Source: Candidatus Omnitrophota bacterium
GTDB taxonomy: Bacteria > Omnitrophota > Gorgyraeia > 2-01-FULL-45-10
NCBI GenBank assembly: GCA_016929115.1
Contig: JAFGJL010000025.1
Location: forward strand, 1 to 51,072
DNA length: 51,072 bases
Direction: 5' to 3'
Part shown: positions 1-51,072 of the stretch, one piece after another
Layout: each line of letters begins with the position of its first letter
Position numbering within the stretch: position 1 is the stretch's first letter
The notes under the pieces: generated by a model
The model's database searches: none
Told to the model about the DNA's origin: nothing
What the model saw: only the letters and a program-made list of their open reading frames with translations
Program-made: the position numbers and the translations under genes

Positions 1-2
1 AA

Positions 3-167
3 GTGACAGAACAAATAAAGTTATTCATCGATACCGGCGGTTGCATCCTGGCGTGCGGGGCGTGCCTTAAAGTCAGGGACTCGAAAGGCTCCGAGACCTG
101 TCCTCTCTCAACGATGAAGGATTTGTACGATATGATAAAATGGGCTGATAAGGTTATTACATTCTGA
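3..167 (+). CDS. DsrE-family sulfur-relay-like protein, C-terminal part
   Basis: An open frame enters from the left edge and ends at TGA 165-167; only about 54 residues are visible, so the gene is 5'-truncated by the window. The visible part has a cysteine pair in GGCILACGACL, followed by a helix-rich tail ending in WADKVITF. This resembles the C-terminal half of DsrE/DsrF/TusD-like proteins, small cytoplasmic proteins that pass sulfur on cysteine. The stop lies one base before the ATG of the ABC ATPase, so the genes are probably co-transcribed. The family call rests on a short fragment and is tentative; no start codon can be assigned. Confidence 0.55.
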   Translation: MTEQIKLFIDTGGCILACGACLKVRDSKGSETCPLSTMKDLYDMIKWADKVITF

Positions 168-168
168 A

Positions 169-933
169 ATGAACAAAGATACGGTAATCCGGGTTTCGGA
201 TTTAACGAAGCGTTACGGAGAAATTCTCGCCGTTAACCGGATCGATTTTGAAGTCGAGAAAGGCGAAACCTTTGGGTTTTTAGGCCCGAATGGCGCGGGA
301 AAGACCACGACCATAAGGATGCTCACAGGGCTTTCCAAACCCACAGATGGGAAGGCGTCTGTTTTAGGGCTCGACGTTAATTCAGAAATCGCGCGGATAA
401 AGAAACGCATTGGGGTCGTCCCGGAAATTTCCAATCTCTATGATGAGCTGTCCGCAATGGATAACCTGATATTTATGGCGCAGCTTTATGGCGTTCCTTC
501 AAGCGAACGTGTGCAAAAAGCGGAAGAATTATTAAGGACCTTCAGGCTCCACGAGCGCAAAGACAGCCTCTTTGGCACATTTTCCCGCGGTATGAAGCGG
601 GCTTTAACTGTCGCAGCGGCCTTGATCCATGATCCTGAAGTCCTTTTTCTGGATGAGCCTACGGTCGGCCTGGATGTAGTGGCTGCCAGGTCTTTGCGTA
701 ATTTGATATCTAATCTTCGCCGGCAGGGGATAACCGTTTTTCTCACCACCCACTACCTGGAAGAGGCGGACCTTTTATGTGACCGTGTGGCTATTCTGGC
801 AAAAGGAAGGATTTTGGCGATCGATACCCCCTTAAGTTTAAAGGCAAAAACTGATAAAAAATCATTAGAAGAGGCATTTATGAAGCTTACAGGTTTAGAG
901 CCGGAGGTTTTAGCGATCGAAAAAGGAAAGTAA
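169..933 (+). CDS. ABC-2 type transporter, ATP-binding protein
   Basis: A 254-aa cytoplasmic ATPase subunit of the DrrA/CcmA type that powers export by the permease encoded next. Walker A is GPNGAGKT at residues 39-46, Walker B/D-loop is VLFLDEPTVGLD near 160-171, and the H-loop histidine is in TTHYLEEAD. The signature loop reads FSRGMKRAL instead of the usual LSGGM, an unusual substitution of the first glycine. The stop at 931-933 is one base from the permease ATG. Substrate is unknown; drug, lipid or polysaccharide export are all possible for this family. Confidence 0.9.
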   Translation: MNKDTVIRVSDLTKRYGEILAVNRIDFEVEKGETFGFLGPNGAGKTTTIRMLTGLSKPTDGKASVLGLDVNSEIARIKKRIGVVPEISNLYDELSAMDNLIFMAQLYGVPSSERVQKAEELLRTFRLHERKDSLFGTFSRGMKRALTVAAALIHDPEVLFLDEPTVGLDVVAARSLRNLISNLRRQGITVFLTTHYLEEADLLCDRVAILAKGRILAIDTPLSLKAKTDKKSLEEAFMKLTGLEPEVLAIEKGK

Positions 934-934
934 G

Positions 935-1663
935 ATGTGGCGCGATAATTTACGGGGTATTTTCTATATCGCTTTAAAAGATTTAAAAACATACTATTTT
1001 AAACCTCCGGCGGTCAGCTGGGGCATCGTCTTTCCGATTACCTGGATTTTAGCCTTTTACTTAAGAAATCCCGGAAGTTTTGAGGAATTGGTGCCCGGGT
1101 TGATCGCGATGACAATTCTTTTCAGCACTACCGCTGCCGAAGCGGTGGTCATAAATTTTGAACTAAGACTCGGCTCTTTGGAAAGATTGCTTTTAGCGCC
1201 TATCAGCATATCCGCGGTACTTTTTGGAAAAGTGCTGGGAGGTGTTGTTTTCGGCTTTTTGATGACAACTGTAGTAACGACGGTTTGTGTGGTGATGCTC
1301 GGGCTCCATCCCAACGTACTTTATCTTATTTTAATAATTCTTCCTTCGCTTTTTGTATTCTCGTCGCTTGGCGCTCTTTTGTGCGTTATGGTGAAAGAGG
1401 TCTTTGAGGCCCAGACATTGCTTAACCTCCCGCGGTTCCTGATGATATTTTTGAGCGGCGTTATTTATCCCGTCGCGAAGATGCCCGTAGCATTACAGCA
1501 CTTTGCCCATGCGTTACCGCTTAGTTATACGGTGGATGGCCTTCGATCATCATTTTCAGGCGGCTTAAGCGAAACGATTTTCTTTCATGCCCTGGCACTT
1601 ATTGGTTTTTTTATTCTTTTCATTTTTCCGGCGGTAAAGTTGCTTCATAAGAAGTTTGAATAG
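935..1663 (+). CDS. ABC-2 type transporter, permease
   Basis: A 242-aa integral membrane protein with about six hydrophobic segments, starting after a short N-terminal cytoplasmic stretch. The segment around residues 160-190 (ending SGVIYPVAKMPVAL) is the conserved ABC-2 membrane-domain motif region. It is the partner of the ATPase immediately upstream (one base between stop and start) and would form a homodimeric exporter with it. Nothing in the sequence indicates the substrate. Confidence 0.88.
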   Translation: MWRDNLRGIFYIALKDLKTYYFKPPAVSWGIVFPITWILAFYLRNPGSFEELVPGLIAMTILFSTTAAEAVVINFELRLGSLERLLLAPISISAVLFGKVLGGVVFGFLMTTVVTTVCVVMLGLHPNVLYLILIILPSLFVFSSLGALLCVMVKEVFEAQTLLNLPRFLMIFLSGVIYPVAKMPVALQHFAHALPLSYTVDGLRSSFSGGLSETIFFHALALIGFFILFIFPAVKLLHKKFE

Positions 1664-1671
1664 GAAATAAC

Positions 1672-2520
1672 ATGAAACAGATAGTCGTGATCAGCGGCAA
1701 GGGCGGGACGGGCAAGACAGTCCTTACGGCGTCTTTTGCCGCTTTAGCCAAAAATAAGGTTATGGCGGACTGCGACGTCGACGCCGCGGACCTCCACCTT
1801 TTGCTGCATCCGGCAGTAAGAGAACGCCATGAATTCAAGAGCGGAAAGACCGCGAAGCTCGACAAGAAGATCTGCAACCGATGCGGCAAGTGCGTCGTCG
1901 CGTGCAGGTTCGGCGCCATAAGCGACGATATGGCCATCGACCCCGTGTCATGCGAGGGCTGCGGTCTGTGCAGCCTCATATGCCCGGTTTCCGCGATAAC
2001 CATGAAGGAGAACATAGCGGGTGAATGGTTTATTTCGGATACAAGATACGGCCCTTTTGTCCATGCCAAATTGGGTATTGCCGAAGAGAACTCGGGAAAA
2101 CTTGTCGCCAAGGTCAGGGATGTGGCTAAAGAGATCGCCGAAAAAGAAAATTTGGAACATGTGATCATCGACGGCCCTCCCGGCATAGGCTGCCCCGTGA
2201 TAGCTTCTTTGTCCGGCGTAGACTGCGCGCTTATTGTGACAGAGCCCACCCTTTCAGGCCTCCATGACGCCAAGCGCGTTATAGAGGTCGCGGAGCACTT
2301 CAAGGTGCCGGTCAAGCTCGTAGTGAATAAATACGACCTTAATAATGAGATGACCCGCGATATTGAAAATTTCTGCAAGAACAAGGGGATCGTGGTAGCC
2401 GGCAAGATAGGTTTCGACAAGGCCATAGTCGGGTCGATGGTCGCGGGCAAGACGATCGTTGAGCACTCCGGGGGCAGGTTAAAAGAAGAGATCGTGAAGA
2501 TCTGGGAAGGATTGAAATGA
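1672..2520 (+). CDS. MinD-superfamily P-loop ATPase with inserted ferredoxin domain
   Basis: A 282-aa cytoplasmic protein. The deviant Walker A of MinD/Mrp/NifH ATPases, GKGGTGKT, is at residues 9-16. A ferredoxin insert follows with two 4Fe-4S motifs: Cys68, 71, 74, 78 and Cys94, 97, 100, 104. The rest is a MinD-like domain (IIDGPPGIGCPVIASL, TEPTLSGLHDAKR). This is the COG1149 type, common in anaerobes next to NifX-, Mrp- and NifU-like genes and thought to act in Fe-S or metal-cofactor handling; its exact role is not established. Here it heads a run with DUF2099 and an IscU/NifU-like scaffold. COG1149 genes are often paired, but only one copy is seen. Confidence 0.88.
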   Translation: MKQIVVISGKGGTGKTVLTASFAALAKNKVMADCDVDAADLHLLLHPAVRERHEFKSGKTAKLDKKICNRCGKCVVACRFGAISDDMAIDPVSCEGCGLCSLICPVSAITMKENIAGEWFISDTRYGPFVHAKLGIAEENSGKLVAKVRDVAKEIAEKENLEHVIIDGPPGIGCPVIASLSGVDCALIVTEPTLSGLHDAKRVIEVAEHFKVPVKLVVNKYDLNNEMTRDIENFCKNKGIVVAGKIGFDKAIVGSMVAGKTIVEHSGGRLKEEIVKIWEGLK

Positions 2521-2545
2521 TAAAAAAGATAACCGCGGGAAAGGC

Positions 2546-3400
2546 ATGAAGGACATCCATATTGTCAGGTATTTTTCGTCGCTTATCACGGTATCGAACG
2601 GCAGGGTGGTAAAGGTGACTAAGCCGGCCGTCTCCCATTGCCCGCTCGCGGGCTTTCTTTACAAAGGCCTTAAGGGATCCGGGGATCTTCCGGCCGGCAG
2701 GCTTAAGGAAGAGATAAAAAAAGTCATAGAAGGCAAGATCGCCCGTTTCGGCTTTTGCACTAAGGGCAGGATGGTATGGGCGGAGGACCTCTCCATACCT
2801 TACGGAGCTTCGGAGCTGATGGCCCATGGGTTAAAAAATAAGACCATAGATTGCGCGGTAACGGTATGCGATGGGGCGGGGACCGTGATAACGGACGCGC
2901 GCCAGATCGTCCAGGGCATAGGAGCCAGGATGCATACCGTGCTCAAGACATCCTTTATCCCGGAAGTCGCCGTGAAATTACGCAGGTATGGCTGCCATCT
3001 TTTAGAAAAGCGGGGCGCGATCGACCAAAGGGCGGGTGTCATCGAAGCCGCCGGAAAAGGTTTTAAGAGAATAGCCGTCACGGTCAACGCCTTTAACGGG
3101 GAAAGCCTCGAAGGCATAAGGGCCGCTGAAAAAGAGAGCGGTGTATCGGTGACCATCCTTGCCGTGTGCATGACAGGCGTCAAAAAAGTCCGCCTGAATG
3201 AGATCGAAAAATACGCCGATATCGCGTGGGCATGCAATTCCGCGGCCGCCAGGGACCGTTTGGGCAAAAAGGCGGTAAAGATCCTATCCGGCGCATCGCC
3301 CGTATATATACTTACCAAAAAGGGAGAAAAACTTATTTCAGGATATATGCCCCGGGTGTTTGGGATAAGAAGGGAGATGGAAAGGAGCGCTGTATCATGA
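2546..3400 (+). CDS. DUF2099 family protein (methanogenesis marker 8-like)
   Basis: A 284-aa soluble protein. Stretches such as CAVTVCDGAGTVI, VQGIGARM, IDQRAGVIEAA and IAVTVNAF match what I remember of DUF2099, the family behind the methanogenesis marker protein 8. Its function is not known. It lies 25 bases after the ferredoxin/MinD ATPase, and its TGA overlaps the ATG of the IscU/NifU-like scaffold (ATGA), so it is translationally coupled to an Fe-S assembly gene. No methanogenesis genes are in the window, so the protein probably has a more general role in anaerobes, perhaps in metal or sulfur chemistry (inference). Confidence 0.75.
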   Translation: MKDIHIVRYFSSLITVSNGRVVKVTKPAVSHCPLAGFLYKGLKGSGDLPAGRLKEEIKKVIEGKIARFGFCTKGRMVWAEDLSIPYGASELMAHGLKNKTIDCAVTVCDGAGTVITDARQIVQGIGARMHTVLKTSFIPEVAVKLRRYGCHLLEKRGAIDQRAGVIEAAGKGFKRIAVTVNAFNGESLEGIRAAEKESGVSVTILAVCMTGVKKVRLNEIEKYADIAWACNSAAARDRLGKKAVKILSGASPVYILTKKGEKLISGYMPRVFGIRREMERSAVS

Positions 3401-3786
3401 TCGGTAACCCGGAAGACGAATCGGTTATACCGGGGGACATCATCGCTTTGGTGAAGGATAATAAGTATTTCGGGCGGATGAACGGCCCGGACGGGTCGGC
3501 GTATATCAAGGGCATTTGCGGCGACCAGATGGAGTTCTACATCGTCGTCGAAAATAACAAAATAACCGACATAAGGTTCCACACGGACGGCTGCGTCTAT
3601 ACGACCGCCTGCGCCGCCATGGCGTGCGAGCTCGCGGCCGGGAAATCCCTGCAGGACGCGTTGGGCGTATCGACAAAACAGGTGATCTCGGAATTAAAGG
3701 TCTTGCCGAAAAGCCACGCGCACTGCGCGATCCTCGCGGTGAGCACGTTGTATAAGGCGATAGCGGATTACCTGCTTAAGCCATGA
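3397..3786 (+). CDS. IscU/NifU N-terminal-like Fe-S scaffold protein
   Basis: Start chosen at ATG 3397, which overlaps the upstream stop as ATGA; the frame is open further upstream but that part lies inside DUF2099. The 129-aa product has the IscU/NifU-N layout: Cys41 in KGICGDQM, Cys66 in TDGCVYT and Cys110 in HAHCAILA, spaced like the three cluster-binding cysteines of IscU. The conserved Asp after the first Cys (CGD) is present. It would hold a nascent Fe-S cluster before transfer. No IscS/NifS sulfur donor is in the window. Its coupling to DUF2099 and a ferredoxin ATPase suggests a dedicated maturation set. Confidence 0.85.
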   Translation: MIGNPEDESVIPGDIIALVKDNKYFGRMNGPDGSAYIKGICGDQMEFYIVVENNKITDIRFHTDGCVYTTACAAMACELAAGKSLQDALGVSTKQVISELKVLPKSHAHCAILAVSTLYKAIADYLLKP

Positions 3787-3793
3787 GGAAGGC

Positions 3794-4507
3794 ATGAAGC
3801 TGAAGATACTGGCTGAGGGTTCGACCAAAGAAGAGCGTTCCGTAAAGCATTGGGGCCTGTCCATCCTGATAGGCGACGATATGCTCTTCGATACCTTCGG
3901 CAAGCCCGACTATGTCCTGGAGCAGCTGAAAAGATCCGGCATCGATCCGGATAAGATAAAACACATAGCCATTTCTCATGATGACTGGGACCATATTACG
4001 GGGTTATGGAAGATATTGGAGCGCAATAACGGCGCAACCGTATATATATGCCCGAATTTCAGCCCGGATGTAAAGGAGGGCATAAAAAAGTACGGCGCGC
4101 GTTTTGTGGAGGTGGATAAACCCACCGGGATAAAGGATGGTATTTACGCAAGCGGTGAGCTTAGGGGCGGATCAAGAGGCGGTATCGCCCTGCCGGAGCA
4201 GTATCTGGCGGTAAAGACGCCGAAAGGCGTCGTTGTAATTACGGGGTGCGCCCATCCGGGGATAGTCGAGATCGTGCGGCACGCGAAAAAGAATTTCGGG
4301 CCGGAGGTGCGCCTGCTGATCGGCGGTTTTCATCTGAAGGACAATCCCGAAGACGTGAACGCGGGTATCGTAGCGAGCATTAAGAAGCTGGGCGTCCGGC
4401 AGGTCATCCCGCTCCACTGTACGGGCAGCGCCGCTCAGGAGCTCTTTGCCGGAGAGTACGGGCGCGATTGTATCGTGATGAAGGAGGGCCAGACCGTAGA
4501 AATATGA
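3794..4507 (+). CDS. Metallo-beta-lactamase-fold hydrolase (COG1237-like)
   Basis: A 237-aa soluble MBL-fold protein. The metal motif reads SHDDWDH at residues 61-67, an HxDxDH pattern (H62, D64, D66, H67) rather than the usual HxHxDH; such Asp-for-His motifs are known in the ComEC branch. Further ligands are likely in GCAHPGIVEIV, IGGFHLKD and the C-terminal PLHCTGS. The overall layout resembles COG1237, often labelled dihydropterin ribofuranosylaminobenzene phosphate synthase on weak grounds. It starts eight bases after the Fe-S scaffold, with an AGGAAGG ribosome site. The true substrate is unknown. Confidence 0.8.
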   Translation: MKLKILAEGSTKEERSVKHWGLSILIGDDMLFDTFGKPDYVLEQLKRSGIDPDKIKHIAISHDDWDHITGLWKILERNNGATVYICPNFSPDVKEGIKKYGARFVEVDKPTGIKDGIYASGELRGGSRGGIALPEQYLAVKTPKGVVVITGCAHPGIVEIVRHAKKNFGPEVRLLIGGFHLKDNPEDVNAGIVASIKKLGVRQVIPLHCTGSAAQELFAGEYGRDCIVMKEGQTVEI

Positions 4508-4526
4508 GCAGGGTTTTTGCGGTTTG

Positions 4527-4535
4527 TGTTAAAAT
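4527..4535 (+). promoter_or_regulatory. Possible extended -10 promoter of feoAB
   Basis: TG at 4527-4528 followed one base later by TAAAAT 4530-4535 makes an extended -10; the string TGTTAAAAT is identical to that of the promoter at 17725-17753. No clear -35 is seen. Only eight bases separate TAAAAT from the feoA ATG, which would give an almost leaderless mRNA. Confidence 0.3.
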
Positions 4536-4543
4536 AGCATGCC

Positions 4544-4777
4544 ATGAAAAAGGTATCCTTAGTGCACTTAAAGGCCAACCATAAAGGCAGGGTCTCGGAG
4601 ATCCTGGGGGGCGCAGGCCTGCAACACAGGCTGATGAGCATGGGTATCTATGCGGGTAAGGAGATAGTTAAGCTCAGCTATGTCGGGTTAAGGGGCCCCG
4701 TGGTAATAAAGGTGGGCCGGAGCGTCCTGGCCCTGGGCCACGGAGTGGCGTTGAAGATCATGGTAGAGACGCAATGA
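4544..4777 (+). CDS. feoA: FeoA, ferrous iron transport accessory protein
   Basis: A 77-aa SH3-like FeoA protein. LHRLMSMGIYAGKEIV and GPVVIKVGRSVLALGHGVA are typical of the family; MGI..G and the final beta strand ending in LKIMVE fit well. It assists FeoB at the cytoplasmic face of the inner membrane. The stop overlaps the feoB start by four bases (ATGA), so the two are translationally coupled. The ATG lies only eight bases after a TAAAAT box, so a distal promoter or a very short leader is possible. Confidence 0.9.
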   Translation: MKKVSLVHLKANHKGRVSEILGGAGLQHRLMSMGIYAGKEIVKLSYVGLRGPVVIKVGRSVLALGHGVALKIMVETQ

Positions 4778-6504
4778 TAAGGAAGATCTATCTTATAGGC
4801 AATCCCAATGTCGGCAAGAGCGTGGTCTTTTCCCGCCTTACCGGCGTTCACGTCATCTCATCCAATTATCCCGGCACTACGATAGAATTCATCAAAGGTT
4901 ATTTGACTTTAGGGAATGAGAGGATAGAGGTCGTAGACCTGCCGGGGACTTACTCGTTGGAACCGGCTTCAAGCGCCGAAAAAGTGGCCCTTTCCCTGCT
5001 GAGCGAGTATCCCAAAGATGAGATAGCGGTCGTCAATATCATAGATTCGACCAACCTGGAGAGGAACCTGCTCCTGACCCTGCAGCTTATAGAGGAAGGA
5101 TTCCCCACCATCGCCTGTCTGAACATGTGCGATGATGCCGTTCACAGGGGGGTCAATTTAGATTTCAAGAAATTGGAAGATATCCTGCATATTCCCGTGA
5201 TCCCGACCTGCGCCGTAACCGGGGTAGGTATAAGATTATTGATCGAAAGGATAAAAGAAGCGGCGCCCGCTTCAAGGCATAAGCTTTCTCATGAGGAACG
5301 CTGGAAGGAGATAGGGCTTATCATTGAAGAGGTCCAGCGTCTCGAACATCGCCATCATCGCTTAAGGGAGATACTGGAGGACGCGTCCGTCCGGCCGCTG
5401 ACAGGCCTGGTGATGGCGGCGGGAGTCATATACTCATCTTTTAAGATCGTCAGGTTTATAGGCGAGTTCATAATCAATAAGATAACGGACCCGTTCTTTT
5501 ACGGGACGGTCCAGCCATTATTGGAAAGATTGACGTTATATTGGCAGGAGAAGAGTTTTTTGTTCCATCTTCTGATCGGCGACCTGGTCAACGGAAAGAT
5601 CGACTTCAAGCAATCTCTCGGCGTATTGACCACAGCGCCTTATATCGAATTCGGCATGGTGCTTCCTTACGTCATATCGTTCTATTTTGTCCTGAGCATC
5701 TTGGAGGATATAGGGTACCTGCCGCGCCTGGCGATATTGCTGGATAACGTCCTCCATCACCTGGGCCTGCATGGATACGCCATCATACCGGTGCTTTTAG
5801 GCTTCGGCTGCAACGTCCCGGGCATATTATCGACGCGCGTCTTGGAGTCGAAACGCGAAAGATTTATCGCCTCGACCATTATCTCTATCGGCGTGCCGTG
5901 CGTTCCTCTGCAGGCAATGATCGTCGGGCTATTGGGGGCGTTCGGCGGGTTTTATGTGGGCGGGGTCTATCTGACGCTCTTTCTCATAATCCTGGTTTTG
6001 GGGACGATATTGAACCGGGCACTGCCCGGATATAGCCCGGAGTTCCTGCTGGAGATCCCACCTTACAGGTTCCCTCCTTTGGATATATTGGCAAGAAAAT
6101 TATATTTTCGCGTAAAAGGTTTTGTGTTCGAAGCCGTTCCCATAGTCCTGGCAGGCGTATTGGTCATCAATATACTTTTGTACTTTAAGCTCTTCGACGC
6201 GGTAACAGCGGTATTCGCGCCGGTAGTTCAGGGCCTCTTCGGCCTGCCCAAGGGGGCGATAGTCGCCCTGGCTATAGGTTTTTTGAGGAAGGATGTCGCC
6301 GTGGGGATGCTCGCGCCGCTGGGGCTTTCGGCCAAGCAGCTTTTCATAGCGGCGACATTACTGGCTGTCTCGTTCCCGTGTGTCGCCACTTTCATAATTT
6401 TATGGAAAGAGCTCGGCCTGAAGGACCTGGTAAAATCGGTTCTCATCATGATAACCGTCACTATCATCGTGGGCACAGCGCTTAATTTTGTGATATTGCG
6501 TTGA
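4774..6504 (+). CDS. feoB: FeoB, ferrous iron transporter GTPase
   Basis: A 576-aa inner-membrane Fe(II) transporter. The N-terminal G domain has G1 GNPNVGKS (9-16), G2 at NYPGTT, G3 DLPG (55-58) and G4 NMCD (117-120). After a helical GDI-like linker come two gate regions, the first with LLGFGCNVPGILSTR and a VPC (IGVPCVPLQ) that fits the cysteine-bearing TM segment, and the second with IGFLRKDVAVGML. It is shorter than the common 700-770 aa forms, mostly through a compact linker and no C-terminal tail. Together with feoA it gives ferrous iron uptake suited to anoxic habitats and to the Fe-S genes around it. Confidence 0.93.
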   Translation: MIRKIYLIGNPNVGKSVVFSRLTGVHVISSNYPGTTIEFIKGYLTLGNERIEVVDLPGTYSLEPASSAEKVALSLLSEYPKDEIAVVNIIDSTNLERNLLLTLQLIEEGFPTIACLNMCDDAVHRGVNLDFKKLEDILHIPVIPTCAVTGVGIRLLIERIKEAAPASRHKLSHEERWKEIGLIIEEVQRLEHRHHRLREILEDASVRPLTGLVMAAGVIYSSFKIVRFIGEFIINKITDPFFYGTVQPLLERLTLYWQEKSFLFHLLIGDLVNGKIDFKQSLGVLTTAPYIEFGMVLPYVISFYFVLSILEDIGYLPRLAILLDNVLHHLGLHGYAIIPVLLGFGCNVPGILSTRVLESKRERFIASTIISIGVPCVPLQAMIVGLLGAFGGFYVGGVYLTLFLIILVLGTILNRALPGYSPEFLLEIPPYRFPPLDILARKLYFRVKGFVFEAVPIVLAGVLVINILLYFKLFDAVTAVFAPVVQGLFGLPKGAIVALAIGFLRKDVAVGMLAPLGLSAKQLFIAATLLAVSFPCVATFIILWKELGLKDLVKSVLIMITVTIIVGTALNFVILR

Positions 6505-6525
6505 GCTGTCCCGGGTAAAAATATC

Positions 6526-6909
6526 ATGGAAAAATTGATAACGGATTTTTTGGCTCAGAAGAGTTTTGTGGTGGCCGGTTCTTTCCGGAACGAGTCAAAA
6601 TACGCCTACAGGATCTTGAAGACGTTAAAAAATAAAGGGTACGAGGTCTATCCTGTCCATCCCACCATCAAAGAGATCGAGGGACAGCGTTGTTATCCCA
6701 GCGTTAAAGATATACCATTCCGTGTAGATGTCGCTAATCTGGTGACCCCGCCTCCGGCGACCGAGCGCATATTGGCCGAGTGTAAAGAGAAAGGCATAAG
6801 GAAGATATGGCTTCAGCCCGGCGCCGAGAATGAGAACGCCGTAAAATTTTGCAAAGATAACGGCATGGAGATCGTATACCGGGTCTGCGTCATGATGAAA
6901 ACGGTGTAA
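6526..6909 (+). CDS. CoA-binding Rossmann-fold protein (YccU-like)
   Basis: A 127-aa single-domain protein. VVAGSFRNESKYAYRI at the N-terminus, VYPVHPTIKEIEG in the middle and KIWLQPGAENENAVKF near the end are the hallmarks of the small CoA-binding domain family (COG1832), related to the N-terminal domain of succinyl-CoA synthetase alpha. The role is not known. Being 16 bases upstream of a CoA-disulfide-reductase-like flavoprotein is suggestive of CoA-thiol redox balance, which is an inference. Confidence 0.85.
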   Translation: MEKLITDFLAQKSFVVAGSFRNESKYAYRILKTLKNKGYEVYPVHPTIKEIEGQRCYPSVKDIPFRVDVANLVTPPPATERILAECKEKGIRKIWLQPGAENENAVKFCKDNGMEIVYRVCVMMKTV

Positions 6910-6925
6910 ATCTAAAGGAGTTATA

Positions 6926-8278
6926 ATGCGTGATAAAGCGGATATATTGGTAATAGGCGCCGGTCCGGCGGGGATAGTGTGCTCGTTAACTGCCAGGAAA
7001 TATTATCCGGACAAAAAGATCATCGTGATGAGAAATGTGGAAAAAGGGGTCATACCTTGCGGGATCCCCTATATGATAAAGAGCTTGAAGTCTCCCGATG
7101 AAAATATGCTGGGGATGGCGGCGGTGGAAAAGAGCGGCATTGAAACTGTAGTAGACGAAGCGATAGCGATAGACCGCAAGAACAAAGAAGTCGAATGCAA
7201 AAGCGGCGAAAGATATAAATATGAAAAATTGGTCCTCGCGGTAGGGTCGGTCCCCATACTGCCGCCCATACCCGGGATAGAAAAGAAAGGCGTCTACCCT
7301 ATATATAAAGAATTGGGATATCTTAAAAAGGCCATAGAAGAGATCAAGAAATGCAAGAACGTCTTGATAGTGGGGGGCGGGTTCATAGGGATCGAATTTG
7401 CGGATGAGCTTTCCAAGATAAGCGGCTTAAATACGTATCTGGTCGAGCTTCTTCCCAGCATACTTGCGAATTCTTTTGATCCGGAATTCTCGACCCTTGC
7501 CGAAGACAGACTAAGATCAAAAGGCGTTAAAATACTGACAGGCGCCAAGGTACTCGAGTTTTGCGGCAAGGAAAAGGTCGGGGGAGTCAAATTGTCGACA
7601 GGCGAAACTCTCGACATAGACGCGGTCATCCTGGGCATAGGAGCTTGTCCGAATACGTCGCTCGCCTGTAACGCGCTGTTGGATCTTGGGAAGGGCAAAG
7701 GCGTGTGGGTCGATGAATATATGCGCACCATAGATCCTGACGTTTTTGCCGTAGGTGATTGCGTCGGGAAGAGGGACTTCTATACCCGAAAGGATATTCC
7801 GGTGATGTTGGCATCGACGGCAACCGCGGAAGCGAGGATCGCGGGCGCGAACCTGTATCAGCTAAAAGTCATACGGGAAAATAAAGGTACTATCGCGATC
7901 TATTCCACATATATTGACGGATTGGTGTTGGGCTCGGCCGGCCTTACCGAAAATACCGCCGTAAAAGAGGGATTCGAGATCGTGACCGGCCAGGCCAACG
8001 TTAAAGACAAGCATCCCGCTACCCTGCCTCTGGCGAGCGATGTTAAGGTAAAACTGGTTTTTTCGAGGCAGTCCGGGATATTATTGGGCGGCCAGGTCGC
8101 CGGCGGTTTTAGCTGCGGTGAGATGATAAACCTTATAGGCGTTGCCATCCAAAAGAGGATGTCGGCTACAGAACTTGAGACGTTGCAGATGGCTACTCAG
8201 CCGTATCTTACCAGCGCGCCCACGATGTATCCGATAGTCATAGCCGCGCAGGAAGCCGCGGGGAGGATACGTGAGTAA
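6926..8278 (+). CDS. FAD-dependent CoA-disulfide reductase/NADH oxidase-like protein
   Basis: A 450-aa flavoprotein of the pyridine nucleotide-disulfide oxidoreductase class. The FAD motif GAGPAG is at residues 11-16, the NAD motif GGGFIGIEFADELSK near 150, and the second FAD motif VFAVGDCV near 275. A single redox cysteine, Cys45 in VIPCGIPY, matches the one-cysteine family (CoA-disulfide reductase, NADH oxidase, peroxidase) instead of the CxxxxC glutathione-reductase type. A C-terminal dimerisation domain follows. Preceded by AAAGGAG. The actual acceptor (CoA disulfide, polysulfide, O2 or H2O2) cannot be read from sequence. A paralogue lies at 12030-13400. Confidence 0.88.
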   Translation: MRDKADILVIGAGPAGIVCSLTARKYYPDKKIIVMRNVEKGVIPCGIPYMIKSLKSPDENMLGMAAVEKSGIETVVDEAIAIDRKNKEVECKSGERYKYEKLVLAVGSVPILPPIPGIEKKGVYPIYKELGYLKKAIEEIKKCKNVLIVGGGFIGIEFADELSKISGLNTYLVELLPSILANSFDPEFSTLAEDRLRSKGVKILTGAKVLEFCGKEKVGGVKLSTGETLDIDAVILGIGACPNTSLACNALLDLGKGKGVWVDEYMRTIDPDVFAVGDCVGKRDFYTRKDIPVMLASTATAEARIAGANLYQLKVIRENKGTIAIYSTYIDGLVLGSAGLTENTAVKEGFEIVTGQANVKDKHPATLPLASDVKVKLVFSRQSGILLGGQVAGGFSCGEMINLIGVAIQKRMSATELETLQMATQPYLTSAPTMYPIVIAAQEAAGRIRE

Positions 8279-9047
8279 ACAAAATTACAGGTATATTTAC
8301 GGGCCGGTGCCGTCATGGAGGCTGGGTAGCTCCCTTGGCGTAGATCCCATATCGGGTGACGAAAAGGCCTGCACGTTCGATTGTGTCTATTGCCAGATCG
8401 GCAGGACACGGCCTTTAACGGAGGAGAGGAAGGTATTCGTCCCTACCGAAAAGATAACGGAAGAGATGGCCTTCTTGCCGCCTTTGAAGATCGATTACAT
8501 AACCTTCTCCGGCACCGGCGAGCCTACATTGGCCGCGAACCTGGGAGAGATGATAAGAGCCGTAAGAAAGATCAGGCCGGAGAAGATAGCCGTCCTGACG
8601 AATTCCTCTCTTATGCACAGGGAAGATGTCATGAAAGATTTGTTCCTGGCTGACCTTGTCGTTGCCAAGCTGGACGCTTCTTCGCAGGATATTTTCGAGC
8701 TCGTCAACCATCCGGTCAGGGGCATCAAGATCGACGCTGTTATCCGCGCCATAAAAGATTTCAGGAGCTGTTATAAAGGGAAACTGGCGCTGCAGATCAT
8801 GTTCATCGAAGAGAACAAGGTCTACGCGAAAAAGATCGCGCATATCGCGAAAGAGATCTGCCCCGATGAAGTCCAGCTCAACACGCCTTTACGTCCGTGC
8901 GGGATAGAGCCGCTGACAAAAGAGGAGATGGCGGCCCTGGAACGATATTTTAGCGGCTTGAACACCGTTTCCGTTTACAGGGCCGAAAAGAAAGAAGTTA
9001 AGCCCATCAGTTCGAAAGATACATTGAAAAGAAGGGGCAAAGTCTGA
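8271..9047 (+). CDS. Radical SAM protein (COG0731-like)
   Basis: A 258-aa radical SAM enzyme starting at GTG 8271, which overlaps the preceding stop by eight bases. The 4Fe-4S/SAM motif CxxxCxxC is CTFDCVYC with Cys34, 38 and 41. FSGTGEPTLA is the GxGEP-type SAM-binding strand. The sequence opens with YRYIYGPVPSWRLGSSLG, typical of COG0731, whose bacterial members are often called wyosine-synthesis-like but have no proven function. It is tightly packed between a flavoprotein and a DUF89 protein. The exact reaction is not predicted. Confidence 0.87.
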   Translation: MSKQNYRYIYGPVPSWRLGSSLGVDPISGDEKACTFDCVYCQIGRTRPLTEERKVFVPTEKITEEMAFLPPLKIDYITFSGTGEPTLAANLGEMIRAVRKIRPEKIAVLTNSSLMHREDVMKDLFLADLVVAKLDASSQDIFELVNHPVRGIKIDAVIRAIKDFRSCYKGKLALQIMFIEENKVYAKKIAHIAKEICPDEVQLNTPLRPCGIEPLTKEEMAALERYFSGLNTVSVYRAEKKEVKPISSKDTLKRRGKV

Positions 9048-9054
9048 AGAGCGG

Positions 9055-9948
9055 ATGAGAACATACCTGGAGTGCATCCCGTGCTTTTTTAAACAGGCGC
9101 TTGAGGCGGCGAAACTTTCCGGAGCTGATGAGAGAACGCGGAAGAAGATACTGGATGAGATAGCGCTGAGCATACCGAAATTCCCGCTGGCCTCCTGCCC
9201 GCCCGAAATGGCCAGGGTCATCTACGGCACCGTTAAAAGGATGACCGGCAAGAACGACCCTTACGCGAAAATAAAAGAGAAAAGCAATAAACTCGCCCTG
9301 AGCGTTTACGCGAGGTTAAAGAAGAAAGTGGCGTCATCGCATGACAGGCTATTGACCGCTATCGAGCTGGCGATCGCCGGCAATATCATCGATTACGGCG
9401 TTAAAAATTCCTTGAATGTGGGAGAGGAGCTTAACAGGATCCTCAATAAAGAGGATAAGGCTATCAGTAAAGAAAACAGCTCAATATTTAATTACAGAAG
9501 TTTCCGCCGCGCTTTGAAGGGCGCGAAGAGCGTGCTTTATCTGGCGGACAACGCGGGAGAGGTTGTTTTTGACAGGGTCCTGATCGAAGAGATAAAAATG
9601 TCCGATAAGGATAAAAATATCATTTACGCTGTAAAAGAAGAGCCGGTCATAAACGACGCTTTGCGGGAAGACGCGCTTATCGCCGGTATCGGGGAAAAAG
9701 CGGCCATCGTCTCAAGCGGCTTGGATACGCCGGGGACGGTGCTGTCTTTATGTTCAAAAGAATTTTTAAGGATATTCAGGCATGCCGATATGGTCATCAG
9801 CAAGGGGCAGGGTAACTTTGAAGCGTTATCGGATTGCGGGAGGCCGGTGTTCTTTCTTTTTATGGCAAAATGCCCGGTCATAGCGAGGGATGTAAGATGC
9901 GGGCTTGGCGACGTGGTCTTACTGCGTAAGACAACAGCCAAAACTTAG
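9055..9948 (+). CDS. DUF89/ARMT1-like metal-dependent phosphatase family protein
   Basis: A 297-aa protein beginning MRTYLECIPCFFKQAL, the CxxC-bearing opening of the archaeal/bacterial subgroup of DUF89. Conserved acidic and glycine motifs are YLADNAGEVVFDR (near 160) and ISKGQGNFEAL (near 250), which in family members bind a divalent metal and phosphate. Characterised DUF89 proteins act as metal-dependent phosphatases on damaged or unwanted phosphometabolites; the substrate here is unknown. It lies seven bases after the radical SAM gene, so the two are probably one transcription unit. Confidence 0.85.
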   Translation: MRTYLECIPCFFKQALEAAKLSGADERTRKKILDEIALSIPKFPLASCPPEMARVIYGTVKRMTGKNDPYAKIKEKSNKLALSVYARLKKKVASSHDRLLTAIELAIAGNIIDYGVKNSLNVGEELNRILNKEDKAISKENSSIFNYRSFRRALKGAKSVLYLADNAGEVVFDRVLIEEIKMSDKDKNIIYAVKEEPVINDALREDALIAGIGEKAAIVSSGLDTPGTVLSLCSKEFLRIFRHADMVISKGQGNFEALSDCGRPVFFLFMAKCPVIARDVRCGLGDVVLLRKTTAKT

Positions 9949-9971
9949 ATCGGCGGATAAAAAGGGTCGAT

Positions 9972-10604
9972 ATGCTTAAACAGATCTTGGGAGAGCTGAA
10001 GGCCCACGCACCCTTTACTTTTTTTGGCGCCGTAACCGGCGTCATAATAATGATATTCTGCTACAGGTTGCCGTATAGAATTTCGTATGATATCTTTTAT
10101 GTATTCCATCCTGTGCATGTTTTTCTAAGCGCCCTTGTCACATCATCCATGTATAAGCTGCATGAATGCGGGCGGCTGAGCGGTAAATGCCTTACAGGCA
10201 GATGCAATTTTTTGGCGCTGCTTGCCATAGGATACGTCGGTTCCGTAGGCATAGCCACATTAAGCGATTCGATCATTCCTTATTTATGCGAGATGTTGTT
10301 CAATATGCCTAGAAGAGGCGTTCATTTTGGTTTTATTGAGAAATGGTGGCTTGTAAATCCGCTGGCAATAGCGGGGATAGCGGTAGCTTATTTTTGGCCG
10401 AAGACAAAATTCCCGCATGCGGGGCATGTGTTATTAAGCACATGGGCTTCCCTGTTCCATATCATCATGGCGTTGGGCGGGTCTTTAAATTTGCTCTTGT
10501 ATTTTATAATTCCCGTGTTCCTGTTTTTGGCGGTATGGGTACCCTGTTGCGTAAGCGACATAGTTTTCCCGTTGCTATTTGTGAGGAGCGGAGATGCCAA
10601 ATGA
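9972..10604 (+). CDS. Unknown integral membrane protein
   Basis: A 210-aa protein with about six hydrophobic segments; I do not recognise the family. Visible features are a cysteine/histidine-containing loop after the second membrane span (HECGRLSGKCLTGRCN), a KWW pair before the fourth span and a CC pair near the end (VPCCVSDIVFP). The Cys/His groups hint at metal or heme contact, which is only a guess. It follows the DUF89 gene by 23 bases. Its stop overlaps the start of a degenerate J-domain gene (ATGA), so the two were once coupled. Confidence 0.7.
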   Translation: MLKQILGELKAHAPFTFFGAVTGVIIMIFCYRLPYRISYDIFYVFHPVHVFLSALVTSSMYKLHECGRLSGKCLTGRCNFLALLAIGYVGSVGIATLSDSIIPYLCEMLFNMPRRGVHFGFIEKWWLVNPLAIAGIAVAYFWPKTKFPHAGHVLLSTWASLFHIIMALGGSLNLLLYFIIPVFLFLAVWVPCCVSDIVFPLLFVRSGDAK

Positions 10605-10743
10605 CTGATTTTAAACAGGTCGATGGATCAAGGAAAATATTAGAACCGGGCGAAGACGCGGCCATGGAGGAAGTTAAGGACGCCTACCGGAGGCTCTGCT
10701 GAAAAGGTTCTACGGCGGATGGCTTGGAGACCTGGATCTATGA
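10601..10743 (+). pseudogene. Degenerate J-domain gene copy with 175-bp internal deletion
   Basis: From ATG 10601 the sequence parallels the intact J-domain gene at 16302 codon for codon up to ...AYRRLC (10699). It then jumps to the equivalent of the last 15 codons (LKRFYGGWLGDLDL and stop at 10741-10743). The missing part matches 16401-16575 of the intact copy, 175 bp, which is not a multiple of three, so the frame ends at a TGA right at the joint. The HPD motif is lost. The old stop still overlaps the ATG of the methyltransferase that follows. The copy should give at most a 33-residue peptide. Confidence 0.8.
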
Positions 10744-11381
10744 GTGTTTTTGACCGGTATTATAAAAGATACGACAGCTGGTATGACAAAAATAAATTCG
10801 CTTATCTTTCGGAACTGGCGGCTATAAGGAAAGTTTTGCCGGATAAAGGGGCCGGGCTGGAGATAGGCGTGGGCACCGGAAGGTTCGCCGCGGCTTTAGG
10901 TATTAAAAGCGGGATCGACCCTTCGAAGAACATGGTCAAGGCAGCGAGAAAAAGAGGTATAGACGCGCGGCGTGGCTTAGGTGAGCACCTTCCGTTTAAA
11001 AACTCGGTATTCGATCACGTATCGATCATTATCACCCTGTGTTTTACCAAAGATCCGCTGCGGGTCTTAAAAGAGGCGAAAAGGGTCTTAAAGAAAAATG
11101 GGAAGATCATCATCGGCATAGTGGATAAGGATAGTTTTCTGGGCAGATTTTACCTGAAGAAAAAAAGCGTGTTTTATAAAAACGCTCGTTTTTTTACCGT
11201 TAAGGACGCGGCGGAACTGTTGAGACGCGCGGGGTTCAATAAATTGACTTATTGGCAGACGGTATTTACGTTGCCGGCTGATATGAGATCGGTCCATAAA
11301 GCGCGGAAAGGTTTCGGCAAAGGCGGTTTTGCAGTGATCTCGGGCCGGCGCCGAAACGAAGCGATATCGCTTCTAACATAA
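10740..11381 (+). CDS. Class I SAM-dependent methyltransferase
   Basis: Start chosen at ATG 10740 (SVFDRYYKRYDSWYDK), which overlaps the stop of the broken J-domain gene; an earlier in-frame ATG at 10719 lies inside that remnant. The 213-aa product has the class I SAM-binding motif GLEIGVGTGRFAAAL, the acidic end of strand 2 (GIDPSKNM) and ARRGLGEHLPFKNSVFD. It resembles UbiE/Methyltransf_11 proteins. The substrate is unknown. A remnant of its first codons also follows the intact J-domain gene at about 16617, so the pair appears to have been duplicated together. Confidence 0.85.
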   Translation: MSVFDRYYKRYDSWYDKNKFAYLSELAAIRKVLPDKGAGLEIGVGTGRFAAALGIKSGIDPSKNMVKAARKRGIDARRGLGEHLPFKNSVFDHVSIIITLCFTKDPLRVLKEAKRVLKKNGKIIIGIVDKDSFLGRFYLKKKSVFYKNARFFTVKDAAELLRRAGFNKLTYWQTVFTLPADMRSVHKARKGFGKGGFAVISGRRRNEAISLLT

Positions 11382-11394
11382 GGAGGTGGGTAAG

Positions 11395-11649
11395 ATGCCA
11401 GGCGGAGACGGAACAGGCCCTTTCGGGGGAGGTCCAGGGACAGGACGCGGCATGGGTAGGGGCGGAGGACGCGGCAGGATGCCTGCCCGCCGAAGCCTTA
11501 GCGGAGGCGGGGGCGGAAACCGTCCGGGGTCAGGCCCCGGCGGGAGCTGTATTTGCCCGGGTTGCGGCGAGAGAGTGCCCCATCAGCAAGGGGTTCCCTG
11601 CTATTCAATAAATTGCCCTAAATGCGGAACAAAAATGCAGAAGGAATAA
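11395..11649 (+). CDS. Small glycine-rich zinc-ribbon protein (DUF5320-like N-terminus)
   Basis: ATG 11395 is chosen because AAGGAGG lies at 11380-11386, just the right distance upstream; an in-frame GTG at 11386 overlaps that site. The 84-aa product starts MPGGDGTGPFGGGPGTGRG, the opening of DUF5320-like proteins. It continues as a Gly/Arg-rich linker and ends in a two-knuckle zinc ribbon, CICPGCGERVPHQQGVPC with CPKCGTKM. Such proteins accompany Mrp/NifX/COG1149 genes in anaerobes; the function is unknown. A paralogue with the same ribbon is at 14351. Confidence 0.8.
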   Translation: MPGGDGTGPFGGGPGTGRGMGRGGGRGRMPARRSLSGGGGGNRPGSGPGGSCICPGCGERVPHQQGVPCYSINCPKCGTKMQKE

Positions 11650-11706
11650 GAGAATAATGCCGGGAAACGCGTTAGAATATCGTTTGTGGATTAAAAGATC
11701 TATGTT

Positions 11707-11949
11707 ATGCGGAAAATGACCGAGCAGGAAAGGATTGTGCGGGATACGCGCCTTAAAGAACATATTGCCCGTATAAAATACGAAATTCCTGTTATTGGTA
11801 TAATCGAAAATATGGGCGGTTTCCTGTGCCCGCATTGTAAAAAAGAGATAGATTTGTTTGGGATGGGTGGCGGTGGAAAGCCGGCCGATGATTTAAAAGT
11901 GCCGCTCCTTGGAAGGATTCCCGTCGAGCCTGAAGCGGAAGGCCGATAG
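11707..11949 (+). pseudogene. Mrp/NBP35-type ATPase with in-frame internal deletion
   Basis: The 80-aa frame joins two ends of an Mrp/ApbC-type Fe-S carrier ATPase. Residues 1-27 (EQERIVRDTRLKEHIARIKYEI) look like the helix just before the P-loop. Residues 28-77 (IIENMGGFLCPHCKKEIDLF, LGRIPVEPE) are the C-terminal part with the CxxC that binds the bridging cluster. The whole P-loop and switch region, roughly 130 codons in family members, is missing without a frameshift. It then stops early at 11947-11949. ATP binding is impossible; it may be a dead gene or a retained CxxC peptide. About 80 bp of unassigned sequence follow. Confidence 0.72.
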
Positions 11950-12029
11950 AATTGTTCAGGGAAGCCTGGGGCGAAGATTTTCTTGATTCGGGTTGCGGAG
12001 CGAAAATCGTCATAGGGTAAAATCAAATT

Positions 12030-13400
12030 ATGAAGCATGAAAATGAAATGAACGGGATAAAAAGAGTAGTCGCTATAGGATGTTCCGGATGCGGCGCGTT
12101 AGCCGCTCTCGCGGTAAAAAAATTGCGGCCTTCTCTTGGGGTAACTATAATCCGGGAACCGCAGGAAAAGGGCTTGTTGACAAGATGCGCGACTCCCTAT
12201 ATCTGTTGCGGTAATGTAATGGTAGATTCTTCTTATAAAGACGACAGCATATTTACGGAAATGGGAATAAAGCTGGTAAATGTAACAGCGGTAAAGATAG
12301 ACAGGCAGAAAAAAATAGTCACAACCGCCGATGGCGGCACTCATCCTTATGACAAACTTGTCCTGGCTACCGGAGCCAAACCCGTCATGCCTCCCATTCC
12401 TGGAATTGACCTGCCCGGGGTATTTACTCTTCGCACAAGCGGCGACGCCGTTAATATCCTCAATTGGATAAATTACAGACGCGTGAGAAAGGTAGTTCTT
12501 TTGGGCGCCGGCGCAATAGGGATCGAAGAGGCTTATCTACTTTCCCGGCAGGGGATGAAAGTAACGCTTGTTGAAATGCGCGAGCATATCATGCCGGGCG
12601 TTTTAGATAAAGATATGGCCGAAGAAGTTCAGGATTTTATGAGAGAGAAAGGGGTGCAGCTGAAATTAAATCAGAAGGCAGCGGCGATTAATGGAAAAGA
12701 TAACGTCATAAGCGTAACTCTGGCTTCAGGCGAAGAAGTGAACACGGACATGGTTGTCATCTCCGTAGGCGCCCGTTGTAATGTTGAGTTAGCCAAAGAC
12801 GCCGGATTAAAGCTGGGCAGGCTTGGTTTAATGGTTGATCAGAATTTACAGACCTCAGACCCTGATATATACGCCGGGGGGGATGTTATAGAATACCAGA
12901 GCCATTTCACGGGCAAACCGGCGCTTGGCCAATTACGCCCGAACGCGGTGATCGCCGGAAGGGTTATAGCCAAGAATATTTTGGGTTTTAACGTAAAATT
13001 CCCGCCTTTGATTAACAGTTTTTGCACCAAATTTTTCGACAAATCTATCGCAGGAGCCGGTATTACCGGGATGGAGGCTGAAAAGGAAGGTATTGAGGTG
13101 ATTACAGCGAAACAGGAATCTGCCAGCAAGCACTCTATGATGCGGGAGCGAAAGCCATATATTGTGAAACTCATATTTAGCAAAACGGACCAACGGTTGA
13201 TAGGGGGACAGATTGTCAGTGACGCTGAAAGCCCGGTAAAGCAAATCGATGTAATTGCTCTGGCAATAAGATGCAACCTGAAGGTTTTGGATCTGGCTAC
13301 TTTGAGATGCGCCGGCCAGCCGGAATTGTCCCCCGATCCCGGCAGGGAACCCATAGCCCTGGCCGCCGAAAGCGTTTTCGAAGAGATGTATGGCAAATAA
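12030..13400 (+). CDS. FAD-dependent pyridine nucleotide-disulfide oxidoreductase-like protein
   Basis: A 456-aa paralogue of the flavoprotein at 6926 with the same order: N-terminal FAD fold, NAD motif GAGAIGIEEAYLLS near 165, second FAD motif IYAGGDVI near 285 and a C-terminal dimer domain. The single active-site cysteine corresponds to Cys53 in TRCATPYICCG, with an extra CC pair at 59-60. The dinucleotide loop is odd: GCSGCG at 17-22 in place of GxGPAG, placing two cysteines in the FAD phosphate-binding turn. ATGs at 12030, 12042 (approximately) and 12048 are all possible starts. Its neighbours are Fe-S-biogenesis fragments, so a role in sulfur or metal redox chemistry is plausible but unproven. 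Confidence 0.82.
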   Translation: MKHENEMNGIKRVVAIGCSGCGALAALAVKKLRPSLGVTIIREPQEKGLLTRCATPYICCGNVMVDSSYKDDSIFTEMGIKLVNVTAVKIDRQKKIVTTADGGTHPYDKLVLATGAKPVMPPIPGIDLPGVFTLRTSGDAVNILNWINYRRVRKVVLLGAGAIGIEEAYLLSRQGMKVTLVEMREHIMPGVLDKDMAEEVQDFMREKGVQLKLNQKAAAINGKDNVISVTLASGEEVNTDMVVISVGARCNVELAKDAGLKLGRLGLMVDQNLQTSDPDIYAGGDVIEYQSHFTGKPALGQLRPNAVIAGRVIAKNILGFNVKFPPLINSFCTKFFDKSIAGAGITGMEAEKEGIEVITAKQESASKHSMMRERKPYIVKLIFSKTDQRLIGGQIVSDAESPVKQIDVIALAIRCNLKVLDLATLRCAGQPELSPDPGREPIALAAESVFEEMYGK

Positions 13401-13406
13401 ACACTG

Positions 13407-13501
13407 CGAGGGAGGATTCAGGCGGAGGCCGCGGCATGGGTAGAGGTTTAGAAAGAAGCCTTCGTTTATATTATTGGCAAGGAGGAATGATCGATGGCTA
13501 A
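13407..13501 (+). pseudogene. Remnant of a glycine-rich DUF5320-like gene
   Basis: The frame reads EDSGGGRGMGRGLERS followed by LRLYYWQGGMIDG and a stop. SGGGRGMGRG and its DNA (cggcatgggtag) match the glycine-rich part of the gene at 11395 closely. There is no start codon of its own and no zinc ribbon, so it is best read as the debris of a third family member. The next gene's AAGGAGG ribosome site is embedded in its end. Confidence 0.5.
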
Positions 13502-13799
13502 AAATATTTCTGAACAGGATATTCGCAAGGCAGTAGCGAAAGTGAAACATCCCGCCATAGATAACACTTTGGCGGAATTGGGAATGATCGATAACATAAC
13601 ATTCGAAAATAACAAAGTCATAGTAACTATAGCATTCCCCGTGCCGAACGTCCCTATCAGGGATAGGATCATAGAAAGCGTAAGAAAGCCCATCGCCGAT
13701 TTAGGCGCGGAATGCGAAATAAGGGAGACGATAATGACCGAGCAAGATCGCGGGATATTTTTAGATAAAGAGCAGAAAAACTGGAAAGGCAATGCGTAA
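13494..13799 (+). CDS. MIP18/DUF59 family Fe-S assembly factor
   Basis: A 101-aa protein beginning after a good AAGGAGG site at 13480-13486. ISEQDIRKAVAKVKHPAID is the N-terminal helix and V.HP motif of the MIP18 (DUF59, PaaD-like) family, and the beta-strand region FENNKVIVTIAFPVPNVPIRDRI fits too. These proteins help insert Fe-S clusters. In many bacteria this domain forms the N-terminus of Mrp; here it is a separate gene 1.5 kb after the broken Mrp fragment. The usual conserved TxxxCP cysteine near the end is not visible (NVPIRD), so it is an atypical member. Its end overlaps the Nudix gene by eight bases. Confidence 0.78.
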   Translation: MAKNISEQDIRKAVAKVKHPAIDNTLAELGMIDNITFENNKVIVTIAFPVPNVPIRDRIIESVRKPIADLGAECEIRETIMTEQDRGIFLDKEQKNWKGNA

Positions 13800-14391
13800 A
13801 ATGGAAGGATCGTCCCGGCGCGGGTTTAAATTTTGCCCTTTATGCGGGTATCGCTTGCGCTGGAGGCGCGAAAACGGCCGGAAGAGATCAGCCTGCCGGA
13901 AGTGCGGTTGGGTGCATTATGAGAATCCTTTACCTGTAGCAGTATGCGTGGTAAAGAATAAAAATGGTAAAATACTCATAGCAAAGAGAAATCTCAGGCC
14001 GGGCATAGGCAGATGGGCCTTACCGGGCGGCTTTATCGAATCGAATGAGGCGCCCGAAATCGCCTGCTTAAGAGAATTAGAAGAGGAAACGGGCTTAAAG
14101 GGTAAAATTAAAAGATTGGCGGGTATTTATTCTCAAGATATCAGACATCACGGCTCCTTTCTTGTCATCGGTTATGAAGCCAGCGTTTCTAAAAATACGT
14201 TGTCATTAAACAGCGAATTGAAGGAGGCGGGATTTTTCAGCGAAAAAGATCTCCCCGTTATACCGTTTTCATCCCACAGGAAAATAATAGAAAATGTTTT
14301 AAGGCAAGGCCGGAGGCCGCGCCGAAGGTTGATTAACAAAGGAGATTTGAATGCCGTTTGGTTTCGGAAGGGGCAAGGGAAGAGGCGGTAG
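13792..14391 (+). CDS. Nudix hydrolase with N-terminal zinc ribbon
   Basis: A 199-aa protein. A four-cysteine ribbon (CPLCGYRL and CRKCGWVHYENPLP) precedes a Nudix domain with the box GGFIESNEAPEIACLRELEEETGL, which keeps the catalytic REx2EE(x)GL pattern. This layout is that of the NUDT/NudC-like zinc-ribbon group, whose members hydrolyse nucleoside diphosphate compounds such as NADH or ADP-ribose. The start overlaps the MIP18 gene (ATG 13792, or ATG 13801). The last 41 bases overlap the next small gene, so its basic C-terminal tail may be a by-product of that overlap. Confidence 0.88.
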   Translation: MRKMEGSSRRGFKFCPLCGYRLRWRRENGRKRSACRKCGWVHYENPLPVAVCVVKNKNGKILIAKRNLRPGIGRWALPGGFIESNEAPEIACLRELEEETGLKGKIKRLAGIYSQDIRHHGSFLVIGYEASVSKNTLSLNSELKEAGFFSEKDLPVIPFSSHRKIIENVLRQGRRPRRRLINKGDLNAVWFRKGQGKRR

Positions 14392-14572
14392 AGGAGGATC
14401 TCGCGGCGGCGGTAGAGGGCGGGGAGGCTTTGGGCCTGTCGGGCCTCCCGCTAATTGCATTTGCCCTAACTGCGGTACGGTAGTGCCGCACCGTCCCGGG
14501 TCGCCGTGTTTTCAAACAAAATGTCCTCGATGTGGTTTACCTATGACCCGCCAATTTTTATATGAGGAATAA
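14351..14572 (+). CDS. Small Gly/Arg-rich zinc-ribbon protein
   Basis: A 73-aa paralogue of the gene at 11395. The N-terminal 35 residues are almost only Gly and Arg (GRGGRGGSRGGGRGRGG). The C-terminal half is the same ribbon, CICPNCGTVVPHRPGSPC then CPRCGLPM. It starts inside the Nudix gene (41-bp overlap), preceded by AAAGGAG at 14338-14344, and ends eight bases before the CDF transporter. The Arg/Gly tail could bind nucleic acid or just be a flexible linker; no function is established. Confidence 0.75.
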   Translation: MPFGFGRGKGRGGRGGSRGGGRGRGGFGPVGPPANCICPNCGTVVPHRPGSPCFQTKCPRCGLPMTRQFLYEE

Positions 14573-14580
14573 AAGGGGCT

Positions 14581-15867
14581 ATGGGCAGCGCCGGAGATAA
14601 AATCAAAGAATTGAAACGAGGGCAGAATATAGCCTTTATCGCTGCTTTTGCGACTCTTCTTTTAGCAGTTATGAAGGCTGTTATAGGTTATTTGTTTGAT
14701 TCAAAGGTTTTGATAGCGGATGCTTTCCATAGCGGCGCCGACCTTTTGGCTATTTTTGCTTCGGGATTTGGTTTATGGCTTGCCTCTAAGAAAAAGAGCA
14801 AAACATTTCCTTATGGGTTATACAAAGCAGAGACTTTGGGGAGTCTTATTATAGGCGTTTTGATCGTATGGGCGGGAATCCAGATTCTCAAAGACGGGCA
14901 CCACCGGTTTTTTCATATAAGTTCTGTTCAGGAGTTCTCAATATTTCCGGTCGGCGCAGGCATGGTATCCATAATCGCCGCTTATTTCATCGCAAGGAAA
15001 GAAAAAGCGATCGGTCAGGCAATAGGTTCGCAGTCTCTCTTGGCCAACGCGAGCGAATCATTTTTGGATATTTTTACATCAGCAGGCGTCCTTTTTGGTA
15101 TAGTATTGGCTTATGCGAAGATCCCCTACGTTGAAGGCTCCGTCATTATAATAATTTCACTTCTCATTCTTAAATTGGGCTTAACGAACGCATGGACATC
15201 ATTTTTGGTTTTGATGGACGCAAATCTGGATCCAGAGCTACAGGCTGAAATCGAGGAGAAGATAAACCAAATTTACGGCGTGAAAGGCGTAAGCGAGGTA
15301 AAGATCCGCCAGTCAGGCCCGTTTAAAATGATCGAGTGTAAAATCGAGACTTCACCCACACTTTCTCTGTACAGAGCGCATGAGTTAGCGGGTAAGGCCG
15401 AAGAGTTTATCACTAAGAACTACGCGCGCGTGGAATCGGTTTTTATCCATGTTGAGCCGTCAAAAGAGAAAACCGTTTCAGCCGTCGTTCCGGTAAAGAA
15501 TATCGACGGATTGGGTTCAAAAGTTCACGGCCATTTTGGCCGGGCGCCCTATTACATCATTTTAAGGCTTAACGATACCGGCGTAGAGATAGAAGACTTT
15601 TATTATAATGAATTCCTTAATGAAACTAAACATATAGGCGTCAAAGTCATCAAAGCTGTTATTAAACATAAACTGGATTTATTGTTTACATCCCGAATCG
15701 GAGAATTATCATTTTATATGTTGAAGGACAGTTTTGTGGATATTTACAAGATAAATGAAGATTCGGTAGTGAAAGAAGTGATTGAAAAGTATCGCGACAA
15801 TCAGCTTGAACAGATCGTCGCGCCCACGCATTCACTGGATGAATCTGAATCAGCGGCAACTCCGTAA
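14581..15867 (+). CDS. Cation diffusion facilitator fused to a NifX-like domain
   Basis: A 428-aa inner-membrane protein. Six membrane helices fill residues 17-205 with the CDF metal site LIADAFHSGAD (D47, H50, D54) and NASESFLDIFTSAG in TM5. A cytoplasmic dimerisation domain spans about 206-285. The last part (about 300-405, VHGHFGRAPYYIIL, GVKVIKAVI, IGELSFYMLKD) resembles the dinitrogenase iron-molybdenum cofactor (NifX/NafY-like) domain. CDFs export divalent metals (Zn, Fe, Mn, Co, Ni) by proton antiport. The fused domain may bind or sense a metal cluster; that is inference. Neighbours are zinc ribbons and Fe-S assembly genes. Confidence 0.85.
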   Translation: MGSAGDKIKELKRGQNIAFIAAFATLLLAVMKAVIGYLFDSKVLIADAFHSGADLLAIFASGFGLWLASKKKSKTFPYGLYKAETLGSLIIGVLIVWAGIQILKDGHHRFFHISSVQEFSIFPVGAGMVSIIAAYFIARKEKAIGQAIGSQSLLANASESFLDIFTSAGVLFGIVLAYAKIPYVEGSVIIIISLLILKLGLTNAWTSFLVLMDANLDPELQAEIEEKINQIYGVKGVSEVKIRQSGPFKMIECKIETSPTLSLYRAHELAGKAEEFITKNYARVESVFIHVEPSKEKTVSAVVPVKNIDGLGSKVHGHFGRAPYYIILRLNDTGVEIEDFYYNEFLNETKHIGVKVIKAVIKHKLDLLFTSRIGELSFYMLKDSFVDIYKINEDSVVKEVIEKYRDNQLEQIVAPTHSLDESESAATP

Positions 15868-15959
15868 AATGGGAAATTTTAAAGGGCATGCCATTGTATC
15901 TTGCGGTACGTTATGGCAGGAGTCGAATATTATCTAAAGAGAAAGGAAGGTGCCAGGAA

Positions 15960-16277
15960 ATGGAAATAAATGTGAATGATAAGAATTTTAAGCAAGAAGT
16001 GTTGGAATCAGATTTACCTGTTCTGGTGGATTTTTGGGCTACGTGGTGCGGCCCCTGTCTTATGGTCGCTCCGGCAGTTGAACAAATTGCCCGGAAGTAT
16101 AAGGGCAAACTGAAAGTATGCAAGCTAAACGTGGACGAAGCCCCCGAAACAACCTCTGGCTACGACATCATGAGCATACCTACATTGGCGATCTTTAAAA
16201 AGGGGAAAGTGGTAGATAAGATCATAGGCGCGCTCCCGGAGGCGGAACTTGAAACCGCGGTTAAATCTCATATTTGA
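15960..16277 (+). CDS. Thioredoxin
   Basis: Start placed at ATG 15960 (EINVNDKNFKQEV) because AAAGGAAGG lies just upstream; the frame is open back to ATG 15888 but those 24 residues are not thioredoxin-like. The 105-aa product is a full-length thioredoxin with LVDFWATWCGPCLMVAP holding the WCGPC redox centre and the cis-proline in MSIPTLAIF. It is a cytoplasmic disulfide reductase. No thioredoxin reductase of the usual CxxC type is present nearby, though two other flavoproteins are encoded within 10 kb. Confidence 0.95.
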   Translation: MEINVNDKNFKQEVLESDLPVLVDFWATWCGPCLMVAPAVEQIARKYKGKLKVCKLNVDEAPETTSGYDIMSIPTLAIFKKGKVVDKIIGALPEAELETAVKSHI

Positions 16278-16301
16278 TGGGCCAAACGGCGAGGACGTCA
16301 T

Positions 16302-16619
16302 ATGATAGATTTTCAACAAATCGATCGGGCGAGAAAAATACTGGAGCTGGGCGAAGACGCGACCATGGAGGAAGTGAAGGACGCCTACCGGAGGCTCTGC
16401 CTTAAGTATCATCCAGACAGATGCGGTGAAAAAGAGAAGAAGCACTGCGAAGAGATGATGAAAAAGGTCAACCATGCCAAGGATGTTGTCATGATGTATT
16501 GCGCGGGATACAGGTTCTCGTTCAAGGAAAAAGACGTGAAAAAGAACGTTATGGACAGGGAGATGTACGAGCACCTGAAAAGGTTTTACGACGGATGGCT
16601 CGGGGACCTGGACCTGTGA
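16302..16619 (+). CDS. Small J-domain (DnaJ-like) protein
   Basis: A 105-aa stand-alone J domain: helix II EEVKDAYRRLCLKY, the HPD motif at residues 37-39 that stimulates DnaK ATPase, and helix III KHCEEMMKKVNHAKDVV. There is no G/F region or zinc domain. The C-terminal 45 residues end in LKRFYDGWLGDLDL. The gene is the intact relative of the deleted copy at 10601-10743. Just after its stop, GTGAGTTTGACCGGTATA resembles the first codons of the methyltransferase at 10740, a trace of a duplicated J-methyltransferase pair. Confidence 0.85.
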   Translation: MIDFQQIDRARKILELGEDATMEEVKDAYRRLCLKYHPDRCGEKEKKHCEEMMKKVNHAKDVVMMYCAGYRFSFKEKDVKKNVMDREMYEHLKRFYDGWLGDLDL

Positions 16620-16659
16620 GTTTGACCGGTATAATGGACTGGAAATCGGAGGTTGTGCT

Positions 16660-17712
16660 ATGATCGGAAACAGGCACCATGAGAACATGAAACCGAAAAG
16701 GCATGGATTTATAGCTGTATGCTCGGCAATAATCCTGTGCGCGATCGTTTATTCGTTCATTCCCCTTATCCCTTTCTGGCTTATGGCGCCCGCCGGTCCA
16801 AGCGATAACAATCAGGCGAATATTAAAAAACTCGAAAGTAATAAAGGCGCGTATTTTTCTTTCATAGTCTTTGGCGATAACCATGCCGGGTTGATCCTTA
16901 ATGACGCGGCTACCCTGAAAGAGATCTGGCATATGAACAGGGAGGACAGGTTCCGCAAAGTCCCGATAGATTTTGTCCTAAGCGTGGGGGATGTTTCCCT
17001 GGATGGAGAGCCGGCTCATTTCAGGGCGTACAAGAAGATGCAGAAACTGATCAAATTTCCTGTTGTAGCGGCTATAGGCAACCATGACCCCAGAGAACTG
17101 TTTGAGGAGAATTGCGGCATAAGGGAATTTGGTTTTGTGAACCGAAATTCGTATTTTATCATTGTCGATAATGAGGCCGGAGAGGTCACAGAGACCCAAT
17201 TTGCGTGGCTTGAAGACAGGTTGAAGGAGGGGCAGCATTACGACAATATTTTTATCGCCATGCACAAACCGCCGTTCGACCCTTGCCAGCAGGAATGGTA
17301 CAACATGGACAATATGCCCTGGGCATACAGATTCCGCAAATTATGCGCCCAGTATAAGGTAAGGATGGTCTTTTGCGGGCATAAACACATGTTCAAGCAC
17401 GAACGCTTTGACGGCGTCGATTATATAGTCACGGGCGGCGGCGGCATGGTCACGGAGATACCGGAATCGGAGGGCGGGTTCCTCCATTACATAAGGGTCA
17501 TGGTCAATCATGATTATGTCACTTATGAAGTGCGCAGGGTATCCGCGCCTCTTTGGGAATACCCGGCCTATTATTTCTGGAAGGAGGCCATATACTGGGC
17601 GCGAAATTTGTACGGATCGGGCTACATCTTCGGCCGTAATACAAAGACGGAGCCGATCCGCGTGCAGAACTTGAACGATAAGGAATACTGGTTTTACGGT
17701 CCGCGTAAGTAA
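16660..17712 (+). CDS. Membrane-anchored metallophosphoesterase
   Basis: A 350-aa calcineurin-like phosphoesterase with an N-terminal membrane anchor (residues 16-43), which would place the catalytic domain outside the cytoplasm. The metal-site blocks are in order: FGDNHAG (D73, H75), LSVGDVSLDGE, AIGNHDPRE, the histidine of FIAMHKPPF, and FCGHKHMFKHE. GGAGG is placed well before ATG 16660; ATG 16687 is an alternative. The C-terminal 100 residues are not assigned. The substrate is unknown. Confidence 0.88.
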   Translation: MIGNRHHENMKPKRHGFIAVCSAIILCAIVYSFIPLIPFWLMAPAGPSDNNQANIKKLESNKGAYFSFIVFGDNHAGLILNDAATLKEIWHMNREDRFRKVPIDFVLSVGDVSLDGEPAHFRAYKKMQKLIKFPVVAAIGNHDPRELFEENCGIREFGFVNRNSYFIIVDNEAGEVTETQFAWLEDRLKEGQHYDNIFIAMHKPPFDPCQQEWYNMDNMPWAYRFRKLCAQYKVRMVFCGHKHMFKHERFDGVDYIVTGGGGMVTEIPESEGGFLHYIRVMVNHDYVTYEVRRVSAPLWEYPAYYFWKEAIYWARNLYGSGYIFGRNTKTEPIRVQNLNDKEYWFYGPRK

Positions 17713-17724
17713 CTGCGGTATCGA

Positions 17725-17753
17725 TTGACAGCTTAGCGGTTGTCTGTTAAAAT
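17725..17753 (+). promoter_or_regulatory. Sigma70-type promoter of the Zn/Mn import operon
   Basis: TTGACA at 17725-17730, a 17-base spacer and TAAAAT at 17748-17753, with TG one base before the -10 (extended -10). The spacer carries GGTTGTCTG, a string also present in the promoter at 44029. The first ATG is only ten bases after the -10. Confidence 0.65.
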
Positions 17754-17763
17754 CCGTTTATCT

Positions 17764-18063
17764 ATGAAGAAAACCGGGGATACCTGCCTTGTTATAATCT
17801 CGCTATCGGTTATTTGTATATTCCTTATTTTATCGGCCGGCGCGGATTTTTTCCATACTCATGCCGATTGTGACCATCACGACGATTGTCCCGCCTGCAA
17901 GTTATTGATCCACAACTTATTTGTCCCGGTGTTTTTCCTTACTCTTTCCGGTTTTCTTTATGCGTTTCCCCGAATAATATCCTATACCGCAGTATTGTCC
18001 GTCCCGGATTTCTGCAATACGTTACTTCGCCTGCGCTCTCCTCCCGCAATAACCTATCTTTAG
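17764..18063 (+). CDS. Small His/Cys-rich membrane protein of metal operon
   Basis: ATG 17764 is preferred; an earlier in-frame GTG at 17740 would lie inside the promoter. The 99-aa product has an N-terminal hydrophobic segment, then a metal-binding-looking loop FFHTHADCDHHDDCPACK (five His, three Cys), then a second hydrophobic segment. The family is not one I can name, but similar small proteins sit at the head of Zn/TonB import operons. It may bind incoming zinc at the outer face of the inner membrane (inference). The ATG follows the -10 by ten bases, so the mRNA would be nearly leaderless. Confidence 0.6.
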   Translation: MKKTGDTCLVIISLSVICIFLILSAGADFFHTHADCDHHDDCPACKLLIHNLFVPVFFLTLSGFLYAFPRIISYTAVLSVPDFCNTLLRLRSPPAITYL

Positions 18064-18117
18064 TCCTTGTATTTTTTAAAATATTAATCAATTATATTTT
18101 CACTGGGGGAGATATCG

Positions 18118-19404
18118 ATGAATAGGGGGATCGTCCTTTTGATCATGGTATTTTTATTTATCCCCTTGCTTGTAACCGATGCAAGGGGAAACGAGGTCGC
18201 CCGATTGCAGCAGGAATTGGCGGCATTGCGGACTCAGTTCAACGAGATGAGGGTGGATTACGAAGCGAGGATAAACCATCTTGAGACCAGGATGGAAGGC
18301 ATGGCGAAGACATATTCGATCGAGGCGGCGAGGCCTAAGGCCATAGCCCCGGCTCAAACCGCGCCTGCCGGGCGTTATTTCCAGAGTTTTAACCCGGACC
18401 TGAGCGTGATCGGGGATTTTGCTTATCATGCAACGGATATGAAAGGCGCCGAATTCCGCAATCAGTTCCAGATGCGCCAGGTAGAGCTGGCATTTTCCGC
18501 CTCTCTCGATCCTTACGCGAGAGGCGATTTCTTCTTCCATGTGGAGCAGGAGGACGGCGAGTGGCACATAGGACTCTGCGAAGGATACATGACGCTTTTG
18601 ACTTTGCCCATAGACGGATTGCAGGCCAAAGTAGGGAAGTTCAAGGTCGAGTTCGGCAAGGCCAACAGGTACCATCTGCATAACCTTCCGTGGGTCGACT
18701 TCCCGAATATGGTCACCCATTATTTAGGCGGAGAGGGGATGAGCGAACCCGGTGTTTCGGCAAGCTACCTTATACCGAATCCCTGGGATAAATATATAGA
18801 ACTTACCGGGCAGGTTGTTAATAACCGTAATGGCGTGAGCTTTGCCGGCGCGGAAGGCACGAGCCTCGTCTATCTCGGCCACTTTAAGCTTTTCCACGAC
18901 ATCAACGAGGAATCGACAGTTGAATTAGGCGCGAGCCTCGCGACAGGCCCCAACGACGACGGCCTCGGCAGGTTCGGCACGAACATGACGACGCTTGAGG
19001 GAGTAGACTTCACCTATAAGTGGCGCCCCCTCCAGCAGGGCCTGTATAGATCGGTGGTGTTCCAGAACGAAGTCCTCTTCAGCCAGAGGGACCGTCCTTA
19101 TCTTGATGACGGCGCGGATATAATAGACGACAAGCTCATAAACTCATGGGCCGCGTATTCGTCATTGCAGTATCAATTTGCCAAACGCTGGTCGGCCTTC
19201 GGCAGGTATGACTTCGCGGAATTCCCCGGCAATTCCTCCCGGCGGGACAACGCCTATTCTCTGGGCCTTACGTTCGCGCAAAGCGAGTATTGTTTCTGGA
19301 GATTGCAGTTCAAGCATACGGACAGGAATTACGACAAGGATTCGAGCGAGGTATGGCTGCAGTGTGATTTCGGATTGGGCCCCCACAGGGCTCACCAGTA
19401 CTAA
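18118..19404 (+). CDS. Outer-membrane porin-like protein with N-terminal coiled coil
   Basis: A 428-aa exported protein: signal peptide about 1-24 (ending TDARG), a short coiled coil with heptad Leu/Val at 25-65 (VARLQQELAALRTQFNEM), a Pro/Ala linker and a C-terminal domain rich in alternating aromatic strands such as ARGDFFFHVEQEDGEWHIG. The composition and strand pattern fit an outer-membrane barrel of the phosphate-selective-porin/zinc-operon porin type. GGGGGAG lies upstream of the start. It sits directly before a ZnuA-like gene, so it likely lets divalent metal into the periplasm. Gene family is inferred from architecture and context. Confidence 0.75.
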   Translation: MNRGIVLLIMVFLFIPLLVTDARGNEVARLQQELAALRTQFNEMRVDYEARINHLETRMEGMAKTYSIEAARPKAIAPAQTAPAGRYFQSFNPDLSVIGDFAYHATDMKGAEFRNQFQMRQVELAFSASLDPYARGDFFFHVEQEDGEWHIGLCEGYMTLLTLPIDGLQAKVGKFKVEFGKANRYHLHNLPWVDFPNMVTHYLGGEGMSEPGVSASYLIPNPWDKYIELTGQVVNNRNGVSFAGAEGTSLVYLGHFKLFHDINEESTVELGASLATGPNDDGLGRFGTNMTTLEGVDFTYKWRPLQQGLYRSVVFQNEVLFSQRDRPYLDDGADIIDDKLINSWAAYSSLQYQFAKRWSAFGRYDFAEFPGNSSRRDNAYSLGLTFAQSEYCFWRLQFKHTDRNYDKDSSEVWLQCDFGLGPHRAHQY

Positions 19405-19422
19405 CAATGCGAGGTGTTAAAG

Positions 19423-20340
19423 ATGAGAAGCATATTTCTTTCGATATTGCTGTTCTTAAGCGCCGTGTCGCCTTTATGTGCCGCAGGCTCAAAGATAAAG
19501 ATACTGACGACGACAGAAGATCTCAGGTCTATAGCCGAATATATAGGGGGCGACAGGGTGGCGGCGGACAGCCTTGCCAGGGGATATCAGGACCCTCATT
19601 ATCTTGAGGCAAAGCCGTCTTTCATGATGAAGGCAAAAAACGCCGACCTCTTCATGCGGGTAGGGCTGGAGCTTGAAATAGGATACGAGGAATTGATAAT
19701 AGACGGCTCGCGCAATGCCAGGATAAGGGTCGGGCAGCCGGGCCATCTAGATGTATCCGAAGGAGTGAATCTGCTGGAGGTGCCGACTACCACAAAAATA
19801 GACCGCTCGATGGGCGACGTCCACCCAATGGGCAATCCTCATTATTGGCTCGATCCGGAAAACGTCAAGATCATGGCACGGAATATAGCCAACCGTTTAT
19901 CCGAGCTTTCCCCGGAAAATGCCGGATATTTTCAGGAAAACCTGGCGGCGTTCGATAAGAAGATGGACGAAAAGATGATCGAATGGAGATCAAAGCTCGC
20001 GCCGTTCAAAGGCAGAAAGATCGCTATCTATCATCGCAGCTGGCCGTATTTTGCGGACAGGTTTGGCTTGGTGGCAGCGTGCGAGCTGGAGCCTAAACCG
20101 GGCATTCCGCCGTCTCCGGGGCACTTGAAAGAAGTGATAGATATTATGAAACGGGATAAAATAAATGTTATACTTATGGAGGTGTTCTACGATGAAAAAC
20201 CGGCTGAATTTGTCGCGGGCCAAACGGGCGCCAAAGTGATCGTGGTCCCGAATTCAGTGGGCGGCACCAAAGAGGCGAAGGATTATTTCAGCCTTATGGA
20301 TACGGTCGTCGATAAGCTTGCGGAAGGCCTTAAGGGATGA
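19423..20340 (+). CDS. Metal ABC transporter, ZnuA-like binding protein
   Basis: ATG 19423 is chosen (GAGGTG upstream); an in-frame GTG at 19414 overlaps that site. The 305-aa product has a signal peptide (1-20, ending LCAA) and the cluster A-I fold of Zn/Mn binding proteins. Likely ligands are His59 in DPHYLEAKPS and the His of NPHYWLDPENVK, a further His in YHRSWPYFAD, and an acidic residue near the end. The long His-rich loop of zinc-specific ZnuA is absent, so manganese or iron is also possible. It overlaps znuC-like by four bases. Confidence 0.88.
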   Translation: MRSIFLSILLFLSAVSPLCAAGSKIKILTTTEDLRSIAEYIGGDRVAADSLARGYQDPHYLEAKPSFMMKAKNADLFMRVGLELEIGYEELIIDGSRNARIRVGQPGHLDVSEGVNLLEVPTTTKIDRSMGDVHPMGNPHYWLDPENVKIMARNIANRLSELSPENAGYFQENLAAFDKKMDEKMIEWRSKLAPFKGRKIAIYHRSWPYFADRFGLVAACELEPKPGIPPSPGHLKEVIDIMKRDKINVILMEVFYDEKPAEFVAGQTGAKVIVVPNSVGGTKEAKDYFSLMDTVVDKLAEGLKG

Positions 20341-21071
20341 GAAAAGTAGTCGAATTCAAGAGCGCGAGTTTAGGCTACGGGCGGAAAGCGGTATTCGACC
20401 GCCTGACACTCGATATTTACGAGAACGATTTTCTCGGGATCGTGGGGCCCAACGGGTCGGGAAAGACGACTTTCCTGAGGGCCGTTATGGGGCTTATCAA
20501 ACCGCTGGGCGGAGAGGTCGTCAGGGCAGGCGCTCTTAAATTCGGCTATTGCATGCAGCGGCAGTTCATCGATACGCTTTTTCCGTTCACGGTCTTTGAT
20601 ATCGTCATGATGGCGCGCGTTTCGAGAAAAGGGGCTTTTAAAGGGCCGGACAGGGAGGACAGGGATAAGGTGTCGGAGTCCCTGGATATCGCCGGTATCC
20701 GGCATCTGGCACCCTCGGCTTTCCGGGACCTGTCGGGCGGGCAGAAGCAGAGGGTCCTCATAGCGCGCGCCTTAAGCCTTGAGCCGAATTTCCTGATCCT
20801 CGATGAGCCGACCACTGACCTTGATGTCAAAGGCGAGCGTGAGATACTGGAGCTGATAGCGTCGCTGCATAAGGACAAGAAGCTTACCGTGGTATTGGTA
20901 AGCCACGAGCTGAACGAAGTCATCAACTGTTCCGGCAAATTCCTGTTTCTGAACACCGGATCGCCTCATCGTATAGTCATGAAAGACGGCCTGAGCGCCG
21001 ATATGTTATCGGAGATATTCGGCGTTAAAATGGGCTTTAAAAAAATAGACGGTAAGTACATAATCTCTTAA
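20337..21071 (+). CDS. Metal ABC transporter, ZnuC-like ATPase
   Basis: A 244-aa ATPase. Walker A GPNGSGKT is at 37-44, the signature DLSGGQKQRV near 135, Walker B LILDEPTTDLD near 160 and the H-loop in LVSHELNEV. The start overlaps the znuA-like stop as ATGA, so coupling is strong. It energises the permease 12 bases downstream for Zn/Mn/Fe import across the inner membrane. Confidence 0.9.
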   Translation: MRKVVEFKSASLGYGRKAVFDRLTLDIYENDFLGIVGPNGSGKTTFLRAVMGLIKPLGGEVVRAGALKFGYCMQRQFIDTLFPFTVFDIVMMARVSRKGAFKGPDREDRDKVSESLDIAGIRHLAPSAFRDLSGGQKQRVLIARALSLEPNFLILDEPTTDLDVKGEREILELIASLHKDKKLTVVLVSHELNEVINCSGKFLFLNTGSPHRIVMKDGLSADMLSEIFGVKMGFKKIDGKYIIS

Positions 21072-21083
21072 AAGGCCGCGGCC

Positions 21084-21890
21084 ATGATGGAAATTTTCAG
21101 AGAACCCTTTATGTTGACGGCGCTGTCAGCCGGCCTTATCACAGGCGCGGCGTGCGCTTATCTCGGCGTATATATTATATTAAAAAGAGTAGTGTTCATG
21201 GGGATAGCGCTTGCCGAAGTCGCGGCTTTGGGGGTAGCGCTCGGCCTCTTCATAGGGATCAACCCTTTCGCGTGCGCTTCCGCGCTGACCCTTATCGGGG
21301 TCATCATATTCTGGGCCGCCCATGCGGAACGGAGCCTTTCAAGAGAAAGTTTCATAGGGTTCATTTATGTATTTTGCGCCTCCCTGGCGGTGCTGCTGAT
21401 CGCGAAGAACCCTATGGCTGAGGCGAGAGGGATAAATCTTATTTCAGGGAACCTTCTATATGCGAAATGGCAGGACGTGGCGGTTCTTGGGATAGCGGTC
21501 TTCCTGGTCATGTCTGTCCATCTCGCGTTCTTTAAGAAATTCCTCTTCATTTCATTTGATAAAGAGACCGCTTTCACGGCAGGCGTGAGCGCGAATGCGC
21601 TCGACCTTTTGCTGTACGTGACTATAGGCATAATGATCAGCCTGGCTACAAAAACATGCGGCGTCATATTCGTTTTCGCATCGCTGCTGGTCCCTGCCAT
21701 GATCGGGCTGGTTTTCGCCAGGCGGGTAAGGTCGATCTTTATTATAGCGTGTTTATCCGCCTGTCTTTGCGTTACGGCGGGGCTCGCGCTTTCGTATCTG
21801 TGGGACCTGCCGACGAGCCCCGTGATAGTTGTCTTATATGGCGTGTTTTTCGCGTCGGCCGCGGGGATCAAGCGCATTGCGGCGAAATAA
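21084..21890 (+). CDS. Metal ABC transporter, ZnuB-like permease
   Basis: A 268-aa permease of the ABC-3 family with about eight hydrophobic segments. The start of the first cytoplasmic loop (CAYLGVYIILKRVVFMG) and the C-terminal GVIFVFASLLVPAMIGL, which contains the ABC-3 EAA-like coupling region, are clear. It completes the import system of the two preceding genes. The 75-bp gap that follows carries the nikR promoter. Confidence 0.9.
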   Translation: MMEIFREPFMLTALSAGLITGAACAYLGVYIILKRVVFMGIALAEVAALGVALGLFIGINPFACASALTLIGVIIFWAAHAERSLSRESFIGFIYVFCASLAVLLIAKNPMAEARGINLISGNLLYAKWQDVAVLGIAVFLVMSVHLAFFKKFLFISFDKETAFTAGVSANALDLLLYVTIGIMISLATKTCGVIFVFASLLVPAMIGLVFARRVRSIFIIACLSACLCVTAGLALSYLWDLPTSPVIVVLYGVFFASAAGIKRIAAK

Positions 21891-21909
21891 GGCAAGGCGC
21901 GGGTTTGGC

Positions 21910-21937
21910 TTGACAGCCGGTTATTTTGTGCTACAAT
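21910..21937 (+). promoter_or_regulatory. nikR promoter
   Basis: TTGACA at 21910-21915, a 16-base spacer and TACAAT at 21932-21937, with TG one base before the -10. It lies 28 bases upstream of the nikR ATG and is overlapped by a candidate NikR operator. Confidence 0.7.
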
Positions 21938-21954
21938 TTTAAGAAATATAACAC
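21928..21954 (+). promoter_or_regulatory. Candidate NikR operator over the nikR promoter
   Basis: GTGCTAC at 21928-21934 and ATAACAC at 21948-21954 form an inverted pair separated by 13 bases. Each half matches in 6 of 7 positions the consensus GTGTTAC-N13/14-GTAACAC that I recall for NikR sites outside the enterobacteria. The left half covers the -10 box, so binding would shut off nikR itself (autoregulation, inferred). Confidence 0.55.
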
Positions 21955-21965
21955 CGGAGATCACG

Positions 21966-22382
21966 ATGGCGCTCTTATCCAGGTTCGGCATTTCGCTGCC
22001 GAAAGACCTGCTGGCCGATTTCGACAAGCTTATAGCGAAGAAGAATTACACGAACCGCTCCGAGGCGTTCCGCGACCTTATCCGCCAGGAACTCGTTAAG
22101 AAGGAATGGGAAGAGGGCGAAGATGTCGCCGGGACGATCACGATCATCTATGACCACCACCAGCGGGAGCTTGTCACGAAGCTCATGGATATCCAGCACG
22201 ACCACGGCAAGAATATCATATCGACCCAACATATCCATATAGATCACCATAATTGTATGGAGATCATAGCGGTGCGGGGCAGCGCCAAAGAGACTCAGAA
22301 GCTCGCCGATACGCTTAAATCGGTAAAGGGCGTTAAACACTCGACCCTCGGGATGTCCAGTACAGGAAAGCATATAAGATAA
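21966..22382 (+). CDS. nikR: NikR, nickel-responsive transcriptional regulator
   Basis: A 138-aa regulator with an N-terminal ribbon-helix-helix DNA-binding domain (LLSRFGISLPKDLLADFD, NRSEAFRDLIR) and a C-terminal ACT-like nickel-binding domain. The four nickel ligands known from E. coli NikR (His76, His87, His89, Cys95) are present, all shifted by two: His78, His89, His91 and Cys97. Full length and all ligands kept suggest a functional nickel sensor. It lies between the Zn/Mn importer and the TonB/ABC system, has its own promoter, and probably represses itself and the downstream genes when nickel is plentiful. Confidence 0.95.
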   Translation: MALLSRFGISLPKDLLADFDKLIAKKNYTNRSEAFRDLIRQELVKKEWEEGEDVAGTITIIYDHHQRELVTKLMDIQHDHGKNIISTQHIHIDHHNCMEIIAVRGSAKETQKLADTLKSVKGVKHSTLGMSSTGKHIR

Positions 22383-22385
22383 AGA

Positions 22386-22413
22386 GTATTATTTTTTTAC
22401 CCAAAAGTAACAC
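22386..22413 (+). promoter_or_regulatory. Candidate NikR operator upstream of the TonB receptor
   Basis: GTATTAT at 22386-22392 and GTAACAC at 22407-22413 are 14 bases apart. The right half is a perfect match to the half-site GTAACAC and the left half fits 5 of 7. The right half also pairs with TCGTATTAC at 22425-22433 (GTAACACGA-N9-TCGTATTAC, 8 of 9 complementary), giving a second palindrome in the same 50 bp. The site is 54 bases before the receptor start. Confidence 0.5.
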
Positions 22414-22466
22414 GAATTTAATAATCGTATTACCGAATACTATTAGACCGCGATAAAAGGGATCTA

Positions 22467-24566
22467 ATGATGAGAAAAGTTATCGGCCTCGCTATCATAT
22501 TATCGTTTGTCGCGGCACCATCCGTATCCTTTGCCAAAGAAGAGGGGGGATCGTCCGCGGTCAATCTGGGGACCATTTTGGTATCGGAGGAAGAGCGGTC
22601 ATGGGGGACCCAGGATGTCCGTACCATCGACAGCGGCGAGATCGACAGGACCAGGGAGTCCAGGACAGCGGACGGCCTGCTTGGGAACATAGCCGGAATA
22701 GATCTTAAAAGGACGTCTTACGGCGGCAATACCGGGAGCGAGGTTATCCTGCGCGGATTTGACGAGTCGCGCTACCTGGTGCTGCTGGACGGCAGGCCCC
22801 TGAACGGCGCAGGCGTGTACGGCGGCAACTATGTTGACTGGGCCTCGCTTTCAACAGAAGATATCGAGCGCGTGGAGATAGTGCGGGGGACCGAGTCGGT
22901 GGAATACGGAAACACCCTTGGAGGAACGATAAACATCATTACGAAGAAGAGCACGGGTAAGACGAAGATAGATATTCGTTCTTCATACGGGTCCTATAAT
23001 ACCGTGGATGCCGCGGTTTCCCAGAGCGGCCGCCTCGGCGAAATGTTTTACGAAAACCTTTCATACGGCTACTGGAGGACCGACGGGTATTTAAGGAATA
23101 ATCATAATAACCGCAATAATTTCGCCGGCAGGTTGAATATAGCCTTGCCGGGCGGTATCAACGCGGGCGTCGGGGCGCGGTATACGGTCCAGGAGAGAGG
23201 ATTTATCGTTGAAAACTATGAAGGGGCCGCTTATTACAACAACGCGTATCCTGAGTCGCGCGAGGATAGCGGCGGAGGGCCTTATCCGCAATGGTGGGGC
23301 AAGCCCGGCCCGTTCGGCCCCGTCAGGCCTAAAATGTATTGGGGCGACGGAAGCTACTGGAAGGACAGAAGAGGGCAATATGATCTTACGCTGGAAAAAA
23401 CATCCGGCTCTTTGGATATCAAAGCCCACGCGTACATGAACAAAGAAGAGAGGAAGGAGTATTATTACGCGATCGATAACAGCAGCAAACTTGTTTTGAT
23501 GCGTTATTCCGAACCGGAAGATTCGTTGGGATGGTTCGTGAAGGCGGTGCAAACCGCCGGCAAACATACTATAAGGTATGGGTTCGAAGGCAAATATCTT
23601 GGGTACGGGGGCCAGGAGATCCCATACGCTGACAGGAGTTATTTCAGGGTCCAACCCGCTCCGTCAGACGGCGCGCCGGACGCAAGCCGGCTCAATTCCG
23701 CCTTCGCGCAGGGGACATGGTTTATCTCGCCTTCCCTGGACCTGAATGTCGGTTTGCGTTATGACCACTATCTTTCCAAACAACCCTCCGAGATCGAAAG
23801 ACAGGGCTTAAGCCCGAAAATAGGGCTTGTCTACCGGTTGTGGAAAGATATAAAATTGGAAGCCGATCTCGGGCAGGCGTACAGGTTCCCCACATGTCCC
23901 GAGTCCTATTGGTATTTTGCCGGCTACCAGCCTCCGGACAGGAAGAGCCTCTTGCCCGAGAGGGCTATACAGGGTGAGATCGGCCTATCCAAGGAATTCG
24001 CGGATAAAGGAAAGATCGGCGCTCGGGGGTACTATTATTATGTGTATGACTATATACGGACGATATTCGGGTACAGGCCCTCAAGAGTGGTATATAATAT
24101 CGATACGGTAATGTTATCCGGTATGGAGGTCGAGGGGGAGTATTCTATAATTAAAGATCTTACAGTCTTTGCAAATTATACGTATCAGACCACAACGAAG
24201 GACGGTGATGTGCTGGATAAGAGCTCGGCTTTGTCGGACAACCTTACCGAGCTGCCCGAGAACAAGGTGAACGCGGGATTGCGGCATCTATACCGCGGCC
24301 TTACGACGGAATTCGTGATGAGATATGTCGATAAGCGGCAGGAGCTTACGGGAAGCGCGCTGGGCCCCGACGCATCAAGCCTTTCAGCCCTGGCAAAGTT
24401 CGCGACGTTCGATCTGAATTTTACATATAAGATGCTGGACCGGAAAAATTGCACAGGTACCGTAGAATTCAAGATTGGGAATCTGTTCGACGCGAGGTAT
24501 GAAGAGACGAGCGGCTTTCCCATGCCGGGCAGGACGGTCACGGGAGGGGTGAATGTGCGCTTCTGA
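22467..24566 (+). CDS. TonB-dependent outer-membrane receptor (probable nickel uptake)
   Basis: A 699-aa receptor: signal peptide (about 1-23, ending SVSFAK), a TonB-box-like segment near LGTILVSEEE, a plug domain (TADGLLGNIAGIDLKR, RGFDESRYLVLLDGRPLNG, VEIVRGTESVEYG) and a 22-strand-type barrel that ends in the usual terminal aromatic (VNVRF). It follows nikR and a candidate NikR operator and precedes a FecB/FecCD/FepC-like importer. It would therefore carry nickel or a nickel chelate across the outer membrane using TonB energy; TonB-ExbBD are not in the window. Cobalamin or siderophore as ligand cannot be excluded. Confidence 0.88.
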   Translation: MMRKVIGLAIILSFVAAPSVSFAKEEGGSSAVNLGTILVSEEERSWGTQDVRTIDSGEIDRTRESRTADGLLGNIAGIDLKRTSYGGNTGSEVILRGFDESRYLVLLDGRPLNGAGVYGGNYVDWASLSTEDIERVEIVRGTESVEYGNTLGGTINIITKKSTGKTKIDIRSSYGSYNTVDAAVSQSGRLGEMFYENLSYGYWRTDGYLRNNHNNRNNFAGRLNIALPGGINAGVGARYTVQERGFIVENYEGAAYYNNAYPESREDSGGGPYPQWWGKPGPFGPVRPKMYWGDGSYWKDRRGQYDLTLEKTSGSLDIKAHAYMNKEERKEYYYAIDNSSKLVLMRYSEPEDSLGWFVKAVQTAGKHTIRYGFEGKYLGYGGQEIPYADRSYFRVQPAPSDGAPDASRLNSAFAQGTWFISPSLDLNVGLRYDHYLSKQPSEIERQGLSPKIGLVYRLWKDIKLEADLGQAYRFPTCPESYWYFAGYQPPDRKSLLPERAIQGEIGLSKEFADKGKIGARGYYYYVYDYIRTIFGYRPSRVVYNIDTVMLSGMEVEGEYSIIKDLTVFANYTYQTTTKDGDVLDKSSALSDNLTELPENKVNAGLRHLYRGLTTEFVMRYVDKRQELTGSALGPDASSLSALAKFATFDLNFTYKMLDRKNCTGTVEFKIGNLFDARYEETSGFPMPGRTVTGGVNVRF

Positions 24567-24573
24567 TGCTTTT

Positions 24574-25056
24574 ATGAAGATAACGCTATCCCCGGTAGGT
24601 TTTGTGAAAAATAGTTTTAATGAACGCCCTCCGGAGCCGGGCAGGATCCGGAAAGAACCGTCTAAGATAGTGGTCTTTCCCAGGTATGCGGACGGGCTTT
24701 ACCGTATACGCGAACATAAACACCTTGAGGTCATCTTCTATTTTCACAGATCGAAAGGGTATATGCTTAAGTGCAAGACGCCACACTGGGGTGTCCGAGG
24801 CGTATTTGCCTCGCGCAGTCCGTATAGGCCCGCTCCTCTCGGCCTTATGAAGGTTGAGCTGATATCCGTCAGGGGAAACGAGCTTATTGTCAAAGGGCTG
24901 GACGCGCTTAACGGCACGCCGGTCGTGGATATAAAACCGTATGTGGCCCGGTGGGGATCGAAAAGGGGGAAAGGGTATAATGGAAAAGGGAAAAGACCCG
25001 AGGGAAGGGATCAAGGGTTTATTGGCAAAAGGCGGCCTGAAAAAGCTTCTCGTTAA
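24574..25056 (+). CDS. TrmO/YaeB-family (UPF0066) protein
   Basis: ATG 24574 gives KITLSPVGFVKNSF, the usual opening of the family; ATG 24553 in the same frame would overlap the receptor gene. FHRSKGYMLKCKTPHWGVRGVFASRSPYRPAPLGL holds the SPxRPxPIGL motif of TrmO, the SAM-dependent tRNA t6A37 methyltransferase; VDIKPYV ends the domain. Residues after about 130 are a basic tail encoded in the 77-bp overlap with the next gene. Its place between a TonB receptor and FmdE in a NikR-linked operon is unexpected for a tRNA enzyme; a different SAM-dependent job is possible (inference). Confidence 0.82.
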   Translation: MKITLSPVGFVKNSFNERPPEPGRIRKEPSKIVVFPRYADGLYRIREHKHLEVIFYFHRSKGYMLKCKTPHWGVRGVFASRSPYRPAPLGLMKVELISVRGNELIVKGLDALNGTPVVDIKPYVARWGSKRGKGYNGKGKRPEGRDQGFIGKRRPEKASR

Positions 25057-25693
25057 AGCGGGGGAGATACACGGCCATTATTGTTCCCATGTGGCGCTCG
25101 GGGTCATGGCTACCTATTTCGCTTTTAAGAAACTGGGGATAACCGACAGCACGGGCATGGAGGAGATCCTGGCGGTCGTCGAGTGCAACAACTGTTTTGT
25201 CGACGGCATACAGGCTGTCAGCGGCTGCACTTTTGGAAATAACGCCCTGATATATAAAGATCTCGGCAAGACAGCGGTGACGTTCATCGACCGCAAGACG
25301 AAAAGGGCGGTGCGACTGGCGGCGAAATATACCGGCGAAGATGCGACGAACGATCCGGAAGCGGAGGAGGCAAGGTCGTTATTCGATAAAGCGGTCAAGA
25401 GGAGAGAGAAGCTTGCGCCACGGCAGATGGAACGCATGAAAGAGCTTTGGACGAAGATGTCCTTCGCGTCGCTTTCGAGGCCCGAGAGCGAGTTATTCGA
25501 TATAAACTTCCCGGAACCGGAGGTTATTGCCTACGCTCCGATATTTGATTCGATAAAATGTTCGGTTTGCGGTGAGAGCGCGATGGAGACGCGCGTACGG
25601 ATGAAAGAAAACAGTCCCGTCTGTATCCCTTGCGCCGGTGACGAATATTGGATGGTCGCCGGCAGGGGCATACACCCCGCAGGAAAGAAATAG
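24980..25693 (+). CDS. FmdE-family protein with C-terminal zinc ribbon
   Basis: ATG 24980 is chosen because the N-terminal domain begins soon after; the frame is open to 24941 without family-like sequence. The 237-aa product has the FmdE motif EIHGHYCSHVALGVMA (His31, His33, Cys35), VECNNCFVDGIQAVSGCTFGNN, and a C-terminal CxxC...CxxC ribbon (CSVCGES, CIPC). FmdE proteins were named for a formylmethanofuran dehydrogenase gene cluster but are widespread in anaerobes next to metal transport genes. Metal binding through His/Cys is likely; in this operon the metal is probably nickel. It overlaps the TrmO-like gene by 77 bases. Confidence 0.85.
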   Translation: MEKGKDPREGIKGLLAKGGLKKLLVKAGEIHGHYCSHVALGVMATYFAFKKLGITDSTGMEEILAVVECNNCFVDGIQAVSGCTFGNNALIYKDLGKTAVTFIDRKTKRAVRLAAKYTGEDATNDPEAEEARSLFDKAVKRREKLAPRQMERMKELWTKMSFASLSRPESELFDINFPEPEVIAYAPIFDSIKCSVCGESAMETRVRMKENSPVCIPCAGDEYWMVAGRGIHPAGKK

Positions 25694-25697
25694 GGGC

Positions 25698-26801
25698 ATG
25701 GGAACAAAAAATATCTTTAGAGCTTTATTTGTGACGCTGTTCACGGCGCTTTCGTGCTGTCAAAACGGCGCTATGTCGTCAGAAGATGCCATGCCGGTCA
25801 CCGATATGGCCGGAAGATCGGTAGAGGTCCCGCGGGCGGTCAACAGGATAGTTTGCGCGGGGCCGGGGACGCTGAGGCTTATCACATATCTGGAGGCAAC
25901 GGACAGGGTCGTGGCGATCGAATCCGGGTTCGAAAAAGACAGCCCGGCCGGCAGGCCCTACAGGATAGCGCATCCGGAATTGGCCGGGCTTCCGGGGATC
26001 GGCCAGGCGTCGCCTTCCCCCCAGCCTGATCCCGAGGCGCTGCTTACCGTCAAGCCGGATGTCATATTTATTTCGTACGTTGAAGGGCGCATAGCGGATA
26101 ACCTGCAAGGGAAGACAGGCATCCCCGTAGTAGTTTTAAGTTACGGCGACCTGGCGGCGTTCAATAACGGACACGTATTCGATTCATTAAGGCTGGCGGG
26201 CAGGATCCTCGATAAGAACGGCAGGGCAGAAGCGGTGATACGCTTCATCAAGGATTGCGAAAAAGACCTGCGAGTCAGAGCGGAAAAGATCCCGGACGAC
26301 AGAAGGCCGAGAGTGTATGTCGGCGGGCTCGGCTTCAAAGGAACCCGCGGGATAACCAGCACCGAATACTCGTATCCGGCGTTTGAGCTTCTGCGCGCCA
26401 GGAATGTCGTGTCCGAACCCGGTAAAAAGGGCCATATATTCATCGACAGGGAGAAGATACTCGAGTGGGATCCCGATATCATCTTTATAGACGGAGGGGG
26501 CATGGACATTGTAAGGGATGACCGTAAAAAAGACCCCGAGTTCTATGATCTCCTTACCGCGGTCCGGAATGGGAACGTGTACGGGCTATTTCCGTATAAC
26601 TATTATACCACTAACATCGATACTGCCCTGGCGGACGCCTATTTTATCGGTAAGATCATCTATCCTGAATGCTTTGAGGACATAATCCCGGAGAAAAAAG
26701 CGGATGAGATCTACTCCTTTCTTGTAGGTAAACCCGTCTATGATACGATGAAGAGCGATTGGGACGCTTTTACAAGGATGCGTTTTAATGAAAGAAGATA
26801 G
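25698..26801 (+). CDS. FecB/BtuF-like ABC transporter binding protein
   Basis: ATG 25698 follows the FmdE stop by four bases; the 367-aa product starts with a short hydrophobic segment ending ALSCCQNG, so Cys20 or Cys21 could be a lipid anchor although the lipobox is not ideal. The mature part is a periplasmic-binding protein of the TroA/FecB class: VTDMAGRSVEVPRAVNRIVC, LGIGQ-type loop (LPGIGQASPSPQPDPEAL), KPDVIFI, and a C-terminal DIIFIDGGG. It delivers a metal chelate, cobalamin or siderophore to the permease downstream. Given NikR upstream, a nickel complex is the best guess. The end overlaps the permease gene by 14 bases. Confidence 0.85.
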   Translation: MGTKNIFRALFVTLFTALSCCQNGAMSSEDAMPVTDMAGRSVEVPRAVNRIVCAGPGTLRLITYLEATDRVVAIESGFEKDSPAGRPYRIAHPELAGLPGIGQASPSPQPDPEALLTVKPDVIFISYVEGRIADNLQGKTGIPVVVLSYGDLAAFNNGHVFDSLRLAGRILDKNGRAEAVIRFIKDCEKDLRVRAEKIPDDRRPRVYVGGLGFKGTRGITSTEYSYPAFELLRARNVVSEPGKKGHIFIDREKILEWDPDIIFIDGGGMDIVRDDRKKDPEFYDLLTAVRNGNVYGLFPYNYYTTNIDTALADAYFIGKIIYPECFEDIIPEKKADEIYSFLVGKPVYDTMKSDWDAFTRMRFNERR

Positions 26802-27867
26802 AGCGGAGCATAATAGCGAGGCTGTCCGGCAATACGCCCGCTACAAGCGCAGGAAAGTATTGGTCGGTTTATTTCTTCTGGCCGCGCTCTTCGCGGTCGC
26901 CGTGTACTCCGTGTGCGCCGGGTCTGTGCGCCTGAGCATAGGCCAGATCGTCGATGCGCTGTTTCGGCACGGCGACAGGATGCACGAAGTGATCATCTGG
27001 AATATACGCCTTCCCAGAGTCTTGGCGGCGATCATCGCCGGGATGGGCTTGGCCGTGGCGGGCTGTGTCATGCAATGCGTTTTGCGCAATCCTCTCGCGT
27101 CACCTTTCACGATGGGTATTTCGCAAGGCGCGGGATTCGGAGCGGCCTTCGCGATCATAGTCCTGGGGGCGGGGGCCGCGCAGAGCGCGGGCCTAGCCGC
27201 GATCCTTAACAATCCCTATGCGGTGGTGTTATTCGCGTTTGCAGGTTCCCTGATCGGTATAGTCACGATCCTGGCGCTGGCAAAATTCGCGCGATTGTCC
27301 GCTCAGGCGATGGTCCTGGCGGGTATCGCGATGGGCACGCTCTTTAGCGCTGCCACGATGCTCCTGCAGTATTTTGCCGAGGACATAAAAGTCGCTTCGG
27401 TCGTATTCTGGACCTTTGGCGACATGGGAAGAGCAGGAAAAACGGATGTGTTGATCATGTTCCTGATAACCGTTCCCGCGCTTGTTTATTTCATGCTCAG
27501 CAGGTGGGAATACAATGTGCTGGAAGGCGGGGAAGAGACCGCGAAAGCGCTGGGGGTGAATACCGAAAGGCTGAGGCTCGTCGGGGTGCTGCTGGCCTCC
27601 CTTATAACGTCCGTATCCGTCGCGTTCCTGGGCATCATCGGGTTCATCGGGCTGGTTGCTCCTCATATGGTGAGAAGGATCGTCGGAGGAGATCACAGGT
27701 ATCTGATACCTATATCCGCGATCTTCGGCAGCTTGCTTTTATTGGGCGCCGATACGATATCCAGGACGATAATGCCGCCAGCCGTATTACCCGTCGGTAT
27801 ATTGACGTCTTTCATGGGCGTTCCGTTATTTATGTATCTGATATGGAAGAAAAGAAAACAGTACTAG
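26788..27867 (+). CDS. FecCD-family ABC transporter permease
   Basis: A 359-aa permease with about nine to ten hydrophobic segments. RLPRVLAAIIAGMGLAVAG and QCVLRNPLASPFTMGISQGAGFGA are the conserved FecCD start; ALGVNTERLRLVGVLLASL and GFIGLVAPHMVRRIVG are the coupling region that meets the ATPase. The ATG lies 14 bases inside the binding protein gene. It forms the homodimeric membrane channel for the chelate importer. Confidence 0.93.
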   Translation: MKEDRAEHNSEAVRQYARYKRRKVLVGLFLLAALFAVAVYSVCAGSVRLSIGQIVDALFRHGDRMHEVIIWNIRLPRVLAAIIAGMGLAVAGCVMQCVLRNPLASPFTMGISQGAGFGAAFAIIVLGAGAAQSAGLAAILNNPYAVVLFAFAGSLIGIVTILALAKFARLSAQAMVLAGIAMGTLFSAATMLLQYFAEDIKVASVVFWTFGDMGRAGKTDVLIMFLITVPALVYFMLSRWEYNVLEGGEETAKALGVNTERLRLVGVLLASLITSVSVAFLGIIGFIGLVAPHMVRRIVGGDHRYLIPISAIFGSLLLLGADTISRTIMPPAVLPVGILTSFMGVPLFMYLIWKKRKQY

Positions 27868-27902
27868 CGCATACATCAGGGCGCGCGTAAGAGGCGTAAA
27901 AA

Positions 27903-28670
27903 ATGGACCTTACATTGCGGGGCGTGGAGTTCGCGTATCCGAGCGTTCCTGTCTTGAAGGGCGTATCCTTTGAGCTGAACGGCGGAGAAATGCTGGCCGT
28001 GGTCGGGAAGAACGGTTCGGGTAAGTCCACGCTTATAAAATGCATAAACAGGATACTGAAATACCGCAGCGGCAACATATCCGTGCAGAGGGAAGAAGTG
28101 AAAAATATGGGAAGGAGGGAGATCGCCGGAAAGATGGCGTATCATCCCCAAAAAACTTCCTACAATTTTCCCGTTACCGTATTCGATACGGTCCTTATGG
28201 GGCGGTATCCTCACTCGGATTGGAGCGGTGATAAGGAAGGCGAGCAGCGCGTCTGGGAAGTCTTAAGGCTCTTGAACCTCGAAGGGCTTGCCCTGCGGGA
28301 TTATAACGAGATCAGCGGGGGACAGCAGCAGAAGGTTGTTATAGCCAGGGCCCTTGCCCAGGAAGCGAAGATACTCCTTCTCGATGAGCCCACAAGCGAT
28401 CTTGATATACGGTATCAGCTTGAGGTGATGGAAATAATAAGAAGACTGGTCAAAGAGAGCGGCATTTCAGCTATAGTAGCCATCCATGACCTGAATTTAG
28501 CGTCGAGATACTGCGACCGGATAGTCATGTTGTACAACGGCGTAATATTCAGCGCCGGGACTCCCCGTGAAGTATTTACCCCCGAAAACATCGCCAGCGT
28601 TTACGGCGTGGACGCTTCGGTGCGTGAACATGAGGGCACCGTCCATATCATCCCCAAGAGGCCTATTTAA
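27903..28670 (+). CDS. FepC/BtuD-like ABC transporter ATPase
   Basis: A 255-aa ATPase: Walker A GKNGSGKS at 35-42, the Q-loop in YHPQKTSYNFPVTVF, signature ISGGQQQKVV near 138, Walker B ILLLDEPTSDLD and an H-loop in IHDLNLASRYC. The last 30 residues (TPENIASVYGVDASV) are typical of iron-chelate/cobalamin importers. It ends the predicted NikR-linked operon; the next gene begins 143 bases later behind a separate promoter-like sequence. Confidence 0.93.
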   Translation: MDLTLRGVEFAYPSVPVLKGVSFELNGGEMLAVVGKNGSGKSTLIKCINRILKYRSGNISVQREEVKNMGRREIAGKMAYHPQKTSYNFPVTVFDTVLMGRYPHSDWSGDKEGEQRVWEVLRLLNLEGLALRDYNEISGGQQQKVVIARALAQEAKILLLDEPTSDLDIRYQLEVMEIIRRLVKESGISAIVAIHDLNLASRYCDRIVMLYNGVIFSAGTPREVFTPENIASVYGVDASVREHEGTVHIIPKRPI

Positions 28671-28733
28671 AAATCCTGCCGGTAGTTCCAAAGAAGGTTT
28701 TCATTTTTCCTTTATGTTTAATACAGTATAGGT

Positions 28734-28739
28734 TATAAT
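28734..28739 (+). promoter_or_regulatory. Possible -10 box upstream of the trehalose operon
   Basis: A perfect TATAAT in the 142-bp gap between the FepC-like and OtsA genes. The hexamer 17 bases upstream (TTTATG, 28711-28716) is a poor -35, so the promoter may need an activator. The leader would be about 65 bases. Confidence 0.35.
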
Positions 28740-28812
28740 AAAGGCAAAAGCATTTGTTCGCAATAAATAACTTGAGCATGGAAAAGGATTTTAATTCGGG
28801 AGCAAGAAAGAC

Positions 28813-31047
28813 ATGAGAAGAATACTGCTGCTCATCCTTCCGATACTTATCATCATCACGGCCGTGCTGACCGTTTTTGGGGTCCTCCAGGTGCGTTTCG
28901 AGCAGGATAAGCTGGTGGATGACCTGAAGAGGAAGGCGCGGGCTGTCGCCGAGAGCATGGAATTTTCTGTAAGGCATATCTTATCGGAAAACGATACGCG
29001 CAGCGCCGCGCGGCTTGCGGAGAGGTTCCAGAGAAGGGAGCGCCTTCAGGGCTGCGCCATCTATGACAAGGAAGGCAGCATCTTCGCCATCACGGAGCGG
29101 TTTTCCGACTGGAAGGACAAGGATAAGCCGTACCTGAAGGATATCCTCGCCAATAAGACGCCGCGCGGGGCGGTCGAAAAGTTCAAGGACTACGCCGTCT
29201 ACAGCTACATTATCCCCATCATGGACGACGAGGGGAATGTCATCGGCCTGGCCGAGATCATTTATGATACTTCCTATGTCTTCAAGCAATTGACCGAACT
29301 CTGGCAAAGGCTCAGCATAGCGCTCATAATCCTCGTAGTCCTCATCATCGCCATTGCCCTGTTCGTGCAGTGGCGGTTCTTTGTCGCGCCTGTCGACCGC
29401 CTTACCGAATGGTTCAAGCGTTTTCAGAAAGGCGAGACGGACGATAAGCACCCCATAACAGAGAAGGGTGAGCTGGGCAAGCTCGCGAGCGAGGTCGAGC
29501 AGGTGGCCCTTGGCCTCCGGGTCGCGCGAAAGGCGGCGAGTGAAGAGGCATCGCTGCGCATCCAGAGGGAAGACCTCTGGACAGAGGCAAAGCTCAAGGA
29601 CCTTGTCCGCGCGAAACTGGGCGAGAACGCGCTCGTCGTCGTCTCCAACAGGGAGCCGTATATGCACGTCCTGGACGAGGCGCTCGGCACGGTAAAGTGC
29701 GTCCGCCCGGCAAGCGGCGTTGTCACCGCGCTAGACCCCATCATGCGCGCCTGCGGCGGCATCTGGGTCGCCCACGGCAGCGGCAATGCCGACAGGAAGG
29801 TCGTCAATTCCAAGAACAAGCTGGGTGTCCCGCCCGAGGATAACAGGTATATAATGAAAAGAGTCTGGTTGTCCAAGGAGGAAGAGAACGGCTACTACTA
29901 CGGGTTCTCGAACGAGGGATTGTGGCCGCTATGCCATATCACTCACACAAGGCCCATATTCAGGGAGTCGGACTGGCAGATGTATAAAAAAGTGAACCAG
30001 AAGTTCGCTGACAGCATAGTGGAGGAGCTGCCGGCAAAGGAGCCCTTTGTCTTCATACAGGATTACCACTTTACGCTCCTGCCGCGCATGATAAAGGAAA
30101 AGAGGCCCGATGCGACGATAGCGCTCTTCTGGCATATCCCCTGGCCGAACCCCGAGGTCTTCTCCATATGCCCTTACCAGCAGCTTATCCTGGACGGCAT
30201 GTTGGGATGCGACCTGATCGGTTTTCATGTCCAGTACCATTGCAATAATTTTCTCGATACGGCGAACCGGCTCCTGGAATGCCGCGTGGACACCGAGAAG
30301 TTCAGCATCGTGCGTTTCGGAAAAGAGACATTTATCAGGTCGTTCCCGATAAGCGTGGATTTCGGCATAGAGAACGCAGACAGGCAAAAAGAGCGTAAGG
30401 CCATGGACAGGATACGCAGGGAGTATGAGCTCGACGGCAAGATAATCGCCCTGGGTGTTGACAGGATCGATTATACCAAGGGGATCGCCGAGCGTATCAT
30501 GGCCGTAGACAGGTTCCTCGAGAAATATCCCGAATACAGGAACAAATTCGTTTTCATCCAGCTGGGGGCGCCGAGCCGGACCCACATAAAACGCTATCAT
30601 GACCTGATGGCGGAGATAGACGAGCTTGTGGAGAAGGTGAATTGGAAATACATGGAGGGGGAGTGGAAGCCCATCATATACGTTAAGAGGCATCTCTCGC
30701 CCGAAGACATAAAGCCTTTCTACAAGATGGCCGATACCTGTATCGTGAGCTCGCTCCATGACGGCATGAACCTGGTGGCCAAGGAGTACGTCAGCGCGAA
30801 GAACGACCTTAACGGCAGCCTCATATTGAGCCGTTTCACCGGCGCGGCCAGGGAATTGACCGATGCCGTGCAGATAAATCCTTATGCCATAGAGGAATTC
30901 GCGGAAAGCATAAAATACGCCTTGGAGATGCCGCCCGAAGAGAGAGCAAGGCGCATGGAGAACATGCGCAAGTCCGTCGCCGAGAACAACATCTACCGCT
31001 GGGCCGGCGCCATGATCACGGAGCTTACGGCATTGAAGAAGGCGTAG
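28813..31047 (+). CDS. otsA: Membrane sensor-HAMP-trehalose-6-phosphate synthase fusion
   Basis: A 744-aa protein, far longer than the usual 450-500 aa OtsA. Residues 4-24 are a membrane span, 25-166 an extracytoplasmic sensor-like domain (CAIYDKEGSIFAITERF, IIPIMDDEGNVIGLAEI), 167-188 a second span and about 189-240 a HAMP-like linker (VAPVDRLTEWFKRFQKGE, LASEVEQVALGL). The GT20 domain fills 272 to about 740: VVVSNREPYMH, GGIWVAHGSGN, FWHIPWPNPEVF, GVDRIDYTKGI, LHDGMNLVAKEY. It makes trehalose-6-phosphate from UDP-glucose and glucose-6-phosphate at the membrane, probably under control of an external signal (inference from architecture). otsB follows 22 bases later. Confidence 0.9.
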   Translation: MRRILLLILPILIIITAVLTVFGVLQVRFEQDKLVDDLKRKARAVAESMEFSVRHILSENDTRSAARLAERFQRRERLQGCAIYDKEGSIFAITERFSDWKDKDKPYLKDILANKTPRGAVEKFKDYAVYSYIIPIMDDEGNVIGLAEIIYDTSYVFKQLTELWQRLSIALIILVVLIIAIALFVQWRFFVAPVDRLTEWFKRFQKGETDDKHPITEKGELGKLASEVEQVALGLRVARKAASEEASLRIQREDLWTEAKLKDLVRAKLGENALVVVSNREPYMHVLDEALGTVKCVRPASGVVTALDPIMRACGGIWVAHGSGNADRKVVNSKNKLGVPPEDNRYIMKRVWLSKEEENGYYYGFSNEGLWPLCHITHTRPIFRESDWQMYKKVNQKFADSIVEELPAKEPFVFIQDYHFTLLPRMIKEKRPDATIALFWHIPWPNPEVFSICPYQQLILDGMLGCDLIGFHVQYHCNNFLDTANRLLECRVDTEKFSIVRFGKETFIRSFPISVDFGIENADRQKERKAMDRIRREYELDGKIIALGVDRIDYTKGIAERIMAVDRFLEKYPEYRNKFVFIQLGAPSRTHIKRYHDLMAEIDELVEKVNWKYMEGEWKPIIYVKRHLSPEDIKPFYKMADTCIVSSLHDGMNLVAKEYVSAKNDLNGSLILSRFTGAARELTDAVQINPYAIEEFAESIKYALEMPPEERARRMENMRKSVAENNIYRWAGAMITELTALKKA

Positions 31048-31069
31048 CGGGAAAGTTACGGCGGCCCAC

Positions 31070-31864
31070 ATGAAATACCTGTTCGACAGCTGGAAGGATG
31101 TGAAGAGAGGCCTTGAGAACAAGCGGATATTCGTCTTCCTTGATTATGACGGCACGCTGACGCCTATAGCGAAGACCCCCTCGAAGGCCTTTATCTCCCC
31201 GGAGGCACGCAGCCTGTTGAAGCGGTTGCTGAAAAACGGAGCATGCAAGATCGCGGTAATAAGCGGCAGGGGATTGGGTGACATCAAAAAGATGGTCGGT
31301 GTAAGCGGCATTATCTATGTCGGAAATCACGGCCTCGAGATAGAGGGGCCCAAGCTGAGATTTAAAAGCCCTTTATCGCCCGGTTTCTTAAAAATATTGG
31401 AGAAGATAGGCCGTGAGCTGCGCGAGGCCCTCTCGGCGATCAAAGGCGCCATCGTGGAGCATAAGGGGTTGACGCTAAGCGTCCATTACCGGATGGCGGA
31501 CAAAAAGGACGCGTTGGCCGTGAAGAATTTTTTCTATGAGGTGATGGAACCCTATATCGTTAAAAACGAGGCGCACGTCACTTTCGGCAAGAAGGTCTTT
31601 GAGGTGAGGCCGCCCATGCGCTGGGATAAAGGCAAGGCGGTCATGTGGCTTTTGGCAAGGCAGCGTTTCGCCAAGAGAGATGCCGTAAAGGCCGTCTATA
31701 TAGGAGATGACGTTACGGACGAGGACGCTTTCAGGGTATTGCGGGACAAGGGCCTGACGATAGTCGTGGGAAGGCCGCTTCTCTCTTGCGCGCAATATTA
31801 CCTTAATAACCCGGGAGAAGTGGCGTCGTTCCTTAAAAAGATCGTTTTATTATGTAAAGAGTAA
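31070..31864 (+). CDS. otsB: Trehalose-6-phosphate phosphatase OtsB
   Basis: A 264-aa HAD-superfamily phosphatase. Motif I is FLDYDGTLTPI with nucleophile Asp25 and general acid Asp27, motif II AVISGRGLGDI, the lysine of motif III in RWDKGKAVMWLL and motif IV IGDDVTDEDAF. The cap domain has the T6P-specific VGNHGLEIEGP and SVHYRM. It converts trehalose-6-phosphate to trehalose. It sits directly after the OtsA fusion and four bases before the DUF5752 gene. Confidence 0.93.
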   Translation: MKYLFDSWKDVKRGLENKRIFVFLDYDGTLTPIAKTPSKAFISPEARSLLKRLLKNGACKIAVISGRGLGDIKKMVGVSGIIYVGNHGLEIEGPKLRFKSPLSPGFLKILEKIGRELREALSAIKGAIVEHKGLTLSVHYRMADKKDALAVKNFFYEVMEPYIVKNEAHVTFGKKVFEVRPPMRWDKGKAVMWLLARQRFAKRDAVKAVYIGDDVTDEDAFRVLRDKGLTIVVGRPLLSCAQYYLNNPGEVASFLKKIVLLCKE

Positions 31865-31867
31865 AGT

Positions 31868-32536
31868 ATGGAAAACCTGGTAAAAGCAAAAGAGCCCTTC
31901 CTTTTCTATACGCGGGTCCATCTTTCCGAATTGACCGGGCTTAAGGCCTCGAACCTGGAGCAGTTGCTGGAGATATTAAAGACGGCTCCGGGCGCGTCCA
32001 TCTATCACCATACCCACCGGTTCCTGCAGCAGCACCAGTATCTTTCGCCGGAGCCGCCCAATGATTTCGCTTATTGGGTCACAAATGTGCTGGGTGAGAT
32101 AGAACTGGGCGAGCGCCTGGCAAGCATAGATACCGTGGAGTTCATTTCCGTACGCGACCTGCGCGACAAGATAATCCAGATCATAGAGCAATATGTGGAG
32201 GAGGTCCCTTCAGCCGCGCTCAGGTTCGCGAGGAAGAACGAAGAGTTCTATTTCATAAAATCGGTCAGTTTCGTCCTTCCCACAAATTACGTGGCGCGCG
32301 ACCTGGCGGAATTTGCCGGTATCCTGGGAAAGATAACGCTGGACTCGATCTATTTCCATATGTTCGAGGCGCGGCTGCGCCTCGAGAAGAAGACGAACGA
32401 CTTTTCGCTGTGGATCGAGGACTCGCTCGATAATAAGGAGCTGGCCCGCAGGATCGCGCGGCTCGACCCTTATACCCATACTCTCGATGACTTGCGCAAA
32501 AAACTGATCGGATTGGTGTCGGCATGCCTAAAATAG
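31868..32536 (+). CDS. DUF5752 family protein
   Basis: A 222-aa soluble, mainly helical protein. Features such as FLFYTRVHLSELTGL, SIYHHTHRFLQQHQYL, FAYWVTNVLGEIELGERLA and the repeat-like second half (SIYFHMFEARLRLEKKTNDF followed by RIARLDPYTHTLDDL) match what I recall of DUF5752. The two halves share the pattern IYxHxxxxRL...NDF..W, suggesting an internal duplication. Function is unknown; it is typically found beside trehalose/glycosyltransferase genes, as here. Its end overlaps the TreT-like gene by 13 bases. Confidence 0.75.
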   Translation: MENLVKAKEPFLFYTRVHLSELTGLKASNLEQLLEILKTAPGASIYHHTHRFLQQHQYLSPEPPNDFAYWVTNVLGEIELGERLASIDTVEFISVRDLRDKIIQIIEQYVEEVPSAALRFARKNEEFYFIKSVSFVLPTNYVARDLAEFAGILGKITLDSIYFHMFEARLRLEKKTNDFSLWIEDSLDNKELARRIARLDPYTHTLDDLRKKLIGLVSACLK

Positions 32537-33735
32537 ACGAATATATACCCATAGTCGGCCAGGCGGTCATAGACGACCTGAAGCTCATTGCCGACAGGCT
32601 GAAGGGCAAACTGATGCAGCATGTTAACTCTACCGCCATGGGCGGCGGAGTCGCCGAGATACTTAACCGCATGCTTCCCCTGTTCAACGAGCTCGGCATC
32701 AACACGCGATGGGACGTCATAAAAGGCGGCGCGCAGTTTTTCGAGGTGACGAAAAAATTCCATAACGCGCTGCACGGCAAGAGAGTCGATTTTACCCAGG
32801 GTGATATGGATATGTTCCTGGAGACGGGCCGGAAGAACCTGGAGGAGGTCGAGATCCGGGGCGATGCCGTATTCATCCACGACCCGCAGCCGGTGACGCT
32901 GGTGGAAAAGCGGGGAGACAACAAGTGGGTCTGGCGCTGCCATATCGACATATCGAGCCCGGACAGGGATATCTGGAAATTTCTAAAGGACTTCGTCCTC
33001 CGGTATGACGCTGCTATATTTTCGGCGCCGTCTTTTTCGCAGAACATGTCCATGAGGCAATTTCTGATATCCCCTTCCATAGACCCTTTGAGCGATAAGA
33101 ACAAAGAGCTTCCGGCCGAGCTCATCGATTCGGTCCTGGAAAAATACGGCATAGTCAGGAACAAGCCCATCATCACCCAGATATCCAGGTTCGACCGCTT
33201 GAAAGACCCGCTAGGTGTCCTCGAGGCCTATAAACAGGTGAAGAAGCGTATAGACTGCCAGCTGATCCTCGCCGGCGGCGGCGCGACGGACGACCCCGAG
33301 GGCGTGCAGGTGCTGGAAGAGGTTAAGGAAAGGGCCGGCAAGGACGAGGATATCCATATACTCCTCCTGCCGCAGAACGACATCGAGATCAACGCCCTTC
33401 AGAGGGGATCCGATGTGATCTTGCAGAAATCGCTGAGGGAAGGGTTCGGCCTCACGGTGACCGAGGCATTGTGGAAGGCAAAGCCGGTGGTGGCCTCATG
33501 CGTAGGCGGCATCCCACTGCAGGTAAAGAATAAATTTTCGGGCCTCCTGTGCCATTCCGTAGAAGGCGCCGCGTTCGCCATAAAACAGTTTTTGAACAGC
33601 CCGCAGTACGCTAAAAAAATGGGTGAGAACGGCAGGGAGCATATAAGGAACAATTTCCTGATAACACGCCATCTCAGGGATTACATGCTGGTCTTCATTT
33701 CTTTGCAGCACAACGAAGATATCGTTTATTTATAG
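32524..33735 (+). CDS. treT: TreT-like trehalose synthase (GT4 glycosyltransferase)
   Basis: A 403-aa GT-B fold enzyme. The N-terminal part has HVNSTAMGGGVAEILNRMLPL, the acceptor-site motif of trehalose glycosyltransferring synthases, and HDPQPVTLVE; the C-terminal part has QISRFDRLKDPLGVLEAY, LILAGGGATDDPEG and EGFGLTVTEALWKAKPVV with the E-x7-E donor motif. TreT joins NDP-glucose and glucose directly into trehalose. The cluster would then have two independent trehalose routes (OtsAB and TreT). A trehalose phosphorylase-type activity in the same family is the main alternative. Confidence 0.85.
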   Translation: MPKIDEYIPIVGQAVIDDLKLIADRLKGKLMQHVNSTAMGGGVAEILNRMLPLFNELGINTRWDVIKGGAQFFEVTKKFHNALHGKRVDFTQGDMDMFLETGRKNLEEVEIRGDAVFIHDPQPVTLVEKRGDNKWVWRCHIDISSPDRDIWKFLKDFVLRYDAAIFSAPSFSQNMSMRQFLISPSIDPLSDKNKELPAELIDSVLEKYGIVRNKPIITQISRFDRLKDPLGVLEAYKQVKKRIDCQLILAGGGATDDPEGVQVLEEVKERAGKDEDIHILLLPQNDIEINALQRGSDVILQKSLREGFGLTVTEALWKAKPVVASCVGGIPLQVKNKFSGLLCHSVEGAAFAIKQFLNSPQYAKKMGENGREHIRNNFLITRHLRDYMLVFISLQHNEDIVYL

Positions 33736-33764
33736 GACAATAGTCGGATAAAACGGAGAAGAAG

Positions 33765-35225
33765 ATGCCGGAAACAAAAGTTTTTAAGAACAAGATCTTG
33801 ATGATAGGCTGCGGTTCCGTGGGCAAGTGCGCCTTGCCGGTCCTCTTGAAGCACGTAGACGTACCCTATAAGAATATCACGGTCGTGGATTTCGCGGATA
33901 AGCGCAGACTCCTGATGCCATGGATGAAGAAAGGGTTGAAGTATTCCCAGGAACGCATCACCCCTATAAACATGGCGAAGGTCCTCTCCAAGCATGTCGA
34001 TACGGGCGGTGTCATAATCGACCTCTCGTGGAACATAGACTGTCTGGACATGCTGGGCTGGTGCCACGACAACAAGGTGTTGTATGTCAACACGTCCGTC
34101 GAGGAATGGGACCCTTACGCGTCCATACACAGCAAAAGCCCGTTCAAAAAGTCGCTTTATTATAAACAGATGGAAATACGCAAAATGAAGGCGAAGTGGA
34201 ACGACGGCTCGATAACGGCCGTGCTGGACCACGGCGCCAACCCCGGCCTCATATCGCACTTCACCAAAAGGGGCCTCGTCGACATAGCCAAAAAAGCGAT
34301 AATGGACAAAACAACGCCGAGAAAGCAGGCCAAAAACCTTAAGCGGCTTTTGCATGAGAAGGACTTCGCCCGCATTGCCATGGCCTTGGGGGTAAAGGTC
34401 ATCCATTGCAGCGAAAAGGACACGCAGACGACGAACAAGTTCAAGGAGCTGGATGAGTTCGTCGGGACATGGAGCATAGAAGGCCTTCGCGAAGAAGGCA
34501 CGGCCCCCGCGGAGATGGGGTGGGGCACTCACGAAACTAAGCTCCCGATGATGACCCATGTGCCGCCGTACGGGCCTAAGAACCAGATATTCCTTTCCCA
34601 GATGGGCATGAATACATGGGTGCGCTCATGGGTGCCTGATTGCGAGATAATCGGCATGGTGATAAGGCACGGCGAGGCGTTCTCGATATCGGATAAGCTT
34701 ACCGTCTGGAAGAACGGCAAGGCCGTTTACAGGCCGACCGTGCACTACGCGTATTCGCCTTGCAACGAGACGCTGTTATCGCTGCATGAGCTGCGCGCCA
34801 GGAACTATGAGCTTCAGACCAAGCTGAGGATAATGAGCGACGAGATAGTGAAAGGCGAGGACACGCTCGGGGCCTTCATCATGGGACACAGGTATACCTC
34901 CTGGTGGACGGGCTCGATCCTGGGTATCAAAGAGTCGAGAAGGCTCGTCCCGCACCAGAACGCCACGACCATCCAGGTCGCCATAGGCGTGGTATCGGCC
35001 GTGCTCTGGATGATGGAGAACCAGAGCAAAGGCGTCTGCGTGCCGGACGATCTTCCGCATGATTTCATATTGAACATAGCTAAACCGTACCTCGGGAAGT
35101 TCGTGTCGGAACCTTCGGACTGGACGCCATTCAAGAACTACCAGATATTTTTCGGCGAGAACCCCGATTCTTATCTCGACAAGAAGAACATGTGGTGTTT
35201 CAAAAATTTTCTTTTCAAACATTAA
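33765..35225 (+). CDS. hss: Homospermidine synthase
   Basis: A 486-aa NAD-dependent enzyme of the saccharopine-dehydrogenase-like fold. MIGCGSVGKCALPVLLKH is the Rossmann motif, followed by YVNTSVEEWDPY, LDHGANPGLISHFTKRG and GWGTHETKLP, characteristic of bacterial homospermidine synthase (putrescine plus putrescine to homospermidine). GGAGAAGAAG precedes the ATG. It gives a polyamine, fitting with stress-solute synthesis in the preceding genes. Length agrees with the family (about 470-490 aa). Confidence 0.93.
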   Translation: MPETKVFKNKILMIGCGSVGKCALPVLLKHVDVPYKNITVVDFADKRRLLMPWMKKGLKYSQERITPINMAKVLSKHVDTGGVIIDLSWNIDCLDMLGWCHDNKVLYVNTSVEEWDPYASIHSKSPFKKSLYYKQMEIRKMKAKWNDGSITAVLDHGANPGLISHFTKRGLVDIAKKAIMDKTTPRKQAKNLKRLLHEKDFARIAMALGVKVIHCSEKDTQTTNKFKELDEFVGTWSIEGLREEGTAPAEMGWGTHETKLPMMTHVPPYGPKNQIFLSQMGMNTWVRSWVPDCEIIGMVIRHGEAFSISDKLTVWKNGKAVYRPTVHYAYSPCNETLLSLHELRARNYELQTKLRIMSDEIVKGEDTLGAFIMGHRYTSWWTGSILGIKESRRLVPHQNATTIQVAIGVVSAVLWMMENQSKGVCVPDDLPHDFILNIAKPYLGKFVSEPSDWTPFKNYQIFFGENPDSYLDKKNMWCFKNFLFKH

Positions 35226-35238
35226 GGGGAGACGGAAT

Positions 35239-35946
35239 ATGAAAAAGATAACAATATTGTTTGTGTTGATGCTCACGGCATCGGTTTGTTTCGCGGATGT
35301 CGGCGAAGAGGCCGCAGCGCCGGCCGCGCCGGCGAAGGCGGATGAAGGCGCTGTAGGGACGACCGAGCTTTACACGGGCCAGAACGTCGTCATAAAACTC
35401 AAGTCAAATAAGACGACAGGCTACAGCTGGGAACTTGCCGACCCTGTCGATCCGGAGATGCTTGAGTTCGTAAGTTCCGAATATATGGTCCCCGAGACAC
35501 CGATGGCAGGCGCCGGCGGCGAAGAAATATGGACATTTACGGCGCTGAAGGCGGGCGAGGCGCAGATATCCTTCAGGTATATCCGGCCGTGGGAGAAGGG
35601 CATCCCGGCGTCACAGAAGGCGACGTTCATCGTAAAGATAAAAGAGGCGCCGGCCGGGGGGAAAGCTTCCTCGGTGAGGCCGGTCGCGCCGAACATGGTA
35701 ACGGGCACGGTCGAATCGATCGAATTCGCGGACCTCTGGAGGAAGCCTAACCCGACACTCGTCATCACCGATGAGAGAGGCGAGCGTGTGAGCTTCGAGG
35801 TCAAACCGTCGGCGCCGGTCTACGGCGACAGCGGCTCATTTTTTACGCTGCGTCAGGTCTCTCCGGGCGACAGGATAAGCGTCAATTACCGGAAGGGCCG
35901 GACGGGCGTTAATGAGGCGGCGGTAATCCGGGTGATGGGGAAATGA
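35239..35946 (+). CDS. Chagasin-type (I42) protease inhibitor with C-terminal extension
   Basis: A 235-aa exported protein: signal peptide 1-19 (ending SVCFA), then a chagasin/ICP domain with all three papain-binding loops, NKTTGYSW (57-64), GAGG (91-94) and RPW (116-118). About 85 further residues (150-235) form an unassigned beta-rich domain (VTGTVESIEF, ERVSFEVK, DRISVNYRKG). I42 proteins inhibit cysteine peptidases of the C1 family. The role may be protection from foreign or own proteases in the periplasm. AAGGGGAG is upstream of the ATG. Its stop overlaps the cupin gene. Confidence 0.88.
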   Translation: MKKITILFVLMLTASVCFADVGEEAAAPAAPAKADEGAVGTTELYTGQNVVIKLKSNKTTGYSWELADPVDPEMLEFVSSEYMVPETPMAGAGGEEIWTFTALKAGEAQISFRYIRPWEKGIPASQKATFIVKIKEAPAGGKASSVRPVAPNMVTGTVESIEFADLWRKPNPTLVITDERGERVSFEVKPSAPVYGDSGSFFTLRQVSPGDRISVNYRKGRTGVNEAAVIRVMGK

Positions 35947-36290
35947 TAAAACGCAGGGCGGAACAGGCTGTCGAGGTGCGCAATAACATGCGTGGTGGTC
36001 CGGGAGAGGTCGTTATACGGCATCATCTTGCCAAAGAAGATATGAACGCCAAGTGCCGCCTCTGCGCGCAGCTTGTCCTTAAGCCGGGTTCAGGCATCGG
36101 CCTCCATGAGCACGCCGGCGAAGACGAGGTCTTCATCATCCAGCAGGGCAAGGCCCTTGTAACCGACGGCGGTAAAGAAGCAAATGTCGAAGCCGGCGAC
36201 TGCGTATTGACCGGTAAAGGCGCTTCCCATTCGGTCACAAATACCGGCGATACGGATCTCGTCATAACAGCCGTCATAATGCAATATTGA
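35943..36290 (+). CDS. Cupin-domain protein
   Basis: A 115-aa single-domain cupin. HEHAGEDEVFIIQQGKALV is the first metal-binding motif (HxH...E) and GASHSVTNTGDTDLVI holds the histidine of the second. The start overlaps the inhibitor gene by four bases (ATGA). Small cupins of this type bind a metal and often act as sugar isomerases or regulators; no substrate is indicated here. Confidence 0.85.
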   Translation: MIKRRAEQAVEVRNNMRGGPGEVVIRHHLAKEDMNAKCRLCAQLVLKPGSGIGLHEHAGEDEVFIIQQGKALVTDGGKEANVEAGDCVLTGKGASHSVTNTGDTDLVITAVIMQY

Positions 36291-36295
36291 AAGAT

Positions 36296-37405
36296 ATGGC
36301 CACAGACTTTCCTTCCGAGGCATTACTGCCGCAAAAGACGGTCTTTAAAAAAGGATCGTCTCTCCGGATAGCCGAAGAGGCTTTGGAATTCGGCTCCGAA
36401 GGGCTGATAGTGCACGGGAATTCCCTCGAGAAGAGCGGCAGGAAGAAAGCGATAATAAACAAATTTCCTTCCTCCGCGAAGGTCGAGGCCTTCTGCCGCG
36501 GGACGGGTGAGCCGGCGCTCGATGAGATCCCCATTGTCATAGAAAAAGCGAAGAAGATAAAGGCGAAGTGGATCGCCGGCATCGGCGGCGGGAGCGTCCT
36601 GGACCTTGCAAAGGCGGCCGCGGGCCTTTTTAACGCGAAAGAGAAGGCCTCTCATTACCAGGAGGGCGGCGCGCTAAAGGAGAGCGGCATACCTTTTATC
36701 GCCGTCCCTACGACAGCCGGGACCGGCTCCGAGGCGACGCCGAACGCCGTCATCATCAATAAAGAGAAAAAGGCGAAACTCTCCATACGCGACAGGGGTT
36801 TTCTCGCCAGGAAGGTCATACTTGACGCCGATCTTCTGAAAGGGACGCCTGTCCCGGTAAAGGCTTTCGCCGGGATGGATGCTTTCGTCCAGGCGTACGA
36901 GGCCTATACGTCCAGGAATTCGACATGGTTCAGCGACACCTTCGCGCTTAAAGCCATCAAGCTCATCGATAAGAACATCCTTCAGGCATGCGAGATGGAA
37001 AATGAGGAAAGCCTGTCGGCCCTTCTTTTGGGCAGCTACCTGGCAGGCATAGCGCTTGCCTCCGCGAGGCTCGGCGTCATCCACGGCATCGCCCATCCGC
37101 TCGGCGTACTGTACGGCATGTCGCACGGACTCGTCTGTTCGGCCTGTTTCATCCCATCGCTGAAGGTCAACAGGGAGATGATAGGGGAGAAATATGATAT
37201 CATGAGCGGCGCGATAGGCATGGACCTTACCAAGAGGGTCGAGGCGCTTTTAAAAAGCCTCAATATATCCGCGCCGTTCAAGGGGAAAAAGCTGGTCGAG
37301 AAGGAAAAGATCGTCGAAGAGACGCTCGCGTCCGGCTCCACCGCGGCGAATCCCAAAAAGATCACGGCCGCCGACGTCGAATCGATATTGTCCGAAATGT
37401 TTTAG
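36296..37405 (+). CDS. Iron-containing alcohol dehydrogenase family protein
   Basis: ATG 36296 is taken as the start; TTG 36287, which overlaps the cupin stop, is also possible. The 369-aa product is a group III Fe-ADH: GIGGGSVLDLAKAAAG (NAD site), PTTAGTGSEATPNAVI, FAGMDAFVQAYEAY (first metal Asp), and the ligand histidines in HGIAHPLG and SHGLVCS. It oxidises or reduces an alcohol/aldehyde with NAD(P)H and a bound Fe2+ or Zn2+. The closest guess is a short-chain alcohol or 4-hydroxybutyrate-type dehydrogenase. Confidence 0.88.
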   Translation: MATDFPSEALLPQKTVFKKGSSLRIAEEALEFGSEGLIVHGNSLEKSGRKKAIINKFPSSAKVEAFCRGTGEPALDEIPIVIEKAKKIKAKWIAGIGGGSVLDLAKAAAGLFNAKEKASHYQEGGALKESGIPFIAVPTTAGTGSEATPNAVIINKEKKAKLSIRDRGFLARKVILDADLLKGTPVPVKAFAGMDAFVQAYEAYTSRNSTWFSDTFALKAIKLIDKNILQACEMENEESLSALLLGSYLAGIALASARLGVIHGIAHPLGVLYGMSHGLVCSACFIPSLKVNREMIGEKYDIMSGAIGMDLTKRVEALLKSLNISAPFKGKKLVEKEKIVEETLASGSTAANPKKITAADVESILSEMF

Positions 37406-37427
37406 CATCCGCAAAAGGAAAGCGAAA

Positions 37428-39059
37428 ATGCGCGCGAAAAAGAGACCTAATATGCGGCGCGAAAATACCGCGATATTGCTCAGAGATGTTATGGATAATA
37501 TCCCTGACATGATCTATGTCAAGGATATCAAGAACCGTTTTGTCCTCTCCAACAAGGCCCACGCCTCGACATTCGGCCTCAAACCGGAACAGTTGGTGGG
37601 TAAAAGCGACCTTGATCTCTTCCCTGAAAGCCTTTCCAGAAAATATTTCGCGGACGACAACCGCCTCCTGAGGACGAAGAGGCCGATCCTGGACAAGATC
37701 ACGGCCGCGCCGAGGCCTGACGGCGGCATCACCTACGTCAGCACGACCAAGGTGCCGCGTTTCGACAAAAAAGGCAGGGTCATCGGCTCGATCGGTATCA
37801 CCCGTAACGTCACCGAGCGCATGACCGCCGAGGAGCAACTGAGGTTTCATAAAGAGCGCCTCGAGAGGCTTTTAAAAGAGCGCGAGCGGCTGAACCGGCG
37901 GCTGCAGCAGCTCGTCCTCAAAGACCCGCAAACAGGGCTCTATAACCACCGGTACTTAAGCGAGGCGATCGAATCGGAGCTCCATAACGCGAAACACTAC
38001 CGCCATGCCCTATCGCTTATACTGATAGACATAGATTACTTTAAATCGATCAATGATGTCTACGGCCATGAGTTCGGAGACCTTGTCCTGAAACAGGTCG
38101 TCGCGTTGATAAAGAAGCTTCTCAACAGGCACGGCACCATGGTCAGGTTTGGCGGCGAGGAGTTTATGGCCCTTTCACCCGGCATGGGCCGGCGAAAATC
38201 CCTGGCGCTTGCCCAGAAGATAGTCGAGGCGGTGAGCCTCAACAAGTTCGGCAATGCCAAGCATAAGGTGAAGCTGAGCGTGAGCGCGGCTGTCGTGGCC
38301 CATCCTGAGGATATCGTGGCCAGGGGCGCTGACATGATAAGCCTGGCAGACAAGGTCCTGGACAGGGCCCAGGATGAAGGGGGGAACAGGGTCTGTTCTT
38401 CGCCGGACCTTAAGAAGAAGAGGCCGCAGATCCCGGAGCTGGGCGGGGGCATAAAGTTCCTGAGGGAGAAGGTCCAGAAGCTCACCAAGCGCGGCAACCA
38501 GAGCCTGATAGAGGCGATCTTCGCTTTCGCGAAAGCGATAGAGATGAAAGACCAGTATACAGGCGATCACGTCGAGAAGACGGTCTACTACGCCACGCAT
38601 ATAGCCAAAGAGCTGGGGCTGCCGAAGAGGGACATGGAGCTCATGAGGCAGGCGGCTATCCTGCACGACCTGGGAAAGGTGGGCATCAGCGATAAGATCC
38701 TTCTTAAAAGGTCGAAACTGACGAAGAAGGAATTCAACGAGATCAAAAAACACCCCCAGATCGGCATAGATATCCTCAGGCCGCTGAAGAACATGCGCGA
38801 TATCATACCGTACATCCTCTACCATCACGAACGTTGGGACGGCAGGGGATATCCGGCCCACCTGAAAGGCGAAGAGATACCGGTCTTGGCGCGCATCATC
38901 GCCATAGCCGACGTCTACCAGGCGCTCACATCGGACAGGCCTTACCGGAAAGCGCTATCAAAGAAGGAAGCGATGGAGATAATAAAGAAAGACTGCGGTT
39001 CCCGCTTCGACCCGAAAGTCGTCAGCGCGTTCCTCAGGGTATTAAAGCGCACCAGATAA
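37428..39059 (+). CDS. PAS-GGDEF-HD-GYP cyclic-di-GMP protein
   Basis: A 543-aa soluble signalling protein. The PAS domain spans about 20-135 (MIYVKDIKNRFVLSNKA, DLDLFPESLSRKY), a coiled coil 140-165, then GGDEF 165-320 with an intact GGEEF site (242-246), and HD-GYP 355-540 with HDLGKVGI (HD at 413-414) and HHERWDGRGYP (GYP 474-476). It has both a diguanylate cyclase and a c-di-GMP phosphodiesterase domain with catalytic residues present. The RxxD inhibitory site before GGEEF is absent. It may be switchable by the PAS domain. It lies 22 bases after the Fe-ADH. Confidence 0.92.
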   Translation: MRAKKRPNMRRENTAILLRDVMDNIPDMIYVKDIKNRFVLSNKAHASTFGLKPEQLVGKSDLDLFPESLSRKYFADDNRLLRTKRPILDKITAAPRPDGGITYVSTTKVPRFDKKGRVIGSIGITRNVTERMTAEEQLRFHKERLERLLKERERLNRRLQQLVLKDPQTGLYNHRYLSEAIESELHNAKHYRHALSLILIDIDYFKSINDVYGHEFGDLVLKQVVALIKKLLNRHGTMVRFGGEEFMALSPGMGRRKSLALAQKIVEAVSLNKFGNAKHKVKLSVSAAVVAHPEDIVARGADMISLADKVLDRAQDEGGNRVCSSPDLKKKRPQIPELGGGIKFLREKVQKLTKRGNQSLIEAIFAFAKAIEMKDQYTGDHVEKTVYYATHIAKELGLPKRDMELMRQAAILHDLGKVGISDKILLKRSKLTKKEFNEIKKHPQIGIDILRPLKNMRDIIPYILYHHERWDGRGYPAHLKGEEIPVLARIIAIADVYQALTSDRPYRKALSKKEAMEIIKKDCGSRFDPKVVSAFLRVLKRTR

Positions 39060-39077
39060 GGCGGATGAAAGGGATGG

Positions 39078-40739
39078 ATGAACTTTAAGCGTCTCATGAT
39101 CAAGGCGTTGTTCTTCAAGGCGCGCGCTTTTGAAGAGGCCACCAGGGATCCCATCGCCGCGCAAAAGCGCGTGCTTTTTGATTGCGTAGCCCGCGGCAAG
39201 GGCACGGAATACGGCCGCGCATGCGGCTTTTCCGGCATAAAGTCCATAAGCGATTTCCAGGCATCAGTGCCGCTGGCCGATTACGAGCGCCTCCGCACTT
39301 ACATAGACCGGATGAAAAAAGGCGAGGCCAATATATTGACAGCCGATCCGGTCATCCTCTTTGGCTCCACCAGCGGCACCACGGCCCAGCCTAAGCTTAT
39401 CCCGATCACGAAATATTCCCGCGCCGTCAAAGCCGGCGTCATGGACATCTGGGCGTATTATGTCGCCAGGGACCATCCACGCGTTGTGGACGGGCGTGTC
39501 CTGGCTGTCGTGAGCCCGGAGATCGAGGGCTATACCGAAAGCGGCATCCCATACGGCGCGGAAAGCGGACATGGCTACAAGAACATGCCCTGGGCGGTCA
39601 AGGGCCTTTACGCCTTGCCATACCAGGTATTTGACATCGCGGATTATGAATCGCGTTACTATTGCATACTGAGAATAGGAATGGAGTGCGGTGATGTTAC
39701 CACAGTGGTGACCCTCAATCCCAGCACTTTTATCATATTGTGCCAAAAGGCGGAGTTCTGGAAAGGCCGCATTATAGAGGATATAGAGAACGGCACTCTC
39801 TTTGCCGGACTCGATATATCTTCCGATATAAGAAAGGCCCTGGAGAGGATCCTGAGGCCGAATCCCGGCAGGGCGGAAGAGCTTAAGGCGATAGTGAGTG
39901 AGAGAAAAGAGCTGCTTCCTAAGTATTTCTGGCCCCGCCTGGAGGTGATCGAATGCTGGAAGGCCTCCGCCGCGAAACTGTATCTGAAGGAGCTGCCGAG
40001 GTATTTCGGCGCCGTGCCGGTGCGGGACCTCGGATGCCTTTCGACCGAAGCGCGCAGCTCGATACCCATGGGCGATAAGGGCGCGGGGGGTGTGCTGGCG
40101 ATCAACGCCAACTTTTACGAATTCATCCCGAAAGAGGATATCGATAAGGAAAAAAAGAGGATACTTCTATGTGATCAGCTGGAGGCCGGCAAGGAGTATT
40201 TCCTGGTCGTGACGACGCCGGGAGGGCTTTACCGCTACAACATAGACGACATCATACGCGTCGACGGGTTCTTCAACAAGACGCCGGTGATAGAATTCGT
40301 GCAAAAGGGACTGAACGCGGTCTCCCTGGCCGGCGAAAAACTTTATGAAGCGCATGTCAGCAGGGCCGTGAACAGGGCGCTTGCCAGGCACAGGCTTTCG
40401 ATCGGGTTCTTTTCGGCATCAGTGGAGTGGGGAAGTCCTCCGCGGTACCTATTTTTGATGGAATTCAGCGATCATCCTTCGCCGGAACAGAAGAGGGCGC
40501 TCCTAAGGTCCATAGAGGAAGAACTGTACGGCCAGAACAGCGAATATAAAGAGAAGAGAAGGGCGCAGCTTCTCGGCGCGCCCGTATTAAAGGTGGTGGC
40601 GCGCGGCGATTTTGAACGATACCGCGCGAGGAAGATAGGCGAAGGTTCCCCTGACAGCCAATTCAAGGTCCCTGAGCTTGTCGCCGACTTCGAATTTCAG
40701 GATAAATTTCATATAGAAGAAGAGATAGGGATGGATTGA
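39078..40739 (+). CDS. GH3-family acyl-adenylate-forming enzyme
   Basis: A 553-aa member of the GH3 family, known from plant auxin-amino acid conjugation and found in some bacteria. The phosphate-binding motif is LFGSTSGTTAQPKLIP (residues 94-109); SGIPYGAESG, YFWPRLEVIECW, YGCLST-like DLGCLSTEARSSIP and GLYRYNIDDIIRVDGF are typical of the family. These enzymes adenylate a carboxylic acid and join it to an amine. The substrate is unknown. It closes the stress/signalling run and is followed by a GC-rich hairpin. Confidence 0.85.
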   Translation: MNFKRLMIKALFFKARAFEEATRDPIAAQKRVLFDCVARGKGTEYGRACGFSGIKSISDFQASVPLADYERLRTYIDRMKKGEANILTADPVILFGSTSGTTAQPKLIPITKYSRAVKAGVMDIWAYYVARDHPRVVDGRVLAVVSPEIEGYTESGIPYGAESGHGYKNMPWAVKGLYALPYQVFDIADYESRYYCILRIGMECGDVTTVVTLNPSTFIILCQKAEFWKGRIIEDIENGTLFAGLDISSDIRKALERILRPNPGRAEELKAIVSERKELLPKYFWPRLEVIECWKASAAKLYLKELPRYFGAVPVRDLGCLSTEARSSIPMGDKGAGGVLAINANFYEFIPKEDIDKEKKRILLCDQLEAGKEYFLVVTTPGGLYRYNIDDIIRVDGFFNKTPVIEFVQKGLNAVSLAGEKLYEAHVSRAVNRALARHRLSIGFFSASVEWGSPPRYLFLMEFSDHPSPEQKRALLRSIEEELYGQNSEYKEKRRAQLLGAPVLKVVARGDFERYRARKIGEGSPDSQFKVPELVADFEFQDKFHIEEEIGMD

Positions 40740-40740
40740 T

Positions 40741-40798
40741 TTCCCGCCCCGGCCGGGAACCACCATCTTGGTGGGTGGGTTCCCGGCCGGGGCGGGAA
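40741..40798 (+). repeat. GC-rich long inverted repeat with palindromic arms
   Basis: The 21-base arm at 40741-40761 (ttcccgccccggccgggaac plus c) is perfectly complementary to 40778-40798, with a 16-base loop that itself can fold (ccacc...ggtgg). Each arm is nearly palindromic (TTCCCG...CGGGAA), so it is a pair of palindromes in inverted order. No T run follows, so an ordinary terminator is unlikely on its own; it could be a dispersed REP-like element and transcription-blocking structure after the GH3 gene. Confidence 0.75.
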
Positions 40799-40812
40799 CC
40801 AATGACGTTATA

Positions 40813-40841
40813 TTGACAAAAAGGTTGACAGGGTGTATAGT
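40813..40841 (+). promoter_or_regulatory. Promoter of the SYLF gene
   Basis: TTGACA at 40813-40818, a 17-base spacer and TATAGT at 40836-40841. A second TTGACA lies inside the spacer at 40825-40830. The gene's AAGGAGG site is 18 bases after the -10. Confidence 0.7.
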
Positions 40842-40871
40842 GCCAAATGGCAAAACAAAAGGAGGTAGTCG

Positions 40872-41567
40872 GTGAAAAAAATCGTCGTATCTATCGTAAC
40901 CATTCTTTTCATTTCCGCCACGATTTTTTTGACCTCCGCCAAGGCGGACGATAAATGGACGAGGCTTGTAGAGGAAAGCGGCAGGGTGCTTAGCGAGGTC
41001 CAGCAGATGCCTGACCAGAGCATCCCTGAGGACCTAATGAGAAGCTGCTCCGGCATCGCGGTCATCCCTTCCACGATCTCGGCGGGCCTGGGGATAGGCG
41101 GCAAATACGGCCAGGGCATCGTGATGGTGCGCGATGAGAGGAGCGGCAAGTGGTCGCCTCCGGCGGTCTTCACGCTGGCGGGCGGAAGCATAGGATGGCA
41201 GATAGGCGGCCAGGCGACGGACATCGTGCTCCTCATCATGAACAGGCGCAGCGTCGACGCGTTACTACAGGCTAAATTCAAGCTTGGCGCTGACGCGGCT
41301 GTCTCGGCAGGGCCTGTCGGCAGGAACGCCGAGGCATCGGTCGATGCTCAGCTCAAAGGCGGTATCCTCTCATATTCGAGAAGCCGCGGCTTATTTGCCG
41401 GGCTTAAGATAGAGGGAGCGGTCCTCACCCAGCACTGGGACGCGGACAAGGCGCTGTACGGCAAAAGTTTGTCGGCTCGCGAGATACTCATTGAAAATAA
41501 AGCGAAGATGCCGAAGTCAGCCGACGGCATACTGAAAGTATTAAACAAATATCCTTATAAAAAATAG
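40872..41567 (+). CDS. SYLF-domain (Ysc84-type) exported lipid-binding protein
   Basis: Start is GTG 40872, fixed by a strong AAGGAGG at 40859-40865. The 231-aa product has a signal peptide (1-25, ending TSAKA) and a SYLF domain: GIAVIPSTISAGLGIGGKYGQGIVMVRDE, WSPPAVFTLAGGSIGWQIGGQATDIVLLIMN, KFKLGADAAVSAGPVGRNAEA and SYSRSRGLFAGLKIEGAV-type end. SYLF proteins bind phosphoinositides in eukaryotes; bacterial ones are periplasmic with unknown role. It has its own promoter and is a single-gene unit. Confidence 0.9.
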   Translation: MKKIVVSIVTILFISATIFLTSAKADDKWTRLVEESGRVLSEVQQMPDQSIPEDLMRSCSGIAVIPSTISAGLGIGGKYGQGIVMVRDERSGKWSPPAVFTLAGGSIGWQIGGQATDIVLLIMNRRSVDALLQAKFKLGADAAVSAGPVGRNAEASVDAQLKGGILSYSRSRGLFAGLKIEGAVLTQHWDADKALYGKSLSAREILIENKAKMPKSADGILKVLNKYPYKK

Positions 41568-41596
41568 TTTGGGGTCGGGAGGGTCAATCTCCTTTA

Positions 41597-41631
41597 CTCC
41601 CAACTCCCAACTCCCAACTCCGAACTCCCAA
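41597..41631 (+). repeat. Heptad tandem repeat CTCCCAA x5
   Basis: Five head-to-tail copies of CTCCCAA (the fourth is CTCCGAA) at 41597-41603, 41604-41610, 41611-41617, 41618-41624 and 41625-41631. They end five bases before the dnaX ATG, so the usual ribosome-site position is occupied by the repeat. Confidence 0.85.
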
Positions 41632-41636
41632 CTTAA

Positions 41637-43394
41637 ATGAGCTACATAGTTTTAGCCAGGAAATACAGGCCCCAGAAGTTCGACGAGATCATCGGGCAAT
41701 CCCACATAACCACCACGCTTAAGAACGCCATTTCGTATGACCGTGTCGCCCACGCGTATCTCTTCACCGGTTCACGCGGTATCGGCAAGACGACGACCGC
41801 GCGTATCCTGGCGAAGGCGTTGAACTGCGAAAAGGGCCCGACGGCCGAACCGTGCAACGCGTGCGCGTCCTGCGCCGGCATAAACCAGGGCACGAGCCTC
41901 GACGTCCTTGAGATAGACGGTGCCTCCAACAGGGGCATAGACGAGATAAGGAACCTGCGCGACAACGTCAAGTTCGCCCCGGCCCGCGGCAGATACAAGG
42001 TCTATATAATCGACGAAGTCCACATGCTCACGCCGGAGGCGTTCAACGCGCTCCTGAAGACGCTCGAGGAGCCGCCGCCGCACGTGAAGTTCATCTTCGC
42101 GACGACCCAGGCGCATAAGGTCCCGGCGACTATACTTTCGCGATGCCAGAGGTTCGATTTCCGCAGGATAGCGACAAAAGATATCATCCAAAGCCTCAGG
42201 CAGATCGTGCGAAACGAAAAGATCGATATCAAGGACGACGCGCTTATCCTCATCTCCCGGTATGCTGACGGAAGCATGAGGGACGCCGAGGTCATACTTG
42301 ACCAGGTCGTGTCGTTCGCGCACTGTGCCGTTGGCGCGGAGGAAGTGGCGCAGGTGCTCGGTATTGTCGATGAGGAAGTCCTCTTTGGCCTCTCCGACGC
42401 GGTTGCGAAAAAGGACCCGGGCCGGGCCCTGAAGGTCGTAGACCGCCTCGTGAACGAGGGCAAGGACATCGGCCACGTCATCGCGCACCTGATAGAGCAT
42501 TTCAGGAACATCGCCATGATGAAAATAGGCAAGGACGCCCAAACCCTGGTGGATGCCGGCGGTGAGACCCTGAAGCGGTACGAAGGCGAGGCCGCTAAGT
42601 TTACCGTAGAGGAGATCCTCTATGTCATATACACCCTTTCCGGCACCATAGATTTTATCAGGAAGTCGAACATGGCGAGGATACCGTTCGAAGCCGCCCT
42701 TGTGAAACTCACCAAAGCAGGCTCTATCGTATCGCTCGAAGAGATCCTGCGGCGGATAGATAAGCTCGAGGCGCCCGCCGCGCCCGCTTGCCAGCCGGCT
42801 CATACGTCACAGGCGGACAGGTCGGTGAAGGCCTCCAGCCATCAAGCCGCAATTTCCGCGGAACAGCCCCGCACAGAGAGCGTTTCGACAGCTCCTCCTT
42901 CCACTGTTCCATCGGCGCAGCCAGCGTCTGGCGTTGCGGGCGAAGTCGCGGACAAGTGGGACGACATCCTGAAACGTATAAGTACGAAGAAGATGTCGGT
43001 CGCTTCCTATCTTCAGGAGGGCGTTCCCATATCCGTTGAATCGGATACGGTCGTAATAGGATTCCCTAAGTCATGTAAGTTCCATAAAGAGGCGATAGAT
43101 TCTCCGGAGTCGCGAAAGGTGATCGAAGAGGCGTTGCGCTTTGAGGTGGGCCGTGACTTGAGGGTCAAGCTCGTGCTTACAGACGCCATCAGCGGTAAAA
43201 ACGGCTCTGAGAACGGTGGCGGAGAAGGCGCGGGTCTCGCCGGCCAGGCCGCCGGCAAAAAGGGGCAGGGCAGGGAAGTCGACCCTCTTATCAAATCCGC
43301 CTTGGAGATGTTCGGCGGCGAGATAGCGAAGACCTTTGATAAGCCCGCCTGCCCGACTTCGACGGATAGGCCGGCGGGCAGGGAGTCTGCATGA
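41637..43394 (+). CDS. dnaX: DNA polymerase III subunit gamma/tau
   Basis: A 585-aa clamp-loader subunit. It begins SYIVLARKYRPQKFDEIIGQ, has Walker A GSRGIGKT at 45-52, the zinc cysteines Cys64, 73, 76 and 79, Walker B-type VYIIDEVHMLT and the sensor motif TILSRCQRFDFRR. A Pro/Ala/Ser-rich linker follows at about 380-430, then a tau-like C-terminal domain. It loads the sliding clamp at replication forks. No clear slippery A6G frameshift site was seen, so a separate gamma form is not predicted. Its stop overlaps recR as ATGA. Confidence 0.97.
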   Translation: MSYIVLARKYRPQKFDEIIGQSHITTTLKNAISYDRVAHAYLFTGSRGIGKTTTARILAKALNCEKGPTAEPCNACASCAGINQGTSLDVLEIDGASNRGIDEIRNLRDNVKFAPARGRYKVYIIDEVHMLTPEAFNALLKTLEEPPPHVKFIFATTQAHKVPATILSRCQRFDFRRIATKDIIQSLRQIVRNEKIDIKDDALILISRYADGSMRDAEVILDQVVSFAHCAVGAEEVAQVLGIVDEEVLFGLSDAVAKKDPGRALKVVDRLVNEGKDIGHVIAHLIEHFRNIAMMKIGKDAQTLVDAGGETLKRYEGEAAKFTVEEILYVIYTLSGTIDFIRKSNMARIPFEAALVKLTKAGSIVSLEEILRRIDKLEAPAAPACQPAHTSQADRSVKASSHQAAISAEQPRTESVSTAPPSTVPSAQPASGVAGEVADKWDDILKRISTKKMSVASYLQEGVPISVESDTVVIGFPKSCKFHKEAIDSPESRKVIEEALRFEVGRDLRVKLVLTDAISGKNGSENGGGEGAGLAGQAAGKKGQGREVDPLIKSALEMFGGEIAKTFDKPACPTSTDRPAGRESA

Positions 43395-44026
43395 AGGCCT
43401 TTCCGGTCTCCATGAACGCGCTGGTGGGCGAATTCGCCAAGATGCCGGGCATCGGCCCGAAGACAGCCGAACGGCTCGCGTTCTACATCCTCCATACGTC
43501 CAAAGGCGAAGCCGAGACCTTCTCGAAAGCCATACTAAAGGTAAAAGAATCCGTAAGGTTCTGCAAAGAGTGCTACAACTTGAGCGAAGACGAGCTATGC
43601 GAGATATGCAAAAGCTCCTCCCGCGACAAGGCGGTCCTCTGCGTGGTCGAAGAGCCTAAGGATATCATAACCATCGAAAAGGCGCTCAATTTCGACGGCC
43701 TCTACCATGTCCTTCTCGGGTCGCTGTCGCCGCTTGACGGCATCGGGCCTTCCGAACTCAAGGTGCAGGAGCTCTTGGAGCGCGTCAAGAAGGGCTCATT
43801 CAGGGAGATAGTCATAGCTACGGGTTTCAATACGGAGGGTGAGGCGACCGCCCTATACCTGGTCAGGGCGTTAAAGGGTTGCGGGTACAGGGCAAAGCTT
43901 ACCAGGATAGCGTACGGCATTCCTGTAGGCAGCGCCCTTGAGCATGCGGACCAGGCCACCATATCTAAGGCGTTCGAGGGCAGGCTGGAATTGAAGGAAA
44001 AAGCGGCATCCCGCAGGCCTGAATAA
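43391..44026 (+). CDS. recR: Recombination protein RecR
   Basis: A 211-aa full-length RecR: helix-hairpin-helix MPGIGPKTAERLAFYIL, the Cys4 zinc finger (Cys58, 61, 70, 73), a Toprim domain (VVEEPKDIITIE, GFNTEGEATALYL) and the C-terminal VARGIPVG-like AYGIPVGSALEHAD. It works with RecFO in recombinational repair. The start overlaps dnaX by four bases. The small ybaB gene that often lies between dnaX and recR is missing here. Confidence 0.97.
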   Translation: MKAFPVSMNALVGEFAKMPGIGPKTAERLAFYILHTSKGEAETFSKAILKVKESVRFCKECYNLSEDELCEICKSSSRDKAVLCVVEEPKDIITIEKALNFDGLYHVLLGSLSPLDGIGPSELKVQELLERVKKGSFREIVIATGFNTEGEATALYLVRALKGCGYRAKLTRIAYGIPVGSALEHADQATISKAFEGRLELKEKAASRRPE

Positions 44027-44028
44027 TC

Positions 44029-44057
44029 TTGACAGACCTATGGTTGTCTGGTATATT
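44029..44057 (+). promoter_or_regulatory. Promoter of the membrane protein/por operon
   Basis: TTGACA at 44029-44034, a 17-base spacer and TATATT at 44052-44057, with TG one base before the -10. The spacer contains GGTTGTCTG, the same nine bases at the same place as in the promoter at 17725. It starts two bases after the recR stop. Confidence 0.7.
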
Positions 44058-44117
44058 TGGTATATTATATAGGTAGTCCTGCCTATTTAAAGGTAATTAT
44101 ATCAATAAGGAGGGTAT

Positions 44118-44933
44118 ATGGGGATAATGGAGGCGATAAAAAAAGGCTTTGGGGTCGCCGCTAAGAATATGTCGTTGATCCTGGTCTTATTTGTGTTCAA
44201 TCTCATATGGAATCTGGCAAGCATACCGCTTGCGCGTCAGGGCGCGGCGGCAGCCGGCGCCGCAGGTGCCGCTCCCCAGCTGACAGCAGCCGCAGCGATC
44301 CTGAGCGTGGTGTTTATCCTTGCGAGCATCTTCGTCCAGGGAGGCGCTCTCGCGTGCGTAAGGGATTATGTTAAGGAAGGCAAGGCAAAACTGGCCAATT
44401 TCGCTTCCAACGGCTTGAAGTATTTCGTGCGCCTTCTGGGCCTTGGCCTTTTGATCATCCTGATCATAGCTATAGTGGGATTGATCGCCGCCTTGATCAT
44501 TGCCGCGACCGCCGGTTTCAATAATACCGCGGTGACCATAATAGCTACGGTCGTCGCGATAATCATCGGCGTTGCCGGCCTCTACTATATCATACTGCTC
44601 ATCCTTTCGCCGTATACCATGATATGCGAAGATATCGGCGTCATCGAAGCGATGAAACGCAGTGTCGCCATCGTGAAGCGGACGATCGGCAAAGTGCTGT
44701 TGCTGCTCGTGCTTCTGGTATTGATCTCTCTCGGCATAGGTTTTCTCGTAGGTTTCCTGACGGGTCTTTTGACGATGGCGTTACCCGCCAACGTCGCGCA
44801 GATCGTCATCGGGATCATAAACAGCGCCTTCAACGGATATCTCGGCCTTGTCATGATGGCGAGCTTCATGGTCTTCTACCTGGGAATGGCCGGGCAGGAG
44901 AAGGTCTCCGCGCAGAAGGTCTTTAAAGTCTAA
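44118..44933 (+). CDS. Unknown polytopic membrane protein
   Basis: A 271-aa protein with about six hydrophobic segments, rich in Ala, Ile and Val. It starts after a strong AAGGAGG (44106-44112). The general pattern (long Ile/Val-rich spans, short charged loops such as EDIGVIEAMKRSVAIVKR) resembles membrane proteins of the DUF-type related to the glycerophosphodiester phosphodiesterase membrane domain; I cannot name it firmly. It is seven bases upstream of the por genes, so it may be co-transcribed with them. Confidence 0.7.
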   Translation: MGIMEAIKKGFGVAAKNMSLILVLFVFNLIWNLASIPLARQGAAAAGAAGAAPQLTAAAAILSVVFILASIFVQGGALACVRDYVKEGKAKLANFASNGLKYFVRLLGLGLLIILIIAIVGLIAALIIAATAGFNNTAVTIIATVVAIIIGVAGLYYIILLILSPYTMICEDIGVIEAMKRSVAIVKRTIGKVLLLLVLLVLISLGIGFLVGFLTGLLTMALPANVAQIVIGIINSAFNGYLGLVMMASFMVFYLGMAGQEKVSAQKVFKV

Positions 44934-44941
44934 AGAATAAA

Positions 44942-45523
44942 ATGAAAGATCTTGTAGAGATTCGCTGGCATGGAAGGGGCGGCCAGGGAGCTAAGACGGC
45001 CGCCCTTTTATTTGCCGATGCCGCGCTGGCATCCGGCAAGTATATACAGGCGTTCCCTGAGTACGGTCCTGAGAGGATGGGCGCGCCCGTAGCCTCCTTT
45101 AACCGCATATCGTCGGAACCAATCCTCCTGCACTCAGGCGTCAGCAATCCCAGCGTCGTCATAGTCCTCGACCCGACATTGACCGAATCGATCGATGTGA
45201 CCGAAGGCATGCCGGATAACGGCGTCATAATAATAAATACAGGTAAGTGTCCGGACGCCATAAGGAAGGAACTGGATATCCCTGGCGGCATCAAGGTCTT
45301 TACGGTCGATGCCTCCGGTATATCCAAGGAGACGATAGGCAGGGAGATACCCAATACTCCGATGCTCGGGGCGTTCGTGAAGGCCACCGGGATGCTGGAC
45401 TTTAAAGAGATGCTTGAGGATACGAAGAAGAAATTGGAAAAGAAGTTCAAGAACAAGCCGGAAGTCGTCGCGGGGAACATCAAGGCGATCGAGCGCGCGT
45501 ATAATGAAGTCAGATCGCAGTAA
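44942..45523 (+). CDS. porC: 2-oxoacid:ferredoxin oxidoreductase, gamma subunit
   Basis: A 193-aa subunit with EIRWHGRGGQGAKTAALLFADAAL, the typical opening of POR gamma, and YIQAFPEYGPERMGAPVASFNRI. It forms part of the heterotetrameric pyruvate (or other 2-oxoacid):ferredoxin oxidoreductase that makes acetyl-CoA, CO2 and reduced ferredoxin. Gene order is gamma-delta-alpha-beta. Substrate specificity (pyruvate versus 2-ketoisovalerate) is a likely but not certain reading. Confidence 0.93.
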   Translation: MKDLVEIRWHGRGGQGAKTAALLFADAALASGKYIQAFPEYGPERMGAPVASFNRISSEPILLHSGVSNPSVVIVLDPTLTESIDVTEGMPDNGVIIINTGKCPDAIRKELDIPGGIKVFTVDASGISKETIGREIPNTPMLGAFVKATGMLDFKEMLEDTKKKLEKKFKNKPEVVAGNIKAIERAYNEVRSQ

Positions 45524-45554
45524 CTAGTAACCAGTAACTCGTAACTGGTAATAA
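45520..45554 (+). repeat. Heptad tandem repeat GTAACNN x5
   Basis: Five seven-base units, GTAACTA, GTAACCA, GTAACTC, GTAACTG and GTAATAA, run from the last base of the final porC sense codon through its stop to four bases before the porD ATG. Like the array before dnaX, it fills the position of the ribosome site. Confidence 0.8.
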
Positions 45555-45558
45555 AAAA

Positions 45559-45888
45559 ATGGCAGAAAAAACGAAAAAAATAAAAAAACCGGGGTGGAAG
45601 GAATTGCCGGAGGCCGATCTCATCATAGGCGGCGGCACTGCGCTTGAGTTCAAGACGGGCGACTGGAGAAGCGAGAGGCCTGTCCATATACCGGAGAAGT
45701 GCATAAATTGCCTTACCTGCTGGGCCTACTGCCCGGATTCAGCCGTTATAGTGAAGGAAGGCAAGGTCGTGGGCTTCAACTACGATTATTGCAAGGGGTG
45801 CGGCATATGCATGCATGAGTGCCCGGTAAAAGGCAAGGCGATAAAGATGGTGCCTGAGCGGGACGCGAAGACGGAGACCCGTAAATAG
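45559..45888 (+). CDS. porD: 2-oxoacid:ferredoxin oxidoreductase, delta (ferredoxin) subunit
   Basis: A 109-aa subunit with two 4Fe-4S motifs: Cys48, 51, 54, 58 (CINCLTCWAYCPDSAV) and Cys78, 81, 84, 88 (CKGCGICMHECPVKG). It carries electrons from the TPP site to ferredoxin. The basic N-terminus (EKTKKIKKPGWKELP) is usual for POR delta. It follows porC across the heptad repeat and ends three bases before porA. Confidence 0.94.
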   Translation: MAEKTKKIKKPGWKELPEADLIIGGGTALEFKTGDWRSERPVHIPEKCINCLTCWAYCPDSAVIVKEGKVVGFNYDYCKGCGICMHECPVKGKAIKMVPERDAKTETRK

Positions 45889-45891
45889 CAT

Positions 45892-47070
45892 ATGGCGAAA
45901 TCCAACATATTGGCAAGGACAGGAAACGAGGCGATGGCCGAGGCTATGCGCCAGGTGAACCCTGACGTAGTCGCGGCATATCCCATAACGCCTGCCACCG
46001 AGATCGTCCAGATATTCGCTTCCTTCGTGGCCGACGGCCTCGTGGATACCGAGTTCGTGCCTGTGGAGAGCGAGCATTCGGCGATGTCGGCCTGTATCGG
46101 CGCGGCCTCTGCCGGCGGCCGCGTGATGACAGGCACTTCCAGCCAGGGGCTCGCGCTCATGGCGGAGATGCTCTATATAGCGGCCGGCCTGCGGCTTCCG
46201 ATAGTGCTTTCCGATGTCAATCGCGCGCTCTCAAGCCCGATAAACATACATTGCGACCATTCCGACACGATGATGGTAAGGGATTCGGGTTGGATACAGA
46301 TATTTTCGGAGAACGCCCAGGAGGCCTACGACAATATGGTCCAGGCCGTGAAGATAGCCGAGGCCGTGAAGCTGCCCGTGGTGGTCACTACCGACGGGTT
46401 CATCATAAGTCACGGGATGGAGAGGATAGAGATACTTGACGATGCCGAGGTCAAAAAATTCATAGGGGATTATAAGCCCGAGCACTATCTCCTTAACTTT
46501 GAAAAACCGATAACGGTCGGGGCGCTGGACCTGACCGATTACTATTTCGAGCACAAGAGGCAGGAGATAGAGGCGATGAAGGCCTCCACGCCTGTGATAA
46601 TAGCTGTCGGAAGCGAATTCGGCAAGAAGACAGGCCGTTCTTACGGTCTCTTCGAAAAATATAAGATGGAAGACGCCGAGGCGGTGATGATCGCCATGGG
46701 TTCTACGGCAGGCACGGCGAAGGTCAAGATAGACGAGTTAAGGGCTAAGGGATTAAAAGCGGGATTGCTTAAACCGAGGGTATTCAGGCCGTTCCCAAAG
46801 GAAGAGATCGCGGACGCCCTTAAAGGTGCCAAGGCGGTAGCGGTCATGGACAGGTCCGATTCCATGAATGCCCAGGAAGGCCCTCTTTGCCTCGAAGTAA
46901 AAGCCGCTCTATATGATAAAGCCGCCAATAAGCCCGTGCTTAACTATGTTTACGGGTTGGGCGGCCGCGAGATAAAGCCGGAAGACATAGGAACAGTTTT
47001 TGACGATCTCTTCGAGGCTTCAAAAGGCAAGGAAAAGCCCGGTGTCTCGTATCTGGGCGTGAGAGAATAG
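45892..47070 (+). CDS. porA: 2-oxoacid:ferredoxin oxidoreductase, alpha subunit
   Basis: A 392-aa subunit: AYPITPATEIVQ, VESEHSAMSACIGAASAGGRVMTGTSSQGLALM and LPIVLSDVNRALSSPINIHCDHSDTMMVRDSG are strongly conserved in POR alpha, and the C-terminal LRAKGLKAGLLKPRVFRPFP is the transketolase-C-like part. It forms the active site with the beta subunit. Confidence 0.95.
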   Translation: MAKSNILARTGNEAMAEAMRQVNPDVVAAYPITPATEIVQIFASFVADGLVDTEFVPVESEHSAMSACIGAASAGGRVMTGTSSQGLALMAEMLYIAAGLRLPIVLSDVNRALSSPINIHCDHSDTMMVRDSGWIQIFSENAQEAYDNMVQAVKIAEAVKLPVVVTTDGFIISHGMERIEILDDAEVKKFIGDYKPEHYLLNFEKPITVGALDLTDYYFEHKRQEIEAMKASTPVIIAVGSEFGKKTGRSYGLFEKYKMEDAEAVMIAMGSTAGTAKVKIDELRAKGLKAGLLKPRVFRPFPKEEIADALKGAKAVAVMDRSDSMNAQEGPLCLEVKAALYDKAANKPVLNYVYGLGGREIKPEDIGTVFDDLFEASKGKEKPGVSYLGVRE

Positions 47071-47074
47071 GGCG

Positions 47075-48004
47075 ATGAACATAAAAGAGGCCGTAAAACA
47101 GAAAGAGCTCTTTACCGGAGGCCACCGCGCCTGCGCGGGCTGCGGCGCGGCCATAGTCGCGAGACAGGTCCTGATGGCGGCAGGGCCCAATACGGTCGTT
47201 TCCAACGCTACCGGATGCCTCGAAGTCGTCTCGACGATCTTCCCGTATACCGCATGGAACGTGCCGTTCATCCATAGCGCTTTTGAGAACGCGGCGGCCA
47301 CGATAAGCGGCGCGGAAGCGCTCTACCAGTCTTGGAGACGGCAGGGCAAATACGACAAGAAGGTCAATTTCATAGCGTTCGGCGGCGATGGCGGCACATA
47401 CGACATCGGGCTGCAGTCCCTGTCCGGTGCGATGGAGCGCGGCCATAATATATTATACGTCTGTTACAATAACGAGGCATACATGAACACCGGCGTCCAG
47501 CGTTCAGGCGCCACGCCGAAAGGCGCTGACACGACGACAGCTCCCGTGGGAAAGGTGAAGAAAGGCAAGGAACAGTACAGGAAGGACCTCACCGCGATAA
47601 TGGTGGCCCACGGTATACCGTATGCCGCCCAGGCCATCGTCGGTAACTGGCGCGACCTTACCAGCAAGGTCGAGAAGGCGCTTTCCATCGAGGGGCCGAA
47701 GTTCATAAACGTCTTCCAGCCATGCCGGCTCGGCTGGTCATACAAGCCGGAGCTTACCTGCGAGATAGGCCGCATGGCGGTGGATACTTGCGCGTGGCCT
47801 ATATACGAAGTGGTCAACGGACAGTACAAGATAACGAAGCCGAGAGAGAAGAAGCCTATCGCCGATTGGCTGAAGCTGCAGGGCCGGTTCCAGCACCTCT
47901 TCAAGCCGGAGAACAAGGCTTTGCTGGATGATATACAGCATGCCGCGGACAGGAACTGGGAAGAGTTATTGAAGAAGGAAGCGCCGGAAAAATCGGAAAA
48001 ATAG
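47075..48004 (+). CDS. porB: 2-oxoacid:ferredoxin oxidoreductase, beta subunit
   Basis: A 309-aa TPP-binding subunit. GHRACAGCGAAIVARQ near the start carries two cluster cysteines (Cys20, 23), GGDGGTYDIGLQSLSGAMERGHN and YVCYNNEAYMNTGVQRS form the TPP/Mg site, and HGIPYAAQAIVGNWRDL follows. It completes the four-subunit enzyme. The last codons and stop lie in the left arm of the hairpin at 47997-48056. Confidence 0.95.
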   Translation: MNIKEAVKQKELFTGGHRACAGCGAAIVARQVLMAAGPNTVVSNATGCLEVVSTIFPYTAWNVPFIHSAFENAAATISGAEALYQSWRRQGKYDKKVNFIAFGGDGGTYDIGLQSLSGAMERGHNILYVCYNNEAYMNTGVQRSGATPKGADTTTAPVGKVKKGKEQYRKDLTAIMVAHGIPYAAQAIVGNWRDLTSKVEKALSIEGPKFINVFQPCRLGWSYKPELTCEIGRMAVDTCAWPIYEVVNGQYKITKPREKKPIADWLKLQGRFQHLFKPENKALLDDIQHAADRNWEELLKKEAPEKSEK

Positions 48005-48056
48005 GGACTGTCCCCAGCGTGTCTATAACGCGCAGAAAGGGACTGTCCCTATTTTT
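47997..48056 (+). repeat. Inverted repeat with GGGACTGTCCC palindromes at a convergent junction
   Basis: AAAAATAGGGACTGTCCC (47997-48014) and GGGACTGTCCCTATTTTT (48039-48056) pair in 17 of 18 positions around a 24-base loop, and each holds the near-palindrome GGGAC-T-GTCCC. The right arm ends in five T. The hairpin overlaps the porB stop and touches the last codon of the - strand gene, so it can terminate both converging transcripts. It also looks like a REP element. Confidence 0.75.
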
Positions 48057-48732
48057 ATCTTCTATGGTCGCAATCTTTTAAGGGACATGTAACGCAAGGG
48101 GAGTGTGCCTTCGTGAATACTCCGGCCGGCGCTATGCCGACGACGGCCGATACAGATTTACGGGGGACCATCATGCAGCCTTCAGTCAGCCGCACTCCGG
48201 CCTTCGAGAAGTCGACGGCTCTTTGTAGCATGCGCTGTTCCTCCGTAGGCCAGTCGCAGTAACCGGGCGAGAAGCGCATCGAAACGCTCTCGCCGCGCCC
48301 GGCATGGTGTTTACGCATCGCCCTTTCCAGATTCTCCGCGAGCGACTCTGCCGCCAGAGAGCCTATCTTATCGAGAAAATATCCGCGCAGGACATCGCCC
48401 CTTGTCATGCTCTTCGTTGCCGCTGTCTCCAGATCACCGCCTATCGTCGCGACGAATATATAAAGGCGCGTCGCGCCTTTCAGATAGCGGGGGAGCCTTT
48501 TGCTTGAAAAGATGATGCCGCCTTCGATCTCGACATGGCCCGGCGCAAGACGCGTTATCTCTTTCATCTTCGCGGAGACCAGGGGCCTCGCGAGTGACCG
48601 CGCTTTCTTCAGGCATTCGCGTGCGCAGGCTCTTATCGTTCTCTGCGAAGGAGATATTCTATCCTTCGTCAGAAGCTCCTTCTCTACCCAACGCCAATCG
48701 ATCCCGATCTTTTCCGTAGTAAAATCCTTCAT
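48055..48732 (-). CDS. Stand-alone MetH reactivation-domain-like protein
   Basis: A 225-aa soluble protein. The motif RFSPGYCDWPTEEQRML corresponds to the SAM-binding RxxPGYxxxP of the activation domain of B12-dependent methionine synthase, and YIFVATIGGDLE and SLAAESLAENLER fit the same fold. C-terminal cysteines (CVTCPLKDCDHRR) may bind a metal or cluster. Such stand-alone proteins are found in acetogens and other anaerobes and may re-activate oxidised corrinoid proteins. No methionine synthase core is in the window. The start overlaps the 60-aa gene upstream by four bases. Confidence 0.85.
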   Translation of the reverse strand: MKDFTTEKIGIDWRWVEKELLTKDRISPSQRTIRACARECLKKARSLARPLVSAKMKEITRLAPGHVEIEGGIIFSSKRLPRYLKGATRLYIFVATIGGDLETAATKSMTRGDVLRGYFLDKIGSLAAESLAENLERAMRKHHAGRGESVSMRFSPGYCDWPTEEQRMLQRAVDFSKAGVRLTEGCMMVPRKSVSAVVGIAPAGVFTKAHSPCVTCPLKDCDHRR

Positions 48733-48911
48733 GAGGCTTTCTTTAGCTCTATGCGCATCATGATCCCGCGCTGTTCAAAAGAGCCTGCCTTAAACATGCT
48801 CTTTGTGATGGTATCCATAACGGCCGTTTCATACTCTTTCCTTGTATAGCCGCTTATGCGGATGCGAAAGGAGCCGGGATCTTCTCCGGAAGATATTTCC
48901 TTACTTCGCAA
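48729..48911 (-). CDS. Unknown 60-aa protein
   Basis: A 60-aa frame starting at TTG 48911 and overlapping both neighbours: 11 bases into the 43-aa gene upstream and four bases into the MetH-like gene downstream. It reads RSKEISSGEDPGSFRIRISG then YTRKEYETAVMDTITKSMFK, with no known domain. The tight overlaps on both sides support a real gene, but no ribosome site or family evidence was found; a later start is possible. Confidence 0.45.
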   Translation of the reverse strand: MRSKEISSGEDPGSFRIRISGYTRKEYETAVMDTITKSMFKAGSFEQRGIMMRIELKKAS

Positions 48912-49032
48912 GGCGGTCTTTAAAAACGAGAAGAAGTCCTATCGTGATGAGGAGGACGCCCTGCAGGATGGGCAGGAAGAGGCCTGCGATGCCGATCAAT
49001 ATCAAAAGGATGCCGGTCAGTTTGAGGAGCAT
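48901..49032 (-). CDS. Small membrane protein (43 aa, DUF454/PGPGW-like)
   Basis: ATG at 49032-49030 and TAA at 48903-48901 give a 43-residue peptide, LLKLTGILLILIGIAGLFLP then ILQGVLLITIGLLLVFKDRL. It has two hydrophobic hairpin-like halves joined at the LFLPILQGVLL turn, typical of tiny proteins where LP.LPG(W) sits at the turn. The start lies 16 bases inside the end of the aminotransferase gene, so translation is coupled. Too short for a firm family call. Confidence 0.5.
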   Translation of the reverse strand: MLLKLTGILLILIGIAGLFLPILQGVLLITIGLLLVFKDRLAK

Positions 49033-50180
49033 TTTCCCCGGAGAAACCTCTTCATCCTGCTGATGGCCTCTTTAAGGTTGTCGAGGCTCGAAGCGTAGGA
49101 TATCCTTATGTGACCCTCGCCGGCAGGCCCGAATGCGGTGCCCGGCACGACAGCGACCTTCTCCTTCTTCAGGAGTTGCCGGGAAAAATCAAGCGACGAC
49201 AGTCCGGTCCGCCTTATGGAAGGGAAGGCATAGAACGCCCCTTCGGGTTTGTGGCAGCTAAGGCCTATATCGTTAAGGCCCGCTATGACGAATTCCCTTC
49301 GCCGCCTGTATTCCCGCCTCATCTCCTGGACGGAGCGCTCGCCGTTCTTCAGCGCCTCACGGGCAGCCATTTGTGCCGTGATCGGGGCGCACATGATGGT
49401 GTACTGGTGGATCTTCGTCATCAGGTCCATGATCTTTTTCGGACCGCATGCGTAGCCGATCCTCCATCCGGTCATGGCGTAAGATTTTGAAAAGCCGTTC
49501 AGGTATATCGTGCGCTCTTTCATGCGTGGCAGGCAGGGGAAGGGCGTATGGTCGAAGTCATAGGTGAGCTCACTGTATATCTCGTCGCTTATCATGATGA
49601 GGTTGTGCTTTTCCACGGCTTTCGCTATATCCTTAAGTTCCTCTTTCCTGTATGCCGCGCCCGTCGGGTTGTTCGGGTCGTTCAGGATGAGGGCCTTGGG
49701 TCTCTTGCCGCTGTGCGCGTTGATCTCGCGGCCGCTTATCTTGAAACCGTTCGCCGGGAGCGTCCTGATGGAAACGGGCGTGCCGCCGCAGAGCATGACA
49801 AGCGAACCGTATGATACGTATGAAGGCTCAGGGATCAGGACCATGTCGCGGGGGTTTATGAGAGCGCGCAAGGCCAGGTCGAACGCCTCACTTACGCCTA
49901 CGGTCACGAGGATCTCGTTTTCCGGATCGTATTCGAGGCCATGCCTGTGTTTAAGGAACCGCGAGATATCCTGTCGTAGCTCGAACATGCCCTTGTTCGA
50001 GGTATAGGAGGTGTAGCCCTCCTCAAGGGAGTATATGGCCGCCTCGCGGACGTTCCAGGGCGTGACAAAATCAGGTTCACCGACACCGAGGGAGATGACG
50101 TCCTTCATCCCCAGCACGAGGTCGAAGAAAGCCCTGATGCCAGATGGCGGTATCTGTTCGGCTAATTTTGACAGTTCCAT
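49017..50180 (-). CDS. Class I/II pyridoxal-phosphate aminotransferase
   Basis: A 387-aa fold-type I aminotransferase. DVISLGVGEPDFVTPWNV is the N-terminal substrate loop, LILNDPNNPTGAAY and MISDEIYSELTYD bind PLP, the catalytic lysine is in NGFSKSYAMTGWRIGY, and the terminal arginine is in HIRISYASS. It resembles aspartate/aromatic aminotransferases of archaea and bacteria. It follows an Lrp-type regulator by five bases, suggesting amino-acid-responsive control. The specific amino acid is unknown. Confidence 0.92.
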   Translation of the reverse strand: MELSKLAEQIPPSGIRAFFDLVLGMKDVISLGVGEPDFVTPWNVREAAIYSLEEGYTSYTSNKGMFELRQDISRFLKHRHGLEYDPENEILVTVGVSEAFDLALRALINPRDMVLIPEPSYVSYGSLVMLCGGTPVSIRTLPANGFKISGREINAHSGKRPKALILNDPNNPTGAAYRKEELKDIAKAVEKHNLIMISDEIYSELTYDFDHTPFPCLPRMKERTIYLNGFSKSYAMTGWRIGYACGPKKIMDLMTKIHQYTIMCAPITAQMAAREALKNGERSVQEMRREYRRRREFVIAGLNDIGLSCHKPEGAFYAFPSIRRTGLSSLDFSRQLLKKEKVAVVPGTAFGPAGEGHIRISYASSLDNLKEAISRMKRFLRGKCSSN

Positions 50181-50185
50181 GATAC

Positions 50186-50671
50186 TTACAGCGATATCGC
50201 CTGGCGCTTATCCTTCTTCGGCTGGCGCAGTATATCGCCGTCCTCTTTGTATTTTTTCAGGATGAAATGAGTGCTTGTGCCCCGGACGTTCTCCATGGGC
50301 GAGAGCTTCTCAGCGACGAAACTCGCTACGGTATGCAGGTTCTTGCCTTCTACGACGACCAGGAGGTCGTAGGTCCCGGAGATGAGGTAGCAGCTTGTCA
50401 CTTCCGGGAACTGGTATATGCGTTCGGCAAGGTAGTCGAACCCGAGGTCCTTCTTCGGCGTTACCCTGACCTCGATCAAGGCCCGGACGCCTCCTTGTTC
50501 CTCATGTATCAGTTCCTTGTTCAGGATCGTCTTGTACTTAAGGATGATGCCTTCCTTCTCGCGCCGCTTTATCTCTTTCTTTACCGCCTGCGGCGTCATC
50601 TTGAGCATCTTCGCTATATCTTCGGGCGTGGCCCTGGCGTCCTTTTCCAATATCTCCAGTATCTCGTTCAT
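50186..50671 (-). CDS. Lrp/AsnC-family transcriptional regulator
   Basis: A 161-aa protein with an N-terminal winged-helix domain (EILEKDARATPEDIAKMLKMTPQAVKKEI) and a C-terminal RAM/ACT-type domain (VRALIEVRVTPKKDLGFD, YLISGTYDLLVVVEG). It senses small molecules, usually amino acids. The ATG at 50671 is preceded on the - strand by CCGGAGG. It heads the five-gene - strand run and probably controls it or its own expression. Confidence 0.92.
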   Translation of the reverse strand: MNEILEILEKDARATPEDIAKMLKMTPQAVKKEIKRREKEGIILKYKTILNKELIHEEQGGVRALIEVRVTPKKDLGFDYLAERIYQFPEVTSCYLISGTYDLLVVVEGKNLHTVASFVAEKLSPMENVRGTSTHFILKKYKEDGDILRQPKKDKRQAISL

Positions 50672-50759
50672 GTGTACCTCCGGATTTTTTTAGCTATTAA
50701 ATTGGGAAAAATTCTCCCGAGGTTGCGACGAACAGGAGCAACCGAGGGGCTATAAGTTG

Positions 50760-50803
50760 AAAGGGGCTACCTGCCTTATATTCCGGTGGCAGGTCGCCCC
50801 TTT
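50760..50803 (-). terminator. Hairpin after the peptidoglycan-binding gene
   Basis: AAAGGGGCTACCTGCC (50760-50775) and GGCAGGTCGCCCCTTT (50788-50803) pair in 15 of 16 positions around a 12-base loop. It lies 26 bases downstream of the - strand gene ending at 50829 and would terminate it, although no clear T run follows on that strand. The remaining gap (50672-50759) contains a weaker GGTTGC/GCAACC hairpin and the upstream region of the Lrp gene. Confidence 0.45.
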
Positions 50804-50828
50804 ACGGATATATACCGGTCCCGCTCTG

Positions 50829-51072
50829 CTAATTACCGCCACTTTGATATTTGCTCAATATTTCCCAGGTCCTTTTCCCGACTATACCGTCGGCCTCGAG
50901 GCCGTTCGCGCGCTGAAATTCCTTGATGGCCTTCTTTGTCATGGGACCTTTTACGCCGTCTATGCTGCCGCTGTAGTACCCGGCGCTCTTGAGGCATGCC
51001 TGGATGTCCTTTATGCGCTCGCTGCCTTTGCCGGGCCGGCTTTTGATGCTGATGTTCGTGCCTTTCATCTGC
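50829..51072 (-). CDS. Peptidoglycan-binding domain protein, C-terminal part
   Basis: An open frame crosses the right edge; ATG 51068 is in frame but the gene may begin further upstream. The visible 79 residues include IKDIQACLKSAGYYSGSIDG, VKGPMTKKAIKEFQRANGL and ADGIVGKRTWEIL, a complete PG_binding_1 domain. It would bind cell-wall peptidoglycan. What precedes the domain (an enzyme or a lipoprotein anchor) is outside the window. Confidence 0.85.
   Translation of the reverse strand, partial: QMKGTNISIKSRPGKGSERIKDIQACLKSAGYYSGSIDGVKGPMTKKAIKEFQRANGLEADGIVGKRTWEILSKYQSGGN

Follow-up and report, generated by a model that had tools for sequence, protein, structure and literature searches.

A Cache-HAMP membrane input module joined to a complete GT20 trehalose-6-phosphate synthase in Omnitrophota and other bacteria

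The window, by which we mean the whole stretch of 51,072 nucleotides of Candidatus Omnitrophota DNA that was analysed, carries on its + strand an open reading frame of 744 aa with an ATG start (28813..31047), exactly where an earlier sequence-only reading had placed it. The source is a MAG of 1.5 Mb that is 90% complete, and this frame is the sole GT20 gene found there. The gene, its parts and the three genes that follow it are:

28813..31047, + strand: gene for a Cache-HAMP-GT20 trehalose-6-phosphate synthase, 744 aa (ORF, Pfam, hydropathy, AlphaFold, Foldseek)
28822..28878, + strand: TM1, N-terminal signal anchor, residues 4-22 (hydropathy 3.15; helix 2-58 in the model)
28900..29292, + strand: extracytoplasmic single Cache (PAS-like) domain, residues ~30-160 (WalK 5is1 profile match; Foldseek matches to WalK, DcuS and CitA; sCache_3_2 in relatives)
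29311..29367, + strand: TM2, residues 167-185 (hydropathy 3.47; the model helix 154-205 runs on into HAMP AS1)
29374..29547, + strand: HAMP domain and signalling helix, residues 188-245 (Pfam HAMP 188-233; Tsr and AF1503 HAMP PDB chains)
29548..29631, + strand: junction helix, residues 246-273, with a WT..L motif at 256-261 (N-termini of sensorless synthases begin here; 24-residue spacing to N279)
29632..31029, + strand: GT20 trehalose-6-phosphate synthase domain, residues 274-739 (Pfam GT20; OtsA catalytic residues kept)
31070..31864, + strand: trehalose-6-phosphate phosphatase (HAD; OtsB type; Pfam Trehalose_PPase E 5.4e-49; TIGR00685 169 bits, above cut-off)
31868..32536, + strand: DUF5752 protein (Pfam PF19027 E 4e-70; same place in 48 of 55 loci)
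32524..33735, + strand: TreT-type trehalose glycosyltransferring synthase (GT4; Pfam TreT_GT1 E 3.7e-54; NF041139 382 bits, below cut-off)

The encoded protein runs from TM1 through a single Cache domain, TM2, HAMP and a helix into a complete GT20 trehalose-6-phosphate synthase (TPS), a layout that we regard as confirmed. On the window protein alone, the Pfam models dCache_1 (E 4e-5) and dCache_3 (E 1e-4) as well as HAMP (residues 188-233, E 0.0035) score below their curated cut-offs. The assignments become firmer through family-wide matches among 65 relatives, where sCache_3_2 is found in 50, dCache_1 in 38 and HAMP in 21 at E<=0.01, with best Cache scores of E 2.4e-8 (sCache_3_2) and E 7.7e-9 (dCache_3). 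A profile of 15 homologous N-termini (residues 1-271) searched against the PDB retrieved the ectodomain of S. aureus WalK (5is1, E 5e-5) together with the HAMP domains of the chemoreceptor Tsr (E 2e-4) and of AF1503 (E ~0.01), and the NCBIfam model HK_WalK matches window residues 8-245 (E 1.7e-11). A HAMP domain was recognized by an AS1 with a conserved Pro, a connector with a Gly and an AS2 starting near D/G-E-[LI]-G-x-L; in the window protein these are P193, G207 and GELGKL at 219-224.

An AlphaFold2 model of residues 1-275, computed as a monomer from a 65-sequence alignment, has a mean pLDDT of 83.5 (ectodomain ~90). It begins with a long TM1/ectodomain helix (2-58) and a helix at 62-76, after which come a PAS-like core of five strands (79-152), one unbroken helix for TM2 and HAMP AS1 (154-205), AS2 (220-250) and, last, a short helix at the junction (258-272); the PAS-like ectodomain fills the gap between the two TM segments. 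The full-length model has the same layout (mean pLDDT 81.6, pTM 0.71). The top Foldseek match is the WalK integrative model (E 6.5e-12), and further matches comprise WalK ectodomain crystals (target TM-score 0.71-0.76) as well as DcuS and CitA (mostly 0.71-0.78). The protein resembles the sensor kinases WalK/YycG, DcuS and CitA in the fold of the ectodomain, and its TM1-Cache-TM2-HAMP layout is WalK-like; in contrast to these kinases, it lacks a histidine kinase, a cytoplasmic PAS and any other signalling domain as output, and its output is a sugar-making enzyme. The sequence-only reading had described a sensor input module on a complete GT20 enzyme without a kinase, which is fully supported by profile, fold and Pfam evidence, including Cache, WalK ectodomain and HAMP matches from the kind of N-terminal profile search that it had proposed. 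The outer domain, which it had put at about 140 residues, measures ~130 (30-160).

In the enzyme half, Pfam GT20 (PF00982) aligns to residues 274-739 over model positions 3-472 of 473 (E 8.5e-127), and the closest solved structures are the mycobacterial TPS 5jij (E 6.6e-89) and other TPS chains. We aligned the window enzyme to E. coli OtsA (NC_000913) and checked 14 active-site positions of the OtsA structures, W40 not being mappable in the alignment. All 14 ligand and catalytic residues (R9, G22, Y76, W85, D130, H154, R262, K267, R300, D361, M363, N364, L365 and E369) are identical in the window enzyme and near-invariant in the family; an inactive enzyme was rejected because the active site is intact. 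The NCBIfam OtsA equivalog TIGR02400 scores 430.5 bits and does not reach its cut-off of 565, and in the GT20 tree the protein lies in the 'SNREPY' branch, well apart from OtsA. Given this score and the divergence of the branch, we do not claim equivalence to OtsA by score; the GT20 membership stands. With OtsA and the mycobacterial TPS, the protein shares the complete GT20 fold, all checked active-site residues and a phosphatase gene alongside, whereas the 270-residue Cache-HAMP membrane input module is an addition. The window protein is predicted to make trehalose-6-phosphate, the one support for this product being the adjacent trehalose-6-phosphate phosphatase gene.

In related genomes, a GT20 above cut-off was found in 60 of 97, and the GT20 proteins examined fall into fused two-TM proteins of ~745 aa, sensorless ones of ~490 aa and a few unrelated GT20s. 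A survey for the same architecture, also suggested from the sequence, returned the two-TM form in dozens of genomes. Strong matches to the N-terminal module (E<=3e-49) occur, by hand count, in ~115 of 384 Omnitrophota genomes. In the genome collection relatives are encoded at 93 candidate loci, and record titles and GT20 frames were taken from the best 80 of these. The titles among the matches listed are mostly Candidatus Omnitrophota, and also include Elusimicrobia, Spirochaetes, Nitrospirae, Kiritimatiellae, Syntrophales/Syntrophaceae, Eisenbacteria, Victivallis, Planctomycetes and Armatimonadetes, the loci of the last two being partial matches only. The fusion module is present in MAGs named for at least six phyla besides Omnitrophota, an occurrence that is taken from named loci of the collection and gives no frequency. 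Two loci titled as non-Omnitrophota (L063, L067) lie very near Omnitrophota sequences in the tree and may be transfers or binning errors. A search of the plasmid collection with the N-terminus alone gave no match, and among viral contigs 54 pattern matches included no relatives.

At nearly all loci among the matches listed, GT20 lies in the same frame behind the sensor; in one split case (L083) it lies just downstream in another frame segment. Behind the HAMP domain of the relatives examined, no output domain other than GT20 (kinase, MCP, cyclase, GGDEF or phosphatase) was found. A Cache module that is free-standing or placed on other outputs was rejected, as the relatives with enough sequence carried GT20. 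That the fused frame is an artefact of assembly or annotation, or its membrane-like N-terminus a product of chance, has a practically negligible likelihood: the genomes are MAGs, and among the relatives a few (L083, L137) are split or truncated, but the ~745-aa frame is found again in independent assemblies from several phyla, supported by profile matches and a conserved fold. Dozens of genomes share the layout, which is therefore not due to chance or misassembly; an assembly chimera was rejected since independent genomes carry the same frame. At another locus (L058, G028:C30) a GT20 domain lies within a 7499-aa open frame that also holds a peptide deformylase domain.

Sensorless relatives start at or near M-W-T-K-x-x-L, 12-20 residues before the GT20 core, and in the fused proteins the same W-T-x-x-x-L helix follows directly on the HAMP signalling helix. 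As the sensorless proteins begin at the junction helix, the sensor has been cleanly added to, or lost from, an enzyme that is complete by itself. In the GT20 tree, 29 rows including the window protein form a fused clade and 24 rows a sensorless one; a second fused clade groups with a one-TM protein from an Aminobacter plasmid, so that two deep GT20 clades hold the full Cache-HAMP unit. Homology of their N-termini (27-33% identity) links the two fused clades, and a single ancestral fusion followed by losses would therefore be the simplest reading of the sequences. The Aminobacter plasmid TPS (L059:4782-6599), 49% identical to the window enzyme, has a single N-terminal TM anchor and no Cache domain; its neighbours are GT4 and amylo-alpha-1,6-glucosidase genes. 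A further TPS (L039, in G043) has TM2-HAMP without Cache and is a possible intermediate of sensor loss. From these relatives with short membrane segments it follows that the enzyme can do without the sensor.

In the window the operon order is TPS, phosphatase, DUF5752 and TreT, with gaps of 22 and 3 bases followed by a 13-base overlap. The arrangement is conserved: among loci with enough sequence, DUF5752 is found downstream in 48 of 55 and TreT in 47 of 55. One operon holds two trehalose routes, of the OtsAB type and of the TreT type. DUF5752 is named in no paper found by our literature search and is possibly a partner of TreT or the phosphatase; at one locus (L153) it forms the C-terminal half of a 427-aa protein. 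A scan for consensus promoters and terminators gave 3 promoter-like sites, no more than in shuffles. Just upstream, positions 22467-28670 of the window encode a TonB receptor, an FmdE-like protein and a BtuF/BtuC/BtuD-like ABC transporter, a metal or cobalamin uptake cluster that probably forms a separate unit, and positions 37428-39059 encode a PAS-GGDEF-HD domain protein.

Of the 57 testable fused loci, 26 have a gene for an MscS-type channel (Pfam MS_channel, E 3e-16) directly next to the TPS gene and on the same strand, loci of Syntrophaceae and Eisenbacteria among them. With 2 MscS genes among ~1500 genes, we estimate the probability of such adjacency by chance at well under 1%. A different MscS (25-29% identity) abuts the TPS gene at three loci of another class (L146, L147, L150). 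No MscS gene lies in the window, and the two MscS genes of its genome are on other contigs. Genes for a Na+/H+ antiporter and ClC occur in some loci. The gene neighbourhood points to an osmotic role of the operon. An MscS-type gene also stands beside 12 of 24 sensorless TPS genes, and the osmotic link accordingly belongs to the pathway and not specifically to the sensor. The osmolarity theme raised by the sequence-only reading is thus supported for the purpose of the pathway, but not for the cue that is sensed.

The msc-gt-tpsp operon of Thermoproteus tenax encodes a TPSP, a GT and a mechanosensitive channel, for which a role in osmotic stress was proposed and whose order was called unique to Thermoproteales (PMC3634074). 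At those fused loci where an MscS gene adjoins TPS, the genes for trehalose synthesis and dephosphorylation are likewise grouped with those for a GT4-family enzyme and a mechanosensitive channel, and this comparable gene set is found in Omnitrophota and a few other bacteria despite the stated uniqueness. In contrast to the window protein, the TPSP of T. tenax combines TPS and phosphatase in one chain, and its description mentions no Cache-HAMP sensor. The TPS activity of T. tenax TPSP depends on a complex with the operon-encoded GT (PMC3634074); by this precedent, it is plausible that the TPS described here forms a complex with TreT or the phosphatase in addition. The same dependence, together with the conserved TreT and phosphatase genes next to TPS, would also suit a TPS part that is mainly a metabolic sensor of UDP-glucose/glucose-6-phosphate signalling inside-out, or a regulatory subunit activating TreT or the phosphatase. 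We consider this quite improbable, given that GT20 is the only output domain and that nearly all members retain the checked OtsA catalytic residues, which makes a purely regulatory pseudo-enzyme unlikely.

The fused proteins keep a fixed geometry between membrane and enzyme. The spacing is 30 residues from TM2 to HAMP (W164-P193), 15 within HAMP AS1 (P193-G207) and 24 from the junction to the enzyme (W256-N279) in 102 of 102 fused proteins, and 33 along AS2 and the signalling helix (L224-W256) in 99 of 102; where the length varies, it does so in the HAMP connector and in segments of the ectodomain. Close relatives make up many of the 102, so that the divergent proteins carry the weight: in those with 23-29% N-terminal identity, most of another class, both TMs and the GT20 start lie at nearly the same residue numbers. 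That the stretch between TM2 and the enzyme, HAMP included, is nearly free of indels is what would be expected if helix phase carries the signal. The module might merely anchor and dimerise the enzyme at the inner membrane, near MscS or partner enzymes, with a Cache domain that no longer senses, and the single anchor of the Aminobacter protein, the TM2-HAMP without Cache in L039 and the frequency of membrane neighbours such as MscS all fit such a role. We nevertheless regard it as unlikely, since 17 of 131 ectodomain positions, R75, E76 and R77 among them, are invariant and the mean pairwise identity of the ectodomain (0.63) exceeds that of TM2 (0.51), since an anchor would not need a TM2-HAMP-junction spacing that is nearly indel-free at 23-33% identity, and since the full Cache-HAMP unit persists in both deep clades. 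The direct coupling of an outside signal to trehalose synthesis proposed by the sequence-only reading gains from the fixed spacing, the conserved ectodomain and the intact catalytic residues, all of which bear on it indirectly.

The reading that we prefer and consider fairly likely is that of a one-component transmembrane receptor-enzyme, in which Cache-HAMP gates the GT20 TPS of a pathway for osmotic or envelope stress. The Cache domain outside the cytoplasmic membrane would sense a cue, and its conformational change would pass via TM2, the HAMP four-helix bundle of a homodimer and the junction helix to reach the N-terminal Rossmann half of GT20, where trehalose-6-phosphate synthesis would be raised or lowered. 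We infer the dimer and the coupling path, the AlphaFold models having been made as monomers. The phosphatase of the neighbouring gene would convert trehalose-6-phosphate to trehalose, which would accumulate under osmotic or envelope stress and probably be released through MscS channels on relief. Judged from sequence, an outside signal probably acts directly as the switch for trehalose production, with no relay through signalling proteins of the usual kind. More tentatively, the family could be a widespread class of transmembrane receptors with an enzyme that makes a compatible solute as their direct output: a cue from outside, probably stress of an osmotic kind or of the envelope, would gate trehalose synthesis allosterically through HAMP in one polypeptide, and the operon, which can also hold a solute-releasing mechanosensitive channel, would provide self-contained osmoregulation without kinases or transcription factors.

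One-component Cache receptors such as chemoreceptors, adenylate/guanylate cyclases, GGDEF/EAL proteins and PP2C/SpoIIE phosphatases likewise combine an outer sensor and an output in a single protein. They differ from the window protein, whose output is a metabolic glycosyltransferase; a 2016 survey of Cache proteins tabulates signalling-domain outputs only, a metabolic glycosyltransferase not being among them (PMC4822843). Full-text searches of the open-licence literature yielded no paper on a TPS fused to a sensor (HAMP, Cache or TM sensor). The parts are known, and the combination is undescribed and well conserved, though domain databases may list the architecture without comment. The sequence-only reading had spoken of a distinct control principle, a fair description as far as the output domain goes; on the input side, the protein has a Cache-HAMP receptor module of standard type.

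The outputs that Cache-HAMP modules are known to drive are kinases, chemoreceptors, cyclases and phosphatases. In the present proteins an enzyme of central carbohydrate metabolism takes their place, and the geometry of coupling has been preserved across very long evolutionary distances. If the activity is gated from outside, a fast trehalose response to stress could need no gene expression or phosphorelay, and the protein would offer a clean system for how HAMP drives an unrelated enzyme fold as well as a natural chassis for receptor-controlled sugar synthesis. Omnitrophota are mostly uncultured and small-genomed, and the fusion suggests how they handle osmotic change.
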